From Butyrivibrio sp. (GTDB taxonomy: Bacteria; Bacillota; Clostridia; Lachnospirales; Lachnospiraceae): a DNA stretch of 64,000 nt. The DNA lies in assembly GCA_015056655.1 (NCBI GenBank), contig SVFV01000010.1:1-64000 (forward strand), given 5' to 3'. Of this stretch, positions 1 through 64,000 are shown in pieces. A program made the position numbers and the translations under genes. Numbering within the stretch: position 1 is the stretch's first letter; the number at the start of each line of letters is the position of its first letter. The notes under the pieces were generated by a model. That model saw only the letters and a list, made by a program, of their open reading frames with translations, did not search any database and was not told where the DNA came from.

Positions 1-74
1 CAGCGTCTTTAGGCGCTGGCCGGTAACTGCCCCTTATAGGGGCGAGCAAACCACCCGTTGGACGGGTGGTTATG
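1..74 (+). repeat. Run of three consecutive hairpins at the window edge, possibly the end of an IS200/IS605-type element (truncated by the window)
   Basis: CAGCGTC-ttta-GGCGCTG, GCCCC-ttata-GGGGC and AACCACCCGT-tgg-ACGGGTGGTT in tandem. IS200/IS605 ends typically carry such hairpins, but no transposase is visible. Confidence 0.35.
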
Positions 75-119
75 ATTATTATGGTATTTCCTGATATATT
101 AGTTTAAGGAGAAGAAATA

Positions 120-704
120 ATGGGTGTAGAGATAGAGAGAAAATTCACAGTAAAATCCCTTCCGGCCAACCTGGACACCTTCCCGGTAAGGATAATTGAG
201 CAGGGCTACCTTAATGTTGTCCCCGCCATCAGAGTTCGCAGAGAAGATGACCACTACTATATGACATATAAAAGCAGAAAAGGCTTCGGCACAGATGGCC
301 TTGCCGCCGATGCTGATGCTTTCGCATCTGGAGCTGAGGGAAGAGACTCCGATTCTAATGCTTTTGAAATTGGCAAAACCGAATACAACCTTCCCCTGGA
401 TGAGGAATCCTACGAACACCTAATTAAGAAAGCCGACGGAAATGTTATAAGAAAGAAACGTTACTTACTTCCTATAAATGATGACGCTTTCGATGAAGAT
501 TTTAAGGCTACCCATCCAGAACTAACTGACAAACTCACTATCGAACTCGATGTCTTCGGACCTCCCTTTGAAGGCACCATTATCGCCGAAGTCGAATTCC
601 CTGACGAAGAAACTGCTTCTAACTATCACCCTGTTTCCTGGTTCGACTCCGATGTTACCGGAGACGTAAGATACAGCAACGCTCACATGAGCAGCTGTAA
701 ATGA
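120..704 (+). CDS. CYTH domain-containing protein
   Basis: N-terminal GVEIERKFTV (ExExK) motif and RVRREDD/TYKSRKG; RBS aaggagaag upstream. Confidence 0.85.
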   Translation: MGVEIERKFTVKSLPANLDTFPVRIIEQGYLNVVPAIRVRREDDHYYMTYKSRKGFGTDGLAADADAFASGAEGRDSDSNAFEIGKTEYNLPLDEESYEHLIKKADGNVIRKKRYLLPINDDAFDEDFKATHPELTDKLTIELDVFGPPFEGTIIAEVEFPDEETASNYHPVSWFDSDVTGDVRYSNAHMSSCK

Positions 705-719
705 TAGAAAAATATTAGA

Positions 720-865
720 AGGGCTGAATCAGGTATTATAATCGTGTGAAGCTGCGTATAAAAACGTTGGTTCTTAAGTGGTGTCCTTTACCACTTTAGA
801 ACCACTACGTTTTTAATCGAGCGAAAGCGTCAGCAGAACACGACTATAATGCCTGGAAAAGCCCT
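720..865. repeat. Long imperfect inverted repeat (hairpin element copy 1)
   Basis: AGGGCT...CAGGTATTATAATCGTGT...TAAAAACGT-TGGTTCTTAAGTGG / CCACTTTAGAACCACTACGTTTTTA...ACACGACTATAATGCCTG...AGCCCT. Confidence 0.75.
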
Positions 866-1014
866 CCCAAAATTAATCTAGCAAAACAAATGAACCTGTG
901 CTATAATCTTTAGGCGACTGTGCTGAAGTAAGTGGCGCAGGTCGTTTTAATATAGATAAATAGCACAATTCACTGTGTAAAGATTTATTCATACGTATTT
1001 ATAGGAGGATTTCA

Positions 1015-2463
1015 ATGAGCGTATCAGTTGAAAAGCTCGAGAAGAGCATGGCTAAGCTTACTATCGAAGTTGCTGCAGAGAACTTTGATAAGGCTATCGA
1101 CAAGGTTTATAACAAGCAGAAGAATAAGATCCAGATCCCTGGATTCCGTAAGGGCAAGGCTCCCCGTCATATGATCGAGCGTATGTACGGCAAGGAAGTA
1201 TTCTTTGAGGATGCTGCTAACGAAGTAATCAACGAAGAGTATCCTAAGGCTGTAGAGGAGTGCGGTGAGGACGTTGTATCTAATCCTGATATCGACGTAA
1301 CACAGCTTGAGGCTGGTAAGCCTTTCATCTTCACAGCTACAGTTGCACTTAAGCCTGAAGTTAAGCTTGGTAAGTACAAGGGCGTTGAAGTAGAGAAGAT
1401 GGATCTCGATGTAACAGACGCTGAAGTTGATGCTGAGATCGATCAGGAGAGAAATAGAAACGCTAGAACAATCGAAGTTACAGACCGTAAGGTTCAGAAG
1501 GACGACATTGTAACTCTTGACTTCGAGGGATTCGTTGATGGCGTTGCATTCGAAGGCGGTAAGGGAACAGATTATCCTCTTACAATCGGTTCAGGTTCAT
1601 TCATTCCTGGATTCGAGGATCAGCTTATCGGATTTGAAATTGGTAAAGAAGGCGATGTAAACGTTACATTCCCTAAGGAATATCATTCAGAAGACCTTGC
1701 TGGCAAGGATGCTACATTCAAGTGCACAGTTAAGGCTATCAAGGCTAAGGAGCTTCCTGAGCTTAACGACGAGTTCGCTGGCGATGTTTCTGAGTTCGAG
1801 ACACTTGCTGAGTACAAGGAAGATGTTAAGAAGAAGCTTGCAGAGCGCAAGGAGAACGAGGCTAAGGCTCAGCGTGAGGATACAGTAGTTAAGGCTGTTA
1901 TCGAGGATTCTGAGATGGAGCTTCCTGAGAAGATGGTAGAGACTCAGCAGCGTCAGATCGTTAACGATTTCGCGCAGAGACTTCAGTACCAGGGCATGGA
2001 TATGAAACAGTACATGCAGTACACAGGTAACACTGTAGAGCAGATGCTTGAGCAGGTTAAGCCTCAGGCTATCGAGCGTATCCAGTCAAGACTTGTACTC
2101 GAGGCAGTTGCAGCAGCTGAGAAGCTTGAAGCTACTGATGAAGAAGTAGAAGAAGAGCTTAAGAAGATGGCTGAGACATACAAGATGGAACTTGATAAGA
2201 TCAAGGAGCTCATGGGTGAGCGTGAGCTTAAGAGCATGAAGGATGATCTTGCAGTTCAGAAGGCAGCTAAGTTCCTTGTAGAGAACGTTAAGGAAGTAGG
2301 CGCTAAGAAGACAAGAAAGACAACAAAGAAGGCAGCAGAGGCTACAGATGCAGAAGCTGAGGAGAAGCCTAAGCGCACACGCAAGACAGCAGCTAAGAAG
2401 ACAGAAGAAGCTGGTGAAGAGAAGCCTAAGCGCACACGTAAAAAGAAGGAAGACGCTGAATAA
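1015..2463 (+). CDS. tig: Trigger factor (peptidyl-prolyl isomerase) with a Lys-rich C-terminal extension
   Basis: Full-length trigger factor sequence (GFRKGKAPRHMIERMYG; FKBP domain VTLDFEGFVDGVAFEGGKG); RBS aggagg. Confidence 0.97.
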   Translation: MSVSVEKLEKSMAKLTIEVAAENFDKAIDKVYNKQKNKIQIPGFRKGKAPRHMIERMYGKEVFFEDAANEVINEEYPKAVEECGEDVVSNPDIDVTQLEAGKPFIFTATVALKPEVKLGKYKGVEVEKMDLDVTDAEVDAEIDQERNRNARTIEVTDRKVQKDDIVTLDFEGFVDGVAFEGGKGTDYPLTIGSGSFIPGFEDQLIGFEIGKEGDVNVTFPKEYHSEDLAGKDATFKCTVKAIKAKELPELNDEFAGDVSEFETLAEYKEDVKKKLAERKENEAKAQREDTVVKAVIEDSEMELPEKMVETQQRQIVNDFAQRLQYQGMDMKQYMQYTGNTVEQMLEQVKPQAIERIQSRLVLEAVAAAEKLEATDEEVEEELKKMAETYKMELDKIKELMGERELKSMKDDLAVQKAAKFLVENVKEVGAKKTRKTTKKAAEATDAEAEEKPKRTRKTAAKKTEEAGEEKPKRTRKKKEDAE

Positions 2464-2503
2464 TCCCTCTTTATACATTTACAATGAAATGAAAAAATAA
2501 TAT

Positions 2504-2549
2504 AATATGTAGGATTATGACATTTAAGCAGTGTCTTAATCCTACATAT
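2504..2549 (+). terminator. Rho-independent terminator after tig
   Basis: ATATGTAGGATTA ... TAATCCTACATAT followed by a T-tract. Confidence 0.8.
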
Positions 2550-2575
2550 TTTTTTATTGGAAGTGAGGTTACAAT

Positions 2576-3085
2576 ATGGCTTTATTAAAACAGTGGCGTG
2601 ATATGGCTTATTCAGAGAAGGCTGATAAGGCACAGCTGCAGAAACTTTGGACAGATTATTTTCAGAAGGAGCGTGACATCTACGCTCAGCTTCTTAAGAA
2701 CCCTGATGATGTAGTTAAGGGTACAGTCAAGGAACTGGCTGATAAATATGGCGTTGACATCATGACAATGACAGGATTCCTCGATGGAATCAACGACTCT
2801 CTTCAGGAGCAGAACAACATCGAAGAGATGGAAGAGGATACAGAGGTTCAGCTTGGTTTTGACAAGGAACTTCTTTACAAGAACATGGTAGCAGCAGGTG
2901 CTGACTGGCTTTATGGTCTTGAAGAGTGGAATGAGATCTTCTCAGAGGAGAAGCAGAAGGAGCTCTATAAAGAGCAGAAGGCTTCACAGACTGTTCGTAA
3001 GGAGAACAAGATTTATCCTAACGATCCCTGCCCTTGCGGAAGTGGTAAGAAGTATAAGAAATGCCACGGTAAAGGCAAGAACTAA
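2576..3085 (+). CDS. SEC-C motif-containing protein
   Basis: C-terminal [25 protein letters not shown] zinc motif. Confidence 0.9.
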
Positions 3086-3171
3086 TGCATATACCCCTCA
3101 TTCATTAGTTTATGGATGAGGGTATAAATAAATTAAGCTGTACCCGGTAGGTATGGTAGAAAGAGGTTAAT

Positions 3172-5049
3172 ATGACAAAAGAAGAATTTAAAGAAGTGTA
3201 TCGACATTCATTGGCACACATCCTGGCAAAGGCCGTAATCGAGATTTACGGTACTGAGACACAGTATGCAATTGGTCCGCAGGTGGCAGACGGTTGTTAC
3301 TATGATTTCGTTTTGCCTAAGGCTGTAACAGAGGATGATTTCAAGGCTATCGAGGATAAGATGCGTGAGATCATCAAGAGAAGAGAGGACTGGACAAGAA
3401 AAGAGGTTTCTAAGGAAGAAGCTCTCGAGATCTTTAAGAATCAGAAGTTCAAGAAGGAACTTATCGAGGATCTCCCTGATGGAGAGACTATCACAACCTA
3501 CAATACAGGTGATGATTTCATCGATCTCTGCCGTGGACCTCACGTTGAGAACTCTCAGGAGCTGATGAATGTTTCATATAAGATTAAGGCTGTTTCAGGC
3601 GCTTACTGGAGAGGCGATGAGAAGAGAGATTCTATGACAAGAATCTACCTTTACGCTTTCCAGACAAAGGATGAGCTTAAGTCACACCTTAAGATGATCC
3701 AGGAAGCACTTGAGCGTGACCATAAGAAGATTGGTGCTCAGCTTGACCTGTTCATGTTTGATGAGACAGCACCTGGTATGCCTTACTGGCTTCCCAGAGG
3801 ATGGAAAATGTACCAGAAGCTCCTTAAGTTCTCAAGAGATATTCAGGAGAGACATGGTTACACAGAAATCGCTGCTCCTCTTATCGACAACAAGAAGCTC
3901 TGGCTTATCAGTGGTCACTGGGCTCACTATATCAACAACATGTTTATCGTACCTGGTATTGCAGGTAATGTTCATGCTGATACAGTAATTCCTGATGTAG
4001 CTGAGAGCATGGATGAGGATGCACCTAAGGCTCCTGTAAAGATCGAGAGAGGCTCTGTTATCTATAACAGAGAGGCTATAGATACAATGGGTGCTAAGCC
4101 TATGAACTGTCCTAACGCTATGATGACATACAAGAGAACAGTTCATTCATACAAAGAGCTTCCTATTCGTTACAGTGAGTATGATGTTCTTCACAGAAAA
4201 GAGAAGTCTGGACAGATGAACGGTCTTTTCCGTGTTCAGGAGTTCAGACAGGATGATGACCATACATTCGTAATGGAATCACAGATCCAGGATGAGATCG
4301 CAGACATCATCTCAATTGCAGATGAGATCTACAAGACATTCGGTGTTACATACAGAGCTGAGTTCTCAACACGTCCCGATGATTTCATGGGTGATATCGA
4401 GGTTTGGAACAGAGCAGAGGCTGCTATTAAGAGCATTCTCGATAAGAAGTATGGTGAAGATGGTTATGAGATCAATGAAGGTGATGGTGCTTTCTACGGT
4501 CCCAAGATTGACCTTCAGATCAAGGATGCTCTTGGGAGAGAGTGGCAGTGCGGTACAGTACAGCTTGACTACCAGCTTCCTCACAACTTTGGCCTTACAT
4601 ATCAGGCTCAGGATGGAAGCCTTGAGATGCCTGTAGTTATTCACAGAGCTATCTATGGTTCACTTGAGAGATTCATCGGTATCATCATCGAGAACTTCAA
4701 GGGTGCTTTCCCATTCTGGCTTAGCCCTTACCAGGTAGGTATTGTTCCTATCAGAGTAGAGCATAACGAGTATGCTAAGAAGGTAGCTGACCTTCTCTAT
4801 GCTAACGGAATCGATGTTGAGGCAGATTACTCCGACAACAACATGAAGGAGAAGATCAAGAAGTTCAAGAACTACAAGGATCCTTACATCATTGTACTTG
4901 GTGATAAGGAGGCCGCTGAGAACACTGTATCTATCAATGTTCGTGGTTCTAACAAGCAGATTCAGAATGTACCTCTTGATAAGTTTGTTGAGATGTGCAA
5001 GAAGATGAACGAAGAGCACACACTTGAGCTTATAGATTCTGTAGAGTAA
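3172..5049 (+). CDS. thrS: Threonyl-tRNA synthetase lacking the N-terminal TGS domain
   Basis: YRHSLAHILAKA, DLCRGPHV, MNCPNAMM, FRVQEFRQDDDHTF, WQCGTVQLDYQLP motifs. Confidence 0.96.
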   Translation: MTKEEFKEVYRHSLAHILAKAVIEIYGTETQYAIGPQVADGCYYDFVLPKAVTEDDFKAIEDKMREIIKRREDWTRKEVSKEEALEIFKNQKFKKELIEDLPDGETITTYNTGDDFIDLCRGPHVENSQELMNVSYKIKAVSGAYWRGDEKRDSMTRIYLYAFQTKDELKSHLKMIQEALERDHKKIGAQLDLFMFDETAPGMPYWLPRGWKMYQKLLKFSRDIQERHGYTEIAAPLIDNKKLWLISGHWAHYINNMFIVPGIAGNVHADTVIPDVAESMDEDAPKAPVKIERGSVIYNREAIDTMGAKPMNCPNAMMTYKRTVHSYKELPIRYSEYDVLHRKEKSGQMNGLFRVQEFRQDDDHTFVMESQIQDEIADIISIADEIYKTFGVTYRAEFSTRPDDFMGDIEVWNRAEAAIKSILDKKYGEDGYEINEGDGAFYGPKIDLQIKDALGREWQCGTVQLDYQLPHNFGLTYQAQDGSLEMPVVIHRAIYGSLERFIGIIIENFKGAFPFWLSPYQVGIVPIRVEHNEYAKKVADLLYANGIDVEADYSDNNMKEKIKKFKNYKDPYIIVLGDKEAAENTVSINVRGSNKQIQNVPLDKFVEMCKKMNEEHTLELIDSVE

Positions 5050-5053
5050 AAAT

Positions 5054-6688
5054 ATGAATACTTCCTATAAACACGAAAAAACTGAAAGTAGTGCTTATAG
5101 TGAAAGGAAAATCAAGAGCATAGTTGGAACAGCTTTATTTACAATATCCTTTGGAATATTGTTGTATTGCAGCTATCTGTGCTTGAGTAATGATATATGG
5201 TATGACGAGCTTTTCAGTATTGAATTTGCTAAAAGACCTATATCTGAAATGATTAAATTAACAGCGGCGGATGTTCACCCGCCGCTGTATTACATTATTG
5301 TCCATTTCGCTATAAGCGTTTCTGAAGCTATCCATATATCTCCAATAATGGGTGCCAAGCTTGCAAGTGTAGTCCCATATTTTATTTTGTGGATTTACGG
5401 TCTTACAGCTGTCAGGAAAAGATATGATTTTCTGATTGGATCTCTTTTTAGTCTGGCTGTATGTGCTATGCCTAATATGGTGGAATATACCACTGAAATA
5501 CGCATGTATGGCTATGTAATACTATTTATTACAGCGATGTGTATTCATAGTGCACCCTTTATTGAAAAGGACAAGGAAAGGCAAATTAAGGGCCTTAAAT
5601 GGGGAAAGGTATTTCCCATCTTTGCGTATGGACTTCTTGCCTGCTATACACAGTACTATGCGGCAGTTGCAGTATTTTGTATTTACCTGTTCCTTGTGGT
5701 GTGGTCCATCAGGAAAAATGTATGGCAGCTTGGAATATTATTCATTAGTGGAAACCTTTCTCTGATACTCTATTATCCATGGATCAGTACAGTGGTTTCA
5801 CAGGTGGGAACCGTCTCCGAAAACTATTGGATACAGGATCTTACCTGGAGAAGTATCGGTGGTGTTGTTAAATACCTTACATTACCAGGCTTTACAACTA
5901 AGCTTGTGGCCTTTGCCTTTGCGGGGATTCTTGCAATCCTTATGGCAGTTGTCGTTTTTAGAAATATTAAAGATGCCTATATGTGGCTATGCTTTTCACC
6001 AATAATAGGTATTGTGATATTCGGCTTTGCTGCTTCATTTCTCATCAGACCATTCTTTGTTTACAGATATATGCTTCCTGGCATGGGGGCTTTCTGGTAT
6101 GGAATTGTAATTGCGGTTGCAAGTTCATATGAGAAGGCTGAGGACAAAGCTGATACAGAAAGACAGACGGATGATAACAAGCTTAGATTAGCCAGATATT
6201 CCGCACTTGTGCTTATTGGAATAATGGTTATTGTAGGCATTAGAGATTTCTGGGCATTTAGGGGTAATGAATTATACCGTAGGGTAAATATGGTTAAAAC
6301 AGATGAACTCTTTGACGAACTTAGAAAAGGGGATAATCTTGTAATAATCAGTAATTTCGACCATGTAGATGGCCTTCTTGCCTTTTATATGAATGACTTT
6401 GAAGGAAGAGAAGACAATGTACAGATACCGGTTCTGTTGTATGAATCGCAGCCGGAAGCCCTGATCCAGAAGATGGTTCCGGGAGTTGGATCAGCAGAGG
6501 ATGGAGTGGCCGTACGAGATCTTCTAGAAGATGGCAAAAGAGTTTTATTCCTTGGAAGCTTTAATTCCAGAGAGGATATTGTCGCTAACTGGCAAGAGGA
6601 ATACGGTATAGCAAATGAGAATCAGGGAAGTTACCTGATGGAGCGCTACTGGTTTGATGTATTTGAACTTGAATTGGAGAATAAATGA
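5054..6688 (+). CDS. Multi-TM glycosyltransferase (GT39/PMT-like) membrane protein
   Basis: Early WYDELFSIE acidic motif, HPPLYY, multiple TM segments. Confidence 0.75.
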   Translation: MNTSYKHEKTESSAYSERKIKSIVGTALFTISFGILLYCSYLCLSNDIWYDELFSIEFAKRPISEMIKLTAADVHPPLYYIIVHFAISVSEAIHISPIMGAKLASVVPYFILWIYGLTAVRKRYDFLIGSLFSLAVCAMPNMVEYTTEIRMYGYVILFITAMCIHSAPFIEKDKERQIKGLKWGKVFPIFAYGLLACYTQYYAAVAVFCIYLFLVVWSIRKNVWQLGILFISGNLSLILYYPWISTVVSQVGTVSENYWIQDLTWRSIGGVVKYLTLPGFTTKLVAFAFAGILAILMAVVVFRNIKDAYMWLCFSPIIGIVIFGFAASFLIRPFFVYRYMLPGMGAFWYGIVIAVASSYEKAEDKADTERQTDDNKLRLARYSALVLIGIMVIVGIRDFWAFRGNELYRRVNMVKTDELFDELRKGDNLVIISNFDHVDGLLAFYMNDFEGREDNVQIPVLLYESQPEALIQKMVPGVGSAEDGVAVRDLLEDGKRVLFLGSFNSREDIVANWQEEYGIANENQGSYLMERYWFDVFELELENK

Positions 6689-7332
6689 CGTTAAAAAGAA
6701 AAAATATCGCCGAAAATAAAATAACAGATAAAGCGAGCCACTTTGGGAAGAAAGCTGTATGTATGCTTACATTGGCAGTTATGGTTATAAGCTTTATTGG
6801 AAATGGAATGGTTGCCAAAGCAGGGATTAAAGAGTTAAATAAGGCAAAATATTGTTCCTTTATAATTCCCTCTGGATTTAAGCCCACAGAGACACCAGGT
6901 CTCTATGTTAATGAACATCATCCATTGGAGTCAGCTAATATCTCATATTCAGTTACAAACATCCCTCAGGACAAGATCCTTACAAACGAGGAAAAGAAGA
7001 GGGGCGAAAAGGCTGATGCAAGTGATGTGGATATTCTCTATGATGAGCTTTCACAGGAAATGTATCAGGAGATTCAGGAAGAGAATTACAAGGAGCTTTA
7101 TGGAGAGAACATAAACTTTACTATAGAGAGCTTTGAGAATAATGAGATAGATGGCTTTCCAGGGTATTTGATTAAGACAAACTTTACACCTGAAGGAATG
7201 CAGACTATTCATCAGACAGTGTATATCATTCTTTCTTCCAACAAGGTGTTCACACTCGTATATTCCTGGGCAGATGATGACTATTTCGAAGAAGCATTTA
7301 ATGAGAGCATGACATCGATTCATGTCAGATAA
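6685..7332 (+). CDS. Hypothetical secreted protein
   Basis: ORF overlaps the upstream gene by 4 bp; hydrophobic N-terminal segment. Confidence 0.65.
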   Translation: MTLKRKNIAENKITDKASHFGKKAVCMLTLAVMVISFIGNGMVAKAGIKELNKAKYCSFIIPSGFKPTETPGLYVNEHHPLESANISYSVTNIPQDKILTNEEKKRGEKADASDVDILYDELSQEMYQEIQEENYKELYGENINFTIESFENNEIDGFPGYLIKTNFTPEGMQTIHQTVYIILSSNKVFTLVYSWADDDYFEEAFNESMTSIHVR

Positions 7333-7413
7333 GAAATCTGAATAACTGAAAGTGGTATAAAAAAAGAAGACATTCTTGAAATCAATCAAGGAGTCTTCTT
7401 TTTTGATGTCCTA

Positions 7414-8859
7414 TTATCTCTTAGCCCATGTTCTGGGTGACATAAGAATCAGTATAGGTAAAAGCTCAAGTCTTCCTGCGAGCATATCAAACATAAGGAC
7501 AAACTTTGAAAGAACTGAGAATGATCCAAAGTTTCCGGTAGGACCAACCATGCTAAGACCAGGCCCTATGTTGTTTAGTGTTGCGGCTACAGCAGTAAAG
7601 TTTGTTTCAAAGTCGAATTCATCAAATGCAATAATAAGTGTTGAGATGATGAAAATAACAACGTACATACTAAGATAAGCTGAAACTGATTTAACAACAG
7701 TAGAATCTATAGGATCTCCATCCATGTAAACCTTTTTTACTGAGTTAGGATGAACAATATATATCAGCTCATTCTTTGTAGCCCTTAAAAGGATAAGGAA
7801 TCTTGAAAGTTTAAATCCACCACCGGTTGAACCAGCGCAGGCACCTGTAAGCATAAGGCATGCAAGAAGTGTCTTTGCAAGCTGAGGCCACTCATTGAAG
7901 TCTAAGGTGGAGAAACCTGTGGTTGTCATTACTGATGCTACTGTAAACAGTGAGTGATGGAAGGACTCAAAGGGAGTAGCTGTAGTTCCCTGATTATAAA
8001 TCAGAACTGCAATAAGAGTAGCAGATCCAAACATAAGAGCAAGGTAAAGCTTTACTTCATCACTTCTAAGAGCCTGAAGAGGTCTCTTGGTAATCAGGTA
8101 ATAGTAAACACTGAAGTTGATACCACAAATGATCATAAATACAGTTATTACAATCTGTGAAGATGTTCCAAATGCACCGATACCTGCGTTGTTAAGACCA
8201 AATCCTCCGGTACCAACAGTAGCAAAGGTTGTCGTAAGTGATTCATATAAATTAAGTCCAGTAAAAAGCAAACATATAATCTGCAGAACAGTGATGCCAA
8301 TGTAAATTAGATACAAAATCTTAGCTGTCTCTCTTACCTTCGGTACGAATTTTCCAACCGAAGGGCCCGGGCTTTCTGCTCTCATAAGGTGCATGCTGTA
8401 GCCACCTGCCATGGGCATGATTGCAAGAATGAATACGAGAACGCCCATTCCTCCAATCCAGTGTGTAAAGCAGCGCCAGAACTGTACACTGTAGAACATT
8501 GATACATCTGAAAGGATAGTTGATCCTGTTGTTGTAAGACCTGAAATAGTCTCAAACAAAGCGTCTACATAGCTATCGGTTACTCCTGTAAAAACAAAAG
8601 GTAGAGCGCCGACCATACTCATTAAGATCCAGGTAAGAGCTGTGGCTACAAAGCCTTCTCTTGCGTAAATGGCATGATTTGCTGGCTTAAAGTGCGCTCC
8701 AATTGATCCAAGAATCAAACATCCAGCAACAATTGCTGAAAATACTGTTGCGCAATGCCATTCCCCATAAATAAATGCCACAATTAAGGGTAATATCATT
8801 AGTAAGCCTGTTATCTGTAATACTCGTGATAACAGAAAACGAATCATCTGGTAGTTCAT
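7414..8859 (-). CDS. trkH: Trk/Ktr potassium uptake membrane subunit TrkH
   Basis: TTTGSTILSD, HWIGGMGVLVF, GTGGF, MTTTGFSTLDF, GACAGSTGGG selectivity-filter-like repeats. Confidence 0.95.
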   Translation of the reverse strand: MNYQMIRFLLSRVLQITGLLMILPLIVAFIYGEWHCATVFSAIVAGCLILGSIGAHFKPANHAIYAREGFVATALTWILMSMVGALPFVFTGVTDSYVDALFETISGLTTTGSTILSDVSMFYSVQFWRCFTHWIGGMGVLVFILAIMPMAGGYSMHLMRAESPGPSVGKFVPKVRETAKILYLIYIGITVLQIICLLFTGLNLYESLTTTFATVGTGGFGLNNAGIGAFGTSSQIVITVFMIICGINFSVYYYLITKRPLQALRSDEVKLYLALMFGSATLIAVLIYNQGTTATPFESFHHSLFTVASVMTTTGFSTLDFNEWPQLAKTLLACLMLTGACAGSTGGGFKLSRFLILLRATKNELIYIVHPNSVKKVYMDGDPIDSTVVKSVSAYLSMYVVIFIISTLIIAFDEFDFETNFTAVAATLNNIGPGLSMVGPTGNFGSFSVLSKFVLMFDMLAGRLELLPILILMSPRTWAKR

Positions 8860-8887
8860 TTTTTCCTCTCCAACATTAGGGTTTTTC

Positions 8888-10249
8888 TCATGCCAATATA
8901 TCTGAAATGTCGAACAGACCGATGTGGCTTGTTATGACAATAACAGTGTCTCCGGCGTAAATCTGGCTTTGACCTGTGGGAGAGATAATCTCACCTTTCC
9001 TGTTAATAAGTGAAACAAGAACTCCTTTTTTCAGGTTGAGCTCAGAAAGAGGCTTTCCTATTACAGGAGAACCTTCTGTAATGAAGAACTCCAGTGCTTC
9101 TACTTTGCCTTCATTCATCTTGTAGAGTGCTTCTATGCTGTTGTTACCCATAGAATTGTTCATACCGCGGACAAACTGTACGATACGCTGTGCGGTGATA
9201 TTCTTGGGATAAATAATACTTCCTATCTGAAGAGAACCGATTATCTCACCATAGTTTACTCTGTGAACCTTGGTAATAAGCTTAGCTTTGGGGTTCTTGC
9301 TCTTTACATACATTGAAAGCATGATGTTCTCTTCATCGAGATTGGTAAGGGCAACGAAAGCTTCTGTGCTTACAAGTCCCTCCTCCATAAGAGAATCCTT
9401 ATCTGTTCCGTCAGCGTTTATTATAAGCGCCTGAGGGAGAAGATCAGACAAGCGCTTGCATCTGTCTAAATCCTTCTCAAAGAGCTTTACATCTATACCA
9501 AAGGAAATGAGCTGTTCAGCAAGATAGTAGCCTGTAGAACCGCCACCAATGATCATTGCTGAGTGTACTCTTGTGGTGGGAAGACCAACCTTTCTGAAGA
9601 ATTCAGCGATATTTCTTGAGGCGCCAACGATAGAAAGCTCATCATTTGCTCTAAGAACAAAATCACCATTAGGGATAGAAATTTCATCAGCACGAGAAAC
9701 AACTGCGATCAGAACTTTACTCTTAATCTCAGACTGGATATCTCTAAGTGACTTGTTACATATTTTGGAATCCTCAGTAACTGTCATGTGAACTATCTCA
9801 GCTCTTCCCTGAGCAAAGGTCTCAATCTTTGTAGCAGCAGGAAATTTAAGAAGTCTGGCAGCTTCGTTTGCAGCAAGCTCCTCTGGATTAACAACAAGGG
9901 AAAGACCAAGCTCTTCCTTGATGAAGCTGATTTCCTTTTTATAAATAGGGTTCTTTACTCTTGCAATAGTGTTGCAGTGACCAGCCTTGCGTGCGATAAG
10001 GCAGCAAAGAAGGTTAAGCTCATCATTTCCTGTAACTGCTATCATAAGGTCTGCATATTCAATGCCGGCATCCTTCATTACAAGGTAGCTGGCACCATTT
10101 CCTACAATACCCATTACATCAAAGTTATTAACAACGCTCTGAATTACGTCCTTACGCTGTTCAATTACGGTTACGTCATGGCCTTCACCACTTAACTGTT
10201 CTGTAAGTGTGGCGCCCACATTACCGCAACCAACGATAATAATCTGCAT
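8888..10249 (-). CDS. trkA: Trk system potassium transporter TrkA (two RCK_N/RCK_C)
   Basis: MQIIIVGCGNVGATLTEQL and MIIGGGSTGYYLAEQL Rossmann motifs. The start at 10249 is preferred over the longer ORF-track start (RBS gaggc upstream). Confidence 0.93.
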   Translation of the reverse strand: MQIIIVGCGNVGATLTEQLSGEGHDVTVIEQRKDVIQSVVNNFDVMGIVGNGASYLVMKDAGIEYADLMIAVTGNDELNLLCCLIARKAGHCNTIARVKNPIYKKEISFIKEELGLSLVVNPEELAANEAARLLKFPAATKIETFAQGRAEIVHMTVTEDSKICNKSLRDIQSEIKSKVLIAVVSRADEISIPNGDFVLRANDELSIVGASRNIAEFFRKVGLPTTRVHSAMIIGGGSTGYYLAEQLISFGIDVKLFEKDLDRCKRLSDLLPQALIINADGTDKDSLMEEGLVSTEAFVALTNLDEENIMLSMYVKSKNPKAKLITKVHRVNYGEIIGSLQIGSIIYPKNITAQRIVQFVRGMNNSMGNNSIEALYKMNEGKVEALEFFITEGSPVIGKPLSELNLKKGVLVSLINRKGEIISPTGQSQIYAGDTVIVITSHIGLFDISDILA

Positions 10250-10366
10250 AAAAATGCCTCCTAAGTTTATGTACGTTAAGATTATAACACTTATAGAAAT
10301 AACAACAAGTTTATGCTGCACTTTACTAAAAATGTATTTGTCAGGAGGCTTTTGACAAAATAAAAA

Positions 10367-10391
10367 CCCGATAGACTCATGGTCTATCGGG
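10367..10391. terminator. Intrinsic terminator hairpin
   Basis: CCCGATAGAC-tcatg-GTCTATCGGG flanked by AAAA/TTTT (on the - strand). Confidence 0.75.
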
Positions 10392-10397
10392 CTATGA

Positions 10398-10550
10398 TCA
10401 GGCATCCTTATAATCGTCGGCAGATTCGCCTGTGACCTCGCAGTATTTTGCGAGTAGACTCTGGTCATCAAGCGCCTTTAAATCGGCTTCATTTCCATTT
10501 CCAAAGTCAACAATTATCTTAATGGCTTTTTGTCTGAATTCATCGCTCAT
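10398..10550 (-). CDS. Small conserved-looking protein (50 aa)
   Basis: MSDEFRQKAIKIIVDFGNGNEADLKALDDQSLLAKYCEVTGESADDYKDA; RBS aggaggtga upstream; terminator directly after. Confidence 0.6.
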   Translation of the reverse strand: MSDEFRQKAIKIIVDFGNGNEADLKALDDQSLLAKYCEVTGESADDYKDA

Positions 10551-10691
10551 ACGCAGTCACCTCTCCTTTTGAAATAGTACTGTAAAAAATCTATTTTTAT
10601 TTTACTGTAAAAGGGAGGTTTTGCTTATAAACATTCTATAAAATTTATGAGCTTCTAAAACTTTATTTTACGGTGAAAATTTATTAGGAAA

Positions 10692-11129
10692 TTACTTGAA
10701 TTTCTCATAGGTGAGCTTACCATTCTTGCAAACCCACACTTTGGTGCCTTTAGCCTTTACAACATAGGTTACGTTTACCTTCTTGATACCCTGTTTTTTG
10801 ATATCCTTACGAAGCTTTGCGGATGTCTTTTTGATGGAATCACGTGTCTCATTGTAATACTTTGGTGCCATCATCTTTGACATTTGTAACATGGATGCAC
10901 TTGTATTCATATTGAGTGTGAAGGTGAAATTGTAGGCTCCTTTTTCTTTTTTATATGAAACCTTAACCTTACCAACGCATGAGCCTGCCTTTGCAGCCTT
11001 TGAATACTTTGTGCAGATCTGCTTTGCCTTCTGATCCAGACTTGCAGCGCTCGCAGTTGAGCCCACTGCTGTGAACAGAATTGTGAAAACAAACATCATT
11101 GTAAGTAACTTAGTAACTACTTTTTTCAT
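10692..11129 (-). CDS. Hypothetical secreted protein
   Basis: MKKVVTKLLTMMFVFTILFTAVGSTASAA signal peptide; RBS ggaggaaaagg before the ATG. Confidence 0.75.
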   Translation of the reverse strand: MKKVVTKLLTMMFVFTILFTAVGSTASAASLDQKAKQICTKYSKAAKAGSCVGKVKVSYKKEKGAYNFTFTLNMNTSASMLQMSKMMAPKYYNETRDSIKKTSAKLRKDIKKQGIKKVNVTYVVKAKGTKVWVCKNGKLTYEKFK

Positions 11130-11287
11130 ATCCTTTTCCTCCAAATGATTTATTAGTTCCCTTTTGTAAAAGTTACCTGTCTATAATAGCAGAAAATGGC
11201 ATTTTTATGTTGGATTATCGTTAAGATTTTTCTATAATTATATATAGGTAGTGACGTTTGTTTGCTAGTTTTTCAGGGGGATAAAAT

Positions 11288-11779
11288 ATGGATGAACAGA
11301 TGAAGATTATTGGCCGCAAGATGAGTATCAGAATGGGCATTATGATGAGCTTTGCGCTGGCTCTTGTAGGGACGCTTACTTCCGGGCATTTCACTATTCC
11401 GGGATTTCTTTTAAGCTTTGTAGTAAGCGCTATAATCAGCCTTATTATTGGATTTCTTGTACCTGTTGGTAAGATATCTGCCGATTTTTGCAGAAAAAGA
11501 AAGTATGCTCCGGGGACACTGGCAAATGGAATTGCAAGCAGCCTTATCTCCGATATTATTTATACTCCTATCATAACTTTGATAATGGTTGCACTTGCTT
11601 ATTTCATGGTCATGAAACAGTCTGGTGGTATGGCACAGCTGATGTTTCTTCCGATGTTCTTAAAATCACTGGTCATCTGTTTTGTTGTAGGTTTCATTTT
11701 GATATTTATTTTCATGCCAATATTCTTGAAGGGTATTATGAAGAATATGCCACCTATGGATGAACCTCCGGCTGAATGA
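11288..11779 (+). CDS. DUF2798-like small integral membrane protein
   Basis: Four hydrophobic TM segments; RBS cagggggata. Confidence 0.6.
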   Translation: MDEQMKIIGRKMSIRMGIMMSFALALVGTLTSGHFTIPGFLLSFVVSAIISLIIGFLVPVGKISADFCRKRKYAPGTLANGIASSLISDIIYTPIITLIMVALAYFMVMKQSGGMAQLMFLPMFLKSLVICFVVGFILIFIFMPIFLKGIMKNMPPMDEPPAE

Positions 11780-12132
11780 TTATTTCAATAGCGCAAAAGA
11801 TTAAGTAAAATACAAGTAGAAAGCCATGTCATGAGAAAAGTTCTTGTCTAATCTCATGATGCAGTCCTCCCTTGTGCTCCGGATGGGGGTCCGAAAACAC
11901 TTTTTTAAGTAATCGATTAAGTGCGGTCTATTTCTGCATATCATAACTCATAATTGTGACGTTTTTCTCATTAATAAATAAAAAAATAATAAAATTCGCA
12001 TAATATACGCATAATAATTCTCAAATGCTTTTTTTAGAATACTTTATCTTGGATTCATTGTTTTTTCAGTGCTCAAAAATTATACTTGCCTTAGTGAGGG
12101 GGCTATATATTCTAAAGGAGATTTAATAAAGC

Positions 12133-12537
12133 ATGAGGGATTTTCTGTATCGCTTTTTTCAAGGAAGATATGGCGCTTATGGAACTGACAGAATGACCAG
12201 ATTTCTTCTGGTTTTCGCTGCAGTGCTTCTTGTATTGTCTTTTTTAACTCCCTTTGGTTTTTTGTACTATGTAGCTTTCGCTATTTTGTTTTACTGTTAT
12301 TTTCGCATGCTTTCCAGGAATGTACCTGCAAGATACAGGGAAAATGAGGCTTTTGTGAAATTTACAGACAAAATAGCAGAATTAATTAAAGGTATCGGAA
12401 CGAATTCTGGAAATAATAAATCGTTTCACATATATAAATGCCCGAAATGTGGTCAGAGAATCAGAATTCCCAAGGGGAAAGAGAAGGTGGACATAAGGTG
12501 TCCGATCTGTGGTACGGAGTTCTCTAAAAGGGCGTAA
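12133..12537 (+). CDS. Membrane protein with C-terminal zinc ribbon
   Basis: Two TM segments and CPKCGQRIRIPKGKEKVDIRCPICG. Confidence 0.7.
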   Translation: MRDFLYRFFQGRYGAYGTDRMTRFLLVFAAVLLVLSFLTPFGFLYYVAFAILFYCYFRMLSRNVPARYRENEAFVKFTDKIAELIKGIGTNSGNNKSFHIYKCPKCGQRIRIPKGKEKVDIRCPICGTEFSKRA

Positions 12538-12549
12538 AACGAGGGAGAG

Positions 12550-13101
12550 ATGCTAAAGTATTTAGTGGTTTACGCAAGCGAAACAGGGAATACTAAAAAA
12601 ATAGCTGACGAGATTTTCTACGCGATCCCATCTGATTCCAAGGAGGAAATCAATGTAAGAACCTGGAACGGAAGGCACGACGCGGAGACATATTTTATTG
12701 GATATTGGGTAAATAGAGGAACCTGTTCACTGGAAATAATTGATCTTATTACATCTCTCCATAAAAAGAATGTGGCTTTTTTTGGAACCTGCGGACTTGG
12801 AAACGACCATGAATACTACAAGCAGATGGAACAAATCGGAACCCTGTGGCTTCCGGATGATAATAGATTTTTAGGCTCCTATTTTTGCCAGGGCAGCATG
12901 CCCTATCAGGTAAGGGAAAGATACGAACAGCTTCGTGGCAAATGCGATGATGCTCAGCTGGACAGGATGATAGCTGTATTTGATGAAGGGCAGAGGCACC
13001 CGGATAAACAGGATCTTTTAAAAGCAAATGTGTTTACGGATACGGCGATACGAAAGATACCTGCCGTAGATGAGTTTTCAAAGTTAAGAGATATAATTTA
13101 A
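12550..13101 (+). CDS. Flavodoxin family protein
   Basis: YASETGNTKKIADEI FMN-binding P-loop, FFGTCGLGND; RBS gggagag. Confidence 0.75.
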   Translation: MLKYLVVYASETGNTKKIADEIFYAIPSDSKEEINVRTWNGRHDAETYFIGYWVNRGTCSLEIIDLITSLHKKNVAFFGTCGLGNDHEYYKQMEQIGTLWLPDDNRFLGSYFCQGSMPYQVRERYEQLRGKCDDAQLDRMIAVFDEGQRHPDKQDLLKANVFTDTAIRKIPAVDEFSKLRDII

Positions 13102-13103
13102 TG

Positions 13104-13158
13104 GCGCTGGAAAGAGGATTAGTACCCGGAATAGTCGGGGTAATCGCTACCGGCGCTT
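13104..13158 (+). terminator. Terminator-like hairpin after flavodoxin gene
   Basis: GCGCtGG...GTACCCGGA-ata-GTCGGGGTA...CCgGCGC followed by TTTTTT. Confidence 0.6.
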
Positions 13159-13251
13159 TTTTGTTTGCAAAGGTATTGTGATACAATATCTCTAAATGTT
13201 TGCTTTTTAGGGATTAAAAGCTAGAAAGCATGGATCTGGAGGAATCAGACT

Positions 13252-14100
13252 ACGAATATAAACGCATTTGAGAAAAACAAAGTTCAGATTATTAGCGCAA
13301 GTACACTAAAGCTGGTAGCTGTGATAACCATGCTTATAGACCATGTTGCTGCCGGGATTTTATTGTTCACCATTAGGGCCAAGATATATCCTTTTGGTCT
13401 TGATTTCGACGGAGCAGCATCGCTTTATTATGCATTGAGAAATATAGGAAGAATATCCTTCCCTCTTTACTGCTTCCTTCTTGTTGAAGGCTTTGACCAT
13501 ACTAGAAGCGTGTTAAAATACATGCTTAATCTGGCTGTCTTTGGAGCTATTTCTGAAATCCCTTTTGATCTTGCTTTGAAAGTAAAAAAGGAACCATTTT
13601 CTACAGATCTGATGTTTATGTTCGAGCAGAATAAAGAGTGGCTTTTGAGTAATTGCAATGTATTTGTGACTTTGCTCGTTGGTCTTATTGTAATTACATG
13701 CATGAATTATGTTGAAAAGAAGCTTTTCGTGGAAGATGAGACGCTGCCAACAGGTTTTATAGTAGATAATCCCCTTCACATGGTTTTATACCTGGCACCT
13801 GTGGGAGCCGGTGCATACTTTTGCTATATGCTCAAATCTGATTATGACTTTTGGGGAATTGTTCTTATAGCAATTCTGTTTCTGTTCAGGAAAAACAGAC
13901 TGTTTGCCTGTGTGGCAGGATATCTGTTTTTTATGAATATGGATAATGAAGTATATGCGCTTCCGGCTTTTTTATTGATGCTTCTATATAACGGAGAAAG
14001 GGGCTATCTGAAAAAGAATACGAAGTATATTTTTTATGCGATTTATCCTGTGCATCTTATCTGTTTGCTGATTCTCAGAATTACAGTATTTGCCCCATGA
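13252..14100 (+). CDS. TraX family protein (ACG start proposed; ORF-track start is GTG at 13321)
   Basis: Multi-TM; LKLVAVITMLIDHVAAG and NIGRISFPLYCFLLVEGFDHT motifs; GGAGG 9 nt before ACG AAT ATA AAC GCA TTT GAG. Confidence 0.75.
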   Translation, partial: TNINAFEKNKVQIISASTLKLVAVITMLIDHVAAGILLFTIRAKIYPFGLDFDGAASLYYALRNIGRISFPLYCFLLVEGFDHTRSVLKYMLNLAVFGAISEIPFDLALKVKKEPFSTDLMFMFEQNKEWLLSNCNVFVTLLVGLIVITCMNYVEKKLFVEDETLPTGFIVDNPLHMVLYLAPVGAGAYFCYMLKSDYDFWGIVLIAILFLFRKNRLFACVAGYLFFMNMDNEVYALPAFLLMLLYNGERGYLKKNTKYIFYAIYPVHLICLLILRITVFAP

Positions 14101-14196
14101 TTTAAAAAAGTTCAATTTTAGCTATGGAAAACGTATTCCGAATGATATATGATGTGTTTTATGATGCTAAAATCTTTTACTATGGAGGACAAAACT

Positions 14197-15762
14197 ATGC
14201 CGAAGTGGCTTAACGATGCGGTATTTTATGAAATTTATCCCCAGTCATTTTTAGATACTAATGGAGATGGTATCGGTGATTTAGAGGGAATAATTCAGAA
14301 GCTTGATTATGTAAAGAGCCTTGGATGCAATGCTCTGTGGCTTAACCCTATATATGACTCTCCTTTTAAGGATGCAGGCTATGATGTCAGGGATTATAAG
14401 AAGGTTGCTCCCAGATATGGTACAAATGATGACCTGGTTCGTCTTTTCGACGAGGCCCACAAAAAGGGAATAAAGGTGCTTCTTGATCTTGTTCCCGGTC
14501 ATACCTCAGAGGAGCATGAGTGGTTTAAGAAGAGCTGTGAAGCAGATAAGAACGAGTTCTCAAACCGCTATATCTGGACCAATGGCGCTTTTTGTGGAAT
14601 TGCCGGACATCCCTATATTGGCGGAGAGGCTGAGAGAGACGGCTGCTATATGCTTAACTTTTTCAAGTGCCAGCCTGCTCTTAACTATGGCGTATTAAAC
14701 CGTACAGAGCCCTGGCAGATGGCAACTGATGATCCTGATTGTATTGCAACCAGAGAGGCCATGAAGGATATCATGAGATTCTGGCTTTCAAAGGGCTGCG
14801 ATGGCTTCAGAGTAGATATGGCCGATTCTCTTGTAAAAGAAGATGATGAGGTTAAGAGTGCTACAGGTAAGATTTGGGAAAACATCAGACAGATGCTTGA
14901 TGAGGAATTCCCGGAGGCCGCTCTTGTTTCAGAGTGGAGTAACCCTGAATGTGCTTTAAAATACGGCTTCCACGCTGATTTTTATCTTGATCATCATGGA
15001 AATGGATACAACGTGCTCTTTAGAGATGGCGAGACAGAAGGCGGAGACCACAGCTATTTCAAGAAGGACAGCAATGAAAGCCCTATGAGATTCCTTGCTG
15101 ATTATCAGCACAAGTATGATAACTCCAAGGAATATGGACACATCAGCTTTATTTCCTGTAACCATGACACTCCTCGTCTTACAAAGACAATGGATGTATC
15201 AGAGCTTAAGATAGGATACGCATTCCTTTACACAATGCCTGGGGTACCGTTCCTTTACTATGGCGACGAGATCGGCATGAAGTACCTCGATAAGGTTAAG
15301 ACCAAGGAGGGTGGTTTCCAGAGAACTGGTTCCAGAAGCCCTATGCAGTGGGATGATAAGGCTGCAAACTTTGGCTTCTCAACAGCTTCTGCTGATAAGC
15401 TTTATATTCCTGTTGATGATTCAAAGGATGCTCCCAGTGTAGCTTCGGCAGAGAATGATCCTGATTCACTCATCCACATGGTTAGAAGCATAATTGCTCT
15501 TCGCCATGAGTATACAGACCTTCAGGCTGATTCAGATTTTGAAGTGCTCTATGCTAAGGAAAATGAGAGACTTTTAGTTTATAGAAGAGGAAGCCTTGTG
15601 ATATCTGTTAATCCCGGAGAAGCTGAGGTTAAGGTGAGCAAAAAGGATTTAGCTGGAGTTCCTTCAGACTTTAAGGGCGACCTTATTTACGGAATTGGAA
15701 GTGCTGATCTTAATGGTGATGAGCTAGTGCTTGGAAAGCAGTCCTTTGCTATATTTGAATAA
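14197..15762 (+). CDS. GH13 family alpha-amylase/alpha-glucosidase-like glycosidase
   Basis: DAVFYEIYPQSF, LLDLVPGHTS, DGFRVDMAD, EWS, SCNHDTPR motifs; RBS tggagg before ATG at 14197. Confidence 0.92.
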   Translation: MPKWLNDAVFYEIYPQSFLDTNGDGIGDLEGIIQKLDYVKSLGCNALWLNPIYDSPFKDAGYDVRDYKKVAPRYGTNDDLVRLFDEAHKKGIKVLLDLVPGHTSEEHEWFKKSCEADKNEFSNRYIWTNGAFCGIAGHPYIGGEAERDGCYMLNFFKCQPALNYGVLNRTEPWQMATDDPDCIATREAMKDIMRFWLSKGCDGFRVDMADSLVKEDDEVKSATGKIWENIRQMLDEEFPEAALVSEWSNPECALKYGFHADFYLDHHGNGYNVLFRDGETEGGDHSYFKKDSNESPMRFLADYQHKYDNSKEYGHISFISCNHDTPRLTKTMDVSELKIGYAFLYTMPGVPFLYYGDEIGMKYLDKVKTKEGGFQRTGSRSPMQWDDKAANFGFSTASADKLYIPVDDSKDAPSVASAENDPDSLIHMVRSIIALRHEYTDLQADSDFEVLYAKENERLLVYRRGSLVISVNPGEAEVKVSKKDLAGVPSDFKGDLIYGIGSADLNGDELVLGKQSFAIFE

Positions 15763-15769
15763 ATAAAAA

Positions 15770-15812
15770 TGACTTCGCAAATCAAAGTTTTTCTTTGAAG
15801 CGCGAAGTCTAT
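15770..15812. terminator. Bidirectional-type terminator hairpin
   Basis: GACTTCGC...GCGAAGTC flanked by A- and T-runs between convergent genes. Confidence 0.65.
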
Positions 15813-15815
15813 TTT

Positions 15816-16043
15816 TTATCTAAATCGCCCGATTGATAGGAATATCGCCACCAATATCAGAATCACTAAAATGGTGAATACAATGGTGATTATCTTTGCA
15901 AAAAGGGCATATTCAAGCCATTCGCCATTAAAGAAAATGAAGCGAATGAATACCAGTAGAAACAATAATTCTACTACTATTATTATGGCATCGAAAACGA
16001 TGTTCATTAATGTAATTGCCACTATGGGTGTAAACATCAGCAT
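15816..16043 (-). CDS. Small membrane protein
   Basis: 75-aa ORF with TM segments in an otherwise empty gap. Confidence 0.45.
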   Translation of the reverse strand: MLMFTPIVAITLMNIVFDAIIIVVELLFLLVFIRFIFFNGEWLEYALFAKIITIVFTILVILILVAIFLSIGRFR

Positions 16044-16182
16044 ATAGGCATCCTTTCCTACTTTATAAGCTGATTATAAGCCATGAACACTGATGGGAGC
16101 AATTACGTTTCTATAAAAAGAATATAACGAATTTTTAAAAAGGACAGGCTTATAAATCTGTCCTTTAATGTGTTAATCCTGA

Positions 16183-17031
16183 TTATTTAAAGAAAACCTG
16201 CAAAGCATGATACATATGAAGCTGCCATGCTTTCATGTCATGAACGCCGCCAGGGATTATGAAGAAGTCATAATTTTCTCCCTGAACAAGGAGATCGCTT
16301 TCCTTTACTGCGCGTTCCATGATATCCTTGTGCTCTTTAAAGGCAATGTCCTTGTCGCCGTTGCAGCAAAGCATGTACTTGAGGTCATAACCTTTTTCTT
16401 TTCCCTCTGAGAGTGTCTTGCAAATGCGCTCAACTTCAACGTCATGATCACCGAAGGGACCACAGCATCCAGAGAAAGGTCCGTACCATGCAAACATATC
16501 GAAGTTATTGTAGAAAGCTGCTCTGTAGGTTGTCATTGAACCAAGTGAGAGACCAGCAAAAGCTCTGTGATCTCTTGTTTTAATGAGGTTCTCTTCAGAC
16601 ACATCTTTTCCTGCAAAGGTTGAATATTTGCTTTCCGCAGCAGGGATAAGGTCTTTTCTCAGCTCAGTCTTGAAGTTCTCGCATCTTGACTCGTCGTGAG
16701 TATTTTTGTCCTCCTCATCATGATAGAAGGTAGGAGTAACAACTATGCAGGGATCGCAGAGACCGTTTGCAATCATGTTATCAAGGATAGTTACTGTGTC
16801 AGGGAAAAGCTTAAGCCACCAATCCTGAGTGAATCCACCACCATGTAAAAGATAGAGGATATTATATTTTTTTGACTCTTCGTAACCATAAGGAAGATAA
16901 ACACATGCCTTCTTATGAAGCTCTCTGGCGCTCTCATCATAGGTCTGTGAATCATATTCAAGCAGCTCTACGCTTCCCTTTTTATCTGTTTCCACCAACA
17001 TTTCTTTTGGCATTTCAAATACGTATTCCAT
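16183..17031 (-). CDS. Alpha/beta-hydrolase esterase (CE1/esterase D-like)
   Basis: YNILYLLHGGGFTQDWW, FAGLSLGSMTTYRAA (GLSLG nucleophile elbow), GGVHDMKAW. Confidence 0.88.
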   Translation of the reverse strand: MEYVFEMPKEMLVETDKKGSVELLEYDSQTYDESARELHKKACVYLPYGYEESKKYNILYLLHGGGFTQDWWLKLFPDTVTILDNMIANGLCDPCIVVTPTFYHDEEDKNTHDESRCENFKTELRKDLIPAAESKYSTFAGKDVSEENLIKTRDHRAFAGLSLGSMTTYRAAFYNNFDMFAWYGPFSGCCGPFGDHDVEVERICKTLSEGKEKGYDLKYMLCCNGDKDIAFKEHKDIMERAVKESDLLVQGENYDFFIIPGGVHDMKAWQLHMYHALQVFFK

Positions 17032-17133
17032 ACTTATATGCTCCTTTAAGTTTTTGCCATGTAATAAATTATAAGGGGGACAGGAGCGGATTGCTTTTCA
17101 CATCTTGCTGTGTTCTGAGCAGAAGTAACCATA

Positions 17134-18312
17134 TTAGTGATGGAAGAATCTCATGTGTGTAAATGCCATAACCATATCGTGATCGTTGGCTGCCTGAATA
17201 ACATTGTCATCACGAACAGATCCGCCAGGCTGAGCAACATACTTAACTCCGCTCTTTGCAGCTCTTTCGATGTTGTCACCGAAGGGGAAGAATGCATCTG
17301 AACCAAGAGCCACATCTGTGTTCTTATCAAGCCATGCTCTCTTGTCAGCTTCTGTGAATACTTCGGGCTTTTTCTTGAATAAGTTCTGCCACTTGCCATC
17401 TGCAAGAACATCCATGTAATCAGCGCCGATGTAAAGATCGATTGTGTTATCCCTGTCAGCTCTTCTGATGTTATCAAGGAAAGGAAGCTCAAGTACCTGA
17501 GGAGCCTGACGAAGGAACCAGTTGTCTGCCTTTGAACCAGCAAGTCTTGTGCAGTGGATACGTGACTGCTGACCAGCACCGATACCGATAGCCTGTCCAC
17601 CCTTTACATAGCAAACTGAGTTGGACTGTGTGTACTTAAGTGTAATAAGTGAAATAAGAAGGTCCTTCTTAGCTGCTTCAGGGAGATTCTTGTTGTTTGT
17701 AACGATATCTGCGAGCATCTCGTCATTGATCTCAATATCGTTGTGTCCCTGTTCGAAGGTAACACCAAATACCTGCTTCTTCTCAAGTGCTGCAGGCTTG
17801 TAGGAAGGATCAACCTTGATAACAGCGTAGTTACCGTTCTTCTTTGCCTTGAGGATTTCAAGAGCTTCATCTGTGTAGTCAGGAGCGATGATTCCGTCTG
17901 AAACCTCTCTCTTTACAAGGCGGGCTGTGTCTACATCACAAGTATCTGAAAGTGAAATGAAATCACCAAAGGAAGACATTCTGTCAGCGCCTCTTGCTCT
18001 TGCGTAAGCTGAAGCCATAGGTGAAAGCTCACCAAGATCCTCTACCCAGTAAATCTTCTTTTCAATATCTGTAAGCGGGAGACCAATAGCTGCTCCTGCA
18101 GGTGAAACATGCTTGAATGAAGTTGCAGCAGGAAGGCCTGTTGCCTTTTTGAGCTCTGATACGAGCTGCCAGCCGTTGAATGCATCAAGAAGGTTGATGT
18201 ATCCAGGCTTACCATTTAAAACCTCAATAGGAAGGTCAGAACCATCCTCCATGAAAACTCTTGAAGGCTTCTGATTGGGGTTGCATCCATATTTAAGTGC
18301 TAATTCTTTCAT
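17134..18312 (-). CDS. purH: Stand-alone AICAR transformylase (PurH N10-formyl-THF domain only)
   Basis: LKYGCNPNQKPSR, TSFKHVSPAGAAIG, GAGQQSRIHCTRLAGSKADNW, SDAFFPFGDNIE. Confidence 0.93.
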   Translation of the reverse strand: MKELALKYGCNPNQKPSRVFMEDGSDLPIEVLNGKPGYINLLDAFNGWQLVSELKKATGLPAATSFKHVSPAGAAIGLPLTDIEKKIYWVEDLGELSPMASAYARARGADRMSSFGDFISLSDTCDVDTARLVKREVSDGIIAPDYTDEALEILKAKKNGNYAVIKVDPSYKPAALEKKQVFGVTFEQGHNDIEINDEMLADIVTNNKNLPEAAKKDLLISLITLKYTQSNSVCYVKGGQAIGIGAGQQSRIHCTRLAGSKADNWFLRQAPQVLELPFLDNIRRADRDNTIDLYIGADYMDVLADGKWQNLFKKKPEVFTEADKRAWLDKNTDVALGSDAFFPFGDNIERAAKSGVKYVAQPGGSVRDDNVIQAANDHDMVMAFTHMRFFHH

Positions 18313-18333
18313 GATTTTCTCCTTATTTACTCC

Positions 18334-18471
18334 GCATCAGAGGGTATATGTCTTTGTTCAGAGGACGCTCCCGCTTCATTAAACACGTAGCAGTACTAGG
18401 ACTGTAAAAAACACAGTCCAAGTACTGACGTGTTTATAGACCTCTTCACTAAGAAATATATCCTCTGATGC
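18334..18471. repeat. Long imperfect inverted repeat (hairpin element copy 2)
   Basis: GCATCAGAGGGTATAT...AAACACGT-AGCAGTACTAGGACTGT / ACAGTCCAAGTACTG-ACGTGTTTA...ATATATCCTCTGATGC. Confidence 0.8.
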
Positions 18472-18546
18472 TCATTGAATAGTAGTTAATTATTCTTATT
18501 TTAGCTATTGTTATGTGTTTGCTACGAATATGTTTGTCTTTTGTTA

Positions 18547-19254
18547 TTAGCAGTTTTTATTTATAATACGGGTCTCGTATTTGCCAGTGGAGATGTCTAT
18601 AAAACGTGTAAATAGTGAAACTTTATTGTCTGCGTTAAGTGCATTCCAAATGTTGTTTGTGAAGGTGTCAATGTCGCCTTCGATTGCTACTTCTGTAGGC
18701 TCACCTTCGTAGCTGGGAAGGGGATTGCCATCCTGCATGTATGTGTGGATGAAATAGCCCTTGCCTGCCTTAGGCTTTTCGTATGTGTATGTGAATCTAA
18801 GGCATGTTGAAGGATTGTTGTGATCGCTCTTAAGGATAGACATTGAAATATCATACTGACCATCCTCGATGTGCATAAGACCTGAAATTCTAGGTGTGAA
18901 GTTAGGAGCATCGGGCTCGAACTCTCTTGTGCGAAGAGATTCCTCGAAGGACTGACCAGCTTCCATAAGCTCATATATTGTATCTGTCTGATCGCCGTTA
19001 GTAACGATTGTGTAGTCGCCTCTTACACGTACAGGCGCATATATGATAAGACTGGGATCCTCAAGCTTTGCAGGGTCAAAAGCCTCTGTTCTTATGCCTT
19101 CACCTTCTGTTACGAATACACGATTTCTGCTGTTCTCGCTTCTGCCCATGATGAAGTATGCGCATACTGCGTACTTTCCATCTGCACTTGTACCAATAAC
19201 AATTCCTCTTCCGGGATATGCATTGGATTTAAGATCCTGTTCAAGATTAATCAT
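18547..19254 (-). CDS. IMP cyclohydrolase, archaeal PurO-like
   Basis: NAYPGRGIVIGTSADGKYAVCAYFIMGRSENSRNRVF; adjacent to the stand-alone AICAR transformylase and behind a ZTP riboswitch. Confidence 0.88.
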   Translation of the reverse strand: MINLEQDLKSNAYPGRGIVIGTSADGKYAVCAYFIMGRSENSRNRVFVTEGEGIRTEAFDPAKLEDPSLIIYAPVRVRGDYTIVTNGDQTDTIYELMEAGQSFEESLRTREFEPDAPNFTPRISGLMHIEDGQYDISMSILKSDHNNPSTCLRFTYTYEKPKAGKGYFIHTYMQDGNPLPSYEGEPTEVAIEGDIDTFTNNIWNALNADNKVSLFTRFIDISTGKYETRIINKNC

Positions 19255-19271
19255 GTTAGTATCCTCCTAGA

Positions 19272-19315
19272 TAAAAAAGCCGCCTGGACAAGCCAATTAA
19301 CGGCTGCCCAGGCGG
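19272..19315 (-). terminator. Riboswitch expression-platform terminator
   Basis: CCGCCTGGGCA...TGTCCAGGCGG then TTTTTTA on the - strand. The 5' arm is the conserved aptamer pseudoknot sequence. Confidence 0.85.
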
Positions 19316-19380
19316 TCGACAATTCAATAATATATCGCACTCCCTCGTGGTTACCCACTCATCCGCCAGTTGTGCGACAC
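19304..19380 (-). promoter_or_regulatory. ZTP (ZMP; pfl motif) riboswitch
   Basis: - strand gtCGCACaACTGGCGGATGAGTGGGTAACCACGAGGGAGTGCGA ... CCGCCTGGGCA matches the pfl motif. Confidence 0.93.
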
Positions 19381-19473
19381 ATATAATGTACATGAAGGAC
19401 GGACAAAAATCAATGAATTTTTTCTACATAATGTTATTTCAAATTTGGCATGATGCATCATATACGCATGCTT

Positions 19474-20130
19474 TTATTCATACATATCTCTGGCCTTTAC
19501 ATTTTTAGCACCAGCCTTTTTAAACATCTTTTCATACTTCTTTGTTTTTGATTCCGGAACAGCCAGGGCTTTAAAATTTTTACAGTTTTTAAATGCATTC
19601 TTTCCAACTTTTTTGATGTTTTTGGATCCTGTTGTAAAATATGTAAGCTTTGTGCAACCGGAAAATGCATCGTTTTCTATCATTTCAAGCTTTGACATGA
19701 CCCAAATTTTCTTTATTTTTTTGCAATTTCTAAAAGCTCCTTTACCAATAGTTGTTAACTTGCTTTTAGAGTTAAACTGTACTGTCTGAAGTCTGCTGCA
19801 GTTTCTAAATGCATTTTCTTCTATCGAAACGATATCGTAATCGTATACTCTGTCAGTATCATTTATATCATAAAGATAGTCACCATAACAAAAACCAACA
19901 ATTCGCTTATTTACACATTTGACAAGCGTAACTTCTCCGCTCTCTTCAGCCGTAGCTGCTTTTGTGACCTTGAATTCACACCATCCGTCAGTGAAAACAT
20001 CACCTTCAATTAGTCCATTGTACTCCGATTCTTCTGCTTTTATGTCTGTTTTTGAAAAAAACAGAATAGTCATTACTAATGCAGTAAATATAAGGAACTT
20101 CTTAAAATGTTGAAAAGATATTTGACGCAT
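19474..20130 (-). CDS. Secreted leucine-rich repeat (BspA/LRR_5-like) protein
   Basis: IEENAFRNCSRLQTV, IGKGAFRNCKKIKKI, IENDAFSGCTKLTYF, VGKNAFKNCKNFKAL repeats; signal peptide. Confidence 0.88.
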   Translation of the reverse strand: MRQISFQHFKKFLIFTALVMTILFFSKTDIKAEESEYNGLIEGDVFTDGWCEFKVTKAATAEESGEVTLVKCVNKRIVGFCYGDYLYDINDTDRVYDYDIVSIEENAFRNCSRLQTVQFNSKSKLTTIGKGAFRNCKKIKKIWVMSKLEMIENDAFSGCTKLTYFTTGSKNIKKVGKNAFKNCKNFKALAVPESKTKKYEKMFKKAGAKNVKARDMYE

Positions 20131-20259
20131 AAAGCCTCCTTTAGATACTTTTTAGTTAACGAGATTAAGGTACTTTATCATCAATAATTATATCATTGAT
20201 AAATGTCACGACTATTAAATAATCATAAATTCTATTCTTTAAATTTCAGTAATTGATTT

Positions 20260-20742
20260 TTATGAATAATACGCGCCTAATATATAATCAATTTTTTCAT
20301 CATCATTCAGGTGAAAATAGCAGTCAATCTGGTATTCCTTAAGATATTTCAGAAAATCTTCGCGAGTTACCGCTGCACCTTCGGCGGAATCAACGGGGGC
20401 GTACAGGAAAATATCTACATCATCTGTAAGCTCAAAGCTCCACTCAGATTCCTCATAGTAGGCCATCTTATTATTTGTTCCGATATCGTTAGCGCCAACC
20501 TCACCACGTCTTATGAGAATCTGACCATTCTCATCCATGCGGAAAGTACCTGCCCAAATATCATCAGTGGTGTAATTGCGATAAAAATCACCATCTTCGG
20601 ATTTGCTTTCTTCCTGCCCTGCAGGTTCAGAGGAAGGCAGCTTATAATTACACGCTGATCCGAATGTAATAATGAACATAAGTAGAACGGCAGATACAGA
20701 TATCGCAGCCTTGTACAATGTCCTTTTTCTTTTAATAGACAT
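20260..20742 (-). CDS. Hypothetical lipoprotein/secreted protein
   Basis: N-terminal TM followed by FGSAC. Confidence 0.6.
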   Translation of the reverse strand: MSIKRKRTLYKAAISVSAVLLMFIITFGSACNYKLPSSEPAGQEESKSEDGDFYRNYTTDDIWAGTFRMDENGQILIRRGEVGANDIGTNNKMAYYEESEWSFELTDDVDIFLYAPVDSAEGAAVTREDFLKYLKEYQIDCYFHLNDDEKIDYILGAYYS

Positions 20743-20744
20743 AT

Positions 20745-21329
20745 TTGCTTCCTCCTTCAGAAACTCCGGATTATCTTACTGTAAAGGTTCATGCTCCAGT
20801 CGGAGACGCCCTTGAATATGAAGTTCCAATAATGAAGCTTAAGGATTATGATTCTGAAAAGATAATCAGTAAGAAACTATATTTCCTTATCCCTTTTTAT
20901 CTGTTCAATTTTGAGAGTGAATTTGATAAAATAGAAACGGGAAAGCAAGAGTTTATCGATAGTTTCAATAGAAGATATCGCGAAATTTACGACAAACTAA
21001 GGGAAAGCCTTGAATCTGGAGAAATTGATGCCATAACGCATCACTCTATCATAATGATGTCAGAGAAAGTAATAAAAACGTTGGCATCAAATAAGAAGAT
21101 TGTGAAAGAGGAGGCAGAGAAGATAATGGGTGGTCAGGTACTTGAATACGAAACAAAGACACTGGTGCGTGAAGGGATTAAGATTGGAGAAGAAAACATA
21201 AATACTCTAAATGCGTGGTTAAAAGAGCAAGGTAGAGTCGATGATATTATGAAGTCTATTGATGATAAGGTATATCAGAATGCGTTATTAGAAGAGTATA
21301 ACGAAAAGAATAATATCCAATCAGAATAA
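20745..21329 (+). pseudogene. C-terminal remnant of an Rpn/PD-(D/E)XK transposase-nuclease-like protein
   Basis: LTVKVHAPVGDALEYEVPIMKLKDYDSEKIISKKLYFLIPFYLFNFE resembles the interior/C-terminus of Lachnospiraceae Rpn-like proteins; the N-terminal nuclease core is absent. Confidence 0.6.
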
Positions 21330-21369
21330 CATAAAACTAATAGTAAAAGCAGGAAGTATAATCCCTGGA

Positions 21370-21404
21370 GTCGTGAAAATCGACTCTGGGGATATTTTTT
21401 TAGG
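21370..21404 (+). terminator. Terminator after Rpn-like fragment
   Basis: CCCTGGAGTCG-tgaaaa-(T)CGACTCTGGGG then TTTTTTT. Confidence 0.7.
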
Positions 21405-21488
21405 AGCATATACACTATTTGGTGTTCTATTAAAAGGACTCCTCCTGGAGTATACTAATTAGGTAAGATTTTTGGAGGATAAAAGCCT

Positions 21489-24400
21489 ATGCTGCGTTTC
21501 ATTTATGGAGCTTCTGGTGCGGGGAAAAGCCGTACAGTTTACGATGAAATAATAAAAAGAAGTATGGAGGAGGACCGGAACTTTCTTATAGTAGTGCCGG
21601 ATCAGTTCACCATGCAGACCCAGATGGACATTGTAAAGCTCCATCCGAGGCATGGAATTATGAATATAGATGTCCTTAGTTTTTCCAGACTCTCCCATAG
21701 AATATTTGAAGAGGTGGGTGAGGAGAATACTAAGGTCTTAAATGATATGGGCAAAAGCCTTGTGCTTCGCCATGTTGCAGAGAAGATGAAGGATGAACTT
21801 CCTGTAATTGGCTCCAATATGCACAAGATGGGATATATTGATGAAGTTAAGTCCAGTATTTCCGAGTTTATGCAGTATTGTATAGAGCCGAAGGATATGG
21901 ATGTTCTTGTTGATGCAGCTAAGGACAAGGGTGCACTGTGTGCAAAATTAAAGGATCTTCAGAAGCTTTATAAGGGATTTAAGGATTATATAAGCGGAGA
22001 ATTCATCGCCCAGGAGGAGACGATGGAGGTCCTTTGCAGAGCTCTCTATAAATCCGCGCTCATTCCTGGAAGTGTTATTGTTTTTGATGGTTTTACCGGA
22101 TTTACCCCTATTCAGTATCAGGTAATAAAAGTTCTTATGTCACTTGCTAAAGAGGTTATTTTCACATGCACCATTGGGCAGGATGATAATCCCTATGAAT
22201 ATGATAAGGATGCTGAACAGGAGCTGTTTTTACTTAGTAAGAAAACAGTTCATGACTTACTGCGCCTCGAATATGAAAATATAAAAGAAATGTCATCAGA
22301 TAATATACCAACATTTGAGGCCTGGTCAGAATATAGAAATGCCCACTCCGAGGATATGTTTGTGAAGAACACAGGGAAGAGCAGACATGCAGCTAATGAG
22401 GAGCTGGGCTTCTTAGAGAAAAGGTTGTTTAGATATGGCAAGGAAACCTTTGACGCTGAAACAGAGAACATAGTATTCATGGAGGCAAACGATACCATAA
22501 GTGAAATGAGAATGGTGTTTGCTAAGATTTGCGAGCTTGTAAGGGAGAAGGGGCTTTACTACAGGGACTTTGCAATAGTATGCGGAAGCCTTGAAAGGTA
22601 TGCTGCGATTGCAGAGGCAGAGGCTAAAAACTACAATGTGCCAATATACATAGACCAGACAGGAAGTGTGGGACTTAATCCCTTTATTGAATATGTAAGG
22701 GGAGGTCTTTCTGTCGTTAATACAAATTATAGCTTTGAGTCGGTTTTCCACTTTTTAAGAAGCTATATGTCTGATATTACTCAGGACGAAGCGGATGAGA
22801 TAGAAAATTATGTAAGGGCGTTGGGAATACGAGGCAAAAAGGCCTGGGAGAATGAGTTTTCCAAGGTTCCACCTAAGATTAAAAAGCGCCTTTATAAGTT
22901 TGATGATCCCGAAGCGGAAAAGAAGAACTATCTTGATAGTGTTAATGCCATTAGGGAGAAAATTGTCCTTTCCTTAAAGCCGCTATTTGACGCTAAAGAT
23001 AAATCGGTTAAGGATTTTTCACTTGGATTATATGAATTCATAAGTAATGCAGATGCAGAGAACAAGCTTAAAGCTTATGAAGAACGTTTCCATCAGGAGG
23101 GTGATGAGGTCAGAGCTAAAGAATATGGAGTTATTTACAGAAAGCTCATGGAACTCATTGACGAGATCACTTCTCTTATGGGGGATGAGAATCTTTCTTT
23201 GCAGGAATATACCGATATTTTAGAGGTTGGAATAAATGATATCTCTATTGGAACAATTCCTCAAAGTGCTGACAGAATAGTTGTAGGAGATATTGAGAGA
23301 ACGAGACTTAAGGAGATAAAGGTCCTGTTTTTCCTTGGAGTAAATGATGATCTAATACCAAAGGGAACAGGGACTGGTGGAATTCTTTCGGACATCGAAA
23401 GACAGATGCTTATTGAGAGCGTTAAAGATGTGGAGATGGCGCCTACGCCAAGACAGCAGATGTACATTCAGAGGCTTTATCTTTACATGAACCTAACTAA
23501 GCCCTCTGATAGTTTGTATATTTCCTGGGCGCATTTGGACCCGGCAGGCAAGAGTATACGCCCGGCATATCTGGTTGGGAAAATAGCTTCATATTTTTCA
23601 GATGTAAAGACGCTTAATTTTGATAAGCTTGCACCTACTGAACTCTTGCAGACAAAGGATGCCGGTACAGCATTTATTGCGGAGAATATGCAGCAATATA
23701 CCCTTGGCTATTTATCTGAGGAGAAACAGAAAACAGTTAAGGCCTTATATAGAGCACTTATTGATCAGGAAGATAAGGATAGACTGTTACAGATTACAGA
23801 GGCTGCTGGAAAAAACTATATGCACAAGCCATTATCAGAAGCTGTAACGGATATGCTCTATGGAAATGTTCTCATCAATTCTGTGAGCAGATTGGAAAAA
23901 TTTGCTCAGTGTTCATACGCTCACTTTTTGAGGTATGGACTGGGACTTGATGAGAGGGATGAATACGTCTTTGATGTCTCTGACCTTGGTAATGTATTTC
24001 ATGGCGTGCTTAAGACCTTCTCAGATAACCTGGAGAAGGAAAAGCTTAAATGGACTACTTTTTCTAAAGAGGATGGAGTAAGAATACTTGATGAATCTAT
24101 AGATGCATTTCTTGAAGAATATGGAAGCGACGTTCTAAGCTCCAGTAGTAGAGGTTTATCTACCAAGAGCAGGATCAGGCGAATACTTCAAAGATCTGTG
24201 GATACCTTGCAGTATCAGCTTCAAAAGGGTTCGTTTATGCCAAAATCCATGGAGGTTGCATTTAATAAAGTCGGTGATATAGATGCAATCAATGTAAATC
24301 TTTTGGAGGATGAGAAGGGACGCATTTTAAAGAATATGAAGCTCACCGGAAGAATAGACAGGATAGATACCTACGAGGATGCTGATCATGTCTATGTGAA

Positions 24401-25028
24401 GGTTATTGATTTTAAGTCTGGTGATAAGAAATTCGATTTATGTGCTCTTTACTACGGACTTCAGCTTCAGCTTGTAATGTACATGAATGTTGCAAAGGGT
24501 ATGGAGAAGGCAACTAATCCTAAGAAGGAAATCGTTCCTGCTGCAATCTTGTATTATCATCTCGCTGATCCTGTGCTTGAAGGCGACAGTGATACTGCAA
24601 AGGCTACTAATACTGAAATAAATGAGATGATAAGAAAGCAGCTTAGACCCAAGGGACTAATAGCAAGGGATGGGAATGTTGTAAATGCACTTGACCATAA
24701 TATAGGGCAGGAATCAGATGTTATCCGCGTAAAGCTGAATAATGATGGAAGCTTTAGCAAAAGAGGATCAGAGGTTATGGGTGCTGATGATTTTGCGGAG
24801 GTTTCAAAGTATGTCGAGAGGCTTATACAGAGAAATGGCAGGGAAATAGTCAGTGGTAATGTCGAAGTTAACCCTTATGAAATGGGAGATAGATCAGCAT
24901 GTGACTATTGCAGCTTTAAGTCGGTTTGCAATTTCGACAGGTCTATTCCTGGATATAAAAAGAGAGAGCTTGAGAAGCTTTCAGATGATGATGTAGTTGA
25001 CCTCATAATAAAAGATGGGAAGAAATAA
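21489..25028 (+). CDS. addB: AddB helicase/nuclease subunit (RexB/AddB)
   Basis: GASGAGKSRTVYDEI, C-terminal PD-(D/E)XK VIDFKSG, Fe-S CxxCxxxxxC (ACDYCSFKSVC). Confidence 0.96.
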   Translation: MLRFIYGASGAGKSRTVYDEIIKRSMEEDRNFLIVVPDQFTMQTQMDIVKLHPRHGIMNIDVLSFSRLSHRIFEEVGEENTKVLNDMGKSLVLRHVAEKMKDELPVIGSNMHKMGYIDEVKSSISEFMQYCIEPKDMDVLVDAAKDKGALCAKLKDLQKLYKGFKDYISGEFIAQEETMEVLCRALYKSALIPGSVIVFDGFTGFTPIQYQVIKVLMSLAKEVIFTCTIGQDDNPYEYDKDAEQELFLLSKKTVHDLLRLEYENIKEMSSDNIPTFEAWSEYRNAHSEDMFVKNTGKSRHAANEELGFLEKRLFRYGKETFDAETENIVFMEANDTISEMRMVFAKICELVREKGLYYRDFAIVCGSLERYAAIAEAEAKNYNVPIYIDQTGSVGLNPFIEYVRGGLSVVNTNYSFESVFHFLRSYMSDITQDEADEIENYVRALGIRGKKAWENEFSKVPPKIKKRLYKFDDPEAEKKNYLDSVNAIREKIVLSLKPLFDAKDKSVKDFSLGLYEFISNADAENKLKAYEERFHQEGDEVRAKEYGVIYRKLMELIDEITSLMGDENLSLQEYTDILEVGINDISIGTIPQSADRIVVGDIERTRLKEIKVLFFLGVNDDLIPKGTGTGGILSDIERQMLIESVKDVEMAPTPRQQMYIQRLYLYMNLTKPSDSLYISWAHLDPAGKSIRPAYLVGKIASYFSDVKTLNFDKLAPTELLQTKDAGTAFIAENMQQYTLGYLSEEKQKTVKALYRALIDQEDKDRLLQITEAAGKNYMHKPLSEAVTDMLYGNVLINSVSRLEKFAQCSYAHFLRYGLGLDERDEYVFDVSDLGNVFHGVLKTFSDNLEKEKLKWTTFSKEDGVRILDESIDAFLEEYGSDVLSSSSRGLSTKSRIRRILQRSVDTLQYQLQKGSFMPKSMEVAFNKVGDIDAINVNLLEDEKGRILKNMKLTGRIDRIDTYEDADHVYVKVIDFKSGDKKFDLCALYYGLQLQLVMYMNVAKGMEKATNPKKEIVPAAILYYHLADPVLEGDSDTAKATNTEINEMIRKQLRPKGLIARDGNVVNALDHNIGQESDVIRVKLNNDGSFSKRGSEVMGADDFAEVSKYVERLIQRNGREIVSGNVEVNPYEMGDRSACDYCSFKSVCNFDRSIPGYKKRELEKLSDDDVVDLIIKDGKK

Positions 25029-25031
25029 GAC

Positions 25032-28000
25032 ATGGGATTTACTAATGAACAACAGGCTGTAATAGATGCCAGAAATTCAAATGTGTTGGTATCCGCAGCC
25101 GCTGGAAGTGGAAAAACCACAGTATTGGTAGAGAGAATAATCCAGAGAATAACAGGGGAGACACCTATCGATATAGACAGACTTCTGGTTGTTACCTTTA
25201 CTAAGGCAGCAGCAGCCCAGATGAAGGAGAAGATTCTCTTAGCCATACAGAAAAAACTTATAGAGGAACCTGACAATGCGCATTTGCAGCGTCAGGAGAC
25301 TCTTGTTCATGGTGCGCAGATAACAACCATTGATTCATTTTGCCAGTATGTTATCAGGAATAACTTTAATGACATTGGCCTTGATCCATCCTATAGAGTT
25401 GGAGACGAAGGAGAAATGAAGCTACTTCGTGGTGATGTTCTGGAGGAACTTCTTGAGGATAAATATGCAGAGGAAGATGAAGGCTTTCTTAATTGCACTG
25501 AGTATTTTGCTACAGGCAATAATGATAAAAAGCTTGAGGAATTCATTCTTCAGCTTTATGACTATGCTATGAGTATGCCTTTCCCTGAGGAGTGGCTTGA
25601 GGAGAGAATGTCAGACTACAGTCTGGATGAGGCAGAGTTTGATGATGCTTTCTTTGTAAAGATGGCCATGGAATATGCAATGCAGGTACTTGCAGAATGC
25701 AAAGAGCGTTATAAATTGGCTGTTCATCTTTCAGAAGAATCCGACGGACCTCATATGTATGGTGAGCTTATGGAAACAGAGCTCGAGGCTGTTGAGAAGA
25801 TTCTTTCAAAGAAAGACATGTCATACAATGAGCTCAGAACAGAGATACATAATATAAGCTTTGGAAAGCTTTCTACTGGCAGAGATCCTTCTGTGAATAA
25901 GGATAAGCGTGAGGCAGCAAAGAACCATAGAGATTATGTTAAGAAAGAAATCGCTAAGCTCGCAGAGGCTTATTTTGCTGAGGATAAGGCGACCATTATC
26001 AAGCACATGGAGCTAGCTAAGGAACCGGTTGCGTATCTGGCTAGGCTTGCGATTGAGTTCAAGCAGAGATTTGATGAGAAGAAGCGTGAAAAGGGCATAA
26101 TCGACTTCGGCGATATGGAGCATCTGGCACTCTCCATTCTTATAAGGAAAAATGATAAGGGAGAGTATGAGCCTACAAATACAGCGCTTCAGTACAGGGA
26201 CTATTTTGAAGAAGTAATGATAGATGAGTATCAGGACAGTAATAATGTTCAGGAGATGCTTTTATCAGCTGTTTCAGGTGAAGCCTCTGGCAGATATAAT
26301 CGTTTCATGGTGGGTGATGTAAAGCAGAGTATATATAAGTTCAGACTAGCCCGTCCTGAGATTTTTATGGAGAAAATGGGTACTTACAGTCTTGATGAGA
26401 AGGCTGATACAAGAAAGATATCACTTCACAATAATTTCAGAAGCCGTAGAGAGGTGCTTGATAGCGCAAACTATATTTTTGAACAGATAATGGGTAAGGA
26501 TCTTGGTGGGGTTAAGTATGATGAGGATGCGGCTCTAGTTACCGGAGCTTCATTCCCCGAGGCACAAACCCCTGGAGCGTATTCTTCTGAGCTGATGCTT
26601 GCTAATGTAAATGGGCTTAAATCACAAAGTGCCAGAGAATTAGAAGCAAAGATGGTTGCTCAGAGAATAGATGAGCTTATGAAGTCTGCCAAGGTAAAGG
26701 ATGGAGAAGATAGCTTAAGATCCATCAAATATAGCGATATTGTTATCTTGCTCAGGGCAACCAGTGGATGGGATGATGTTTTCAAAAAGGCTTTGGAAGA
26801 GAGAGGAATTCCAGCATACATTGAGTCAAAAACAGGTTATTTTTCCGCAACAGAGGTAGTGACTGTTTTGAATGTATTAAATGTGCTTAGTAACCCTAGG
26901 CAGGATATTCCGTTGGTGTCAGTTATGCATTCTCCTATTGGCAATTTTACTGATGAGGAGCTTGCGATTATAAAGGCACATGATCAAAGTCTCGAAAAGG
27001 GAATCTTTGATGGTGATAGCTATTTTGATTGCTTGTGCAGATGCATCGGAGAGAACTCTCTCAATGATGAGACTTTGCGTGATAAAATATGTAAATTCGT
27101 TGAAATGATATCACTATTTAGAGAAAAAAGTACATTTCTTCCTGTTAGTGAATTGATCAAATACATATTTGAAGAGACTGGATATTACCATTATAATGCG
27201 GCACTTCCTCAGGGCGAGATAAGAGCGGCCAATCTCAATATGCTCATAGAGAAGGCGGTAGACTATGAAAAGACAAGCTTTAAGGGGCTTTTCCATTTTG
27301 TGAGATATATAGAGCAGCTTTCGAAGTATGAGGTTGACTATGGTGAAGCTGGTATGCTTGACGAGCATGCTGACGTAGTCAGAATAATGAGTATTCATAA
27401 GAGTAAGGGATTGGAGTTCCCTATAGTGTTTGTTTCCGGGATGTCCAAGTCATTTAATTATATGGATGTTAATTCATCCGTAGTCAGTGATATGGATTTA
27501 GGAATTGGCACAGTTTCCATGGATCTTGAGCACAGAATTAAGTACAAAACTTTGCGTAAAAGCGTCATAGATAATTATATGAAAACGGATATTCTTGGCG
27601 AAGAAATGCGTATACTTTATGTTGCTATGACAAGAGCGAAGGAAAAACTTATTATGACTGGCCAGATAAAGAAGGGGGCTGATGATAAAATACCTGCTTC
27701 TGATATAAGATCTATATTAGCTGGCCTTATGAGATTTAGAAAAAGAGGGGCCATAGCTGGAGAACAGCCATACCTGCTTCCTACTTTCCAGAGAAATGCA
27801 GCGTCTAGTTATCAGGAACTTGTTCTTATGGCATTGGCAAGGCATCCATCATTTTCTAAGCTTGCAGCGCTTGTTGGAGTGGGCTGTGATAGTGTTCCTG
27901 ATGATAATGGAATTCCTGTTACCTCCAAGAATGACGAATATATAGACTTTGATTTCAGAGTAATGGAGAAGGAGGATATCAAAGGAGCTGAAGCTGGTGC

Positions 28001-28796
28001 ACAGATTGGTGGAGAGATGAGGCTTGGTGACTTAAATAGTGCTATGTCCTCAGATGAAGAAGAGTTAAAGGCATTTTATGTAGACAGATTCGCGGATGAG
28101 TATGCTCACGAGAATCTGAACAAACTCTTTATCAAAACTACAGTAACAGAGCTTAAGAAGGCAAAGCTTGAAGAAGAAAACGAACCGGCTCATAAGCTTA
28201 TAAATGATGAATCATATATTCCTGCCTTTGCTTCAAAGGAAAGCGAGGTCTTTAAAGGAGCAGCAAGGGGTACTGTATACCATAAGGTCATGGAGCTTAT
28301 CTATGAGGATGGTTCAAATGATAACTCCTATACGGAATTTGAAGAAAGATTGGAGAACCTTCCGGAATGGTTCAAATATCTCGAAGATGAAGGAAGAATA
28401 CCTGTTACCCAGACAGAGTGCGTTAATCCTGCAGACATTGAGGCATTCTGTGATTCAGAAGCTGGAAAGAGAATGAGAATCGCTATGGAGAATGACCTAT
28501 TACATAGAGAATCTCCATTTATGATGGGAGTGTCAGCAAATAGGGTAGATAAGGAGCTTCCAGAGGATGAGATGGTGCTCATTCAGGGAATAATAGACGT
28601 ATGGTTTGAAGAGGATGATGGAATTGTTCTTCTTGATTACAAGACAGATAAGGTTAAGTCAGGGGATGAGCTTGTAAACAAATACAAGATACAGCTTGAG
28701 CTGTATAGCGAAGCCCTTGAGAGAATAACCAATAAAAAAGTGAAGGAACAGATTATCTATTCCTTCACTCTGGGTGAAACCATAGCGGTTAACTGA
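25032..28796 (+). CDS. addA: AddA helicase/nuclease subunit
   Basis: VSAAAGSGKTTVLVERI, VMIDEYQDSN, VGDVKQSIYKFRLARPE, IHKSKGLEFPIVFV, LLDYKTDKV. Confidence 0.97.
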   Translation: MGFTNEQQAVIDARNSNVLVSAAAGSGKTTVLVERIIQRITGETPIDIDRLLVVTFTKAAAAQMKEKILLAIQKKLIEEPDNAHLQRQETLVHGAQITTIDSFCQYVIRNNFNDIGLDPSYRVGDEGEMKLLRGDVLEELLEDKYAEEDEGFLNCTEYFATGNNDKKLEEFILQLYDYAMSMPFPEEWLEERMSDYSLDEAEFDDAFFVKMAMEYAMQVLAECKERYKLAVHLSEESDGPHMYGELMETELEAVEKILSKKDMSYNELRTEIHNISFGKLSTGRDPSVNKDKREAAKNHRDYVKKEIAKLAEAYFAEDKATIIKHMELAKEPVAYLARLAIEFKQRFDEKKREKGIIDFGDMEHLALSILIRKNDKGEYEPTNTALQYRDYFEEVMIDEYQDSNNVQEMLLSAVSGEASGRYNRFMVGDVKQSIYKFRLARPEIFMEKMGTYSLDEKADTRKISLHNNFRSRREVLDSANYIFEQIMGKDLGGVKYDEDAALVTGASFPEAQTPGAYSSELMLANVNGLKSQSARELEAKMVAQRIDELMKSAKVKDGEDSLRSIKYSDIVILLRATSGWDDVFKKALEERGIPAYIESKTGYFSATEVVTVLNVLNVLSNPRQDIPLVSVMHSPIGNFTDEELAIIKAHDQSLEKGIFDGDSYFDCLCRCIGENSLNDETLRDKICKFVEMISLFREKSTFLPVSELIKYIFEETGYYHYNAALPQGEIRAANLNMLIEKAVDYEKTSFKGLFHFVRYIEQLSKYEVDYGEAGMLDEHADVVRIMSIHKSKGLEFPIVFVSGMSKSFNYMDVNSSVVSDMDLGIGTVSMDLEHRIKYKTLRKSVIDNYMKTDILGEEMRILYVAMTRAKEKLIMTGQIKKGADDKIPASDIRSILAGLMRFRKRGAIAGEQPYLLPTFQRNAASSYQELVLMALARHPSFSKLAALVGVGCDSVPDDNGIPVTSKNDEYIDFDFRVMEKEDIKGAEAGAQIGGEMRLGDLNSAMSSDEEELKAFYVDRFADEYAHENLNKLFIKTTVTELKKAKLEEENEPAHKLINDESYIPAFASKESEVFKGAARGTVYHKVMELIYEDGSNDNSYTEFEERLENLPEWFKYLEDEGRIPVTQTECVNPADIEAFCDSEAGKRMRIAMENDLLHRESPFMMGVSANRVDKELPEDEMVLIQGIIDVWFEEDDGIVLLDYKTDKVKSGDELVNKYKIQLELYSEALERITNKKVKEQIIYSFTLGETIAVN

Positions 28797-28822
28797 TTTG
28801 CTACTAAATTGCTTAGTAGATA

Positions 28823-29512
28823 TTAGTTCTGAGCCAGTACATCACGCACTTCTTCTTCGTTAGCCATAAGTCTTACGCGATTAAGTGCCTTATGCACAGC
28901 GGGTATGCTGATAAGGATAAGAGTAATAACAGCTTCTGCGCCGATGTAGCTTCCGTTGTATGCAAGAGAATATGCAAATGGATGCATTCCTTCAGGAGCG
29001 TACTGACCAAAGAAGATAACACCAGAAAGTACACTAAAGAAGAGACGGCCAAGGATTCCAGTGATATATCCCTTCAACATTCCGTGCTTTGAACTCATAA
29101 AAAGTCCTGAAAGCCCCATTGCTCCAAAAGCGAGGAAATAATCGCAGATAAGCTGAGGTACACTAATGATATAGGGATTTACGATAAGCTGCAGAACTCC
29201 GTATGCAAGTGCTGAAGTAAGACCAGCCCTAAGTCCATAGAGGTAACCAACATAGGTTACAAAGAACATGGAGAACAAGGTTACTGATCCGCCCATTGGT
29301 AAATCGAAGAAGTGAATCATTGAAGTTACCATTGCAAGTGTGATGCACATTGCGGCAAATACCAACTGCTTTACAGAAAAATGATTTTTCTTATCTTTTC
29401 CTGTGAAGAAGCAAGCGACTATTAGAGCTGCAAGCATAATGAAGATAAATAAAGTATAGCCTGCAGTTGTAATTTCATAGGTATCTTCTACCTGTTTTAA
29501 GAATAATGACAT
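28823..29512 (-). CDS. thiT: Thiamine ECF transporter S component ThiT
   Basis: ThiT-like TM architecture (SMIHFFDLPMGGSVTLFSMFFV); TPP riboswitch upstream. Confidence 0.9.
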   Translation of the reverse strand: MSLFLKQVEDTYEITTAGYTLFIFIMLAALIVACFFTGKDKKNHFSVKQLVFAAMCITLAMVTSMIHFFDLPMGGSVTLFSMFFVTYVGYLYGLRAGLTSALAYGVLQLIVNPYIISVPQLICDYFLAFGAMGLSGLFMSSKHGMLKGYITGILGRLFFSVLSGVIFFGQYAPEGMHPFAYSLAYNGSYIGAEAVITLILISIPAVHKALNRVRLMANEEEVRDVLAQN

Positions 29513-29519
29513 ATAAAAA

Positions 29520-29545
29520 CCTCCCTTGTGATCTGCACAGGGAGG
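29520..29545 (-). terminator. Attenuator terminator of the TPP riboswitch
   Basis: CCTCCCTGTG-cagat-CACAAGGGAGG then T-rich tract on the - strand, between aptamer and thiT. Confidence 0.8.
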
Positions 29546-29585
29546 CTATTTTTGTTCCAACTTGACCAATGAATGTCAGTTAAAA

Positions 29586-29670
29586 TGCTTCCTTACGCCG
29601 GTATTACCCGGTTCAAGTAGTGAGGGTCGACAATGTAATAACATGTCATCTCAGCACAGCTCCCCTAGCA
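29586..29670 (-). promoter_or_regulatory. TPP riboswitch (THI element)
   Basis: - strand AGGGGAGCTGTGCTGAGATGAC...GTCGACCCTCACTACTTGAACCGGGTAATACCGGCGTAAGGAA. Confidence 0.96.
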
Positions 29671-29737
29671 AAATCAATATTTATTTTCGATACTTATTAA
29701 ATGCCTTTTTTATGCGCTTGTCAATAAAAAAGGAAGA

Positions 29738-30748
29738 TTACAAAAGCTGGATTCCGTTCTTTTTTGCTTCCTCAGCCTCTTCGTCAGGCCAAAGCGAACA
29801 CTGAACCTCACCGATATGAGCCTTTCTAAGGAAGAAGAGGCAAAGTCTTGACTGACCAATACCACCACCGATAGTATAGGGCAGTTCCTTATTAAGAATA
29901 GCCTTCTGGAAGGGGAGGTCAGCACGCTCTGTGCAACCAGCCTTCTCAAGCTGAGTCTTAAGTGAATCCTCATCTACACGGATACCCATGGATGAAAGCT
30001 CAAGAGCGATATCAAGAACAGGATAGTAAACAAGGATATCTCCGTTTAAAGCCCAGTCATCATAGTCCGGAGCTCTGCCATCATGCTTCTCACCTGAAGC
30101 AAGAAGATCACCGATCTGCATGATGAATACGGCACCCTTTTCCTTAGTGATGAGATACTCGCGCTCCTTGGCTGTCTTGCCAGGATACATATCTTCGAGC
30201 TCCTGAGAGGAGATGAAGAATATATCGTGAGGAAGAATCTCTTCAATATAATCATATTTGATTGACATGTACTTTTCAGTCTTACGAAGTACCTTGTAGA
30301 TTGTGCGTACAGTCTCTTTTAAGAAATCAATATTTCTATCTTCCTTATTTATTGCCTTTTCCCAATCCCACTGATCAACAAATACAGAATGGATATTGTC
30401 GGGAATCTCATCTCTTCGGATGGCATTCATATCGGTATAAAGACCTTCGCCAACCTTAAAGCCGTATTTCTTAAGTGCGAAGCGCTTCCACTTTGCAAGA
30501 GAGTGAACAATTTCAGCCTCGCGTTCATTTTCGTTTTTGATGTCAAATGCAACAGGTCTCTCAACGCCGTTAAGATTATCATTAAGACCTGATTCCGGTG
30601 CCACGAACAAGGGAGCGGTCACACGCAATAGGTTTAGGTTCTCAGAAAGTGTATTCTGGAAGAAATCCTTAACGGTTTTGATGCCTACCTGTGTATCGTG
30701 GAGGTTTAGTTCAGAAACGTAATTCTTTGGAATTATCAAGTTTTCCAT
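29738..30748 (-). CDS. asnA: Aspartate-ammonia ligase (asparagine synthetase A)
   Basis: VKDFFQNTLSENLNLLRVTAPLF, YIEEILPHDIFFISSQELEDMYP, YTIGGGIGQSRLCLFFL. Confidence 0.95.
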   Translation of the reverse strand: MENLIIPKNYVSELNLHDTQVGIKTVKDFFQNTLSENLNLLRVTAPLFVAPESGLNDNLNGVERPVAFDIKNENEREAEIVHSLAKWKRFALKKYGFKVGEGLYTDMNAIRRDEIPDNIHSVFVDQWDWEKAINKEDRNIDFLKETVRTIYKVLRKTEKYMSIKYDYIEEILPHDIFFISSQELEDMYPGKTAKEREYLITKEKGAVFIMQIGDLLASGEKHDGRAPDYDDWALNGDILVYYPVLDIALELSSMGIRVDEDSLKTQLEKAGCTERADLPFQKAILNKELPYTIGGGIGQSRLCLFFLRKAHIGEVQCSLWPDEEAEEAKKNGIQLL

Positions 30749-31107
30749 AATGTCCTCCTGCTTTTTCGAAAAATTTTTACAAAAAAATATACTTAATTAA
30801 AACGCATTTTTTGAGACAGTGCAATAAATAATTCGAATAATTATTCAAAAAATGAATCATTTTGAGAAAATAATGTAAGATTTAATAAAATATGTCTGAT
30901 AAGTTCAGAAAATGTCAGTGTAACCGGTTGCGCATCAGTACCCAAGCCAAAACCCATCTTAAGAAAATCTTAAGAAATTCATAAGAAAATCGCAAATATT
31001 TTTTCACTAAACTAGGGTATAATTTCTAACTGTTGTACAGAATAAATTTATTTTTTTAGAAGCTTTTTAAATGATGAAGTACATTTCATCAGGTAAGGAG
31101 ACAGGTT

Positions 31108-31338
31108 ATGACAATAAATAAGATAATAAAGCTCAGTCCCAGTCAGGTTAAGGATTTCGTTACAGTAGCTACAAAGTGTGACTTTGACGTGGACGCTTCC
31201 AATAATCGTTTTACAGTAGACGCTAAATCAATTCTTGGTGTATTCGGTCTTGATTTCAGACAGCCGATTAAGGTTAGTTATCGCGGATTCAACCAGGATT
31301 TTGAGAACTATCTTGATGAGCACGCACTTGCTTGCTAA
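31108..31338 (+). CDS. HPr-like (PTS phosphocarrier fold) protein
   Basis: 76 aa; VDAKSILGVFGLDFRQPIKV resembles HPr. Confidence 0.65.
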   Translation: MTINKIIKLSPSQVKDFVTVATKCDFDVDASNNRFTVDAKSILGVFGLDFRQPIKVSYRGFNQDFENYLDEHALAC

Positions 31339-31450
31339 TTGAGATATATATTTTATCCCCACCCTCCCATTTTAATAAAAAATAGTTTGGCGGTTATAAA
31401 CCGCAAACTGAAATCCGCAAACACAGCGGATTTCGAGAGAAAATGAACAG

Positions 31451-31489
31451 CTCCCTGTGGTATCATATACAGTATGAAACCACAGGGAG
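31451..31489 (+). promoter_or_regulatory. Hairpin sequestering the SD of the helicase gene; also terminator-shaped
   Basis: CTCCCTGTGGT-a-TCATA-tacag-TATGA-a-ACCACAGGGAG then TTTTTT and ATG at 31496. Confidence 0.7.
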
Positions 31490-31495
31490 TTTTTT

Positions 31496-33907
31496 ATGAA
31501 AAGCATTAAGATATCAGTCAGAAGCCTGGTTGAATTTCTTCTTCGCCAGGGGAATATAGATAACAGGATACATCATGCGCCGGATACTGCTATGCAGGAG
31601 GGTGGTCGTATCCACAGAATGATTCAGAAAAAGCAGGGACCTGCCTATCAGGCGGAGGTTCCTCTTTCTTATACAATCACCAGAGAAAACTACATATTAA
31701 CAATTGATGGCAGAGCAGATGGCATCCTTGAGAGGCGGGATGAACCTGTTCTTATAGATGAGATCAAAGGTACATATAGAGACATTAAAAAGCTAAAGGA
31801 GCCAGATGATGTTCATCTTGCTCAGGCAAAATGCTATGCAGCGATATACCTTTTGCAGAATGATTTGAAGGAAATAACTGTTCAGATAACCTACTGCAAC
31901 ATAGATACTGAAGAGATAAAGTATTTCGCTACGGACTATGAAGTTGATGACATAATTTCCTGGTTTGAAAATCTATTAGAGTCATATCACAAATGGGCAG
32001 AATTCATGTCTCTTTGGGATGATATCAGACAGGATTCCATTCATAAGATAGAGTTCCCTTTTCCATACAGAGAAGGCCAGAAGGAGCTTGCTGCCAATGT
32101 CTATAGGACCATTTACCATAAGAGAAAGCTCTTTCTTGAGGCTCCTACAGGTACAGGAAAGACAATAACTACAGTATTTCCGGCGATAAAAGCACTTGGA
32201 GAGAACAAGGGAGATAGAATCTTTTATCTTACTGCCAAGACAATAACAAGAACTGTTGCAGAGAATGCCTTCGAGTCACTTAGAGAGCTTCAGAAGCTTA
32301 GATTTAAGACGGTAACTCTGACAGCTAAGGATAAGATATGTGTTCTGGAAAAGAGCGACTGTAATCCTGTCGCATGCCCAAGAGCTAATGGCCACTTCGA
32401 CAGGATAAATGACTGTATATATGAGCTTTTGACTACAAAGGACAATTTTGACAGAGATTCAATAATTGAGATGGCTGACAAGTATCAGGTATGTCCTTTT
32501 GAACTGTCACTGGACATGAGCTTGTGGGCAGATGCTGTAATTTGCGACTACAACTATGCCTTTGATCCCTTTGTTTACCTAAAGAGATTCTTTTCTGATG
32601 GTGTTAAGGGTGAAAATATTTTCCTGATAGACGAAGCACACAATCTTCTTGATAGAGGAAGAGATATGTATAGCTCAGAACTTTATATGGATGAGCTATA
32701 CAGTGTGCGAACACTGATTGAAGCAAGTCACTCCAAAATAGCAGGACTTATCAAGGCTTGTGAAAAAGAGATGGAGAAAATCTTTGTTGGAGTGGATGGA
32801 TGCGAGGTTTTGTTTGATATTGCGCCACTAATGCAAAAGATAAACAGGCTAATGTCTGTAATATCTTCATACCTGGAGGACCATGCGGAAGGTGCCTTCA
32901 GAGACGAGATATTGGATTTTTATTTTGATATCTCTGAGTTTGCCACGATTTATGAATATGTGGATGAGAAATATGTGATTTATGCGGAGGTAGATGAGGA
33001 GGAAAGGCAGAAAATAAAGCTGTTCTGCGTAGATCCATCCGAGAATCTCTCGCTTTGTATGAATAGGGCCAGATCTTCCATATTATTCTCGGCTACGCTT
33101 CTTCCAATCCAGTACTACAAGGCACTTCTTGGCGGAACTGATGAGGATTATGAGGTTTATGCGCACTCTGTTTTTGACAGTAGCAAATGTGGAAGACTTC
33201 TGGCTACGGATGTAACCAGCAAATATACAAGACGTGGAGAGTTTGAATATAGAAGGATAGCCAGATACATACATGACATAGTTACTGCAAAAAGTGGAAA
33301 TTACCTTATTTTCTTTCCATCGAGAGTTTTCATGGATGATGTGGGAATTATCTATGAGAAGGAATTTTATGATGACAACACTCAGGAGATACTTGTACAG
33401 AATGAGTTTATGAGTGAGGAGGAAAGAGAGGAGTTTTTAAGCAGATTCACAGCTGGTAATGATATTGATTTCTCGGGAATCATAAATATGGAAGTTGAAG
33501 TAGAGCCATCCAAGAGTATAATCGGCTTTTGCGTGATGGGAGGGATATTCAGCGAAGGAATTGATCTTAAGGAAGATAGCCTTATCGGCGTAATAATCGT
33601 AGGAACAGGTTTTCCACAGGTATGCAATGAAAGAGAGATAATCAAGGAATTCTTTGAGCGCAATGGCTCAGATGGATTTGACTACGCATATAGATATCCG
33701 GGAATGAACAAGGTCTTGCAGGCAGCAGGCAGGGTGATCAGAACAGAAGAGGATGTTGGCGTAGTAGCATTGCTTGATGAAAGGTTTGCTCAAAGAGCTT
33801 ATACAGAACTATTTCCACGAGAGTGGACAAATATACAAAGGGTATCGACCGGCACGGTCAAAAATGCCATAAATGCGCTGTGGACTGAGCTTTCCGATAA
33901 AAAATAA
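31496..33907 (+). CDS. Rad3/XPD/DinG-like helicase with N-terminal PD-(D/E)XK (Cas4-like) domain
   Basis: DGRADGI...VLIDEIKGT (nuclease core), LEAPTGTGKTITTVFPAIKAL, CVLEKSDCNPVACPRANG, LIDEAHNL, QAAGRVIRTEEDVG. Confidence 0.9.
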   Translation: MKSIKISVRSLVEFLLRQGNIDNRIHHAPDTAMQEGGRIHRMIQKKQGPAYQAEVPLSYTITRENYILTIDGRADGILERRDEPVLIDEIKGTYRDIKKLKEPDDVHLAQAKCYAAIYLLQNDLKEITVQITYCNIDTEEIKYFATDYEVDDIISWFENLLESYHKWAEFMSLWDDIRQDSIHKIEFPFPYREGQKELAANVYRTIYHKRKLFLEAPTGTGKTITTVFPAIKALGENKGDRIFYLTAKTITRTVAENAFESLRELQKLRFKTVTLTAKDKICVLEKSDCNPVACPRANGHFDRINDCIYELLTTKDNFDRDSIIEMADKYQVCPFELSLDMSLWADAVICDYNYAFDPFVYLKRFFSDGVKGENIFLIDEAHNLLDRGRDMYSSELYMDELYSVRTLIEASHSKIAGLIKACEKEMEKIFVGVDGCEVLFDIAPLMQKINRLMSVISSYLEDHAEGAFRDEILDFYFDISEFATIYEYVDEKYVIYAEVDEEERQKIKLFCVDPSENLSLCMNRARSSILFSATLLPIQYYKALLGGTDEDYEVYAHSVFDSSKCGRLLATDVTSKYTRRGEFEYRRIARYIHDIVTAKSGNYLIFFPSRVFMDDVGIIYEKEFYDDNTQEILVQNEFMSEEEREEFLSRFTAGNDIDFSGIINMEVEVEPSKSIIGFCVMGGIFSEGIDLKEDSLIGVIIVGTGFPQVCNEREIIKEFFERNGSDGFDYAYRYPGMNKVLQAAGRVIRTEEDVGVVALLDERFAQRAYTELFPREWTNIQRVSTGTVKNAINALWTELSDKK

Positions 33908-34341
33908 TATAAAATAATCATAAAATACTTATAAAAAACAAATAAAACAGAAGATGGGTTTACATAAATATAAAAAGCACAAATATTATGTAAACCATTA
34001 AGGTGTATCAATAGTATATATTATTTGAACAAATTAGTGTTTTTACACACAATATATGTGGGTGGGTAATAAAAAATGACACTTGTGTACATGTGGATAA
34101 CTTTGTGGAAATTGGGGATTACTCGGAAACTACATTTTCAAAAAGCCCATAAAATGGCGGTCTGCCATAGTGAATAATATCAACAATTATGAAATCGAAA
34201 TTTCGACAATAGTACTACATTAGTCAATACAACTATGTAAACCAATAAAACCACATGACACACATGTCATATTGACAAAGAATATGTATTATTTTAATAT
34301 TTATATTATTTTTCATTTAACAGAGGATAGGATATAAAAAT

Positions 34342-37014
34342 ATGAAAAAAGAACTTGCAAAAACTTATGATCCGAAGGGACTCGAAGACAGATTATATAA
34401 GAAGTGGGAGGACAATAAATACTTCCATGCAGAAGTGGATGAGACAAAGAAACCTTTCACTATTGTGATTCCACCTCCGAATATTACAGGTAAGCTTCAC
34501 ATGGGCCATGCTCTTGATAACACAATGCAGGATATTCTTATCCGCTACAAGAGAATGCAGGGCTATAATGCACTTTGGCAGCCTGGTACAGACCATGCTT
34601 CTATCGCTACCGAGGTTAGAATTATTGATACTCTTAAAGCAGAGGGAATCGATAAGAGAGATCTTGGAAGAGAGAAGTTCCTTGAGCGTGCCTGGGAGTG
34701 GAAAAAGGAATACGGTGGAACAATCATTTCCCAGCTTAAGAAGATGGGATCTTCCTGCGATTGGGATAGAGAACGTTTTACAATGGATGAAGGCTGTAAC
34801 GAGGCAGTTACAGAGGTCTTCTGTAAGATGCATGAAAAAGGCTACATATATAAAGGAAACAGAATCGTAAACTGGTGTCCTGTATGTAAGACTTCTATTT
34901 CTGATGCAGAGGTTGAGTACGAGGAGCAGGCAGGTCATCTTTGGCATATTAAATATCCTTTGATTGATGAAGACGGAACAGTAAGTAAGACAGAATTTAT
35001 TGAATTTGCAACAACTCGTCCCGAGACAATGCTTGGTGATACAGCTGTTGCAGTAAATCCTGATGATGACAGATATAAGAGATTCAAGGGTAAGAAGGTT
35101 CTTCTTCCGATAGTAAACAGAGAGCTTCCTATCGTTGAGGACAACTATGTAGATATGGAATTTGGTACCGGTGTAGTTAAGATTACTCCCGGCCATGACC
35201 CTAATGACTTCGAAGTTGGTAAGAGACACAATCTTGAGGAAATCAACATTCTCAATGATGATGCTACTATCAATGCTAACGGCGGTAAGTTCGAAGGCAT
35301 GGACCGTTATGCTGCCAGAGAAGCTATCGTTAAAGAACTCGATGAGATGGGACTTCTCGTTAAGATTGAGGACTATTCTCACAATGTAGGTACTCATGAT
35401 CGTTGCCACACAACAGTAGAGCCTATGATCAAGGCTCAGTGGTTTGTAAAGATGGATGAGCTTATTAAGCCTGCTGTTAAGGCAGTAAAGGAAGGCGAAA
35501 TAAAGCTTATTCCTCCGAGAATGGAGAAGACATACTACAACTGGACAGATAATATTCGTGACTGGTGTATTTCCAGACAGCTTTGGTGGGGACACAGAAT
35601 TCCTGCTTATTACTGTGATAAGTGCGGAGAGGTAGTTGTTTCTAAGGAAGCTCCTACAGTATGCCCTAAGTGCGGAGAGACTCACTTCACACAGGATCCT
35701 GATACGCTTGATACCTGGTTTTCATCAGCACTTTGGCCTTTCGAGACACTTGGATGGCCTCATGATACAAAGGAACTTAAGTACTTCTTCCCTACAGATG
35801 TGCTTGTAACTGGTTACGATATTATCTTCTTCTGGGTTATCAGAATGATATTCTCAAGCTATGAGAATATGGGAACATATCCTTTCCACACAGTTCTTTT
35901 CCATGGACTTGTAAGAGATTCTCAGGGTAGAAAGATGAGTAAATCTCTTGGAAATGGTATCGATCCTCTTGATATTATTGAGAACTATGGTGCAGATGCA
36001 CTTAGACTTACTCTTATCACAGGTAATGCTCCTGGAAATGATATGCGTTTCTACAACGAGAGAGTAGAGAACAGCCGTAACTTTGCAAACAAGGTATGGA
36101 ACGCTTCCAGATTCATTATGATGAACATGGGTGAAAACGAGGAGAGCGCAATCAATAAGCCCGCTCCTGCTGGACTTGAGCCCGTTGATAAGTGGATTCT
36201 TTCAAGACTTAATAACACAATACGCGAAGTAACCGAGAACATGGACAAGTATGAGCTCGGTATAGCAGTTCAGAAGGTTTATGACTTCATCTGGGATGAG
36301 TTCTGCGACTGGTACATCGAGATGGTTAAGCCTCGTCTCTACAATTCAGACGACGAAACATCTCATAAGGCAGTTCTCTGGACACTTCAGACTGTACTTA
36401 TCGATGCATTAAAGCTCCTTCATCCTTACATGCCTTTCGTTACAGAAGAAATCTTCTGCACTCTTCAGGACGAGGAGGAGTCAATCATGATTTCTTCATG
36501 GCCTGTATATAAGGATGAGTGGAATTTTGCTGAGGATGAGAAGTCAATTGAGACAATCAAGGAAGCTGTTCGTGGAATCCGTAACGTTCGTACTCAGATG
36601 AATGTTGCTCCTTCACGTAAAGCTAAGGTATACGTTGTTTCAGAGAAGGAAGAGGTTCTTGATATCTTCCGCACAGGTAAGCTTTTCTTTGAAACACTTG
36701 CTTATGCTTCAGAGTCAGAATGTCAGAATGATAAGGCTGGAATTCCTGAGGACGCTGTATCAGTAGTTCTCGCAGAAGCAGCTATTTATATTCCTTTCGC
36801 TGATCTTGTTGATATTTCTGCTGAGATCGAGCGACTTACAAAGGAGAAGAAGCGTCTCGAGGGCGAGCTTATGCGTTCTAAGAAGATGCTTGAAAATGAG
36901 AAGTTCCTTTCAAAAGCTCCTGCTGAAAAGATTGAAGAGGAGAAGGAAAAGCAGAGAAAATATGAGCAGACTTATGCTCAGGTTGAGGAAAGACTGGCTC
37001 AACTTTCAAAATAA
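34342..37014 (+). CDS. valS: Valyl-tRNA synthetase
   Basis: PPPNITGKLHMGHAL, GTDHASIATE, GRKMSKSLGNGIDPLDII. Confidence 0.98.
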   Translation: MKKELAKTYDPKGLEDRLYKKWEDNKYFHAEVDETKKPFTIVIPPPNITGKLHMGHALDNTMQDILIRYKRMQGYNALWQPGTDHASIATEVRIIDTLKAEGIDKRDLGREKFLERAWEWKKEYGGTIISQLKKMGSSCDWDRERFTMDEGCNEAVTEVFCKMHEKGYIYKGNRIVNWCPVCKTSISDAEVEYEEQAGHLWHIKYPLIDEDGTVSKTEFIEFATTRPETMLGDTAVAVNPDDDRYKRFKGKKVLLPIVNRELPIVEDNYVDMEFGTGVVKITPGHDPNDFEVGKRHNLEEINILNDDATINANGGKFEGMDRYAAREAIVKELDEMGLLVKIEDYSHNVGTHDRCHTTVEPMIKAQWFVKMDELIKPAVKAVKEGEIKLIPPRMEKTYYNWTDNIRDWCISRQLWWGHRIPAYYCDKCGEVVVSKEAPTVCPKCGETHFTQDPDTLDTWFSSALWPFETLGWPHDTKELKYFFPTDVLVTGYDIIFFWVIRMIFSSYENMGTYPFHTVLFHGLVRDSQGRKMSKSLGNGIDPLDIIENYGADALRLTLITGNAPGNDMRFYNERVENSRNFANKVWNASRFIMMNMGENEESAINKPAPAGLEPVDKWILSRLNNTIREVTENMDKYELGIAVQKVYDFIWDEFCDWYIEMVKPRLYNSDDETSHKAVLWTLQTVLIDALKLLHPYMPFVTEEIFCTLQDEEESIMISSWPVYKDEWNFAEDEKSIETIKEAVRGIRNVRTQMNVAPSRKAKVYVVSEKEEVLDIFRTGKLFFETLAYASESECQNDKAGIPEDAVSVVLAEAAIYIPFADLVDISAEIERLTKEKKRLEGELMRSKKMLENEKFLSKAPAEKIEEEKEKQRKYEQTYAQVEERLAQLSK

Positions 37015-37028
37015 TGTGAGGCTGGGGT

Positions 37029-38429
37029 ATGAAAGACGAATTTGCTTCGCGTATCGATGAAATAATGATGCGTATTGATTCGGGGGACAGATTAGGATTT
37101 TATGAATGCGAACGCTTTATAGAATTGATTCCGGCTTTTACAGAAAAGCATTCTACTCCTGATACCAGAAGATTTTTGGAATACTTAGGCAGTCCCGACT
37201 GCAAGATGAAAATTATACATGTGGCAGGAACAAACGGAAAAGGCTCTGTCTGCAATTATTTATCTGAAATATTGCGACAGACAGGCTTTTCTGTTGGAAT
37301 GTTTACGTCACCTCACCTCATAAAGCTTACCGAGCGATTCTGTATCAATGGTAAGCCAATCGAGGATAATATTTTCTGCGAGATTTTTGCAGGACTTATG
37401 CTTCGAATTAGGGAATATGACAAGAAGGAATATTTCCCAACATATTTTGAGTTTTTGTTTTTCATGGCGATGATGCTTTATGACAAGTACACCGTCGATT
37501 ACCTTGTTCTGGAAACAGGACTTGGTGGAAGGCTTGATGCTACAAACAGCGTCCATAAGCCTATGCTTGATGTCATCACCGAAATAGGTATGGATCACAT
37601 GCAATACCTTGGAAATACTATCTCTGAGATAGCAGCTGAAAAAGCTGGTATCATCAGAGAAAATACTCCATTGGTATTTTTAAACAAACGAGATGTCAGC
37701 ACTGAAGTTATAGAAAAAAGAGCCACAGAGCTTGGAAGTAAAATCTACCGAGTAGAGCCATCTTATGCGTTTGATATTAAGCCCGAACCTGATGATGCGG
37801 GTAATATTTGCATTGATTTTTCCTATGAGTCAAAGTATGATAAATATTGCGGTTTGCGTATCCAAACTGTTGCAAAATTCCAAACAGAAAATGCTGCAAT
37901 TGCGATAATGAGTGCCAGAGCTCTTATGGATATGGGAGTTCCTATTACGGAAGAGGATATCAGATTCGGACTCCGTAAGGCTAAATGGGGTGGAAGAATG
38001 GAACTTGTTCTTCCAGGCATTTATGTTGATGGTGCTCATAATGTTGATGGAATGGAGGCATTTCTTGACAGCGTCAGGGAGATTCCCTGCCAGGGACACA
38101 GATACCTCCTGTTTGGTGCGGTTTCCGATAAACAATATCATCTGATGATCAGACAGATATTGGAGGAGAACCTTTTTGACCGCGTATTTATATCGGTGCT
38201 TGAAACCAGCAGAACAGTTTCTGAGGCACAGCTTAAGGCTGCGATAGAATCAGAAACAGCCAGACTTGAAAGAGAAGTAAATACTAAATTCGTCTACTAT
38301 GGAAGTGTTAGAGATGCACTTATGGATATCCTCACAGAGAGAGGTGTAGGCGATGTTGTATTTGCTGCCGGATCCTTGTATCTGGTTGGTCAGGTCAGAG
38401 AATCTTTGGGAATAATGCCCGGTAATTGA
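37029..38429 (+). CDS. folC: Folylpolyglutamate synthase/dihydrofolate synthase
   Basis: VAGTNGKGSVCNYL, TSPHLIKLTERF, ETGLGGRLDATN, VDGAHNVDGM. Confidence 0.96.
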   Translation: MKDEFASRIDEIMMRIDSGDRLGFYECERFIELIPAFTEKHSTPDTRRFLEYLGSPDCKMKIIHVAGTNGKGSVCNYLSEILRQTGFSVGMFTSPHLIKLTERFCINGKPIEDNIFCEIFAGLMLRIREYDKKEYFPTYFEFLFFMAMMLYDKYTVDYLVLETGLGGRLDATNSVHKPMLDVITEIGMDHMQYLGNTISEIAAEKAGIIRENTPLVFLNKRDVSTEVIEKRATELGSKIYRVEPSYAFDIKPEPDDAGNICIDFSYESKYDKYCGLRIQTVAKFQTENAAIAIMSARALMDMGVPITEEDIRFGLRKAKWGGRMELVLPGIYVDGAHNVDGMEAFLDSVREIPCQGHRYLLFGAVSDKQYHLMIRQILEENLFDRVFISVLETSRTVSEAQLKAAIESETARLEREVNTKFVYYGSVRDALMDILTERGVGDVVFAAGSLYLVGQVRESLGIMPGN

Positions 38430-38452
38430 TAATTTATATGAGGGATTAAGTA

Positions 38453-38626
38453 ATGATAAATTTTGAAAATGAACTTAAGAAGTTCAGACCCAGCCTTGAG
38501 ATTGAGGATGCAGAAGAAATCATCTACAATCAGGACCTGGATGACATGGCAGATATTCTGGTTGGCCTTATCAAAGAGGCCAGAACAGAGGACGCTGGAA
38601 GACACAGCGCACCTAAGTATAAATAA
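38453..38626 (+). CDS. Small protein (57 aa), unknown
   Basis: MINFENELKKFRPSLEIEDAEEIIYNQDLDDMADILVGLIKEARTEDAGRHSAPKYK; RBS aggga; not in the ORF track because of its size. Confidence 0.6.
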   Translation: MINFENELKKFRPSLEIEDAEEIIYNQDLDDMADILVGLIKEARTEDAGRHSAPKYK

Positions 38627-38700
38627 TTAGATAATACTTACGTGTAAATGGCCATGGATGCCCGGTCTATATATCAGCTTAAGGGGGCTGTCTTCTTATT

Positions 38701-40113
38701 ATGAATTGTTATCAGTGTGGAGCAGAGCTTACGAGCCGCGAATTCTGCCCGAATTGCGGAGCGAAAGTTAAAGTATATAAGCGTATCATGGCACTTTCAA
38801 ACCGTTATTATAACGAGGGTCTTGAGAGAGCACAGATCCGCAACATGTCAGGTGCAGTAGAATCCTTGCACCAAAGTTTAAAACTTAATAAGAGAAATAT
38901 TCAGGCCAGAAACCTTTTAGGACTGGTCTATTACGAGACTGGTGAAGTTGTTGCAGCATTAAGTGAATGGGTTATTAGTAAGAACCTAAAGAGCAACGAG
39001 AACGCTGCGGATGATTATATCAATCTTGTTCAGAATGACCTTTCAAGACTTGAGAACTTTAACCAGACGATCAAGAAGTACAATATAGCTCTTAACTACT
39101 GTCATCAGGACAGTTTGGATATGGCTATAATTCAGCTCAAGAAAGTTCTTTCTATGAACCCGAGCTTTATAAGAGCTCATCTTTTACTTGCGCTTTTGTA
39201 CCTTAACAATGGCAATTATGCCAAGGCAAAGATTGAAGCAGAGAAGAGCTTAAAGCTTGATACAGGAAATGTAATGGCTGCCAGATATCTTAAGGAAGCA
39301 GAAGGAATGATGCTCCCTCAGGATGTTAAGGAAGCCGAGAGTAAAGAGAAAAATAGCGGCGATGTCATCAGATATCAGCGAGATAATGAGACAATTATCC
39401 AGCCGGTAAGGAATAATGTCTTTACAAGGAGCGGATCAATATGGGGTATTGTCTTGGGAGTTATTCTTGGAATAGCTGTTGCCTGCTTCCTTATCCTTCC
39501 TAAGCGTATTCAGGAAATGAATGCAAGCTACAAGACCCAGATTGCTGAGATAAGCGAGGAGTCTGATTCCAAATCAGCTAAACTTGGGGAATATGAACAG
39601 CAGATAGAGGCATTAAAGTCAGAGCTTGATGGACTAAAAACAGAGATGACCTCTATGGAGAGCTCAGATTCTACAAGCTCAGCAGGTAATGACCTTATGG
39701 AAGCAGTTTCATTATATTTGAATGATGCTACCAATATCGATGGTATAGAAGAAAAGCTTGCGAAGGTTGACCTTAATTCTATGGAAGATGAGGCGACCAA
39801 GGAGTTTAAGGATTTGTATGACAGTTTCATGGTGCTTGTTGGCGCAGAGCTTTCAAAGAGAAGCTATGATACTGGATACGAGGCATATAGAAGTGCTGAT
39901 TATGAGACAGCGATTACGTTCCTGTCCAAGGCATTTCAATATGATAATACTAATGTTGATGCTCTATACAATCTTGGAAATGCATACTATGAGAGCGGTG
40001 ACACTGACAATGCGAAGGTCGTATATGATCAGGTGATTAACGACTTCTCAGATACGAGAAGTGCTTCGTCTGCAGAGACCAAGTTGGCTGAGATAAACAA
40101 TGCTACAAATTAG
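38701..40113 (+). CDS. Zinc-ribbon / TPR / TM protein
   Basis: N-terminal CYQCGAELTSREFCPNCGAKV, TPR repeats, central TM and coiled coil. Confidence 0.8.
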   Translation: MNCYQCGAELTSREFCPNCGAKVKVYKRIMALSNRYYNEGLERAQIRNMSGAVESLHQSLKLNKRNIQARNLLGLVYYETGEVVAALSEWVISKNLKSNENAADDYINLVQNDLSRLENFNQTIKKYNIALNYCHQDSLDMAIIQLKKVLSMNPSFIRAHLLLALLYLNNGNYAKAKIEAEKSLKLDTGNVMAARYLKEAEGMMLPQDVKEAESKEKNSGDVIRYQRDNETIIQPVRNNVFTRSGSIWGIVLGVILGIAVACFLILPKRIQEMNASYKTQIAEISEESDSKSAKLGEYEQQIEALKSELDGLKTEMTSMESSDSTSSAGNDLMEAVSLYLNDATNIDGIEEKLAKVDLNSMEDEATKEFKDLYDSFMVLVGAELSKRSYDTGYEAYRSADYETAITFLSKAFQYDNTNVDALYNLGNAYYESGDTDNAKVVYDQVINDFSDTRSASSAETKLAEINNATN

Positions 40114-40120
40114 TGGAAAT

Positions 40121-41497
40121 ATGATCAATTTTTCAGATTTATCTTTTATATTCAGATTTTTGCCGATATTTCTGATTGTATATTATGGTGTACCCTACAG
40201 GTTCAGGGCTATAGTTCTGTCCCTTGGCAGCCTTGTATTTTATGCAGTCGGAGATATCAGAAATCTGGCTGTATTTATTATATGTATTGCAATTAATTAT
40301 CTTATATCATTTAAAACAGCGGAACGCAGAGGAGCGTTCCTTTTTCTGATTGTCGTATTAGATGCCACAATGCTGGCATTCTTTAAACTGGCATTTTCTT
40401 ATGGGCAGGGAATTATGCTGCCACTCGGAATCAGCTTCTTTATTTTCAAAATGATATCCTTCCAGGCAGATCTGTACATGGGGAAAATCAAAAAGTTCCC
40501 GGGCTTTTGGAATGAGCTTGCGTATTTTTCAATGTTTCCTCAGGTTACGCAGGGACCGATTATGCGTTATGAGGATTATCTGAAAAATGACCTCATTTCC
40601 GGCGAAGCAGATATGTTTCTGATTTTAAAAGACAGACTTATCCTTTGCTTTGAAAGATTGGAGGAAGGTCTTTTCTGGTTTGCCCTTGGATTTGGAATGA
40701 AGATACTTATAGCAGATCATCTGGCTATGATGTGGAATGATATAGGAACTATTGGCTATGAAAGTATATCAACTCCCCTGGCATGGGCGGGCGCAGCATG
40801 TTATAGCCTTAATCTCTATTTTGACTTTTGGGGATATTCACTTATGGCAGCAGGTATAGGAGTATGCCTGGGATTCCCATTTGTTGAGAACTTCAATCAT
40901 CCATACGCTGCCGGAAGCGTGAGTGAATTTTATAGAAGATGGCATGTGACACTAGGAACATGGTTTAGAGATTATGTGTATATTCCCTTGGGTGGAAGCA
41001 AAAAGGGTAACAAGAAAACCGCTATCAATCTTGTGATAGTATGGCTGTTAACAGGCTTTTGGCATGGAGTGACATTTAATTTCCTTATCTGGTGCCTTGC
41101 GCTCCTTGTTATGATACTGGCTGAGAAATTTATTCTTTCGAAAAAGGAAATACTTTTAAAATTAATTGGAAGAATCAATGTTCTTATTTTGATCCCTGTT
41201 ACATGGATTGCATTTGCAATAAACTCTACCAGTGATCTGAAGAATTATTTACTTAGAATGTTTCCTGTTAATGGCCCTGGGGTTGCAGTTAATCCGGGGG
41301 ATTTTTCCAAGCTGTCCGGGATGTATGGCGTATTTATGGTAGCAGGATTGATACTGCTTATTCCCGCTGTATTTGATTTTGTAAATAAACACAGAGAAAA
41401 AACTGTGATGAAATTAGCAGTGCTTATTCTATTTTGGATTTGCGCTTGTTTTGCCTCTATGAAGGCAGGTAACCCGTTTATGTATCTGAGTTTTTGA
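40121..41497 (+). CDS. MBOAT family O-acyltransferase
   Basis: GPIMRYEDYL, EFYRRWHVTLGTWFRDYVYIPLGGSKKG, GFWHGVTFNFLIW. Confidence 0.92.
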   Translation: MINFSDLSFIFRFLPIFLIVYYGVPYRFRAIVLSLGSLVFYAVGDIRNLAVFIICIAINYLISFKTAERRGAFLFLIVVLDATMLAFFKLAFSYGQGIMLPLGISFFIFKMISFQADLYMGKIKKFPGFWNELAYFSMFPQVTQGPIMRYEDYLKNDLISGEADMFLILKDRLILCFERLEEGLFWFALGFGMKILIADHLAMMWNDIGTIGYESISTPLAWAGAACYSLNLYFDFWGYSLMAAGIGVCLGFPFVENFNHPYAAGSVSEFYRRWHVTLGTWFRDYVYIPLGGSKKGNKKTAINLVIVWLLTGFWHGVTFNFLIWCLALLVMILAEKFILSKKEILLKLIGRINVLILIPVTWIAFAINSTSDLKNYLLRMFPVNGPGVAVNPGDFSKLSGMYGVFMVAGLILLIPAVFDFVNKHREKTVMKLAVLILFWICACFASMKAGNPFMYLSF

Positions 41498-41509
41498 GGT
41501 GCTGACTGG

Positions 41510-42760
41510 ATGAAAGTTTTTTCAAGGTTCATCCTCGTTTCGGGAATTGCTGTTGTATGGATTGCATTGACAGTTGATTCCTTTATGGCGAAGGATACCC
41601 TTTACAGAGAATTTGAATATGATGCATCTTCTGCTCCGATAATGTCCCTTTCCTTAAGGAGACTATTTGAGCGAAGAACGCCTTTCCTTGTTGAGCTTGC
41701 AAATGGAGATTATGCCAAGTGGCAGGCAGAGGAACTGGCAAAGGCTGAGCAGGAAAAAGCAGAAGCGGCAGAGAATGCAGGAAATGCTGAACCTGCTGAT
41801 GCAACTGCCCAAGGCACAGAAGATGCAGCCAAAGAAAACGACGCCGCTTTAGAAGTTCCAGGTGAAGCTACTGGTGAAGCGCCAGCAGAGGAAGCCACCC
41901 CTGAAGCCACAGAGGAGCCGGTTGTTGAAAATTATGTTATGACAGAGGTGCCTGACAGCTACTTCGAAGGTGCACTTTTTATTGGAGATTCAAGAACAGT
42001 TGGGTTATCTGAGTATTGCGAGCAGCTTAAGGATGTTGCAAGGTTTTACTCTAAGATATCCCTTACAATCTATGATTTTGGTAAAAAGGAATTTGTTGAG
42101 GTTCCTGTAATGCCAGAAACACCAGAGGATGTGGCCCAGGAAGGAACGCCCGAGGAGGTAGCTGGAGACACAGCGGCTCCTGAAGGAGAAGTACAAAACG
42201 CAGAGCCTGCTACGGAATCAGTTGAAAATGCAGAAACCGTTGCAGAAACAGCGGATGTACCAGAAGATATCCCTATGGAAAAGGTTACAATTGAAGAAGC
42301 CCTTTCCAGGGAACAGTTTAATAAGATTTATATCATGCTCGGTATCAATGAGCTTGGAAGCGGCAGCGTAGAGAGCTTCTGCACAGCCTATGGTGACGTA
42401 GTAAACAGAATAAGAGAGCTTCAACCTGATGCAATTATCTATATTCAGGGTATTATGCATGTGACTGGTGAGAAGAGCAATAAGGACAAGGTTTTCAAAA
42501 ACGAAAACATAAATGTCAGAAATGAAGGGCTTAAAGCACTTGCAGACAACCAACATGTCTTTTATATAGACATGAATGAAGCTACTGATGACGAAGCTGG
42601 AAATCTGAAAGAAGATTTATCATTTGATAACGTACATTTAAAGGCAAAATCCTACGCTTTATGGTATGATTATTTGAAAACACATGCTTATGTAAAAGAG
42701 AGCGAATATTTGGTGATGCAGGCCAAAGAAAAAGAAGTGGAAACACAACCAACGGAGTAA
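41510..42760 (+). CDS. Membrane-anchored SGNH/GDSL hydrolase-like protein with Ala/Glu-rich insertions
   Basis: FIGDSRTVGLSEY, IMLGINELGS, FDNVHLKAKSY; directly downstream of MBOAT. Confidence 0.8.
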   Translation: MKVFSRFILVSGIAVVWIALTVDSFMAKDTLYREFEYDASSAPIMSLSLRRLFERRTPFLVELANGDYAKWQAEELAKAEQEKAEAAENAGNAEPADATAQGTEDAAKENDAALEVPGEATGEAPAEEATPEATEEPVVENYVMTEVPDSYFEGALFIGDSRTVGLSEYCEQLKDVARFYSKISLTIYDFGKKEFVEVPVMPETPEDVAQEGTPEEVAGDTAAPEGEVQNAEPATESVENAETVAETADVPEDIPMEKVTIEEALSREQFNKIYIMLGINELGSGSVESFCTAYGDVVNRIRELQPDAIIYIQGIMHVTGEKSNKDKVFKNENINVRNEGLKALADNQHVFYIDMNEATDDEAGNLKEDLSFDNVHLKAKSYALWYDYLKTHAYVKESEYLVMQAKEKEVETQPTE

Positions 42761-42765
42761 AAAGT

Positions 42766-43008
42766 ATGCCAAGGCAAATGGTTTTTAAAATGGAGCGCCC
42801 GGGTCTCTTGAAAGAAGGGGATGAGATCACAGTAACAGAGGGCGAACTTCCTAGTAACGTTTATTACACAATCGACCCATCTCTTGCAATGAGCGCGAAT
42901 TATCCATTTCGTGAGAGAATGGCGGAGAGAAAGGGCGTTGTGCTAAAAGTGGAAGAGAACGACAGAGGTTATTATGTGACAGCTGAGTTTGATCCGGATA
43001 AACAATGA
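42766..43008 (+). CDS. Small hypothetical protein
   Basis: 80-aa ORF between cds with short intergenic spacing. Confidence 0.6.
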   Translation: MPRQMVFKMERPGLLKEGDEITVTEGELPSNVYYTIDPSLAMSANYPFRERMAERKGVVLKVEENDRGYYVTAEFDPDKQ

Positions 43009-43028
43009 ATTTTTGGAGGTATGAAAAA

Positions 43029-43409
43029 ATGCAGAAAATCGTAACAGACAAGGCACCGGCAGCAATCGGACCGTATTCACAGGCAATAAAGGCAGGGGAT
43101 TTCCTTTATGCTTCAGGTCAGATTCCGATTAACCCTGCTACAGGTGAAATCGAGGGAAATGATGTTTCAGAGCAGGCTGAGCTTGTTTGCAAAAATATTG
43201 GGGAGATTCTTAAGGCAGCAGGAACTGACTATGAGCACGTAGTTAAGACTAGCTGTTTCTTAGCAGAAATGTCTGATTTTGGCGCATTCAACGCTGTTTA
43301 TGAAAAGTTTTTCACAGGTAAACCGGCTAGAAGCTGCGTTGCAGTAAAACAGCTTCCCAAGGACGTATTGTGTGAGGTTGAGGTCATAGCATATCTTGGA
43401 AAGGATTGA
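43029..43409 (+). CDS. ridA: RidA family reactive intermediate/imine deaminase
   Basis: APAAIGPYSQAIKAGDFLYASGQIPINPATGE, RSCVAVKQLPKDVLCEVEVIA; RBS ggaggt before ATG 43029. Confidence 0.95.
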   Translation: MQKIVTDKAPAAIGPYSQAIKAGDFLYASGQIPINPATGEIEGNDVSEQAELVCKNIGEILKAAGTDYEHVVKTSCFLAEMSDFGAFNAVYEKFFTGKPARSCVAVKQLPKDVLCEVEVIAYLGKD

Positions 43410-43412
43410 TCT

Positions 43413-44468
43413 ATGCGTTTGAAAGTAGTTTCGACTTTCGCATTGGTATCAATGGCTTTAATTCTTGGTGGCTGTGGCGGCATGAAGAAACATAATAATG
43501 TTGACTCTGCCATTTTACACATACAGAATCTCGAGTACGACGAGGCGATGGTGAGCCTTGATGCGGCAGAGGAAGCTGGGGAGGATGAGAGACTCCTTGG
43601 TAGAGCTCGCGGGATTATGTATAGGAATCTGGGACAGTATGAAGAGGCTGTAACTGAGCTTCTTAAATCTCTTGCTTCTTCTGATGGATTCCCCAGGGAT
43701 ATGGACTACGATACCAATTATTATCTTGCGGATTCATACATAAAGCTTGGAAGATATGACGAGGCAATAGCTGTATATGATGCAATCCTTGATCTTAGGA
43801 AAAAGGATAAGGACTCATATTATATGAGAGGCCTGGCCAGACTTTACAATCAGGATCATGATGGTGCATCCTCTGATTTCAATAAAGCTATAAGTCTTGC
43901 GCCCAAGGACTATGATCTTAGAATCATGGTTTACAAGGCATATTCCTTAAATGGATATGAGGAGGAAGGCAAATCCATATTGGAGGCCTGCCTTAATAAC
44001 AATGACCCTAACATGACCAATTATGAGAAGGGGCAGATTTCCTATTATCTTGGAAACAACGCTGATGCTCAGTCATTTCTCGAGCTTGCTCGTAACGAGC
44101 GCGATACAAAGAAGGCTCCTGTTGTGCTTTTGCTGGGACAGACCGGAGAAAAGCAGGGAGATTATAACTATGCTATCAGTGTTTACAAGACCTTTTTGGC
44201 TGAGGAGCCAGAGCATGCTGACATATATAATCAGCTTGGCCTCTGCCAGATAAAAATGGGAGATTATGAAAACGCTGTAGCAGCTTTTGATGCGGGACTT
44301 TTATTAGATGATCCGCAGTACAATAAGGCTCTCATGCTCAATGAGATAACAGCTTATGAGTATGCAGGCAATTTTGCTCAGGCGAAAACTTTAATGGAAA
44401 AATATAGGAAGGCGTATCCGGATGACCTGGATGCGGAAAGAGAGGAGATATTCCTTTCTACAAGGTAG
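43413..44468 (+). CDS. TPR-repeat lipoprotein
   Basis: LILGGCGG lipobox; several TPR units. Confidence 0.82.
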   Translation: MRLKVVSTFALVSMALILGGCGGMKKHNNVDSAILHIQNLEYDEAMVSLDAAEEAGEDERLLGRARGIMYRNLGQYEEAVTELLKSLASSDGFPRDMDYDTNYYLADSYIKLGRYDEAIAVYDAILDLRKKDKDSYYMRGLARLYNQDHDGASSDFNKAISLAPKDYDLRIMVYKAYSLNGYEEEGKSILEACLNNNDPNMTNYEKGQISYYLGNNADAQSFLELARNERDTKKAPVVLLLGQTGEKQGDYNYAISVYKTFLAEEPEHADIYNQLGLCQIKMGDYENAVAAFDAGLLLDDPQYNKALMLNEITAYEYAGNFAQAKTLMEKYRKAYPDDLDAEREEIFLSTR

Positions 44469-44474
44469 ATAGAA

Positions 44475-45602
44475 TTGGGAAACAGGCATTACAGAAACTA
44501 CGATAATTTATATGTTGGAAGAAAAAAGCCGCGCAGGAGAAGGAGAAGAAAACAGGGACTTTATATAGCTGCAGCGGTATCAATAGTATTAGTAATAGCA
44601 CTAATGATTGGCTTGCTGATTAAGGGAATCAGCAGGGGAAAAGAAAGTAAAGAAGAAGTAGCTCTCGCTGAACCTGTTATTTCAGAGGAAGTAGTTCAGG
44701 AAGAAGAAACCAAAGAGGAAGAGGTAACCGAGGAAGAAACAGAGGAAAAAGAAGAGACAAAAGAGCTCTCACCCGAGGTTGCAAGCTTTAATCCTGGTTA
44801 TGAGGTTTCTGGCGGCAATGCAAAAGAGATAGTAAATGAGGAAGTGATTAGTGAGAATGCGCTCCTCATTGATGTTGATTCAGGAGAGGTTATTGCTAAG
44901 AAGGCTTCTGATACAACAATTTCACCTGCATCAATGACTAAGATACTTACAGTTCTTGTGGCAGCTGAGCATGTAGATAACCTTGATGACACCTTTACTA
45001 TCACAAGAGATATCACAGATTATGCGTATTCAAACGATTGCAGTATTGTGGGATTTGAAGTCGACGAACAGGTAACTGTAAGGGATCTTTTATATGGAAC
45101 AATACTTCCTTCAGGTGCAGATGCAGGAGTTGCTCTTGCAGAATATGTAGCAGGCTCTCATGAAGCGTTTGTTGAAATGATGAATGAGAAGCTTTCAGAG
45201 CTTGGACTTTCAGATACAGCTCATTTCACTAACTGTGTTGGTATATATGATGAGGATCATTACTGCACATTGACAGATATGGCAATGATTCTTAAGGCAG
45301 CTGTAGAAAATGATCTTGCAAGAGAGGTTCTTTCAGCTCATTCCTATACAACAACAGCTACTGAGCAGCATCCTGATGGAATAACAATTTCCAACTGGTT
45401 CCTCAGGAGAATAGAAGATAAGGAAACCAATGGAGAAGTTATGTGTGCTAAGACTGGATTTGTGAATCAGTCCGGATGCTGTGCAGCAAGCTACTCTGTT
45501 TCCAAATCAGGTGGACATTATATCTGCGTTTCAGCAAATGCATGGAGCTCCTGGCGTTGCATCTACGATCAGGTAGCTATTTACGAACAGTACTTATCAT
45601 AA
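44475..45602 (+). CDS. D-alanyl-D-alanine carboxypeptidase (DacA/peptidase S11-like), TTG start
   Basis: SPASMTKILTVLVAAEH (SxxK), CAKTGFVNQSG (KTG); TM anchor and acidic linker. Confidence 0.9.
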   Translation: MGNRHYRNYDNLYVGRKKPRRRRRRKQGLYIAAAVSIVLVIALMIGLLIKGISRGKESKEEVALAEPVISEEVVQEEETKEEEVTEEETEEKEETKELSPEVASFNPGYEVSGGNAKEIVNEEVISENALLIDVDSGEVIAKKASDTTISPASMTKILTVLVAAEHVDNLDDTFTITRDITDYAYSNDCSIVGFEVDEQVTVRDLLYGTILPSGADAGVALAEYVAGSHEAFVEMMNEKLSELGLSDTAHFTNCVGIYDEDHYCTLTDMAMILKAAVENDLAREVLSAHSYTTTATEQHPDGITISNWFLRRIEDKETNGEVMCAKTGFVNQSGCCAASYSVSKSGGHYICVSANAWSSWRCIYDQVAIYEQYLS

Positions 45603-45605
45603 AAA

Positions 45606-45632
45606 TAGGCTTCCCAATTTGGGAAGCCTTTC
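45606..45632. terminator. Intrinsic terminator between convergent genes
   Basis: AGGCTTCCCA-attt-GGGAAGCCT-ttct. Confidence 0.8.
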
Positions 45633-45640
45633 TGCTTTAA

Positions 45641-46090
45641 TCAGTCATTATCAGCCATTCCGTCACCGTCTAAATCAACATCACCCATACCAAAGCTGAT
45701 ATCCTGCATATTAACTGTGCGGCGGCGAATTCTTGCTCTCTCAGATTCCTGATAGATGAAATCCTTTATCTCTCTGCCATGCTTTACATTTTTCATAACA
45801 ATGGTCTTATCTGTGACATCAGATGTAAAGCAGGTAATAGTGGATAAGCCTGCCATTCTCTGGAAGAATGAGCGTGTAAGCTCTACGTCACTTATTCTGT
45901 ACATAAAACAGTCATCCTCTTTTATGTTAAGAAAACCAGAAACAATCGTGAGCACGTTGTTGTAGATTTCAAAGTGCTTGAAAGGCCACGGAATTCCAAA
46001 TAAGAGAAGTCTTCCGTATTCCTTGTACTGGAGATCGCCTTTTGCCATTATGGATGCCTCATTCTGGGCTGCGTTAGCTATTTTGCTCAT
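45641..46090 (-). CDS. PH-domain (bPH_2/YdbT-like) protein
   Basis: EYGRLLLFGIPWPFKHFEIYNNVLTIVSGFLNIKEDDCFMYRISDVELTRSFFQRMAGLSTI. Confidence 0.75.
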   Translation of the reverse strand: MSKIANAAQNEASIMAKGDLQYKEYGRLLLFGIPWPFKHFEIYNNVLTIVSGFLNIKEDDCFMYRISDVELTRSFFQRMAGLSTITCFTSDVTDKTIVMKNVKHGREIKDFIYQESERARIRRRTVNMQDISFGMGDVDLDGDGMADND

Positions 46091-46229
46091 TACTAATTCC
46101 TCACTTTGTATTAAAATATAGTTGTATATATTATTCCGTTTAACATATAATTTTTATCAGTATAACATAGTTATCATGGCGCTGTTAAGTGCATTTAATG
46201 GGGGAATATTGTATGGGAGGAGTAATGGT

Positions 46230-47882
46230 ATGTCAGAGCCTAAGGGAAATTATGACACTATAAGCAAAATCTATGACACATTCGCGGTTACTTCCAAAAG
46301 TAGATATGTTTATGTCTATGATATCGAGAAGAATATTTCCAGATGGTCAGAAAATGCAGTCAAATATTTCGGTCTTCCGGGTGAGCTTGTTTATAAGGCT
46401 GACCAGGTGTGGGAAACTCACATTCATCCTGAAGACAGAGAAACCTACAGAGAGCATCTGAAGGTTGCTTTTGATGGAGCAAGAGTTAATCCCAGCTTTG
46501 AGTACCGCGCAAGAAATAAAAATGGCGAATATGTAGCGTGCTCCTGTAAAGGTGTAGTAATTAAGGACTTCACAGGAAAGGCAGCTTATTATGCATGCTC
46601 ACTTATAAACAGAGGTATCATTGACAGCACTGATCCCATAAGTGGCTTATCCAACCATTATGAAATGCTAAACTACATGCACAGTCTTCAGAACGAACAG
46701 CAGGAATATATACTTCTTCTTGTTAATGTTATCGATTTTGGGGACATTAACAGGCTCTATGGTTATATGTTTGGCAATCGAATGCTCAAATCCATGGCTG
46801 AATATCTCCAGAAGGAAGTGGGAGAAAGAGGCCATGTTTATCGAGGAGACGGAACAATACTCGGAGTCTGCACAAGCAAAATGACTCTGGATGATATAAA
46901 GAACCTTTATATGAATATGCGAAGGTATGTGAGACAGAGCATAAAGGTTGGAACCAGCAGGGTTTCAGCTGAGCTTTGCGGCGGCGTGATTGTACTTGAT
47001 GATGCAGGCGTCGATGTTCATGCGGTTTATACAAGTGCAAAATATGCCCTCGATCATTCCAAAAACAGAAAGCATGGAAATCTTATTATTTTCCATAACA
47101 ATGAAATAGATGAAAATACCAGTACCATAGATCTTGTGGCTGCAGTGAGGGAGAGCGTTCTCGACCACTGCAAGGGTTTTTACTTAAATTATCAGCCTAT
47201 TTTTTCAAAGGACAATGGTGCTCTGAAGGGTGCAGAGGTGCTTCTTAGATGGAGAAGAGAACCCTATGGCGATGTATCTCCAAGCGAGTTCATTCCATGG
47301 CTTGAGCAGGATGAAACCTTCTATGCCCTTGGGACCTGGGTTATAGATAAGGCTATGAAGGACGCCCTTGTTATTTTAAAGGACCATCCTGACTTTTATT
47401 TAAGTATTAACCTGGCGTATATGCAGCTTGAGCGAAGTGAATTCAGAACAACAATAATGGAGCTTCTAAGGGGGAACAGATTTCCTGGTACAGCTCTTTG
47501 CATCGAGCTTTCCAATGTAACAAGAGAGATCAACTTTGACTACTTAAAGAGTCAGGTTATTTTCCTGAAATCCTGTGGAATCAGGATTGCTCTGGATGTG
47601 TGCGACTTTGCCACACTGGACCTGGCCACATCACTTCCTATAAATATCATTAAACTGGGACCGGAAATAACAGAAAACCTGAGCAGGAATCCATTGAGTC
47701 GTCACATGGCAGAGGCTATAACAAGCTTTGCCAAGAACATGAACATGATAGTTTGTGCCACTGGCGTAGGGGATGCTGCTACAGCAGAAAAGCTGGATTC
47801 CTACCAGATTGATGATTATCAGGGCTACTATTATGCGCGTCCCATGAATCTCACAGAATTTAAAAAATTAAGTGTCTATTAA
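46230..47882 (+). CDS. PAS-GGDEF-EAL protein with degenerate GGDEF and EAL motifs
   Basis: PAS region SRWSENAVKYFGLPGELVYKADQVWETHIHPEDRE; GGDEF position reads RGDGT; EAL position reads EVLLRW. Confidence 0.85.
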   Translation: MSEPKGNYDTISKIYDTFAVTSKSRYVYVYDIEKNISRWSENAVKYFGLPGELVYKADQVWETHIHPEDRETYREHLKVAFDGARVNPSFEYRARNKNGEYVACSCKGVVIKDFTGKAAYYACSLINRGIIDSTDPISGLSNHYEMLNYMHSLQNEQQEYILLLVNVIDFGDINRLYGYMFGNRMLKSMAEYLQKEVGERGHVYRGDGTILGVCTSKMTLDDIKNLYMNMRRYVRQSIKVGTSRVSAELCGGVIVLDDAGVDVHAVYTSAKYALDHSKNRKHGNLIIFHNNEIDENTSTIDLVAAVRESVLDHCKGFYLNYQPIFSKDNGALKGAEVLLRWRREPYGDVSPSEFIPWLEQDETFYALGTWVIDKAMKDALVILKDHPDFYLSINLAYMQLERSEFRTTIMELLRGNRFPGTALCIELSNVTREINFDYLKSQVIFLKSCGIRIALDVCDFATLDLATSLPINIIKLGPEITENLSRNPLSRHMAEAITSFAKNMNMIVCATGVGDAATAEKLDSYQIDDYQGYYYARPMNLTEFKKLSVY

Positions 47883-47985
47883 TATTTTATTAAGAGTGAA
47901 GCGAGGTCATAGTCTGAGTTTAAAGAGTGATATATAATCTAGGTAGTATGTTTGCATAGAAAGGAACGACTGATAGGGCCGAAAA

Positions 47986-48711
47986 ATGTTCACTTACATT
48001 AAACCCGAATTTATGATCCATGCGTTTTGTCAGCAGCGGGATACAGCACTTGTAGGCCGCAGTATTTGTGTTGCGCGTTTGGGGGATTTCGCAATTACCA
48101 TGGAGAAGGTGAACGAAGAGGCCTTTTCCTTAAGCCTTGAAAATGCTGTCAGCGGATCTTTATATGCAGGGAAAATTTTTAATATCAAGAATATGAATGC
48201 AGAGGATATCACACCCATTGTTGAGGATCTTTTCAGACAGATGCAGGCCATCAATGAAAAGGAAATCTTTGATAACAGGGAGACTATCTGGAAGTGGTAT
48301 GCTCTTAACTGGCTTGATGGCCAGAATATTTCTCTTGACGAGTATATTGAAAGCAGGGTGGGGCAGCATGCGTCTGAGGATGCACCTCACTGGAAAAGCT
48401 TTGAAGAATACATGTCTCATGATTATCTAAATGTTTCAGCAACGATGAACTTAATAGAGAAGTATGCCGATAACGAAGATGAGAAGACGATATACAGAAA
48501 TTTCGTTGCAAAAGATATTGTGGAGATAAGGCAACGTCACTCACTTGAGGCTATGCAGGAGGAACTCGAGTCCGGTAAAAAGGACAATGAGCTTCCTAAA
48601 ACCTATGGCTTTGGCATAGAGGTTGTGGCTGATTCAAGAGATGAAGCAAGAGAAAAGCTTGCCAGACTTTTGGAAAACGTGCCTAAAGGCGAATTCATTA
48701 TCAGAGGTTAG
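47986..48711 (+). CDS. Hypothetical protein
   Basis: Long ORF, plausible start, no motif recognised. Confidence 0.6.
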   Translation: MFTYIKPEFMIHAFCQQRDTALVGRSICVARLGDFAITMEKVNEEAFSLSLENAVSGSLYAGKIFNIKNMNAEDITPIVEDLFRQMQAINEKEIFDNRETIWKWYALNWLDGQNISLDEYIESRVGQHASEDAPHWKSFEEYMSHDYLNVSATMNLIEKYADNEDEKTIYRNFVAKDIVEIRQRHSLEAMQEELESGKKDNELPKTYGFGIEVVADSRDEAREKLARLLENVPKGEFIIRG

Positions 48712-48729
48712 TTTTTTAGAGGAATTTAT

Positions 48730-49179
48730 ATGGGTAAGAACTACATTTATCTAATAGCCGCTATTATTTTTATTGCACTCGTTCCCATAAGGGCGAAGGC
48801 TACTACGATTACGCCAATTCAGGAGGAAGAAGAGGAGATTCAGGTTACAGTGGGCCAGGATGAAGATGGCAATGTCACTGTTACTTATGATGATCATGTT
48901 TTTATCAGAAAGTATAACGGCTGGTATATTCCCTCTGCATATATTTATGATGGTTCTGAGCTTGCAAATCTTCTGGATAAAAAGGTTGCAAATACACGCC
49001 GCACTAGTGTACGATATGACGGATTTCTTTTTATAAGAATGTCAGGCGGCTGGTACAGGCATGAACTGCATTTTAATGATGGACGGGCCCTGGCAAATGT
49101 GTTTAATAAAGCAGCAGGCATTACCAGTACCTACTACAAAGATCAGGAGGTTAATGGTCAGCCTGAAGCAGGACAATAG
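48730..49179 (+). CDS. Hypothetical secreted protein
   Basis: N-terminal signal peptide; two internal repeats (VFIRKYNGWYIPSAYIYDGSELANLLDK / LFIRMSGGWYRHELHFNDGRALANVFNK). Confidence 0.65.
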   Translation: MGKNYIYLIAAIIFIALVPIRAKATTITPIQEEEEEIQVTVGQDEDGNVTVTYDDHVFIRKYNGWYIPSAYIYDGSELANLLDKKVANTRRTSVRYDGFLFIRMSGGWYRHELHFNDGRALANVFNKAAGITSTYYKDQEVNGQPEAGQ

Positions 49180-49188
49180 AGGAGATTT

Positions 49189-50550
49189 ATGACGCAAAAA
49201 GAAAACAAGATGGGAGTTCTTCCTGTCAAAAGATTGATTATCAGCATGTCACTTCCAATGATGGCATCTATGCTGGTTCAGGCACTTTACAACGTAGTAG
49301 ACAGTATTTTCGTTGCTCAGATTGATGAAGCAGCTCTCACAGCTGTTACTTTAGCATTCCCTTTACAGAATCTGATGATTGCACTTGGATCCGGTACTGG
49401 CGTAGGTATGAATGCTCTTTTATCCAGATCTCTTGGAGAGAAGAGATTTGACAGATCCAATGCTGCAGCTAATACCACTCTTTTATTAACCCTTATCAAC
49501 TACCTTGTGTTCTTGATAGTGGGTCTGTTTTTTGTTGAGCCTTTTATCAGGACACAGACAAGTGATCCCCAGATCATTCAGTATGGAGTTACTTATCTTA
49601 GAATTATTTGCTGCGTATCTATGGGTATCTTTTTCCAGATGACCTTTGAAAGAATGCTTCAGTCAACAGGTAGAACCTTGTTCAGCATGGTTTCTCAGAT
49701 GTCAGGTGCTCTCATCAATATCATAATGGATCCAATCCTTATTTTTGGACTTCTTGGTTTTCCTAAAATGGGAGTTGCAGGAGCGGCAGCAGCTACAGTG
49801 CTTGGTCAGCTTGTAGGTTCATCTATCGGACTTTTCTGCAACCTGAAAAAGAATCCGGAAATTCAGCTTTCACCAAAGCTTATTTTCAGTCCTAAAGCTG
49901 ACATAATTAAGGAAATCTATTTTGTAGGTGTTCCTTCAATTCTTATGATGTCAATTGGTTCAGTTATGACATATATGATGAACCTGATCCTTATAGCATT
50001 TTCAACAACTGCAACAGCGGTATTCGGAGTATACTTCAAGCTCCAGAGCTTCTTCTTCATGCCAATCTTTGGTTTGAACAACGGACTTATCCCTGTTCTT
50101 GCATATAACCTTGGTGCAAGGAAGAAACAGAGAATTGAAGAAGCGCTCAGGTTTGCAATGCTTCTTGCTGCAACAATAATGATAACCGGAACACTTTGCT
50201 TCCAGATAATCCCCAGACCTTTGCTTGGACTTTTTAATGCATCTGAGGACATGATGAAGCTTGGTGTACCTGCTCTTAGAATCATAAGCCTCTCTTTCCC
50301 GATTGCAGGAGTCTGCATCATAATGGGATCTGTATTCCAGGCGTTTTCAGAGAGTTTTTATTCACTTATCGTTTCTGTTGGAAGACAGCTTGTGGTACTC
50401 ATACCTGTTGCATGGCTTTTGGCACAGACTGGAAATGTAAACCTTGTTTGGTTTGCATTCCCCATTGCTGAGATAGCTTCACTTATTCTTTCATCTGCTT
50501 TCTTTAAGAAAGTTCATGGCAAGAAGGTAAAAGTAATTGATGAAGATTAA
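49189..50550 (+). CDS. MATE family efflux transporter
   Basis: LIISMSLPMMASMLVQALYNVVDSIFVAQ, FQMTFERMLQSTGRT; 12-TM pattern. Confidence 0.95.
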   Translation: MTQKENKMGVLPVKRLIISMSLPMMASMLVQALYNVVDSIFVAQIDEAALTAVTLAFPLQNLMIALGSGTGVGMNALLSRSLGEKRFDRSNAAANTTLLLTLINYLVFLIVGLFFVEPFIRTQTSDPQIIQYGVTYLRIICCVSMGIFFQMTFERMLQSTGRTLFSMVSQMSGALINIIMDPILIFGLLGFPKMGVAGAAAATVLGQLVGSSIGLFCNLKKNPEIQLSPKLIFSPKADIIKEIYFVGVPSILMMSIGSVMTYMMNLILIAFSTTATAVFGVYFKLQSFFFMPIFGLNNGLIPVLAYNLGARKKQRIEEALRFAMLLAATIMITGTLCFQIIPRPLLGLFNASEDMMKLGVPALRIISLSFPIAGVCIIMGSVFQAFSESFYSLIVSVGRQLVVLIPVAWLLAQTGNVNLVWFAFPIAEIASLILSSAFFKKVHGKKVKVIDED

Positions 50551-50564
50551 AAAGAATTAAAAAG

Positions 50565-50592
50565 ATCCCTCGGATTTTCATTTCCGAGGGAT
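50565..50592. terminator. Intrinsic terminator
   Basis: ATCCCTCGG-attttcattt-CCGAGGGAT-ttgtttt. Confidence 0.85.
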
Positions 50593-50613
50593 TTGTTTTG
50601 CCTGTTTATATTA

Positions 50614-51297
50614 TTAGTGTACAACAACGGTTGTTCCGATGGTGACCATATCAAAGAGCTGGCAGGCGGCTTCGTGTGGAAGGTTTACACATCCATGTGA
50701 GCCATTTGTCAGGTAGATGTCTCCGCCAAAATTGCTTCTCCAGGTAGCGTCATGGAGACCAATCGCTGCATCTGGTGTAAATCGCATCCATCTGTCTACC
50801 CATACGTTCCAGGTAGGACCTGTCAGGAACTTTCCCGGAGTATGAGTCATTATGGAATACACTCCTGTTGGAGTGTCGTTGCCAGTATTAACGTTGCCAG
50901 TCACACAGGGAGAAGTAAGCTTTAGCTCTCCGTTCTGATAATAGTTAACTGTTTGAGAGGCGATACTTACATCTATGTAGGTTCCGCCACCGGGGAGATT
51001 TGCTATATTTCCACCTGTTGAATTATTGGGCTGGTCTGCCTGATATATGCTGACAACTTCCAGCTGTCCAGAGCAGCTATCTATTTCTTCCTGTTTATTT
51101 TGGAATCTTCCTTTGTTTGCACCATAGGTCACATAGTGTTGATAAAGTACCCCGGGATCATTTCCCAGTTCCGCTACTACATCGGGATATTTGGCAGCAT
51201 AATAGTCGGCATCAAATCCATTAGCATGAACCTGCAAAGTAGCAAAACCAAGGGCTATAACGGTAATTGCGAGGCAGGCAGTCAACTTTCTGGTCAT
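50614..51297 (-). CDS. Secreted L,D-transpeptidase (YkuD)
   Basis: IGLHDATWRSNFGGDIYLTNGSHGCVNLP catalytic motif; signal peptide. Confidence 0.93.
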   Translation of the reverse strand: MTRKLTACLAITVIALGFATLQVHANGFDADYYAAKYPDVVAELGNDPGVLYQHYVTYGANKGRFQNKQEEIDSCSGQLEVVSIYQADQPNNSTGGNIANLPGGGTYIDVSIASQTVNYYQNGELKLTSPCVTGNVNTGNDTPTGVYSIMTHTPGKFLTGPTWNVWVDRWMRFTPDAAIGLHDATWRSNFGGDIYLTNGSHGCVNLPHEAACQLFDMVTIGTTVVVH

Positions 51298-51553
51298 AGT
51301 TTATTCCCCCTTCGTGTTTATCATTATAGCCCCTGGAATACCAAAATTGTTTGCTCTGGAAACTATTTAACAAACCTTTAAGACAGTTTATAAACTGATA
51401 ATCTTTTGATTATTTTTTGCGCAAATTTTTACTGCTAAGAAGTTTGATTTTCACTATTATACTTTGGCGGATTTCATGTATACTCTAATCTAGACGATTA
51501 TAAATGGCTGCGAAATTCAAATAAGCCTCATTACATAAAAGGGGGATTTACCT

Positions 51554-53020
51554 GTGAAAAATTACGACATGAAAACAAAGCTTGAAGAAATTGAAAAGGT
51601 AATTAAGAAAGGGCCTTTTTCTGACACCTGGGAGTCACTTTCTGACTACACAGTTCCGAAATGGTATGAAAAACTGAGATTTGGTATATTTATCCACTAT
51701 GGCGTGTTTACTGTTCCTGCTTATGACAATGAGTGGTATGCAAGGAATATGTATGTTAAGGATTCAGTAGCATACAAGCATCATATTGAAACCTATGGCA
51801 AGCATACAGAGTTTGGCTATAAGGATTTCATTCCAATGTTCAAGGCTGAGAATTTTGATGCTGACAGATGGGCAAAGACCTTTAAAGAGGCAGGGGCGCA
51901 GTATGTTGTGCCTGTTGCAGAGCATCACGATGGATTTCAGATGTATGAAACAGAGCTTTCATCCTACAATGCAGCAGATATGGGACCTTGTATGAACTAT
52001 CTTGGTCTACTGAAAGAAAGCTTTGAAAAACAGGATATTATCTTTGGTACATCATCTCACAGAATAGAACACTTTTTCTTTTTGGGTGATGGCAGAGAAT
52101 TTGACAGCGATATAAAGGGTGAATTTAAAAGAGGAGAGTTATACTGGCCCTCAGAAAAGGCCCCCAAAGATTTTGATGCTGCTGACGGAGACTGCGTGCC
52201 TACAGAAGAATTCATGCAGGACTGGCTTGTAAGAAGCTGTGAGATAGTAGAAAAGTATCAGCCAAACATCATGTACTTTGACTGGTGGATACAGAGAGTT
52301 GAGTTAAAGCCGTATCTTCGCAAATTCCTCGCTTTCTATTACAACAAGGCAGCAGAATGGGGAAAAGAAGTAGTAGTTAACTACAAGCATGATGCAATTC
52401 CCTTTGGCATAGCTGTTCCTGATATCGAGAGAGGTCAGCTCGCAAGCCAGAAGCCATACAGATGGCAGAGTGACACAGCTATGTGCTTTAATTCCTGGTG
52501 CTACACAGTTGGAAATAAATACAAAGAGGCGAAGGACATCCTTTGTGATATTATTGATATAGCTTCAAAGAATGGAACAATGCTTTTGAATATTGGACCT
52601 AAAGCAGACGGAACTTTCTCTGATGAGGAGACAGAGATACTTAAGGAAATAGGGGAGTGGATGTCTGTAAATCATGAGGCGATTTTTGACACTAAGCCAT
52701 ATCGCACCTTTGGAGAAGGCCCTACAGCAATTGTAGAGGGCGGCTTTCAGGACGGAAATGTAAAAGAGTTTTCATCTGCTGATTTCAGATTTCTTGCTGG
52801 AAAGGGCTGCATCTATATCATTGCTTTGAGACCTGATGCTGACGGAGAGTACAATGTGAAGTCCTTTGCTAAGAAGCAGGGATCCTTCAACTCTTCAATT
52901 GCTTCAATTACTAATCCGGGAAAAGAAGAAAAGCTTTCCTTTGAGCACTTAGAAGATGGACTGCACATTAAATGCAAGGCTCAGGGAGATAAGCCCGTAG
53001 TATTTAAACTGGAGATTTAA
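51554..53020 (+). CDS. GH29 alpha-L-fucosidase
   Basis: WYEKLRFGIFIHYGVFTVPAYDNEWYARNMY, AEHHDGF, MYFDWW, NGTMLLNIGPKADG. Confidence 0.93.
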   Translation: MKNYDMKTKLEEIEKVIKKGPFSDTWESLSDYTVPKWYEKLRFGIFIHYGVFTVPAYDNEWYARNMYVKDSVAYKHHIETYGKHTEFGYKDFIPMFKAENFDADRWAKTFKEAGAQYVVPVAEHHDGFQMYETELSSYNAADMGPCMNYLGLLKESFEKQDIIFGTSSHRIEHFFFLGDGREFDSDIKGEFKRGELYWPSEKAPKDFDAADGDCVPTEEFMQDWLVRSCEIVEKYQPNIMYFDWWIQRVELKPYLRKFLAFYYNKAAEWGKEVVVNYKHDAIPFGIAVPDIERGQLASQKPYRWQSDTAMCFNSWCYTVGNKYKEAKDILCDIIDIASKNGTMLLNIGPKADGTFSDEETEILKEIGEWMSVNHEAIFDTKPYRTFGEGPTAIVEGGFQDGNVKEFSSADFRFLAGKGCIYIIALRPDADGEYNVKSFAKKQGSFNSSIASITNPGKEEKLSFEHLEDGLHIKCKAQGDKPVVFKLEI

Positions 53021-54477
53021 TGATTTTTCAAATATCAGCTTTTTGTTTTTTGTTTTTACTATTCATAATATTTCATATAGCCCCCTCAAACTTCCGCAAG
53101 TGGATATTGCTTCTTGCCAGCATTGTATTTATAAGATGGCAGGGCGGATTATGGGGGCTTATTGTAATATCTGCAATTACGCTTGTTGCATATACCCTCG
53201 GAATAGTAACTGAGAAACTTTCAATACAGCATAAAGAAAAAGCAGCAGAAGTCCTGCCAATAATCGGTATCATTTTCTTTGTATTTATCCTTTTTGGATG
53301 GAAATATATGGCAACTTTTGCAGGTGCTTTTTCTATATCTATACCAGACAGAATAGAAAGTATTGGAATTCCCATAGGATTGTCATTCTATTCATTCCAG
53401 GCTATAAGCTATATGGCAGATATCCGTATGGGCAAAGTCAAGGCTCAGAAGAACCTTGGGAAGCTTGCTCTTTATATGATGTGGTTTCCGAAATGGATGA
53501 GCGGACCTATAGAGCGAACAGATGATTTTATCAGACAGATTGATACCTGCGGACAGACCAGGCTTTTAGATGAGAAAAGACTAAAAAGAGCACTTACCTA
53601 TATACTTTGGGGCCTTTTCATGAAGCTCGTTTTAGCTGACAGACTTGGTGTTGTAGTCGACGTGGTATATTCGGATATTCCAACTTATGGCTTTTTGACA
53701 CTTCTTTTAACGTCAATTCTGTACTCAATCCAGATTTACTGCGACTTTGCCGGATATACCAATACAATGATCGGAGTATCCTCTCTGTTTGGCATAGAGC
53801 TTACGCAGAACTTCCGCATACCGTACATGGCTGAGAATGTAGTGGACTTCTGGAGAAGATGGCATATCTCACTTAGTAGCTTCCTCAAGGACTATATCTA
53901 TATCCCTCTTGGTGGTAATAGAAAAGGTAGTGCTAGAAAAGCTTTAAACACAGTAATTGTTTTCCTTGTGTGCGGAGCATGGCATGGCGCAGGCATGAGC
54001 TTTATCGTGTGGGGATTGCTGCATGGAATCCTTAATGTGCTGTCTGGAAATCTGAAGAAAACAAAAGCATCTATTCTTGTCTCAGGATTTATTGGAAGAA
54101 TTATAAACTTTATAATTGTTACCTTTGCATGGATATTCTTTAGAGCATCAAAGCTCGGGGATGCGCTCACCTTTATAAAAGGGATGATTCCTTTTGCTAA
54201 CGGACAAGTGGCTTTGGCTGGATTTGAGATAGAGGAATCCATGCTCCTTGGAATATCAACTATAGAATGGATTGTAAGCTTGATAGCAATTCTTGTTTTA
54301 GCTTTAGCAGATAGTTACGCCGATTCAAGAAAGGAGCTTCTTCCGGATATCATAGCAGAAAAATGGAGTATCCCCAAAAGAGCTGCATTTGTTACACTGC
54401 TTACCATTATTATCTTTATCTTTGGTAAGTACGGCGCAGGAGATGAGATACGAAGCTTTGTTTACATGCAGTTCTAG
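53020..54477 (+). CDS. MBOAT family O-acyltransferase
   Basis: PKWMSGPIERTDDFIRQI, VVDFWRRWHISLSSFLKDYIYIPLGGNRKG, GAWHGAGMSFIVWGLLHG. Confidence 0.93.
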   Translation: MIFQISAFCFLFLLFIIFHIAPSNFRKWILLLASIVFIRWQGGLWGLIVISAITLVAYTLGIVTEKLSIQHKEKAAEVLPIIGIIFFVFILFGWKYMATFAGAFSISIPDRIESIGIPIGLSFYSFQAISYMADIRMGKVKAQKNLGKLALYMMWFPKWMSGPIERTDDFIRQIDTCGQTRLLDEKRLKRALTYILWGLFMKLVLADRLGVVVDVVYSDIPTYGFLTLLLTSILYSIQIYCDFAGYTNTMIGVSSLFGIELTQNFRIPYMAENVVDFWRRWHISLSSFLKDYIYIPLGGNRKGSARKALNTVIVFLVCGAWHGAGMSFIVWGLLHGILNVLSGNLKKTKASILVSGFIGRIINFIIVTFAWIFFRASKLGDALTFIKGMIPFANGQVALAGFEIEESMLLGISTIEWIVSLIAILVLALADSYADSRKELLPDIIAEKWSIPKRAAFVTLLTIIIFIFGKYGAGDEIRSFVYMQF

Positions 54478-54483
54478 GAAAGT

Positions 54484-55575
54484 TTGAATATGAGTAAAAG
54501 AACAAAAGAAATAATTGCAGTTGTCCTAAGCGTGGCCATAATACTGGGAACGCTTTCGGTAGCTGACAGAATTTTAAGAGAAAAATCAGAGGATGGAATA
54601 ACCCAGTGCGCAGCGATGTATGATCAGCCCAGGGATACGGTGGATGTTGTCATGCTTGGCTCCAGCCATGTGCACTATGGCATAAACACAGCAACGCTTT
54701 GGAAGAACTATGGCATAGCTGCCTATGACTATTCATCCGCAGAGCAGCCCCTTTGGATTTCATATTATTATCTAAAGGAATTCTGCAAATATCAAAAGCC
54801 CAATGTGGTTGTCCTTGACTTTTTTAGCCCGGCAGCCTTTTTGGATAATTACAAGTCAAAGTACTATTTTACAGATGATCAGATATATGGATTTAAGTTT
54901 TCTATGAACAAGCTTTTCATGATGAATGCAGCTTTTGATGGAAAAATAGAAAACTGGGATAAATATTTTCCTTCATTTTTTGGCTATCACGACAGATACG
55001 ACAAGCTTGAGGCTGAGGATTTCAGCTCCTTTGGAAAAGATAACAGCTCCTTTAAGGGCTATGTTCCGCTTTTTCACAACGCGAAGGTATCAGCTCCTGT
55101 TATAGAAACTGATGAAAAGCTTGCACCTTCTGATAAGTCCGTTAAGTATTTGAAAAAGATTATCGATTACACAAATGACCATGATATCGAGCTTTATATA
55201 ACTATTGTCCCATATAGTGTAAATATTCCTCAGCAGGAGGGCCTTGTCCAGCAGGAGGAGGCCAGGTTCAACTGGCTTGAGGATTATATAGAAAGCCTTG
55301 ATGATAATGAAAACATTCATTTTGATTACACCATTAAACACGTACATGATTTTGGAATAGATTTTGAAAATGGTACAGATATTGCAGATGGAAACTCTCA
55401 TCTAAATTATTATGGAAGTATAAAATTTTCCGAATATCTTGGAGAAGACTTAAGAAATGCTTATGGAATCAGCCTTTTGCCAGACCATAGAGGCGAAGAA
55501 GCTTACAGTTCCTGGGATGAGCATGTAAAGATTGTGGAGAACAAGGTTTTAGATGCGGATTGGGAGGTAAGGTAA
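54484..55575 (+). CDS. SGNH/DltD-like O-acylation partner protein
   Basis: VVMLGSSHVHYGINTATLW and GNSHLNYYGSIKFSEYLGEDL; single N-terminal TM; downstream of MBOAT. Confidence 0.8.
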   Translation: MNMSKRTKEIIAVVLSVAIILGTLSVADRILREKSEDGITQCAAMYDQPRDTVDVVMLGSSHVHYGINTATLWKNYGIAAYDYSSAEQPLWISYYYLKEFCKYQKPNVVVLDFFSPAAFLDNYKSKYYFTDDQIYGFKFSMNKLFMMNAAFDGKIENWDKYFPSFFGYHDRYDKLEAEDFSSFGKDNSSFKGYVPLFHNAKVSAPVIETDEKLAPSDKSVKYLKKIIDYTNDHDIELYITIVPYSVNIPQQEGLVQQEEARFNWLEDYIESLDDNENIHFDYTIKHVHDFGIDFENGTDIADGNSHLNYYGSIKFSEYLGEDLRNAYGISLLPDHRGEEAYSSWDEHVKIVENKVLDADWEVR

Positions 55576-55685
55576 TCAATATGTGCCTTGATAATTCAGC
55601 TATTTTCTGATAGTATCTGTCTAGTAGTGTGAAGTTATAATGTAGTTAATTCACTATAATATCACTATAGGTTAAGGAGGTAATT

Positions 55686-56378
55686 ATGATTTACTCAACA
55701 GAGGTAAAAAATATGTGTCCCGTAACACAAGGGGTACATCATGGTGCTGCTCCCATTCCTGAAGAGGCAAAATGGGTACAGTCCAAAGAAATCAAGGACA
55801 TTTCCGGATACACACATGGTATTGGCTGGTGTGCTCCTCAGCAGGGTGGATGTAAGCTTTCACTCAATGTTAAGGATGGTGTTATCCAGGAAGCATTGGT
55901 AGAGACAATTGGATGTTCAGGTATGACACATTCAGCAGCTATGGCAGCTGAAATTCTTCCCGGTCTTACAGTTCTTGAAGCTCTTAACACAGACCTTGTT
56001 TGTGATGCTATCAACACAGCTATGAGAGAGCTTTTCCTTCAGATCGTTTATGGTAGAACACAGAGTGCATTCTCAGAGGATGGTCTTCAGATCGGTGCTG
56101 GTCTTGAGGATCTTGGTAAGGGATCACGTTCAATGGTAGGTACAACCTACGGTACACTTGACAAGGGACCTCGTTACCTCGAGCTTACTGATGGTTACAT
56201 CACAGATCTCGCTCTTGACGAGAATGATGAGATAATCGGTTACAAGTATGTTAACTTCGGAAAGATGATGGACTTCATCAAGGCTGGTGATGATGCAAAC
56301 ACAGCTATTGAGAAGGCTAAGGGTCAGTACGGTCGTGTTGCTGATGCTGCAAGATTCATCGATCCCAGAAAACAGTGA
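55686..56378 (+). CDS. NifU-like iron-sulfur cluster scaffold-type protein (partner of GGGtGRT protein)
   Basis: GIGWCAPQQGGCKLSLNVKDGVIQEALVETIGCSGMTHSAAMAAEIL; immediately upstream of the GGGtGRT gene. Confidence 0.82.
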   Translation: MIYSTEVKNMCPVTQGVHHGAAPIPEEAKWVQSKEIKDISGYTHGIGWCAPQQGGCKLSLNVKDGVIQEALVETIGCSGMTHSAAMAAEILPGLTVLEALNTDLVCDAINTAMRELFLQIVYGRTQSAFSEDGLQIGAGLEDLGKGSRSMVGTTYGTLDKGPRYLELTDGYITDLALDENDEIIGYKYVNFGKMMDFIKAGDDANTAIEKAKGQYGRVADAARFIDPRKQ

Positions 56379-56400
56379 TAAGGTAAGGAGGATATTAAAA

Positions 56401-57420
56401 ATGGCTTTATTTGAATCATATGAAAGAAGAGAGCCCCAGATTCTGGCTTGCCTTAAGGAGTATGGGATTTCTTCTATCGAAGAATGTAAAGAAATCACAA
56501 TGGCAGCAGGCATTGATGTATACAGCCTCATCGAGGGTATCCAGCCTATCTGCTTTGAAAATGCTAAGTGGGCTTACACAGTAGGTGCTGCTATCGCAAT
56601 CAAGAAGAACTGCCGCAAGGCTGCTGATGCTGCTGCAGCAATCGGTATCGGCCTTCAGGCTTTCTGCATCCCTGGTTCTGTTGCAGACCGTCGTAAGGTT
56701 GGTCTTGGACATGGTAACCTTGGTAAGATGCTTCTTGAAGAGGATACAGAGTGCTTCGCATTCCTCGCTGGTCACGAGTCATTCGCTGCTGCTGAGGGTG
56801 CTATCGGTATCGCTGAGAAGGCTAACAAGGTTCGTCAGAAGCCCCTTCGCGTTATCCTTAATGGTCTTGGAAAAGACGCTGCACAGATCATTTCCCGTAT
56901 CAACGGCTTCACATATGTAGAGACAAAGTACAACTACTTCACAGGTGAGGTTGAGGAAGTATTCAGAAAGTGCTATTCAAAGGATGCAAATTCACCTCGT
57001 GCAAAGGTTAACTGCTACGGCGCTAACGATGTACAGGAAGGTGTTGCTATCATGTGGAAGGAGAACGTTGACGTATCTATCACAGGTAACTCAACCAATC
57101 CTACAAGATTCCAGCATCCCGTTGCAGGTACATATAAGAAAGAGCGTAACGAAGCTGGTAAGAAGTACTTCTCAGTTGCTTCAGGTGGTGGTACAGGTCG
57201 TACACTTCACCCTGACAACATGGCAGCTGGTCCTGCTTCCTACGGTATGACAGATACTATGGGTCGTATGCACTCAGACGCTCAGTTCGCTGGTTCTTCA
57301 TCAGTTCCTGCTCACGTTGAGATGATGGGTCTTATCGGCGCTGGTAACAACCCGATGGTTGGTATGACTGTTTCTACAGCTGTATCCATCGAGGAAGCTG
57401 CAAAGGCTGGTAAGTTCTAA
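56401..57420 (+). CDS. GGGtGRT protein
   Basis: SVASGGGTGRTLHPDNMAAGPASYGMTD signature; RBS aaggagg before ATG 56401. Confidence 0.92.
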   Translation: MALFESYERREPQILACLKEYGISSIEECKEITMAAGIDVYSLIEGIQPICFENAKWAYTVGAAIAIKKNCRKAADAAAAIGIGLQAFCIPGSVADRRKVGLGHGNLGKMLLEEDTECFAFLAGHESFAAAEGAIGIAEKANKVRQKPLRVILNGLGKDAAQIISRINGFTYVETKYNYFTGEVEEVFRKCYSKDANSPRAKVNCYGANDVQEGVAIMWKENVDVSITGNSTNPTRFQHPVAGTYKKERNEAGKKYFSVASGGGTGRTLHPDNMAAGPASYGMTDTMGRMHSDAQFAGSSSVPAHVEMMGLIGAGNNPMVGMTVSTAVSIEEAAKAGKF

Positions 57421-57444
57421 TATTTGTACTTTATAAGATATGTT

Positions 57445-57476
57445 GCCCCCCTGCAAGGAAGTCCCTTGCAGGGGGC
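57445..57476 (+). terminator. Strong intrinsic terminator
   Basis: GCCCCCTGCAAGG-aagt-CCCTTGCAGGGGGC-tttta. Confidence 0.9.
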
Positions 57477-57768
57477 TTTTATATGTATTGCGAAAGATTA
57501 TTATCGCCTTAAACAAATCTTAAGGATTAATTCATTGCTATTTCAAAATGCTTATGATAATTTAATTGAGCGTTATTCATAAGCCATGTGAAGGTATCTG
57601 AGCTATTCGCTCAAATTATCCAACTTTTTTTGGAACCAGATATAATACCGAGTTTTTTAGTACTATTATTTAAAATATTAATTCTTTGTAGTCGTCTGTC
57701 TTACCTTTTCAAGCTATGTAATGGCGCTTGAAACCCGAAAATCTAATACATATAATGGAGGTAAGAAA

Positions 57769-58743
57769 ATGAAGTTTTGGACCAGAATAATAGGAAGGGT
57801 TAATAGGAACTATAAGGACAGGCTGTTTATAAGGATTTTCTCAGATAAAGATGCACTATTGAGGCTGTATAATGCAGTAAATGGAACAAATTATTCTAAT
57901 GCTCAAGATATACAGATAAATACTATAGATGACTATTTGTATATGGGTATGAAAAATGATATTTCTTTTCTCTTTACAGATGTCCTCAATCTTTATGAGC
58001 ATCAATCAACATTTAATCCTAATATGCCACTTAGAGGATTTCTGTATTTGGCGAGCCTGTATCAAAAAATATTTGATGAAAAGGATCTATTTAGTTCAAA
58101 GCTGATTGAACTTCCATCCCCTCAGTTATTTGTTTTCTACAATGGAACGAAGGAAGAACCTGACAGGATGGAAATGAAGCTAAGTGATGCATTTATTGGG
58201 AAAAAAGATTTTGAACCATGTCTTGAATGCAAAGCAATTATGCTAAACATAAATAGTGGGCATAATGAACAGATAATGGGAGCCTGCAAAGAATTGAGGG
58301 AGTATGCAACATTTATTTCTTTAGTTCGAAAAAACCTAAAAAATGGTTTGAAATTGAGAGATGCTATTGATAAAGCAGTAGATGAATGCATAGAAGAAGG
58401 CATTTTACGAGACTTGTTTTTGAATAATCGAAAAGAGGTGGTTAGTATGCTACTTATGGAATATGATCAGGAAGCGCATATTCGCAGTGAAAAGAATATT
58501 TCTTTTGAAGAAGGTGTAGCGAAGGGAATCCAGCAGGAAAAGTATAAAAATTTATGTAAACTCATCAAACAGATTCTAAAAAACTATCAGGCTGGTAAGT
58601 CTGCCGAAGAAATTGCGGATATACTTGATGAATCAGAAGAAACTATTCGAAAAATAGTAAAGATATCAGAGAAATTTGCACCAGAATATGATGTCAAAAA
58701 GATAGCTGATGCACTTTTGGAAAGATATGAAAAAGATGACTGA
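57769..58743 (+). CDS. Rpn family / PD-(D/E)XK transposase-nuclease-like protein
   Basis: NRNYKDRLFIRIF, NDISFLF...LYEHQSTFNPNMPLRGFLYLASLY, LPSPQLFVFYNG; RBS ggaggt before ATG 57769. Confidence 0.82.
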   Translation: MKFWTRIIGRVNRNYKDRLFIRIFSDKDALLRLYNAVNGTNYSNAQDIQINTIDDYLYMGMKNDISFLFTDVLNLYEHQSTFNPNMPLRGFLYLASLYQKIFDEKDLFSSKLIELPSPQLFVFYNGTKEEPDRMEMKLSDAFIGKKDFEPCLECKAIMLNINSGHNEQIMGACKELREYATFISLVRKNLKNGLKLRDAIDKAVDECIEEGILRDLFLNNRKEVVSMLLMEYDQEAHIRSEKNISFEEGVAKGIQQEKYKNLCKLIKQILKNYQAGKSAEEIADILDESEETIRKIVKISEKFAPEYDVKKIADALLERYEKDD

Positions 58744-58841
58744 AATATTGTAACAAAAAATTTTTTTACCAGTAAAATGGAAAATTAATATTATTGAAAT
58801 ACAGTCCTCAGGCGTAGCTTTAAGGCTTTGCCTGGGGATTT
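58612..58841 (+). repeat. Direct repeat, copy A (3' end of Rpn-like gene plus downstream terminator region)
   Basis: About 95% identical over the coding part to 62357..62587. Confidence 0.9.
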
Positions 58842-58980
58842 ATGATTTTCTTAAAGATTGAAATGATTCTTACAATGGACATTAAGTTGATATTAAACTG
58901 TATAGATAATATAATCGATACGTTAACGTTATTAACTATTAGTTGATGAGTGATACTGAACATTTCGGTTAGGGGAATAT

Positions 58981-59322
58981 ATGCAGATTAGTGAGAGAAT
59001 TTTTAAAATATTGAATGAAAAAAATATGAATCTGGCGGAGTTCTCAAGAAAAACAGGAATATCTCACAGTACAGTTAGTGATTGGCGGAGAAAGAAAACA
59101 AATCCCTCTGCGGATAAAATCCTTACTATTTGTGATGTACTGGGGGTAAATCCGTATGAGCTTTTGCAAGACAATGATGGTGATAATAATAAAAGCCTTG
59201 ACTATATGATACTTAGTGAAGGGACGGATAAGTATAGATTGGTTATAGAATTTGATGGATTGTCTCCGGATAAAAAAGAAAGATTATTTGGATATTTAAA
59301 TGCACTTAAAGATTTAGATTGA
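58981..59322 (+). CDS. XRE-family HTH transcriptional regulator
   Basis: NLAEFSRKTGISHSTVSDWRRKKTNPSADKILTICDVLGVNPYELL. Confidence 0.92.
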   Translation: MQISERIFKILNEKNMNLAEFSRKTGISHSTVSDWRRKKTNPSADKILTICDVLGVNPYELLQDNDGDNNKSLDYMILSEGTDKYRLVIEFDGLSPDKKERLFGYLNALKDLD

Positions 59323-59330
59323 AGATTGAG

Positions 59331-59352
59331 CCACATGTTTGTTGACATGTGG
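59331..59352 (+). terminator. Terminator after the XRE gene
   Basis: CCACATGT-ttgttg-ACATGTGG-TTTTT. Confidence 0.75.
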
Positions 59353-59380
59353 TTTTTCTTTATATACTATATTGTATATA
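59342..59380 (+). promoter_or_regulatory. Putative promoter with palindromic operator for the AAA ATPase gene
   Basis: TTGACA (59342) about 15-17 nt before TATACT/TACTAT; TATATAC-tatatt-GTATATA inverted repeat overlaps the -10. Confidence 0.5.
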
Positions 59381-59422
59381 CGGAATCGATGACGTAAAAA
59401 CGATATGGGAGGAATGAATAGA

Positions 59423-61363
59423 ATGCAATTTTTTAAAGGCGAACTCAAACTGGGAGATTTGTATTATCGCGATAAAGAAGTGGTTTGCCAATCGGCTCGT
59501 AAGCTTAATTCAGAGTATTGGTCAAGAAAATTATTTTGGGGACTACATGTTGTTGTATCAAGAGTTACTTTGGGAATGGTGACATTTCTTGTTATGTCTG
59601 AGACTCAGGACGTAGATAATGAAGAAATAGACTCTATATGTCGGGAATATGCCACTGACCTTGCCAAACAATCTGATGTTTCCAAGGTTGACTGCTATAA
59701 AGATAAAATTCTTGTTTCTGAAATTACTTTATATACATTTTTTGATCTCCTTAAAGAAGAATGGTTGGAGAAAATGTATGAAGATAAGGATGAAATATAT
59801 GATCTTCTACACATTAGCGGCTCAAAATATGTGTGCAAAGAAGAGTTGATAGCTTCGACAATCAAAGAGAGGAAAAGCACTAGAAGTTATATACCAAAGG
59901 ATGAATTAGTAAGGATAAGAAATAGCAGGATACAGCAGGGTATTGTGGCATATTCACCTGTTCATTACATAGTAGTAGAAAGTAATGATACTATAGCCGA
60001 GCAAATTGAGGATGAAATAATATATGAATTACGAAAGGCCGGAAGAATAACAAGCAGACGACTTATTAAGCTTACTGATTCAGAAATGATAAATCTGGAA
60101 AGGCACAGATACAAAATACAAAACCTTAATAATCTTGATGGTGGAACTGTTATTGTTTCAATGAATCACTGTGATTTTGAGGACGCAGTTAAACTTACTA
60201 AAGCAGTCTATTCTGAAGAAAATCATTATCTTTCAAAATATGAGGTTATTTTTCATGTTTCAGAGAATGACCAGAAGCTTTTGAATGCTATAGAGGATAC
60301 ATGTAAGCTTTGGCCATTTATTCATATCAGAAATAAGCGTTTAAATAAGAAAACAGCTATAAAGCAACTTGAAGAGATTGCTACAGCAAATAATGTGATA
60401 GTTACTCAGGAAGATTGTCTTAAGGTTTTAAAGGATCAAAAGAATTATTCCTTTGATGAAGTTAATGAGATGTTCAGAAAATGGTTTCTTACAGATTATA
60501 CAATCAGTAAGTATCACCCACAGTATCGTAAAAAAATAGAAGAATATTACGGTGAAAAAGAAAAAGATACAGATGCTTTAAAAGAATTAGAAAATCTTGT
60601 TGGGCTGCGAGATGTAAAAGAGCTGTGTGTGAAAATCATAAAATTCTATGAACTGCAAGCGTTGAGAAGAAATGAGCTTTCTGATTCAGAGGGGATAGGA
60701 ATGCATATGATTTTTACTGGTAATCCGGGAACAGCTAAGACAACCGTGGCAAGGCTTATGGCAAAGATATTTAAGCAGAAAGGGATTCTCTCAAAAGGTG
60801 AGTTGATTGAGGTTGGACGACAGGATCTGGTTGGCAAATATGTAGGGTGGACAGCAAAAATAGTTAAAGAATACTTCGATAGGGCAAAGGGTAGTGTGTT
60901 GTTTATCGATGAAGCCTATTCTTTATTGGATGGTGATAAAAACAGTTTTGGAACGGAAGCGATTAATACTATTGTTCAGGAGATGGAAAACAGAAGAGAC
61001 GATGTTGTTGTAATATTTGCCGGATATAAAAAAGAGATGAATGAATTTGTTTCAGCTAATAGTGGCTTGAAGAGCAGGATATCTTTCTTCGTTGATTTTC
61101 CTGACTATTCTGGGGCAGAACTATATGAAATCCTTAATATCTTTGCCAAAAAGAATCATTTTGAATTGAATTCGGATGTTCATGATGCGTTTATGAAGAC
61201 AATTGAAATGCAGGATACTGTGAATGGAAATGGAAGACTAGTAAGAAATGAGTTTGAAAAGGCAAGACTACGACAGGCGAATCGCTTGTTACAAACGTCA
61301 AAGAAACCCAAAAGAGAGGATTTATTTAAACTTGTTGGAGCTGATTTTGGAGGTGCGTCATGA
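59423..61363 (+). CDS. AAA+ ATPase of CbxX/CfxQ (SpoVK-like) type with a long N-terminal region
   Basis: MHMIFTGNPGTAKTTVARLMAKIF (Walker A), GSVLFIDEAYSLL (Walker B), VVIFAGYKKEMNEF, GLKSRISFFVDFPDY; RBS ggagg. Confidence 0.9.
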   Translation: MQFFKGELKLGDLYYRDKEVVCQSARKLNSEYWSRKLFWGLHVVVSRVTLGMVTFLVMSETQDVDNEEIDSICREYATDLAKQSDVSKVDCYKDKILVSEITLYTFFDLLKEEWLEKMYEDKDEIYDLLHISGSKYVCKEELIASTIKERKSTRSYIPKDELVRIRNSRIQQGIVAYSPVHYIVVESNDTIAEQIEDEIIYELRKAGRITSRRLIKLTDSEMINLERHRYKIQNLNNLDGGTVIVSMNHCDFEDAVKLTKAVYSEENHYLSKYEVIFHVSENDQKLLNAIEDTCKLWPFIHIRNKRLNKKTAIKQLEEIATANNVIVTQEDCLKVLKDQKNYSFDEVNEMFRKWFLTDYTISKYHPQYRKKIEEYYGEKEKDTDALKELENLVGLRDVKELCVKIIKFYELQALRRNELSDSEGIGMHMIFTGNPGTAKTTVARLMAKIFKQKGILSKGELIEVGRQDLVGKYVGWTAKIVKEYFDRAKGSVLFIDEAYSLLDGDKNSFGTEAINTIVQEMENRRDDVVVIFAGYKKEMNEFVSANSGLKSRISFFVDFPDYSGAELYEILNIFAKKNHFELNSDVHDAFMKTIEMQDTVNGNGRLVRNEFEKARLRQANRLLQTSKKPKREDLFKLVGADFGGAS

Positions 61364-62349
61364 TATATGTCGATTTTAGAACGGAAGTGGTAGAAAAACT
61401 GAGCAAAAAATTTCAAAATAGCGGATGGGTTATAAAACTCTATAAAGAAGGCTATACGGCAAACAATAAGCAGGAACTCGATTTTATACAGCAGACAAAC
61501 ATAAAATACTTCGGACATAGTAAGGATATTCTTGAGGGAGATTTTATTAAAATGTCAAAAGCCTGTGTCGGGGGTGGGACTTCAGTGTGTAGATTTGAGG
61601 TGAAGTATCTCTTTGATGAATATAATAGAGAAGGTTGGGAGAGGGTTTTTAAAATTGCAGATATGAACCTTAGAAGCACAGATAATGCAAAAGATTCGAT
61701 TGGAAATATCGCTAAATATGATGAAATTAACAATATACTTATCGCAAGACCATTGAACTATGAAAAGAATAAAGAGGCTTTAAAAGGACACATATTTCGT
61801 AGGGTAGGAGACTTTGCAATAGTGCTCTATATTCGTATATCTGATAATAAAGAAAACTTGATTTCGTGCAAGGTGCCAAGGACTGATTTTGAAGCTTGGA
61901 ATATAAGCGAAGATCAGGCAATAGATCGAGCTCTGGAAAACTCAAGTATGATGTATCCTGCGGAGATTTATAAAACAAGTGGACAAATAATTGAAGATGC
62001 ACTTTTCAACATTGTAACGCCATTTGACATTGACAAAGATTCGGTTGGCGAGATGACTACACTTACATGTACATGTTTTGGACAAAGGAATGGTGCGGTG
62101 GTGATATTCTATCCGGGAATAATGGAAAAATTTTACAAAGCATTTGGAAATGAAGAGTACTATGTAGTATTTACTGCTACAACAGAGTTCCACCTTCACC
62201 GCTGCAGTGAGTTTGCCCCTGAACAGTTACTTGAAACACTTTTGGATTGCAATGAGCGATTTCCGGAAGACACATTAAGTAATATGATTTTCAGATATAG
62301 TAGTGATAAGAAAGAACTGTTGCCTGTTAGCTTATGTGAGGAAAAATAG
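61360..62349 (+). CDS. DUF5688-like protein
   Basis: LTCTCFGQRNGAVVIFYPGIMEKFYKAFGNEEYYVVFTATTEFHLHR and ETLLDCNERFPEDTLSNMIFRY resemble Lachnospiraceae DUF5688; ATGA overlap with the AAA gene. Confidence 0.6.
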   Translation: MIYVDFRTEVVEKLSKKFQNSGWVIKLYKEGYTANNKQELDFIQQTNIKYFGHSKDILEGDFIKMSKACVGGGTSVCRFEVKYLFDEYNREGWERVFKIADMNLRSTDNAKDSIGNIAKYDEINNILIARPLNYEKNKEALKGHIFRRVGDFAIVLYIRISDNKENLISCKVPRTDFEAWNISEDQAIDRALENSSMMYPAEIYKTSGQIIEDALFNIVTPFDIDKDSVGEMTTLTCTCFGQRNGAVVIFYPGIMEKFYKAFGNEEYYVVFTATTEFHLHRCSEFAPEQLLETLLDCNERFPEDTLSNMIFRYSSDKKELLPVSLCEEK

Positions 62350-62356
62350 ACAATGG

Positions 62357-62587
62357 ATTGCGGATGCACTTGATGAATCAAAAGAAACTATTCGAAAAAT
62401 TGTAAAGATATCAGAGAAATTTGCACCAGAATATGATGTCAAAAAGATAGCTGATTCACTTTTGGGAAAATATGAAAAAGATGACTGAAATATTGTAACA
62501 AAAAAATTTTTTTACACAGTATAATGGAAAAATAATATCATTGAAAAACAGTCCTCAGGCGTAGGTTTAAGACTATGACTGGGGATT
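62357..62587 (+). repeat. Direct repeat, copy B: truncated Rpn-like 3' end
   Basis: Encodes IADALDESKETIRKIVKISEKFAPEYDVKKIADSLLGKYEKDD, matching the C-terminus of 57769..58743. Confidence 0.9.
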
Positions 62588-62774
62588 TGCTTTTATATGC
62601 GTAGTGAGAACGAATATTAAGTTTGGGTTGAAATTATAAAATTTTTATAAACTGTGAAATAAAAGACGATAAAATGACAATTCCCTATTGTAAACAGGGA
62701 TTTGTCGCGTTAGAATCAAAATTGTCACGTAAACTTATTTCTAGTGTTTCTTAAATGAGACGGAGGTATATTTA

Positions 62775-64000
62775 ATGAGAAGATTATCGAAATTAGGGGC
62801 AGGAGCGCTCGCTCTTATGCTTTCAGCAACTCTGGTGTTCCCTATAACTGCAAGTGCAGCACAGTATAGTGATTGGCATTCTGCTGCAAGTAATGTTATT
62901 GATAGTAATACCAAGACCTATCGTTTTACTGGTACATCTTTGAAGGTTGTAGTATCAGAATATGATGATGAAGATACTGTGAATGAAAGGACAGAATCTG
63001 TTGCTCGACTTGCAGCTTGGAATCAGGCTGTTAATCAGGGCGTAGTTAAGGCTGGAACATTTGCAAAATATGATGTAGATGTATATGCATACGATGCTAC
63101 TAATAAAAAATGGGTAGATAATTATTTCCTTTATGCAGACGAGGCTGGATGGAGCTGCAACGAGGATAGTGACAGAGCTGCTGATGGATCTTATACATAT
63201 AATCTTGCTATCTATCAGACTACTTATAAGAACAATATTACAGGTGAAACCTCTGCTAAGGAAAGCGACCTTACAGGTGTAGATCTTGTATCTGTTAATT
63301 CTATTCCCAAGAAGACTTCAGTTTATACTGGTGCATATAAGGATATTACTTTGAATCTTCGTTGTGGAAATGTCAAGATTCAGAAGATTAAATCATCCAA
63401 CAAGAAGGTGATTCAGGCAAGAGCAATCAGTAACTATACATATAAGACTACTTCTAATAGAGCTCTTTCAAAGGATCAGGCTGGATACTATTATGAAATC
63501 TCAGGTGAGAAGTTCTATGTTCCTGAGGGTACAAAGATAAATAACTCATACGCAACTGTTACACTTAGAGTATTTGGTAAGAAGGCTGGTAAGGCGGTTG
63601 TTAGTTTTGATATCGTAGATGTTAATGGCGCTAAGACAGGTTCTGCAAAGATTACTGTTGTATCTAGTAAGACAAAGCCTATTGCAAGCATTACATTTGG
63701 CGGAAAGTCACTTGATCAGGGTGATGTAATTGGCTCATCAAATACAAAGTATATTTACAATAAGCAGGATATTAACGCAGTCAGTGCTTACACAACAGCA
63801 AAGAGCGGAAAACTTAAGGTTACTCCTAGTGATGGCTATAAGCTTGTTCGTATTCAGGTTGGTAATCTTGAAAAGTATAAGTATGATAGTGCCAATGATC
63901 CAAGCTATGCTTCTTCAAATTATAGTACCACTGGAAAAACACATGCTTCATCAAAAGTAATTGAGACTACAGAAAGTCATCCTGTAGATTTAAATAATGA
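62775..64000 (+). CDS. Secreted/cell-surface protein, truncated by window end
   Basis: RBS ggaggt; signal peptide MRRLSKLGAGALALMLSATLVFPITASAA; frame open to 64000. Confidence 0.82.
   Translation, partial: MRRLSKLGAGALALMLSATLVFPITASAAQYSDWHSAASNVIDSNTKTYRFTGTSLKVVVSEYDDEDTVNERTESVARLAAWNQAVNQGVVKAGTFAKYDVDVYAYDATNKKWVDNYFLYADEAGWSCNEDSDRAADGSYTYNLAIYQTTYKNNITGETSAKESDLTGVDLVSVNSIPKKTSVYTGAYKDITLNLRCGNVKIQKIKSSNKKVIQARAISNYTYKTTSNRALSKDQAGYYYEISGEKFYVPEGTKINNSYATVTLRVFGKKAGKAVVSFDIVDVNGAKTGSAKITVVSSKTKPIASITFGGKSLDQGDVIGSSNTKYIYNKQDINAVSAYTTAKSGKLKVTPSDGYKLVRIQVGNLEKYKYDSANDPSYASSNYSTTGKTHASSKVIETTESHPVDLNN

Follow-up and report, generated by a model that had tools for sequence, protein, structure and literature searches.

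A long palindrome lies between a purO-like and a purH-like gene of Butyrivibrio sp., and an earlier note on this DNA left the question whether it is an unclassified structured RNA, a processing or attenuation element, or a MITE-like repeat. The window analysed was a stretch of 64,000 nt (GCA_015056655.1, contig SVFV01000010.1, positions 1 to 64,000), and the same assembly is called this genome below. The earlier note described the palindrome as the second of two related hairpins of opposite orientation, with a common arm pattern and with tip stems that differ but still pair. These observations held. The span of copy 2 was exact, and both of its strands folded far better than shuffled sequences (minus strand -69.6 kcal/mol, z = -8.2; plus strand -68.3, z = -10.9). 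The window contained exactly two occurrences of the arm pattern, one at 18364-18383 (+) and one at 812-831 (-), with 0.17 expected by chance, and 0.01 for a longer version of the pattern. The two copies lay in opposite orientation (Table 1), and their tip stems were unlike in sequence with pairing retained in each. Pfam agreed with the purO-purH interval, the purH-like gene having the formyltransferase domain only, and a ZTP riboswitch was located upstream of purO. The hairpin stopped about 20 nt short of the purH start. The original two-copy observation was confirmed, and its extent was far larger than first noted. The window also held a TPP riboswitch at 29573-29676 (-) (RF00059, 62.2 bits).

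Table 1. Positions of the two copies, their parts and the neighbouring features in the window
Feature	Position	Strand	Evidence
Copy 2, whole element in the purO-purH interval, outer arms and core	18334..18471	-	sequence; fold
Copy 2, conserved core, 104 model positions	18351..18454	-	cmsearch 107.3 bits (R1), 99.3 bits (R2)
Copy 2, left outer arm; pairs with 18334-18350; sequence found in no other copy	18455..18471	-	
Copy 2, right outer arm	18334..18350	-	
Copy 2, GC-GGGA-GC mini-hairpin with GNRA loop	18367..18374	-	
Copy 2, CT (YT) bulge in the 3' strand of stem P3, conserved	18389..18390	-	
Copy 2, hypervariable tip stem capped by the conserved GUNYUUU loop	18400..18419	-	
Copy 1, whole element between CYTH-like gene and trigger factor gene	720..865	+	
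Copy 1, conserved core	741..844	+	110.9 bits
purH-like AICAR formyltransferase, downstream gene (context)	17134..18312	-	PF01808 (AICARFT)
purO-like IMP cyclohydrolase, upstream gene (context)	18547..19254	-	PF07826 (IMP_cyclohyd)
ZTP riboswitch upstream of purO (context; RNA control)	19299..19383	-	RF01750, 67.6 bits

The anatomy was taken from an alignment of six copies in this genome and is described 5' to 3' along the GNRA-loop strand. The element was a long imperfect palindrome of about 140-190 bp with a conserved three-way-junction core in its centre. The core started with stem P1, which was followed by an internal loop of GAA opposite AGA, stem P2 and the junction. The junction carried stem P3 (about 10 bp) with the CT bulge and a tip stem (about 14 bp) capped by the GUNYUUU loop. 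It also carried a two-base-pair GC-GNRA-GC hairpin and then a bulged T. Arms of about 17-45 nt prolonged the palindrome beyond P1. The third base of the GNRA loop was a purine in 94/94 copies and its final base was A in 94/94, and the T of the bulge was present in 89/94. The element, a 104-nt core plus arms, was intergenic and contained no open reading frame.

An iterated covariance-model search, which the earlier note had proposed as a way to find more homologues, was productive. This genome had 21 strong copies with model R1. Within the genus, R1 gave matches in 50 of 79 genomes, with 0 to 50 or more copies each and about 300 copies in total, and many more copies were found outside it. At least 111 of 299 sampled genera of the family Lachnospiraceae carried the element (R1), which is over a third and is a lower bound because only 13 candidates were scored per genome. 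In an order-level search, 66 of the 68 matching genomes fell in the same family. A draw across the phylum gave one genome of another class (G1050), with 8 copies in which the core was kept and the tip altered. Against Rfam 15, the window copy had no match above a curated threshold, and the same was found for the element at 20 other loci. The TwoAYGGAY RNA model (RF01731) scored 15.9 bits on the window copy against a threshold of 43, and it was not among the matches listed in the repeat search. A known Rfam family, TwoAYGGAY included, was ruled out by this sub-threshold score and the lack of Rfam matches. No description of the family was found in the literature sources searched, which included few subscription journals.

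Covariation of the core, also suggested as a check in the earlier note, was overwhelming. All 38 of the 38 core base pairs had changes on both sides, and 95.0% of cells were paired. The covariation score was 0.755; shuffles gave 0.196 and slid controls no more than 0.108, and none of 500 shuffles reached the observed value. R1 was built from six of the aligned copies and the alignment leans towards the R1 structure, yet a bias of this kind would not produce so wide a margin. Covariation is usually read as proof of a functional RNA. Here it was accompanied by mismatches that were nearly symmetric between the strands.

Counting G.U against A.C, split by orientation, is a simple test that separates a DNA cause from an RNA cause. 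The core held 77 G.U and 51 A.C among 3534 pair cells (G.U 2.2%), whereas the RNA control, a set of 25 distinct ZTP riboswitches from this genus, held 53 and 2 among 425 (12.5%). The difference in G.U:A.C gave p = 9e-8, which like the other mismatch p value is only a guide because the figures are cell counts from related copies and not independent events. The arms gave 90 G.T and 112 A.C in an alignment that penalised all mismatches equally. Selection for pairing in the transcript would be expected to enrich G.U in sense copies and A.C in antisense copies. The observed G.U:A.C counts were 37:34 in sense copies and 62:68 in antisense copies, which was no difference (p = 0.56). One core pair showed an RNA-like asymmetry of 17 U.G and 1 C.A. 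Overall, G.U was rare and close to A.C, with no effect of the transcribed strand, unlike RNA selection in the ZTP control. The nearly symmetric spectrum suggests a DNA cause.

These counts bear on the view that the family is a structured noncoding RNA or an RNA-processing element whose fold is selected on the GNRA-loop strand. Strong covariation, the purine that is always at the third GNRA base and unpaired bases conserved even in another class are what such an RNA would give. A G.U share not far above A.C and the indifference to the transcribed strand are not. Co-directional gene gaps held 28 sense and 30 antisense copies, the element had no conserved gene association, and close relatives lacked the copy. 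We consider this RNA quite unlikely. The earlier argument that compensating stems suggest selection for structure was only half correct: a real, conserved structure is present, but the way it changes was unlike RNA selection in the ZTP control. Among the proposed identities, the MITE-like repeat was best supported because the element is multi-copy and patchy, with bursts, empty sites and both orientations. The structured RNA fitted less well, and an attenuation role at purH was not conserved. The purO-purH copy was present in this genome only among 30 loci, and since it was absent from 29 relatives, a conserved regulator of purH or of purine synthesis was ruled out. Weak model matches (about 22 bits) were seen near purO in three relatives (L101 562-660, L102 562-660 and L105 3517-3615).

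The way in which the stems change was followed within this genome and between orthologues. Each of the 21 copies in this genome had a left arm that matched its own right arm above the 95th percentile of cross-copy left-right pairs. Arms of different copies were 32% identical, little above chance. No sequence in flanks or arms was common to the 21 copies, and the inverted-repeat ends differed from copy to copy. In gapless orthologous cores, 16 both-sided changes from one Watson-Crick pair to another were counted against about 16 one-sided changes, and a fold-based count gave 45 against 23. The orthologue sample was small, and because pairs with nearly identical cores showed few both-sided changes within the core, the more divergent pairs could be separate insertions at one site. 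At tpiA, G000 and G026 had an identical tip stem, and the outer P1 and both arms differed with pairing kept. At the mannose-1-phosphate locus, the cores of G030 and G001 were 98% identical and both arms differed. A burst of at least 63 near-identical copies in G024 shared its arms and contained several compensated tip-stem forms in an otherwise almost constant sequence. In one of its copies, the tip was corrected to a perfect palindrome.

A conventional MITE would explain part of these results. A transposase that reads sequence would insert perfect palindromes, which then decay neutrally; the different arms would be different source lineages, and the apparent orthologues would be repeat insertions at the same site. 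The element is indeed mobile and multi-copy, arms are shared inside bursts, inserted units bring their own arms (tpiA and L299 sites), and G.T close to A.C is what neutral decay gives. Such a MITE does not account for a conserved centre instead of conserved ends, with no flank or arm sequence common to the 21 copies. It also does not account for both-sided arm changes beside an identical core tip at tpiA (G000/G026) or, at the mannose-1-phosphate locus, beside a core with 98% identity. We regard it as unlikely.

The element is mobile, as seen from its patchy copy number, near-identical bursts and empty sites in relatives. Bursts like that of G024 were found in G139, G208 and G212, a tandem array included. 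In the genome pairs G030/G001 and G026/G027, most sites were common, and several were filled in one genome and empty or partial in the other. The tpiA site was filled in G000 and G026, and it was empty in G027 with the same flank. A site between a stop codon and its terminator had an empty and a filled allele (G027 versus G026). The etfA 3' end gave a decay series, with a full element in G000, a deleted interior in G027 and arms only in G026; L175 and L176 were relic loci. The idea that the arms arise when insertion duplicates the target flank in inverted form was rejected, because the empty tpiA site had no arm sequence and the burst arms were shared. At three orthologous sites, L320 (G001), L318 (G027) and L322 (G026), the right part only was present and the left was lost or replaced, which may be ascertainment because the tags lie mostly on the right side.

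The genomic context bears on a mobile hairpin kept as a portable terminator or 3'-end stabiliser, like REP/BIME or SPRITE. Copies were often just past stop codons (median distance to the right gene stop 42 nt, a measure of genomic position alone), and relatives without the element at the pflB and etfA 3' ends had ordinary terminators. Convergent gaps held 16 copies and divergent gaps 8, but this excess was not significant (p = 0.15). One copy sat upstream of an intact terminator that exists without the element too, and sites after genes are also where parasites are best tolerated (PMC3049150). This role seems very improbable.

Carriers of mobility were sought, and no transposase or other mobilising gene was found. 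Y1 transposases (PF01797) did not track the element across the genomes examined: the near-complete genomes G032, G061 and G075 had copies without PF01797, and G005, G036, G019 and G078 had many PF01797 genes and no copies. Mobilisation by RAYT/Y1 was thus unsupported. A target-site duplication, TGA/TTGA, was possible at tpiA, where it was weak, and none was clear at the L299 and ilvC sites. Phage or plasmid carriage gave no match. No ORF-bearing version was seen among the copies and doublets read. The 817-nt spacer between paired copies in G113, a candidate for such a version, was a repeat and not a gene. What looked like the end of a protein to the left of copies in G208 and G139 was a repeated noncoding stretch.

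Based on these results, we propose with a probability of about 0.6 that the element is a non-autonomous MITE/REP-like palindromic DNA element, recognised as folded DNA by a putative factor and with stems matched by DNA-templated correction. A putative transposase or recombinase would recognise the folded single strand, and the element would then move. Recognition would read the unpaired features, namely the GAA/AGA loop, the GNRA mini-hairpin, the CT bulge and the U-rich tip loop, and not the stem sequence. Template switching during a replication or mobility step would copy one arm from its partner and keep the stems complementary at the DNA level, so that both-sided changes would appear almost together. 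Template switching during replication is known to produce both-sided changes in hairpins, and these are reported to be enriched at GNRA loops, which are noted to be stable in both RNA and DNA (PMC8794818). Pure correction does not fit the persistence of bulges and internal loops, which indicates that something preserves them, and recognition by a mobilising protein would be the simplest cause. The purO-purH copy would be a recent insertion, with any effect on purH incidental. More tentatively, and with less confidence than for the palindromic DNA element as such, the family may propagate as a hairpin of single-stranded DNA that is recognised by its structure, with one arm copied from the other in each cycle of replication or movement. 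If so, it would be a natural record, spanning hundreds of genomes, of stems rewritten from a DNA template in a way that mimics RNA covariation.

Some results count against folded-DNA recognition with templated correction. These are the lack of tracking by PF01797, the weak target-site duplication, the single asymmetric core pair and the chance that some both-sided orthologue pairs are separate insertions. A further RNA-like feature is the invariable purine at the third GNRA position, although GNRA loops are stable in DNA too (PMC8794818). In addition, adjacent inverted copies were divergent in 18/18 cases, with left sides facing and spacers of 38-817 nt, and the proposed model does not account for this arrangement (L116, L140, L144, L148, L046, L158, L160, L232-L235, L347, L348, L350; G362:C28, G066:C2, G680:C11).

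The element was compared with known systems. Like a MITE, it is short, has no ORF and occurs in many copies (21 in this genome). A MITE has conserved terminal inverted repeats, whereas the ends here are inverted within each copy and unshared between copies of this genome. REP, BIME and REPIN repeats, with their RAYT (Y1) transposases, are intergenic hairpins found as tandem and inverted doublets with possible transcript effects. The element was similar in its intergenic hairpins and its doublets, but it showed no correlation with Y1 transposases and its conserved part is internal. Integron attC sites are recognised as folded single-stranded DNA and have variable stems, conserved unpaired bases and a variable terminal stem. 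The element looks like them in its stem variation with conserved unpaired bases and its variable terminal stem, which is a resemblance only. The BOX, RUP and SPRITE repeats of Streptococcus are small, intergenic, multi-copy stem-loops that are apparently parasitic and thought to be mobilised in trans (PMC3049150). They share with the element their size, intergenic sites, copy number, stem-loops and apparently parasitic nature. In contrast, they have recognisable sequence throughout, while the arms of the element are unrelated in sequence and its centre is conserved across genera. Stem-loop repeats of Borrelia plasmids are likewise intergenic with paired stem changes; they are restricted to plasmids and interpreted as RNA motifs, and no DNA-versus-RNA test appears in the abstract of that source (PMC2674063).

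The family supplies extensive natural data on how palindromes are corrected in vivo. As an unannotated repeat, it breaks assemblies and could be mistaken for an RNA family. TwoAYGGAY RNA has long variable outer arms around a structured core as well, although its core is different and the core of the element lacks the two AYGGAY loops. These arms suggest that TwoAYGGAY RNA may also be a mobile palindrome. One TwoAYGGAY RNA (98.6 bits) was found at L126 1792-1957 (+), 189 nt from a copy of the element. Other short hairpin repeats with covarying stems were seen in the flanks of L061-L078 in G024 (for example GGTTATTG/CAATAACC, GGTTCTTG/CAAGAACC and GGTTTTTG/CAAAAACC).

Follow-up and report, generated by a model that had tools for sequence, protein, structure and literature searches.

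An accessory AAA+–DUF5688 cassette beside an rpn gene in a rumen Butyrivibrio

Genes of the cassette

The window analysed here, a 64,000-nucleotide stretch of DNA from a rumen Butyrivibrio, carries an Rpn-like gene, an XRE gene, an AAA+ gene and a DUF5688 gene in that order on the forward strand; this order, given in the initial annotation, was confirmed by the ORFs and Pfam matches. The Rpn-type gene (57721–58743, 340 amino acids, RpnL-like, its relatives matching TIGR01784) forms the left border of the cassette and is followed by an XRE/Cro-type regulator of 113 amino acids (58981–59322; PF13443, 1.8e-14; PF01381, 3.2e-12). Next come the tandem AAA+ ATPase (59405–61363, defined by its ORF, domain matches and conserved start) and a DUF5688 protein of 329 amino acids (61360–62349). 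The XRE and AAA/AAA_lid_6 domains of the window proteins score over the Pfam cut-offs. The stop codon of the AAA gene and the start codon of the DUF5688 gene overlap as ATGA, as first noted, and through this overlap the second gene is translationally coupled to the first. A promoter-like TTGATA-17-TATAAT (58887–58915), an 11 of 12 match to consensus and identified by that match only, precedes the XRE gene. A terminator-like hairpin (59328–59355) overlapping a promoter-like TTGACA-17-TACTAT (59342–59370), the two spanning 59328–59370 and likewise consensus matches only, separates it from the AAA gene, so that XRE and AAA–DUF5688 look like two distinct transcription units.

Translation of the ATPase probably begins at 59423, with a conserved MQFFK and a Shine–Dalgarno GGAGG at 59409–59413, to give 646 amino acids. 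The protein had been described as a CbxX/CfxQ-type AAA+ with some 350 uncharacterised N-terminal residues; the CbbX-type domain is indeed intact and the N-terminus indeed long (about 384 amino acids), but the latter consists of a small alpha/beta domain (residues 1–140; 59423–59842), for which no relative was found outside the family, and a degenerate AAA domain, D1 (residues 141–375; 59843–60547), recognised by hhalign and Foldseek. In D1, PVHY, which is conserved, replaces Walker A and GGTVIVSMNH replaces Walker B; hhalign aligns D1 to the protein's own D2 with a probability of 93.6 (E 2e-7), and Foldseek finds tandem AAA proteins. D2 and its lid (60572–61360) are of intact CbbX/SpoVK type by profile, alignment and Foldseek, with Walker A GNPGTAKT, Walker B LFIDEA, pore-loop YVGWTA and a GNGR sensor 2. 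This domain aligns to CbbX with an E value of 1.5e-86, and CbbX is also its top structural neighbour in Foldseek (1.6e-21).

The likeness to CbbX/CfxQ, the red-type Rubisco activase, lies in D2 and its intact Walker, pore-loop and sensor motifs, whereas the window protein adds the N-terminal domain and degenerate D1, the cassette holds no Rubisco gene, and a score of 240.4 bits against the equivalog cut-off of 459.25 places the protein outside CbbX proper. SpoVK and EccA are CbxX-type ATPases of the same AAA subfamily, but their sporulation and type VII secretion contexts are absent here and the scores again fall short (262 bits against 422.95, and 185.4 against 466.65). Lachnospiraceae also have tandem AAA proteins without a name, about 690 amino acids long and 30–32% identical to it, that share the D1–D2 plan and PVHY; their fetched loci, however, lack DUF5688 and have other neighbours, among them GmrSD restriction proteins (one locus) and RecB-family helicase/nuclease genes (two). 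The AAA core also matches weakly that of IetAS (9.5e-8), an AAA–subtilase pair, but the partner here is DUF5688 and not a subtilisin-like protein, and PADLOC, which matched the XRE, AAA and DUF5688 proteins to no defence system, gave no IetAS match.

The third product, cautiously called ‘DUF5688-like’ at the outset, is a true member of PF18941 (E 2.8e-28, 99.7 bits against a cut-off of 34.5). Its structural model is confident (pLDDT 91), with no match in the PDB (best E 0.41) and only a best E of 0.034 in a viral structure library. A type II toxin–antitoxin with XRE as the antitoxin would call for a toxin beside it, a point on which the PDB comparison of DUF5688 gave no match either way. Among 34 DUF5688 members other Pfam families gave single, weak matches only, and the literature searched yielded no mention of the domain.

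The rpn gene and the direct repeat

The window Rpn protein scores below the Pfam and NCBIfam Rpn models, but among its 18 close relatives nine do hit TIGR01784, the best at 1.5e-5, and its family has invariant N79-D80, F83 and E93 and near-invariant H94-Q95, by which the gene can be assigned to the Rpn nuclease family. An internal Shine–Dalgarno sequence (58434–58441) with an ATG at 58447, the whole signal spanning 58434–58449, is the predicted start of an RpnS-like C-terminal product of 98 amino acids. The anti-SD energy at this site is -16.1 kcal/mol; it averages -13.2 over the corresponding Met codons of 23 genes, whereas 264 Met codons elsewhere give -2.9 (p = 1e-15), so that an RpnS-type internal start is predicted for the family. 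The window gene thus shares with RpnL/RpnS both the PD-(D/E)XK-type Rpn family and the internal start. This bears on the earlier linking of Rpn-like proteins to mobile elements: the best current evidence (PMC10327210) makes Rpn an intragenic toxin–antitoxin active against phage rather than a transposase, and on these grounds, together with the absence of element ends, it was rejected as the mobiliser of the cassette.

The 3' end of rpn is present twice, as had been reported. The left copy (58612–58841) comprises the last 43 rpn codons and a terminator-like hairpin; the right copy (62357–62588), which begins 7 nt past the DUF5688 stop codon and forms the right border of the cassette, likewise contains 43 codons and a terminator-like hairpin. 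By sequence comparison the two are 95% identical over 156 nt and then 86% over 87 nt, a length and identity that make a chance origin impossible. The right copy differs from rpn by five non-synonymous and one synonymous codon changes and has neither the internal start site nor half of the RpnS region, and therefore looks like an rpn remnant; with no sign of purifying selection, it is unlikely to be a functional RpnS. The cassette contains no transposase or integrase gene, its ends show no convincing pair of inverted repeats, and inspection by eye revealed no target duplication; it does not qualify as an insertion sequence or transposon. Its borders fall instead at terminators or within rpn; past the stop codon of the upstream gene the sequence diverges in every relative compared, so that the exact insertion borders in the window cannot be fixed.

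It is quite improbable, in our view, that the repeat is simply a relic of tandem rpn duplication and that the cassette entered independently by illegitimate recombination. Arrays of rpn genes do come from tandem duplication, extra or partial RpnS copies do occur downstream of rpn genes (PMC10327210), and the 5:1 ratio of non-synonymous to synonymous changes is expected of a decaying copy. In the window, an unrelated three-gene cassette lies between rpn and the partial copy. The association nevertheless recurs: Rpn adjoins the cassette in three genomes (G000, G021 and G006), the block exchanged between the latter two ends within rpn, and a fourth genome (G060) has two Rpn genes 5–9 kb away. No profile link was found between the window Rpn subfamily and the PF12784 Rpn of G021 and G006, so these may be distant relatives only, and the rpn link itself may merely reflect both kinds of gene gathering in variable regions.

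Distribution and exchange between species

Full-length relatives of the AAA protein occur in four of the 79 Butyrivibrio genomes searched, at five loci; 396 other genomes of the family gave at most a weak partial match, and a GTDB search found full-length relatives in Butyrivibrio only. A phage or plasmid origin was rejected: the AAA protein is absent from viral contigs and its N-terminus from phages and plasmids, while for DUF5688 five phage records lacking annotation gave only distant matches, at 30% identity or below. XRE adjoins AAA at all five loci and DUF5688 then follows at four, so the pairing recurs as anticipated; the three-gene order is found in G000, G021 (contig C30) and G006 (contig C8), and in G060 the AAA and DUF5688 genes are split by an IS110. 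The ATGA overlap is kept at two loci (L043 and L044) at 46% DUF5688 identity. The pair is not obligatory, since a second full-length AAA in G021 (contig C37, 65% identical) has XRE and no DUF5688, and a DUF5688 of the same subclade stands alone in G074.

Comparison of sites bore out the suggestion that the cassette moves as a unit and is not fixed. In five relatives (L077, L078, L079, L081 and L082) the upstream gene is followed by the GH25 gene that lies downstream of the cassette in the window, and the cassette is absent, and a cassette-free cc-gene/Rpn junction exists within G006 itself (L044, 4140–4420 vs 8520–12100). Between G021 and G006, two metagenome-assembled genomes of species other than that of the window, dS is 0 for XRE, 0.015 for AAA and 0.010 for DUF5688, against a median of 0.256 and a minimum of 0.060 for 24 other genes and 0.30 for the adjacent Rpn. 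This cassette, a close copy of the one in the window, has therefore been transferred whole, and recently, between these two Butyrivibrio species; the left edge of the exchanged block is sharp, just past a terminator, and its right edge lies within rpn.

Possible roles of the AAA+–DUF5688 pair

DUF5688 also pairs with a second type of AAA+ protein, ClpX-like, in six of eight loci, within integrative elements. These resemble the window in having an AAA+ gene beside DUF5688, with overlapping ORFs in two loci, but differ in AAA+ family, in usually having an extra gene of about 110 amino acids, in occurring in either gene order and in their integrase/excisionase context. They sit near genes for Tn916-type excisionase, serine resolvase, an integrase N-domain and D5-type primase; elsewhere DUF5688 adjoins RepA_N/DUF6017 replication genes at two loci, one of which also has ParB and a T4SS coupling protein. 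Such neighbours could mean that the AAA+–DUF5688 pair has a function within integrative or conjugative elements, in replication, transfer, stability or anti-restriction, and that the copy in the window is a fragment of one, left over or domesticated, that no longer serves its host. We consider this possible but doubtful: for several kb around the cassette in the window, the ORFs and neighbourhoods include no integrase, relaxase or replication gene, and at 46–65% divergence the cassette retains both its own regulator and intact catalytic motifs, arguing that it is kept by selection on its own.

Among the loci fetched, 14, spread over several genera of Lachnospiraceae, have a chromosomal form of DUF5688 next to the EF-P gene (efp). 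This neighbour speaks for a role in the cell more than for one in conflict. The cassette might then be an accessory proteostasis or translation-stress module, its AAA+ remodelling a cellular target, as CbbX remodels a cellular enzyme, with DUF5688 as an adaptor derived from the efp-side form. This seems improbable to us, as the cassette, unlike housekeeping chaperones, is patchy, recently exchanged and missing from most of the genus, and its DUF5688 is only about 14–24% identical to the genome's other copies.

Our preferred reading, held at somewhat less than even confidence, is that the cassette is an accessory, horizontally exchanged module that joins an AAA+ remodeller to a DUF5688 partner of its own, is swapped at variable sites containing Rpn genes and is probably conflict-related. 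The XRE protein would act as repressor of the two-gene AAA–DUF5688 operon. The ATPase would form a ring whose non-catalytic D1, together with the N-terminal domain, recognises or positions a client for threading or remodelling by the active CbbX-type D2; DUF5688, set in fixed proportion by translational coupling, would be its dedicated partner, either client-effector or adaptor. Having no mobility enzyme, the module would depend on homologous recombination for its exchange in hypervariable sites, with rpn genes (their 3' ends, terminators and repeats) supplying shared sequence and marking the borders. Genomic context hints at conflict, whether as competition or as a defence against mobile elements such as phage. 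The stress, phage-defence or toxin-like function suggested at the outset may apply.

A broader and rather unlikely proposal is that DUF5688 represents a new effector or adaptor class which teams with different AAA+ machines, both CbbX-type tandem and ClpX-like, in mobile and variable regions as an undescribed conflict system, rpn genes being recombination anchors for cassette exchange. In accessory DNA, DUF5688 is found time and again beside AAA+ machines, and the near-zero synonymous divergence of a small cassette that has crossed species makes it a good candidate for having a function that is under selection and can be tested. Its rpn borders tie it to a recently described anti-phage toxin–antitoxin family, and raise the question of whether rpn genes seed the exchange of neighbouring cargo.

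The cassette and its AAA protein

Every element named in the initial annotation is present in the window, which belongs to contig C48 of a 4.0 Mb genome: an Rpn-like gene (57721–58743), an XRE gene (58981–59322), an AAA gene (59405–61363) and a DUF5688 gene (61360–62349). Judged from sequence, the AAA protein more likely starts at 59423 than at 59405, since a start at MQFFK is conserved throughout the five close relatives, and GGAGG lies about 9 nt upstream. The direct repeat claimed around the cassette is real (156 nt at 95% and 87 nt at 86% identity); it comprises a hairpin and the final 43 rpn codons, and the one silent and five amino-acid-changing codon changes of the right copy are as would be expected for a decaying copy. 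Promoter-like and terminator-like signals, which are consensus matches only, are separate for XRE and for AAA–DUF5688, and XRE would regulate the latter pair.

The AAA C-terminal domain is of CbbX/SpoVK type, with CbbX as its best structural match and with Walker A, Walker B, pore loop and sensors intact. Of the N-terminus, originally described as uncharacterised, a 140-aa domain is indeed of no known kind, and the remainder is a degenerate AAA domain, in which Walker A has become PVHY and Walker B GGTVIVSMNH; residues 141–375 match the protein's own AAA domain in profile alignment (probability 93.6, E 2e-7). Foldseek matches over 500–600 columns to the tandem AAA proteins Rix7, Drg1, Pex1/6, p97 and Clp agree with this degenerate domain, their global TM-scores being low (0.25–0.37 by query) and the pTM of the model only 0.49. 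The same plan is shared by a wider tandem AAA group, about 30% identical; GmrSD-type restriction proteins adjoin one of these relatives (locus L049), and others (L051, L052) lie downstream of RecB-family helicase/nuclease genes.

Distribution and exchange

Among 194 related genomes searched, four encode a full-length AAA protein, with five copies in total: one in the window and the others in the Butyrivibrio metagenome genomes G021 (two), G006 and G060. The N-terminal part gives only weak, partial matches, in 6 of 396 other family members, occurs in just two Butyrivibrio genomes in GTDB, and has no matches among the viral contigs, phages or plasmids searched. XRE lies upstream of AAA at four loci; that of G060 is weakly related and divergent. 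The pairing of AAA with DUF5688, proposed initially as something to look for elsewhere, recurs with a 4-nt overlap, as in the window, on G021:C30 and G006:C8, and in G060 with an IS110 copy intervening (46, 46 and 36% DUF5688 identity to the window protein, respectively), while the AAA on G021:C37 has no DUF5688 at its locus; by gene order the pairing is genuine and coupled, yet not obligatory. The G060 AAA gene is flanked by two IS110 copies (L045, 4736–5854 and 11353–12471), one being that before DUF5688.

Gene order at the window site is conserved in the genus: a 230-aa gene, a 377-aa gene (56287–57420), a GH25 gene and a second CbxX-type AAA. Five relatives have GH25 next after the 377-aa gene (spacing 0.13–1.0 kb) with no cassette in the gap, and further relatives carry other inserts there, so the cassette is not a fixed, syntenic feature lacking an empty site. 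This spacer (window 57420 to C48:65938; L077–L085) is an insertion hotspot of 0.13–9.6 kb, whose contents differ among relatives: a GGDEF-related protein, a 681-aa gene or a 1506-aa gene.

The strongest evidence for mobility is the comparison of G021:C30 with G006:C8, where dS is 0 for XRE, 0.015 for AAA and 0.010 for DUF5688, against a median of 0.256 (range 0.060–1.095) for 24 genes of three other regions and 0.30 for the adjoining Rpn gene. Scanned at 50-nt steps, identity is 82–92% left of the cassette, climbs to 98–100% directly past the terminator of a coiled-coil gene, averages 99% across the cassette and drops off within the Rpn gene; as these are metagenome-assembled genomes, assembly error is to be excluded. 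G006 has a second coiled-coil/Rpn junction without the cassette, an empty site inside one genome. Large coiled-coil genes with common 3' ends alternate with Rpn genes as an array, apparently rearranging between species (L043 3016–8058, 13143–16736; L044 691–4167, 5782–8520).

The rpn genes at the cassette border

Rpn genes are intragenic toxin–antitoxin genes acting against phage, some followed by partial RpnS copies, and have been argued not to be transposases (Zhong et al., PMC10327210). The window Rpn fits this type, given a strong internal Shine–Dalgarno at the homologous methionine: anti-SD energy is −16.1 kcal/mol there and averages −13.2 kcal/mol in 23 Butyrivibrio Rpn genes, against −2.9 kcal/mol for 264 methionines at other internal positions (p = 1e-15). 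This Shine–Dalgarno and start codon (58434–58449) are strong and conserved in 35 related Rpn genes and predict an RpnS product, the C-terminal antitoxin. Such a product has been shown for E. coli and C. difficile. PF12784 Rpn genes carry C-terminal heptad repeats (DKDATIA-like) varying in number by copy and species, recalling variable RpnS repeats (L043 11640–12755; L044 12101–13153, 4273–5298).

The window cassette and that of G021/G006 each have an Rpn gene at their border, and G060 has two such genes less than 9 kb away. With some 7–12 Rpn-like genes per genome, chance alone would rarely put one directly beside the cassette at two independent loci (estimated roughly at 1e-3 to 1e-4). This adjacency could stem from a common preference for variable regions. 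We infer that rpn sequence or the Rpn nuclease may promote exchange.

DUF5688 contexts and possible function

The DUF5688 model is confident (pLDDT 91) and has no match in PDB. The window's genome holds eight copies; some other DUF5688 genes adjoin RepA_N/ParB/T4SS genes. A ClpX-like AAA+ is paired with DUF5688, in both gene orders, at six of its eight loci. Such pairs often include a third small gene, and genes for Tn916-type excisionase, resolvase, integrase or D5 primase lie nearby (L061 6930–8769, on C63 of the same genome; L172, L175–L179). The cassette may be an element-borne accessory function. The case for DUF5688 working with AAA+ machines is made best by its pairing with two distinct AAA+ types. 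Chromosomal DUF5688 directly adjoins the elongation factor P gene, efp, at 14 fetched loci in several genera (L004, L109, L112, L113, L115, L116, L120–L124, L126–L128), a possible functional link to translation, and a proteostasis role may also be considered. Patchiness, recent exchange and neighbours favour a putative conflict function. The best-supported reading is that the cassette would provide Butyrivibrio with an accessory AAA+ remodeller and its DUF5688 partner, XRE-regulated and exchanged whole by recombination at variable sites carrying rpn.
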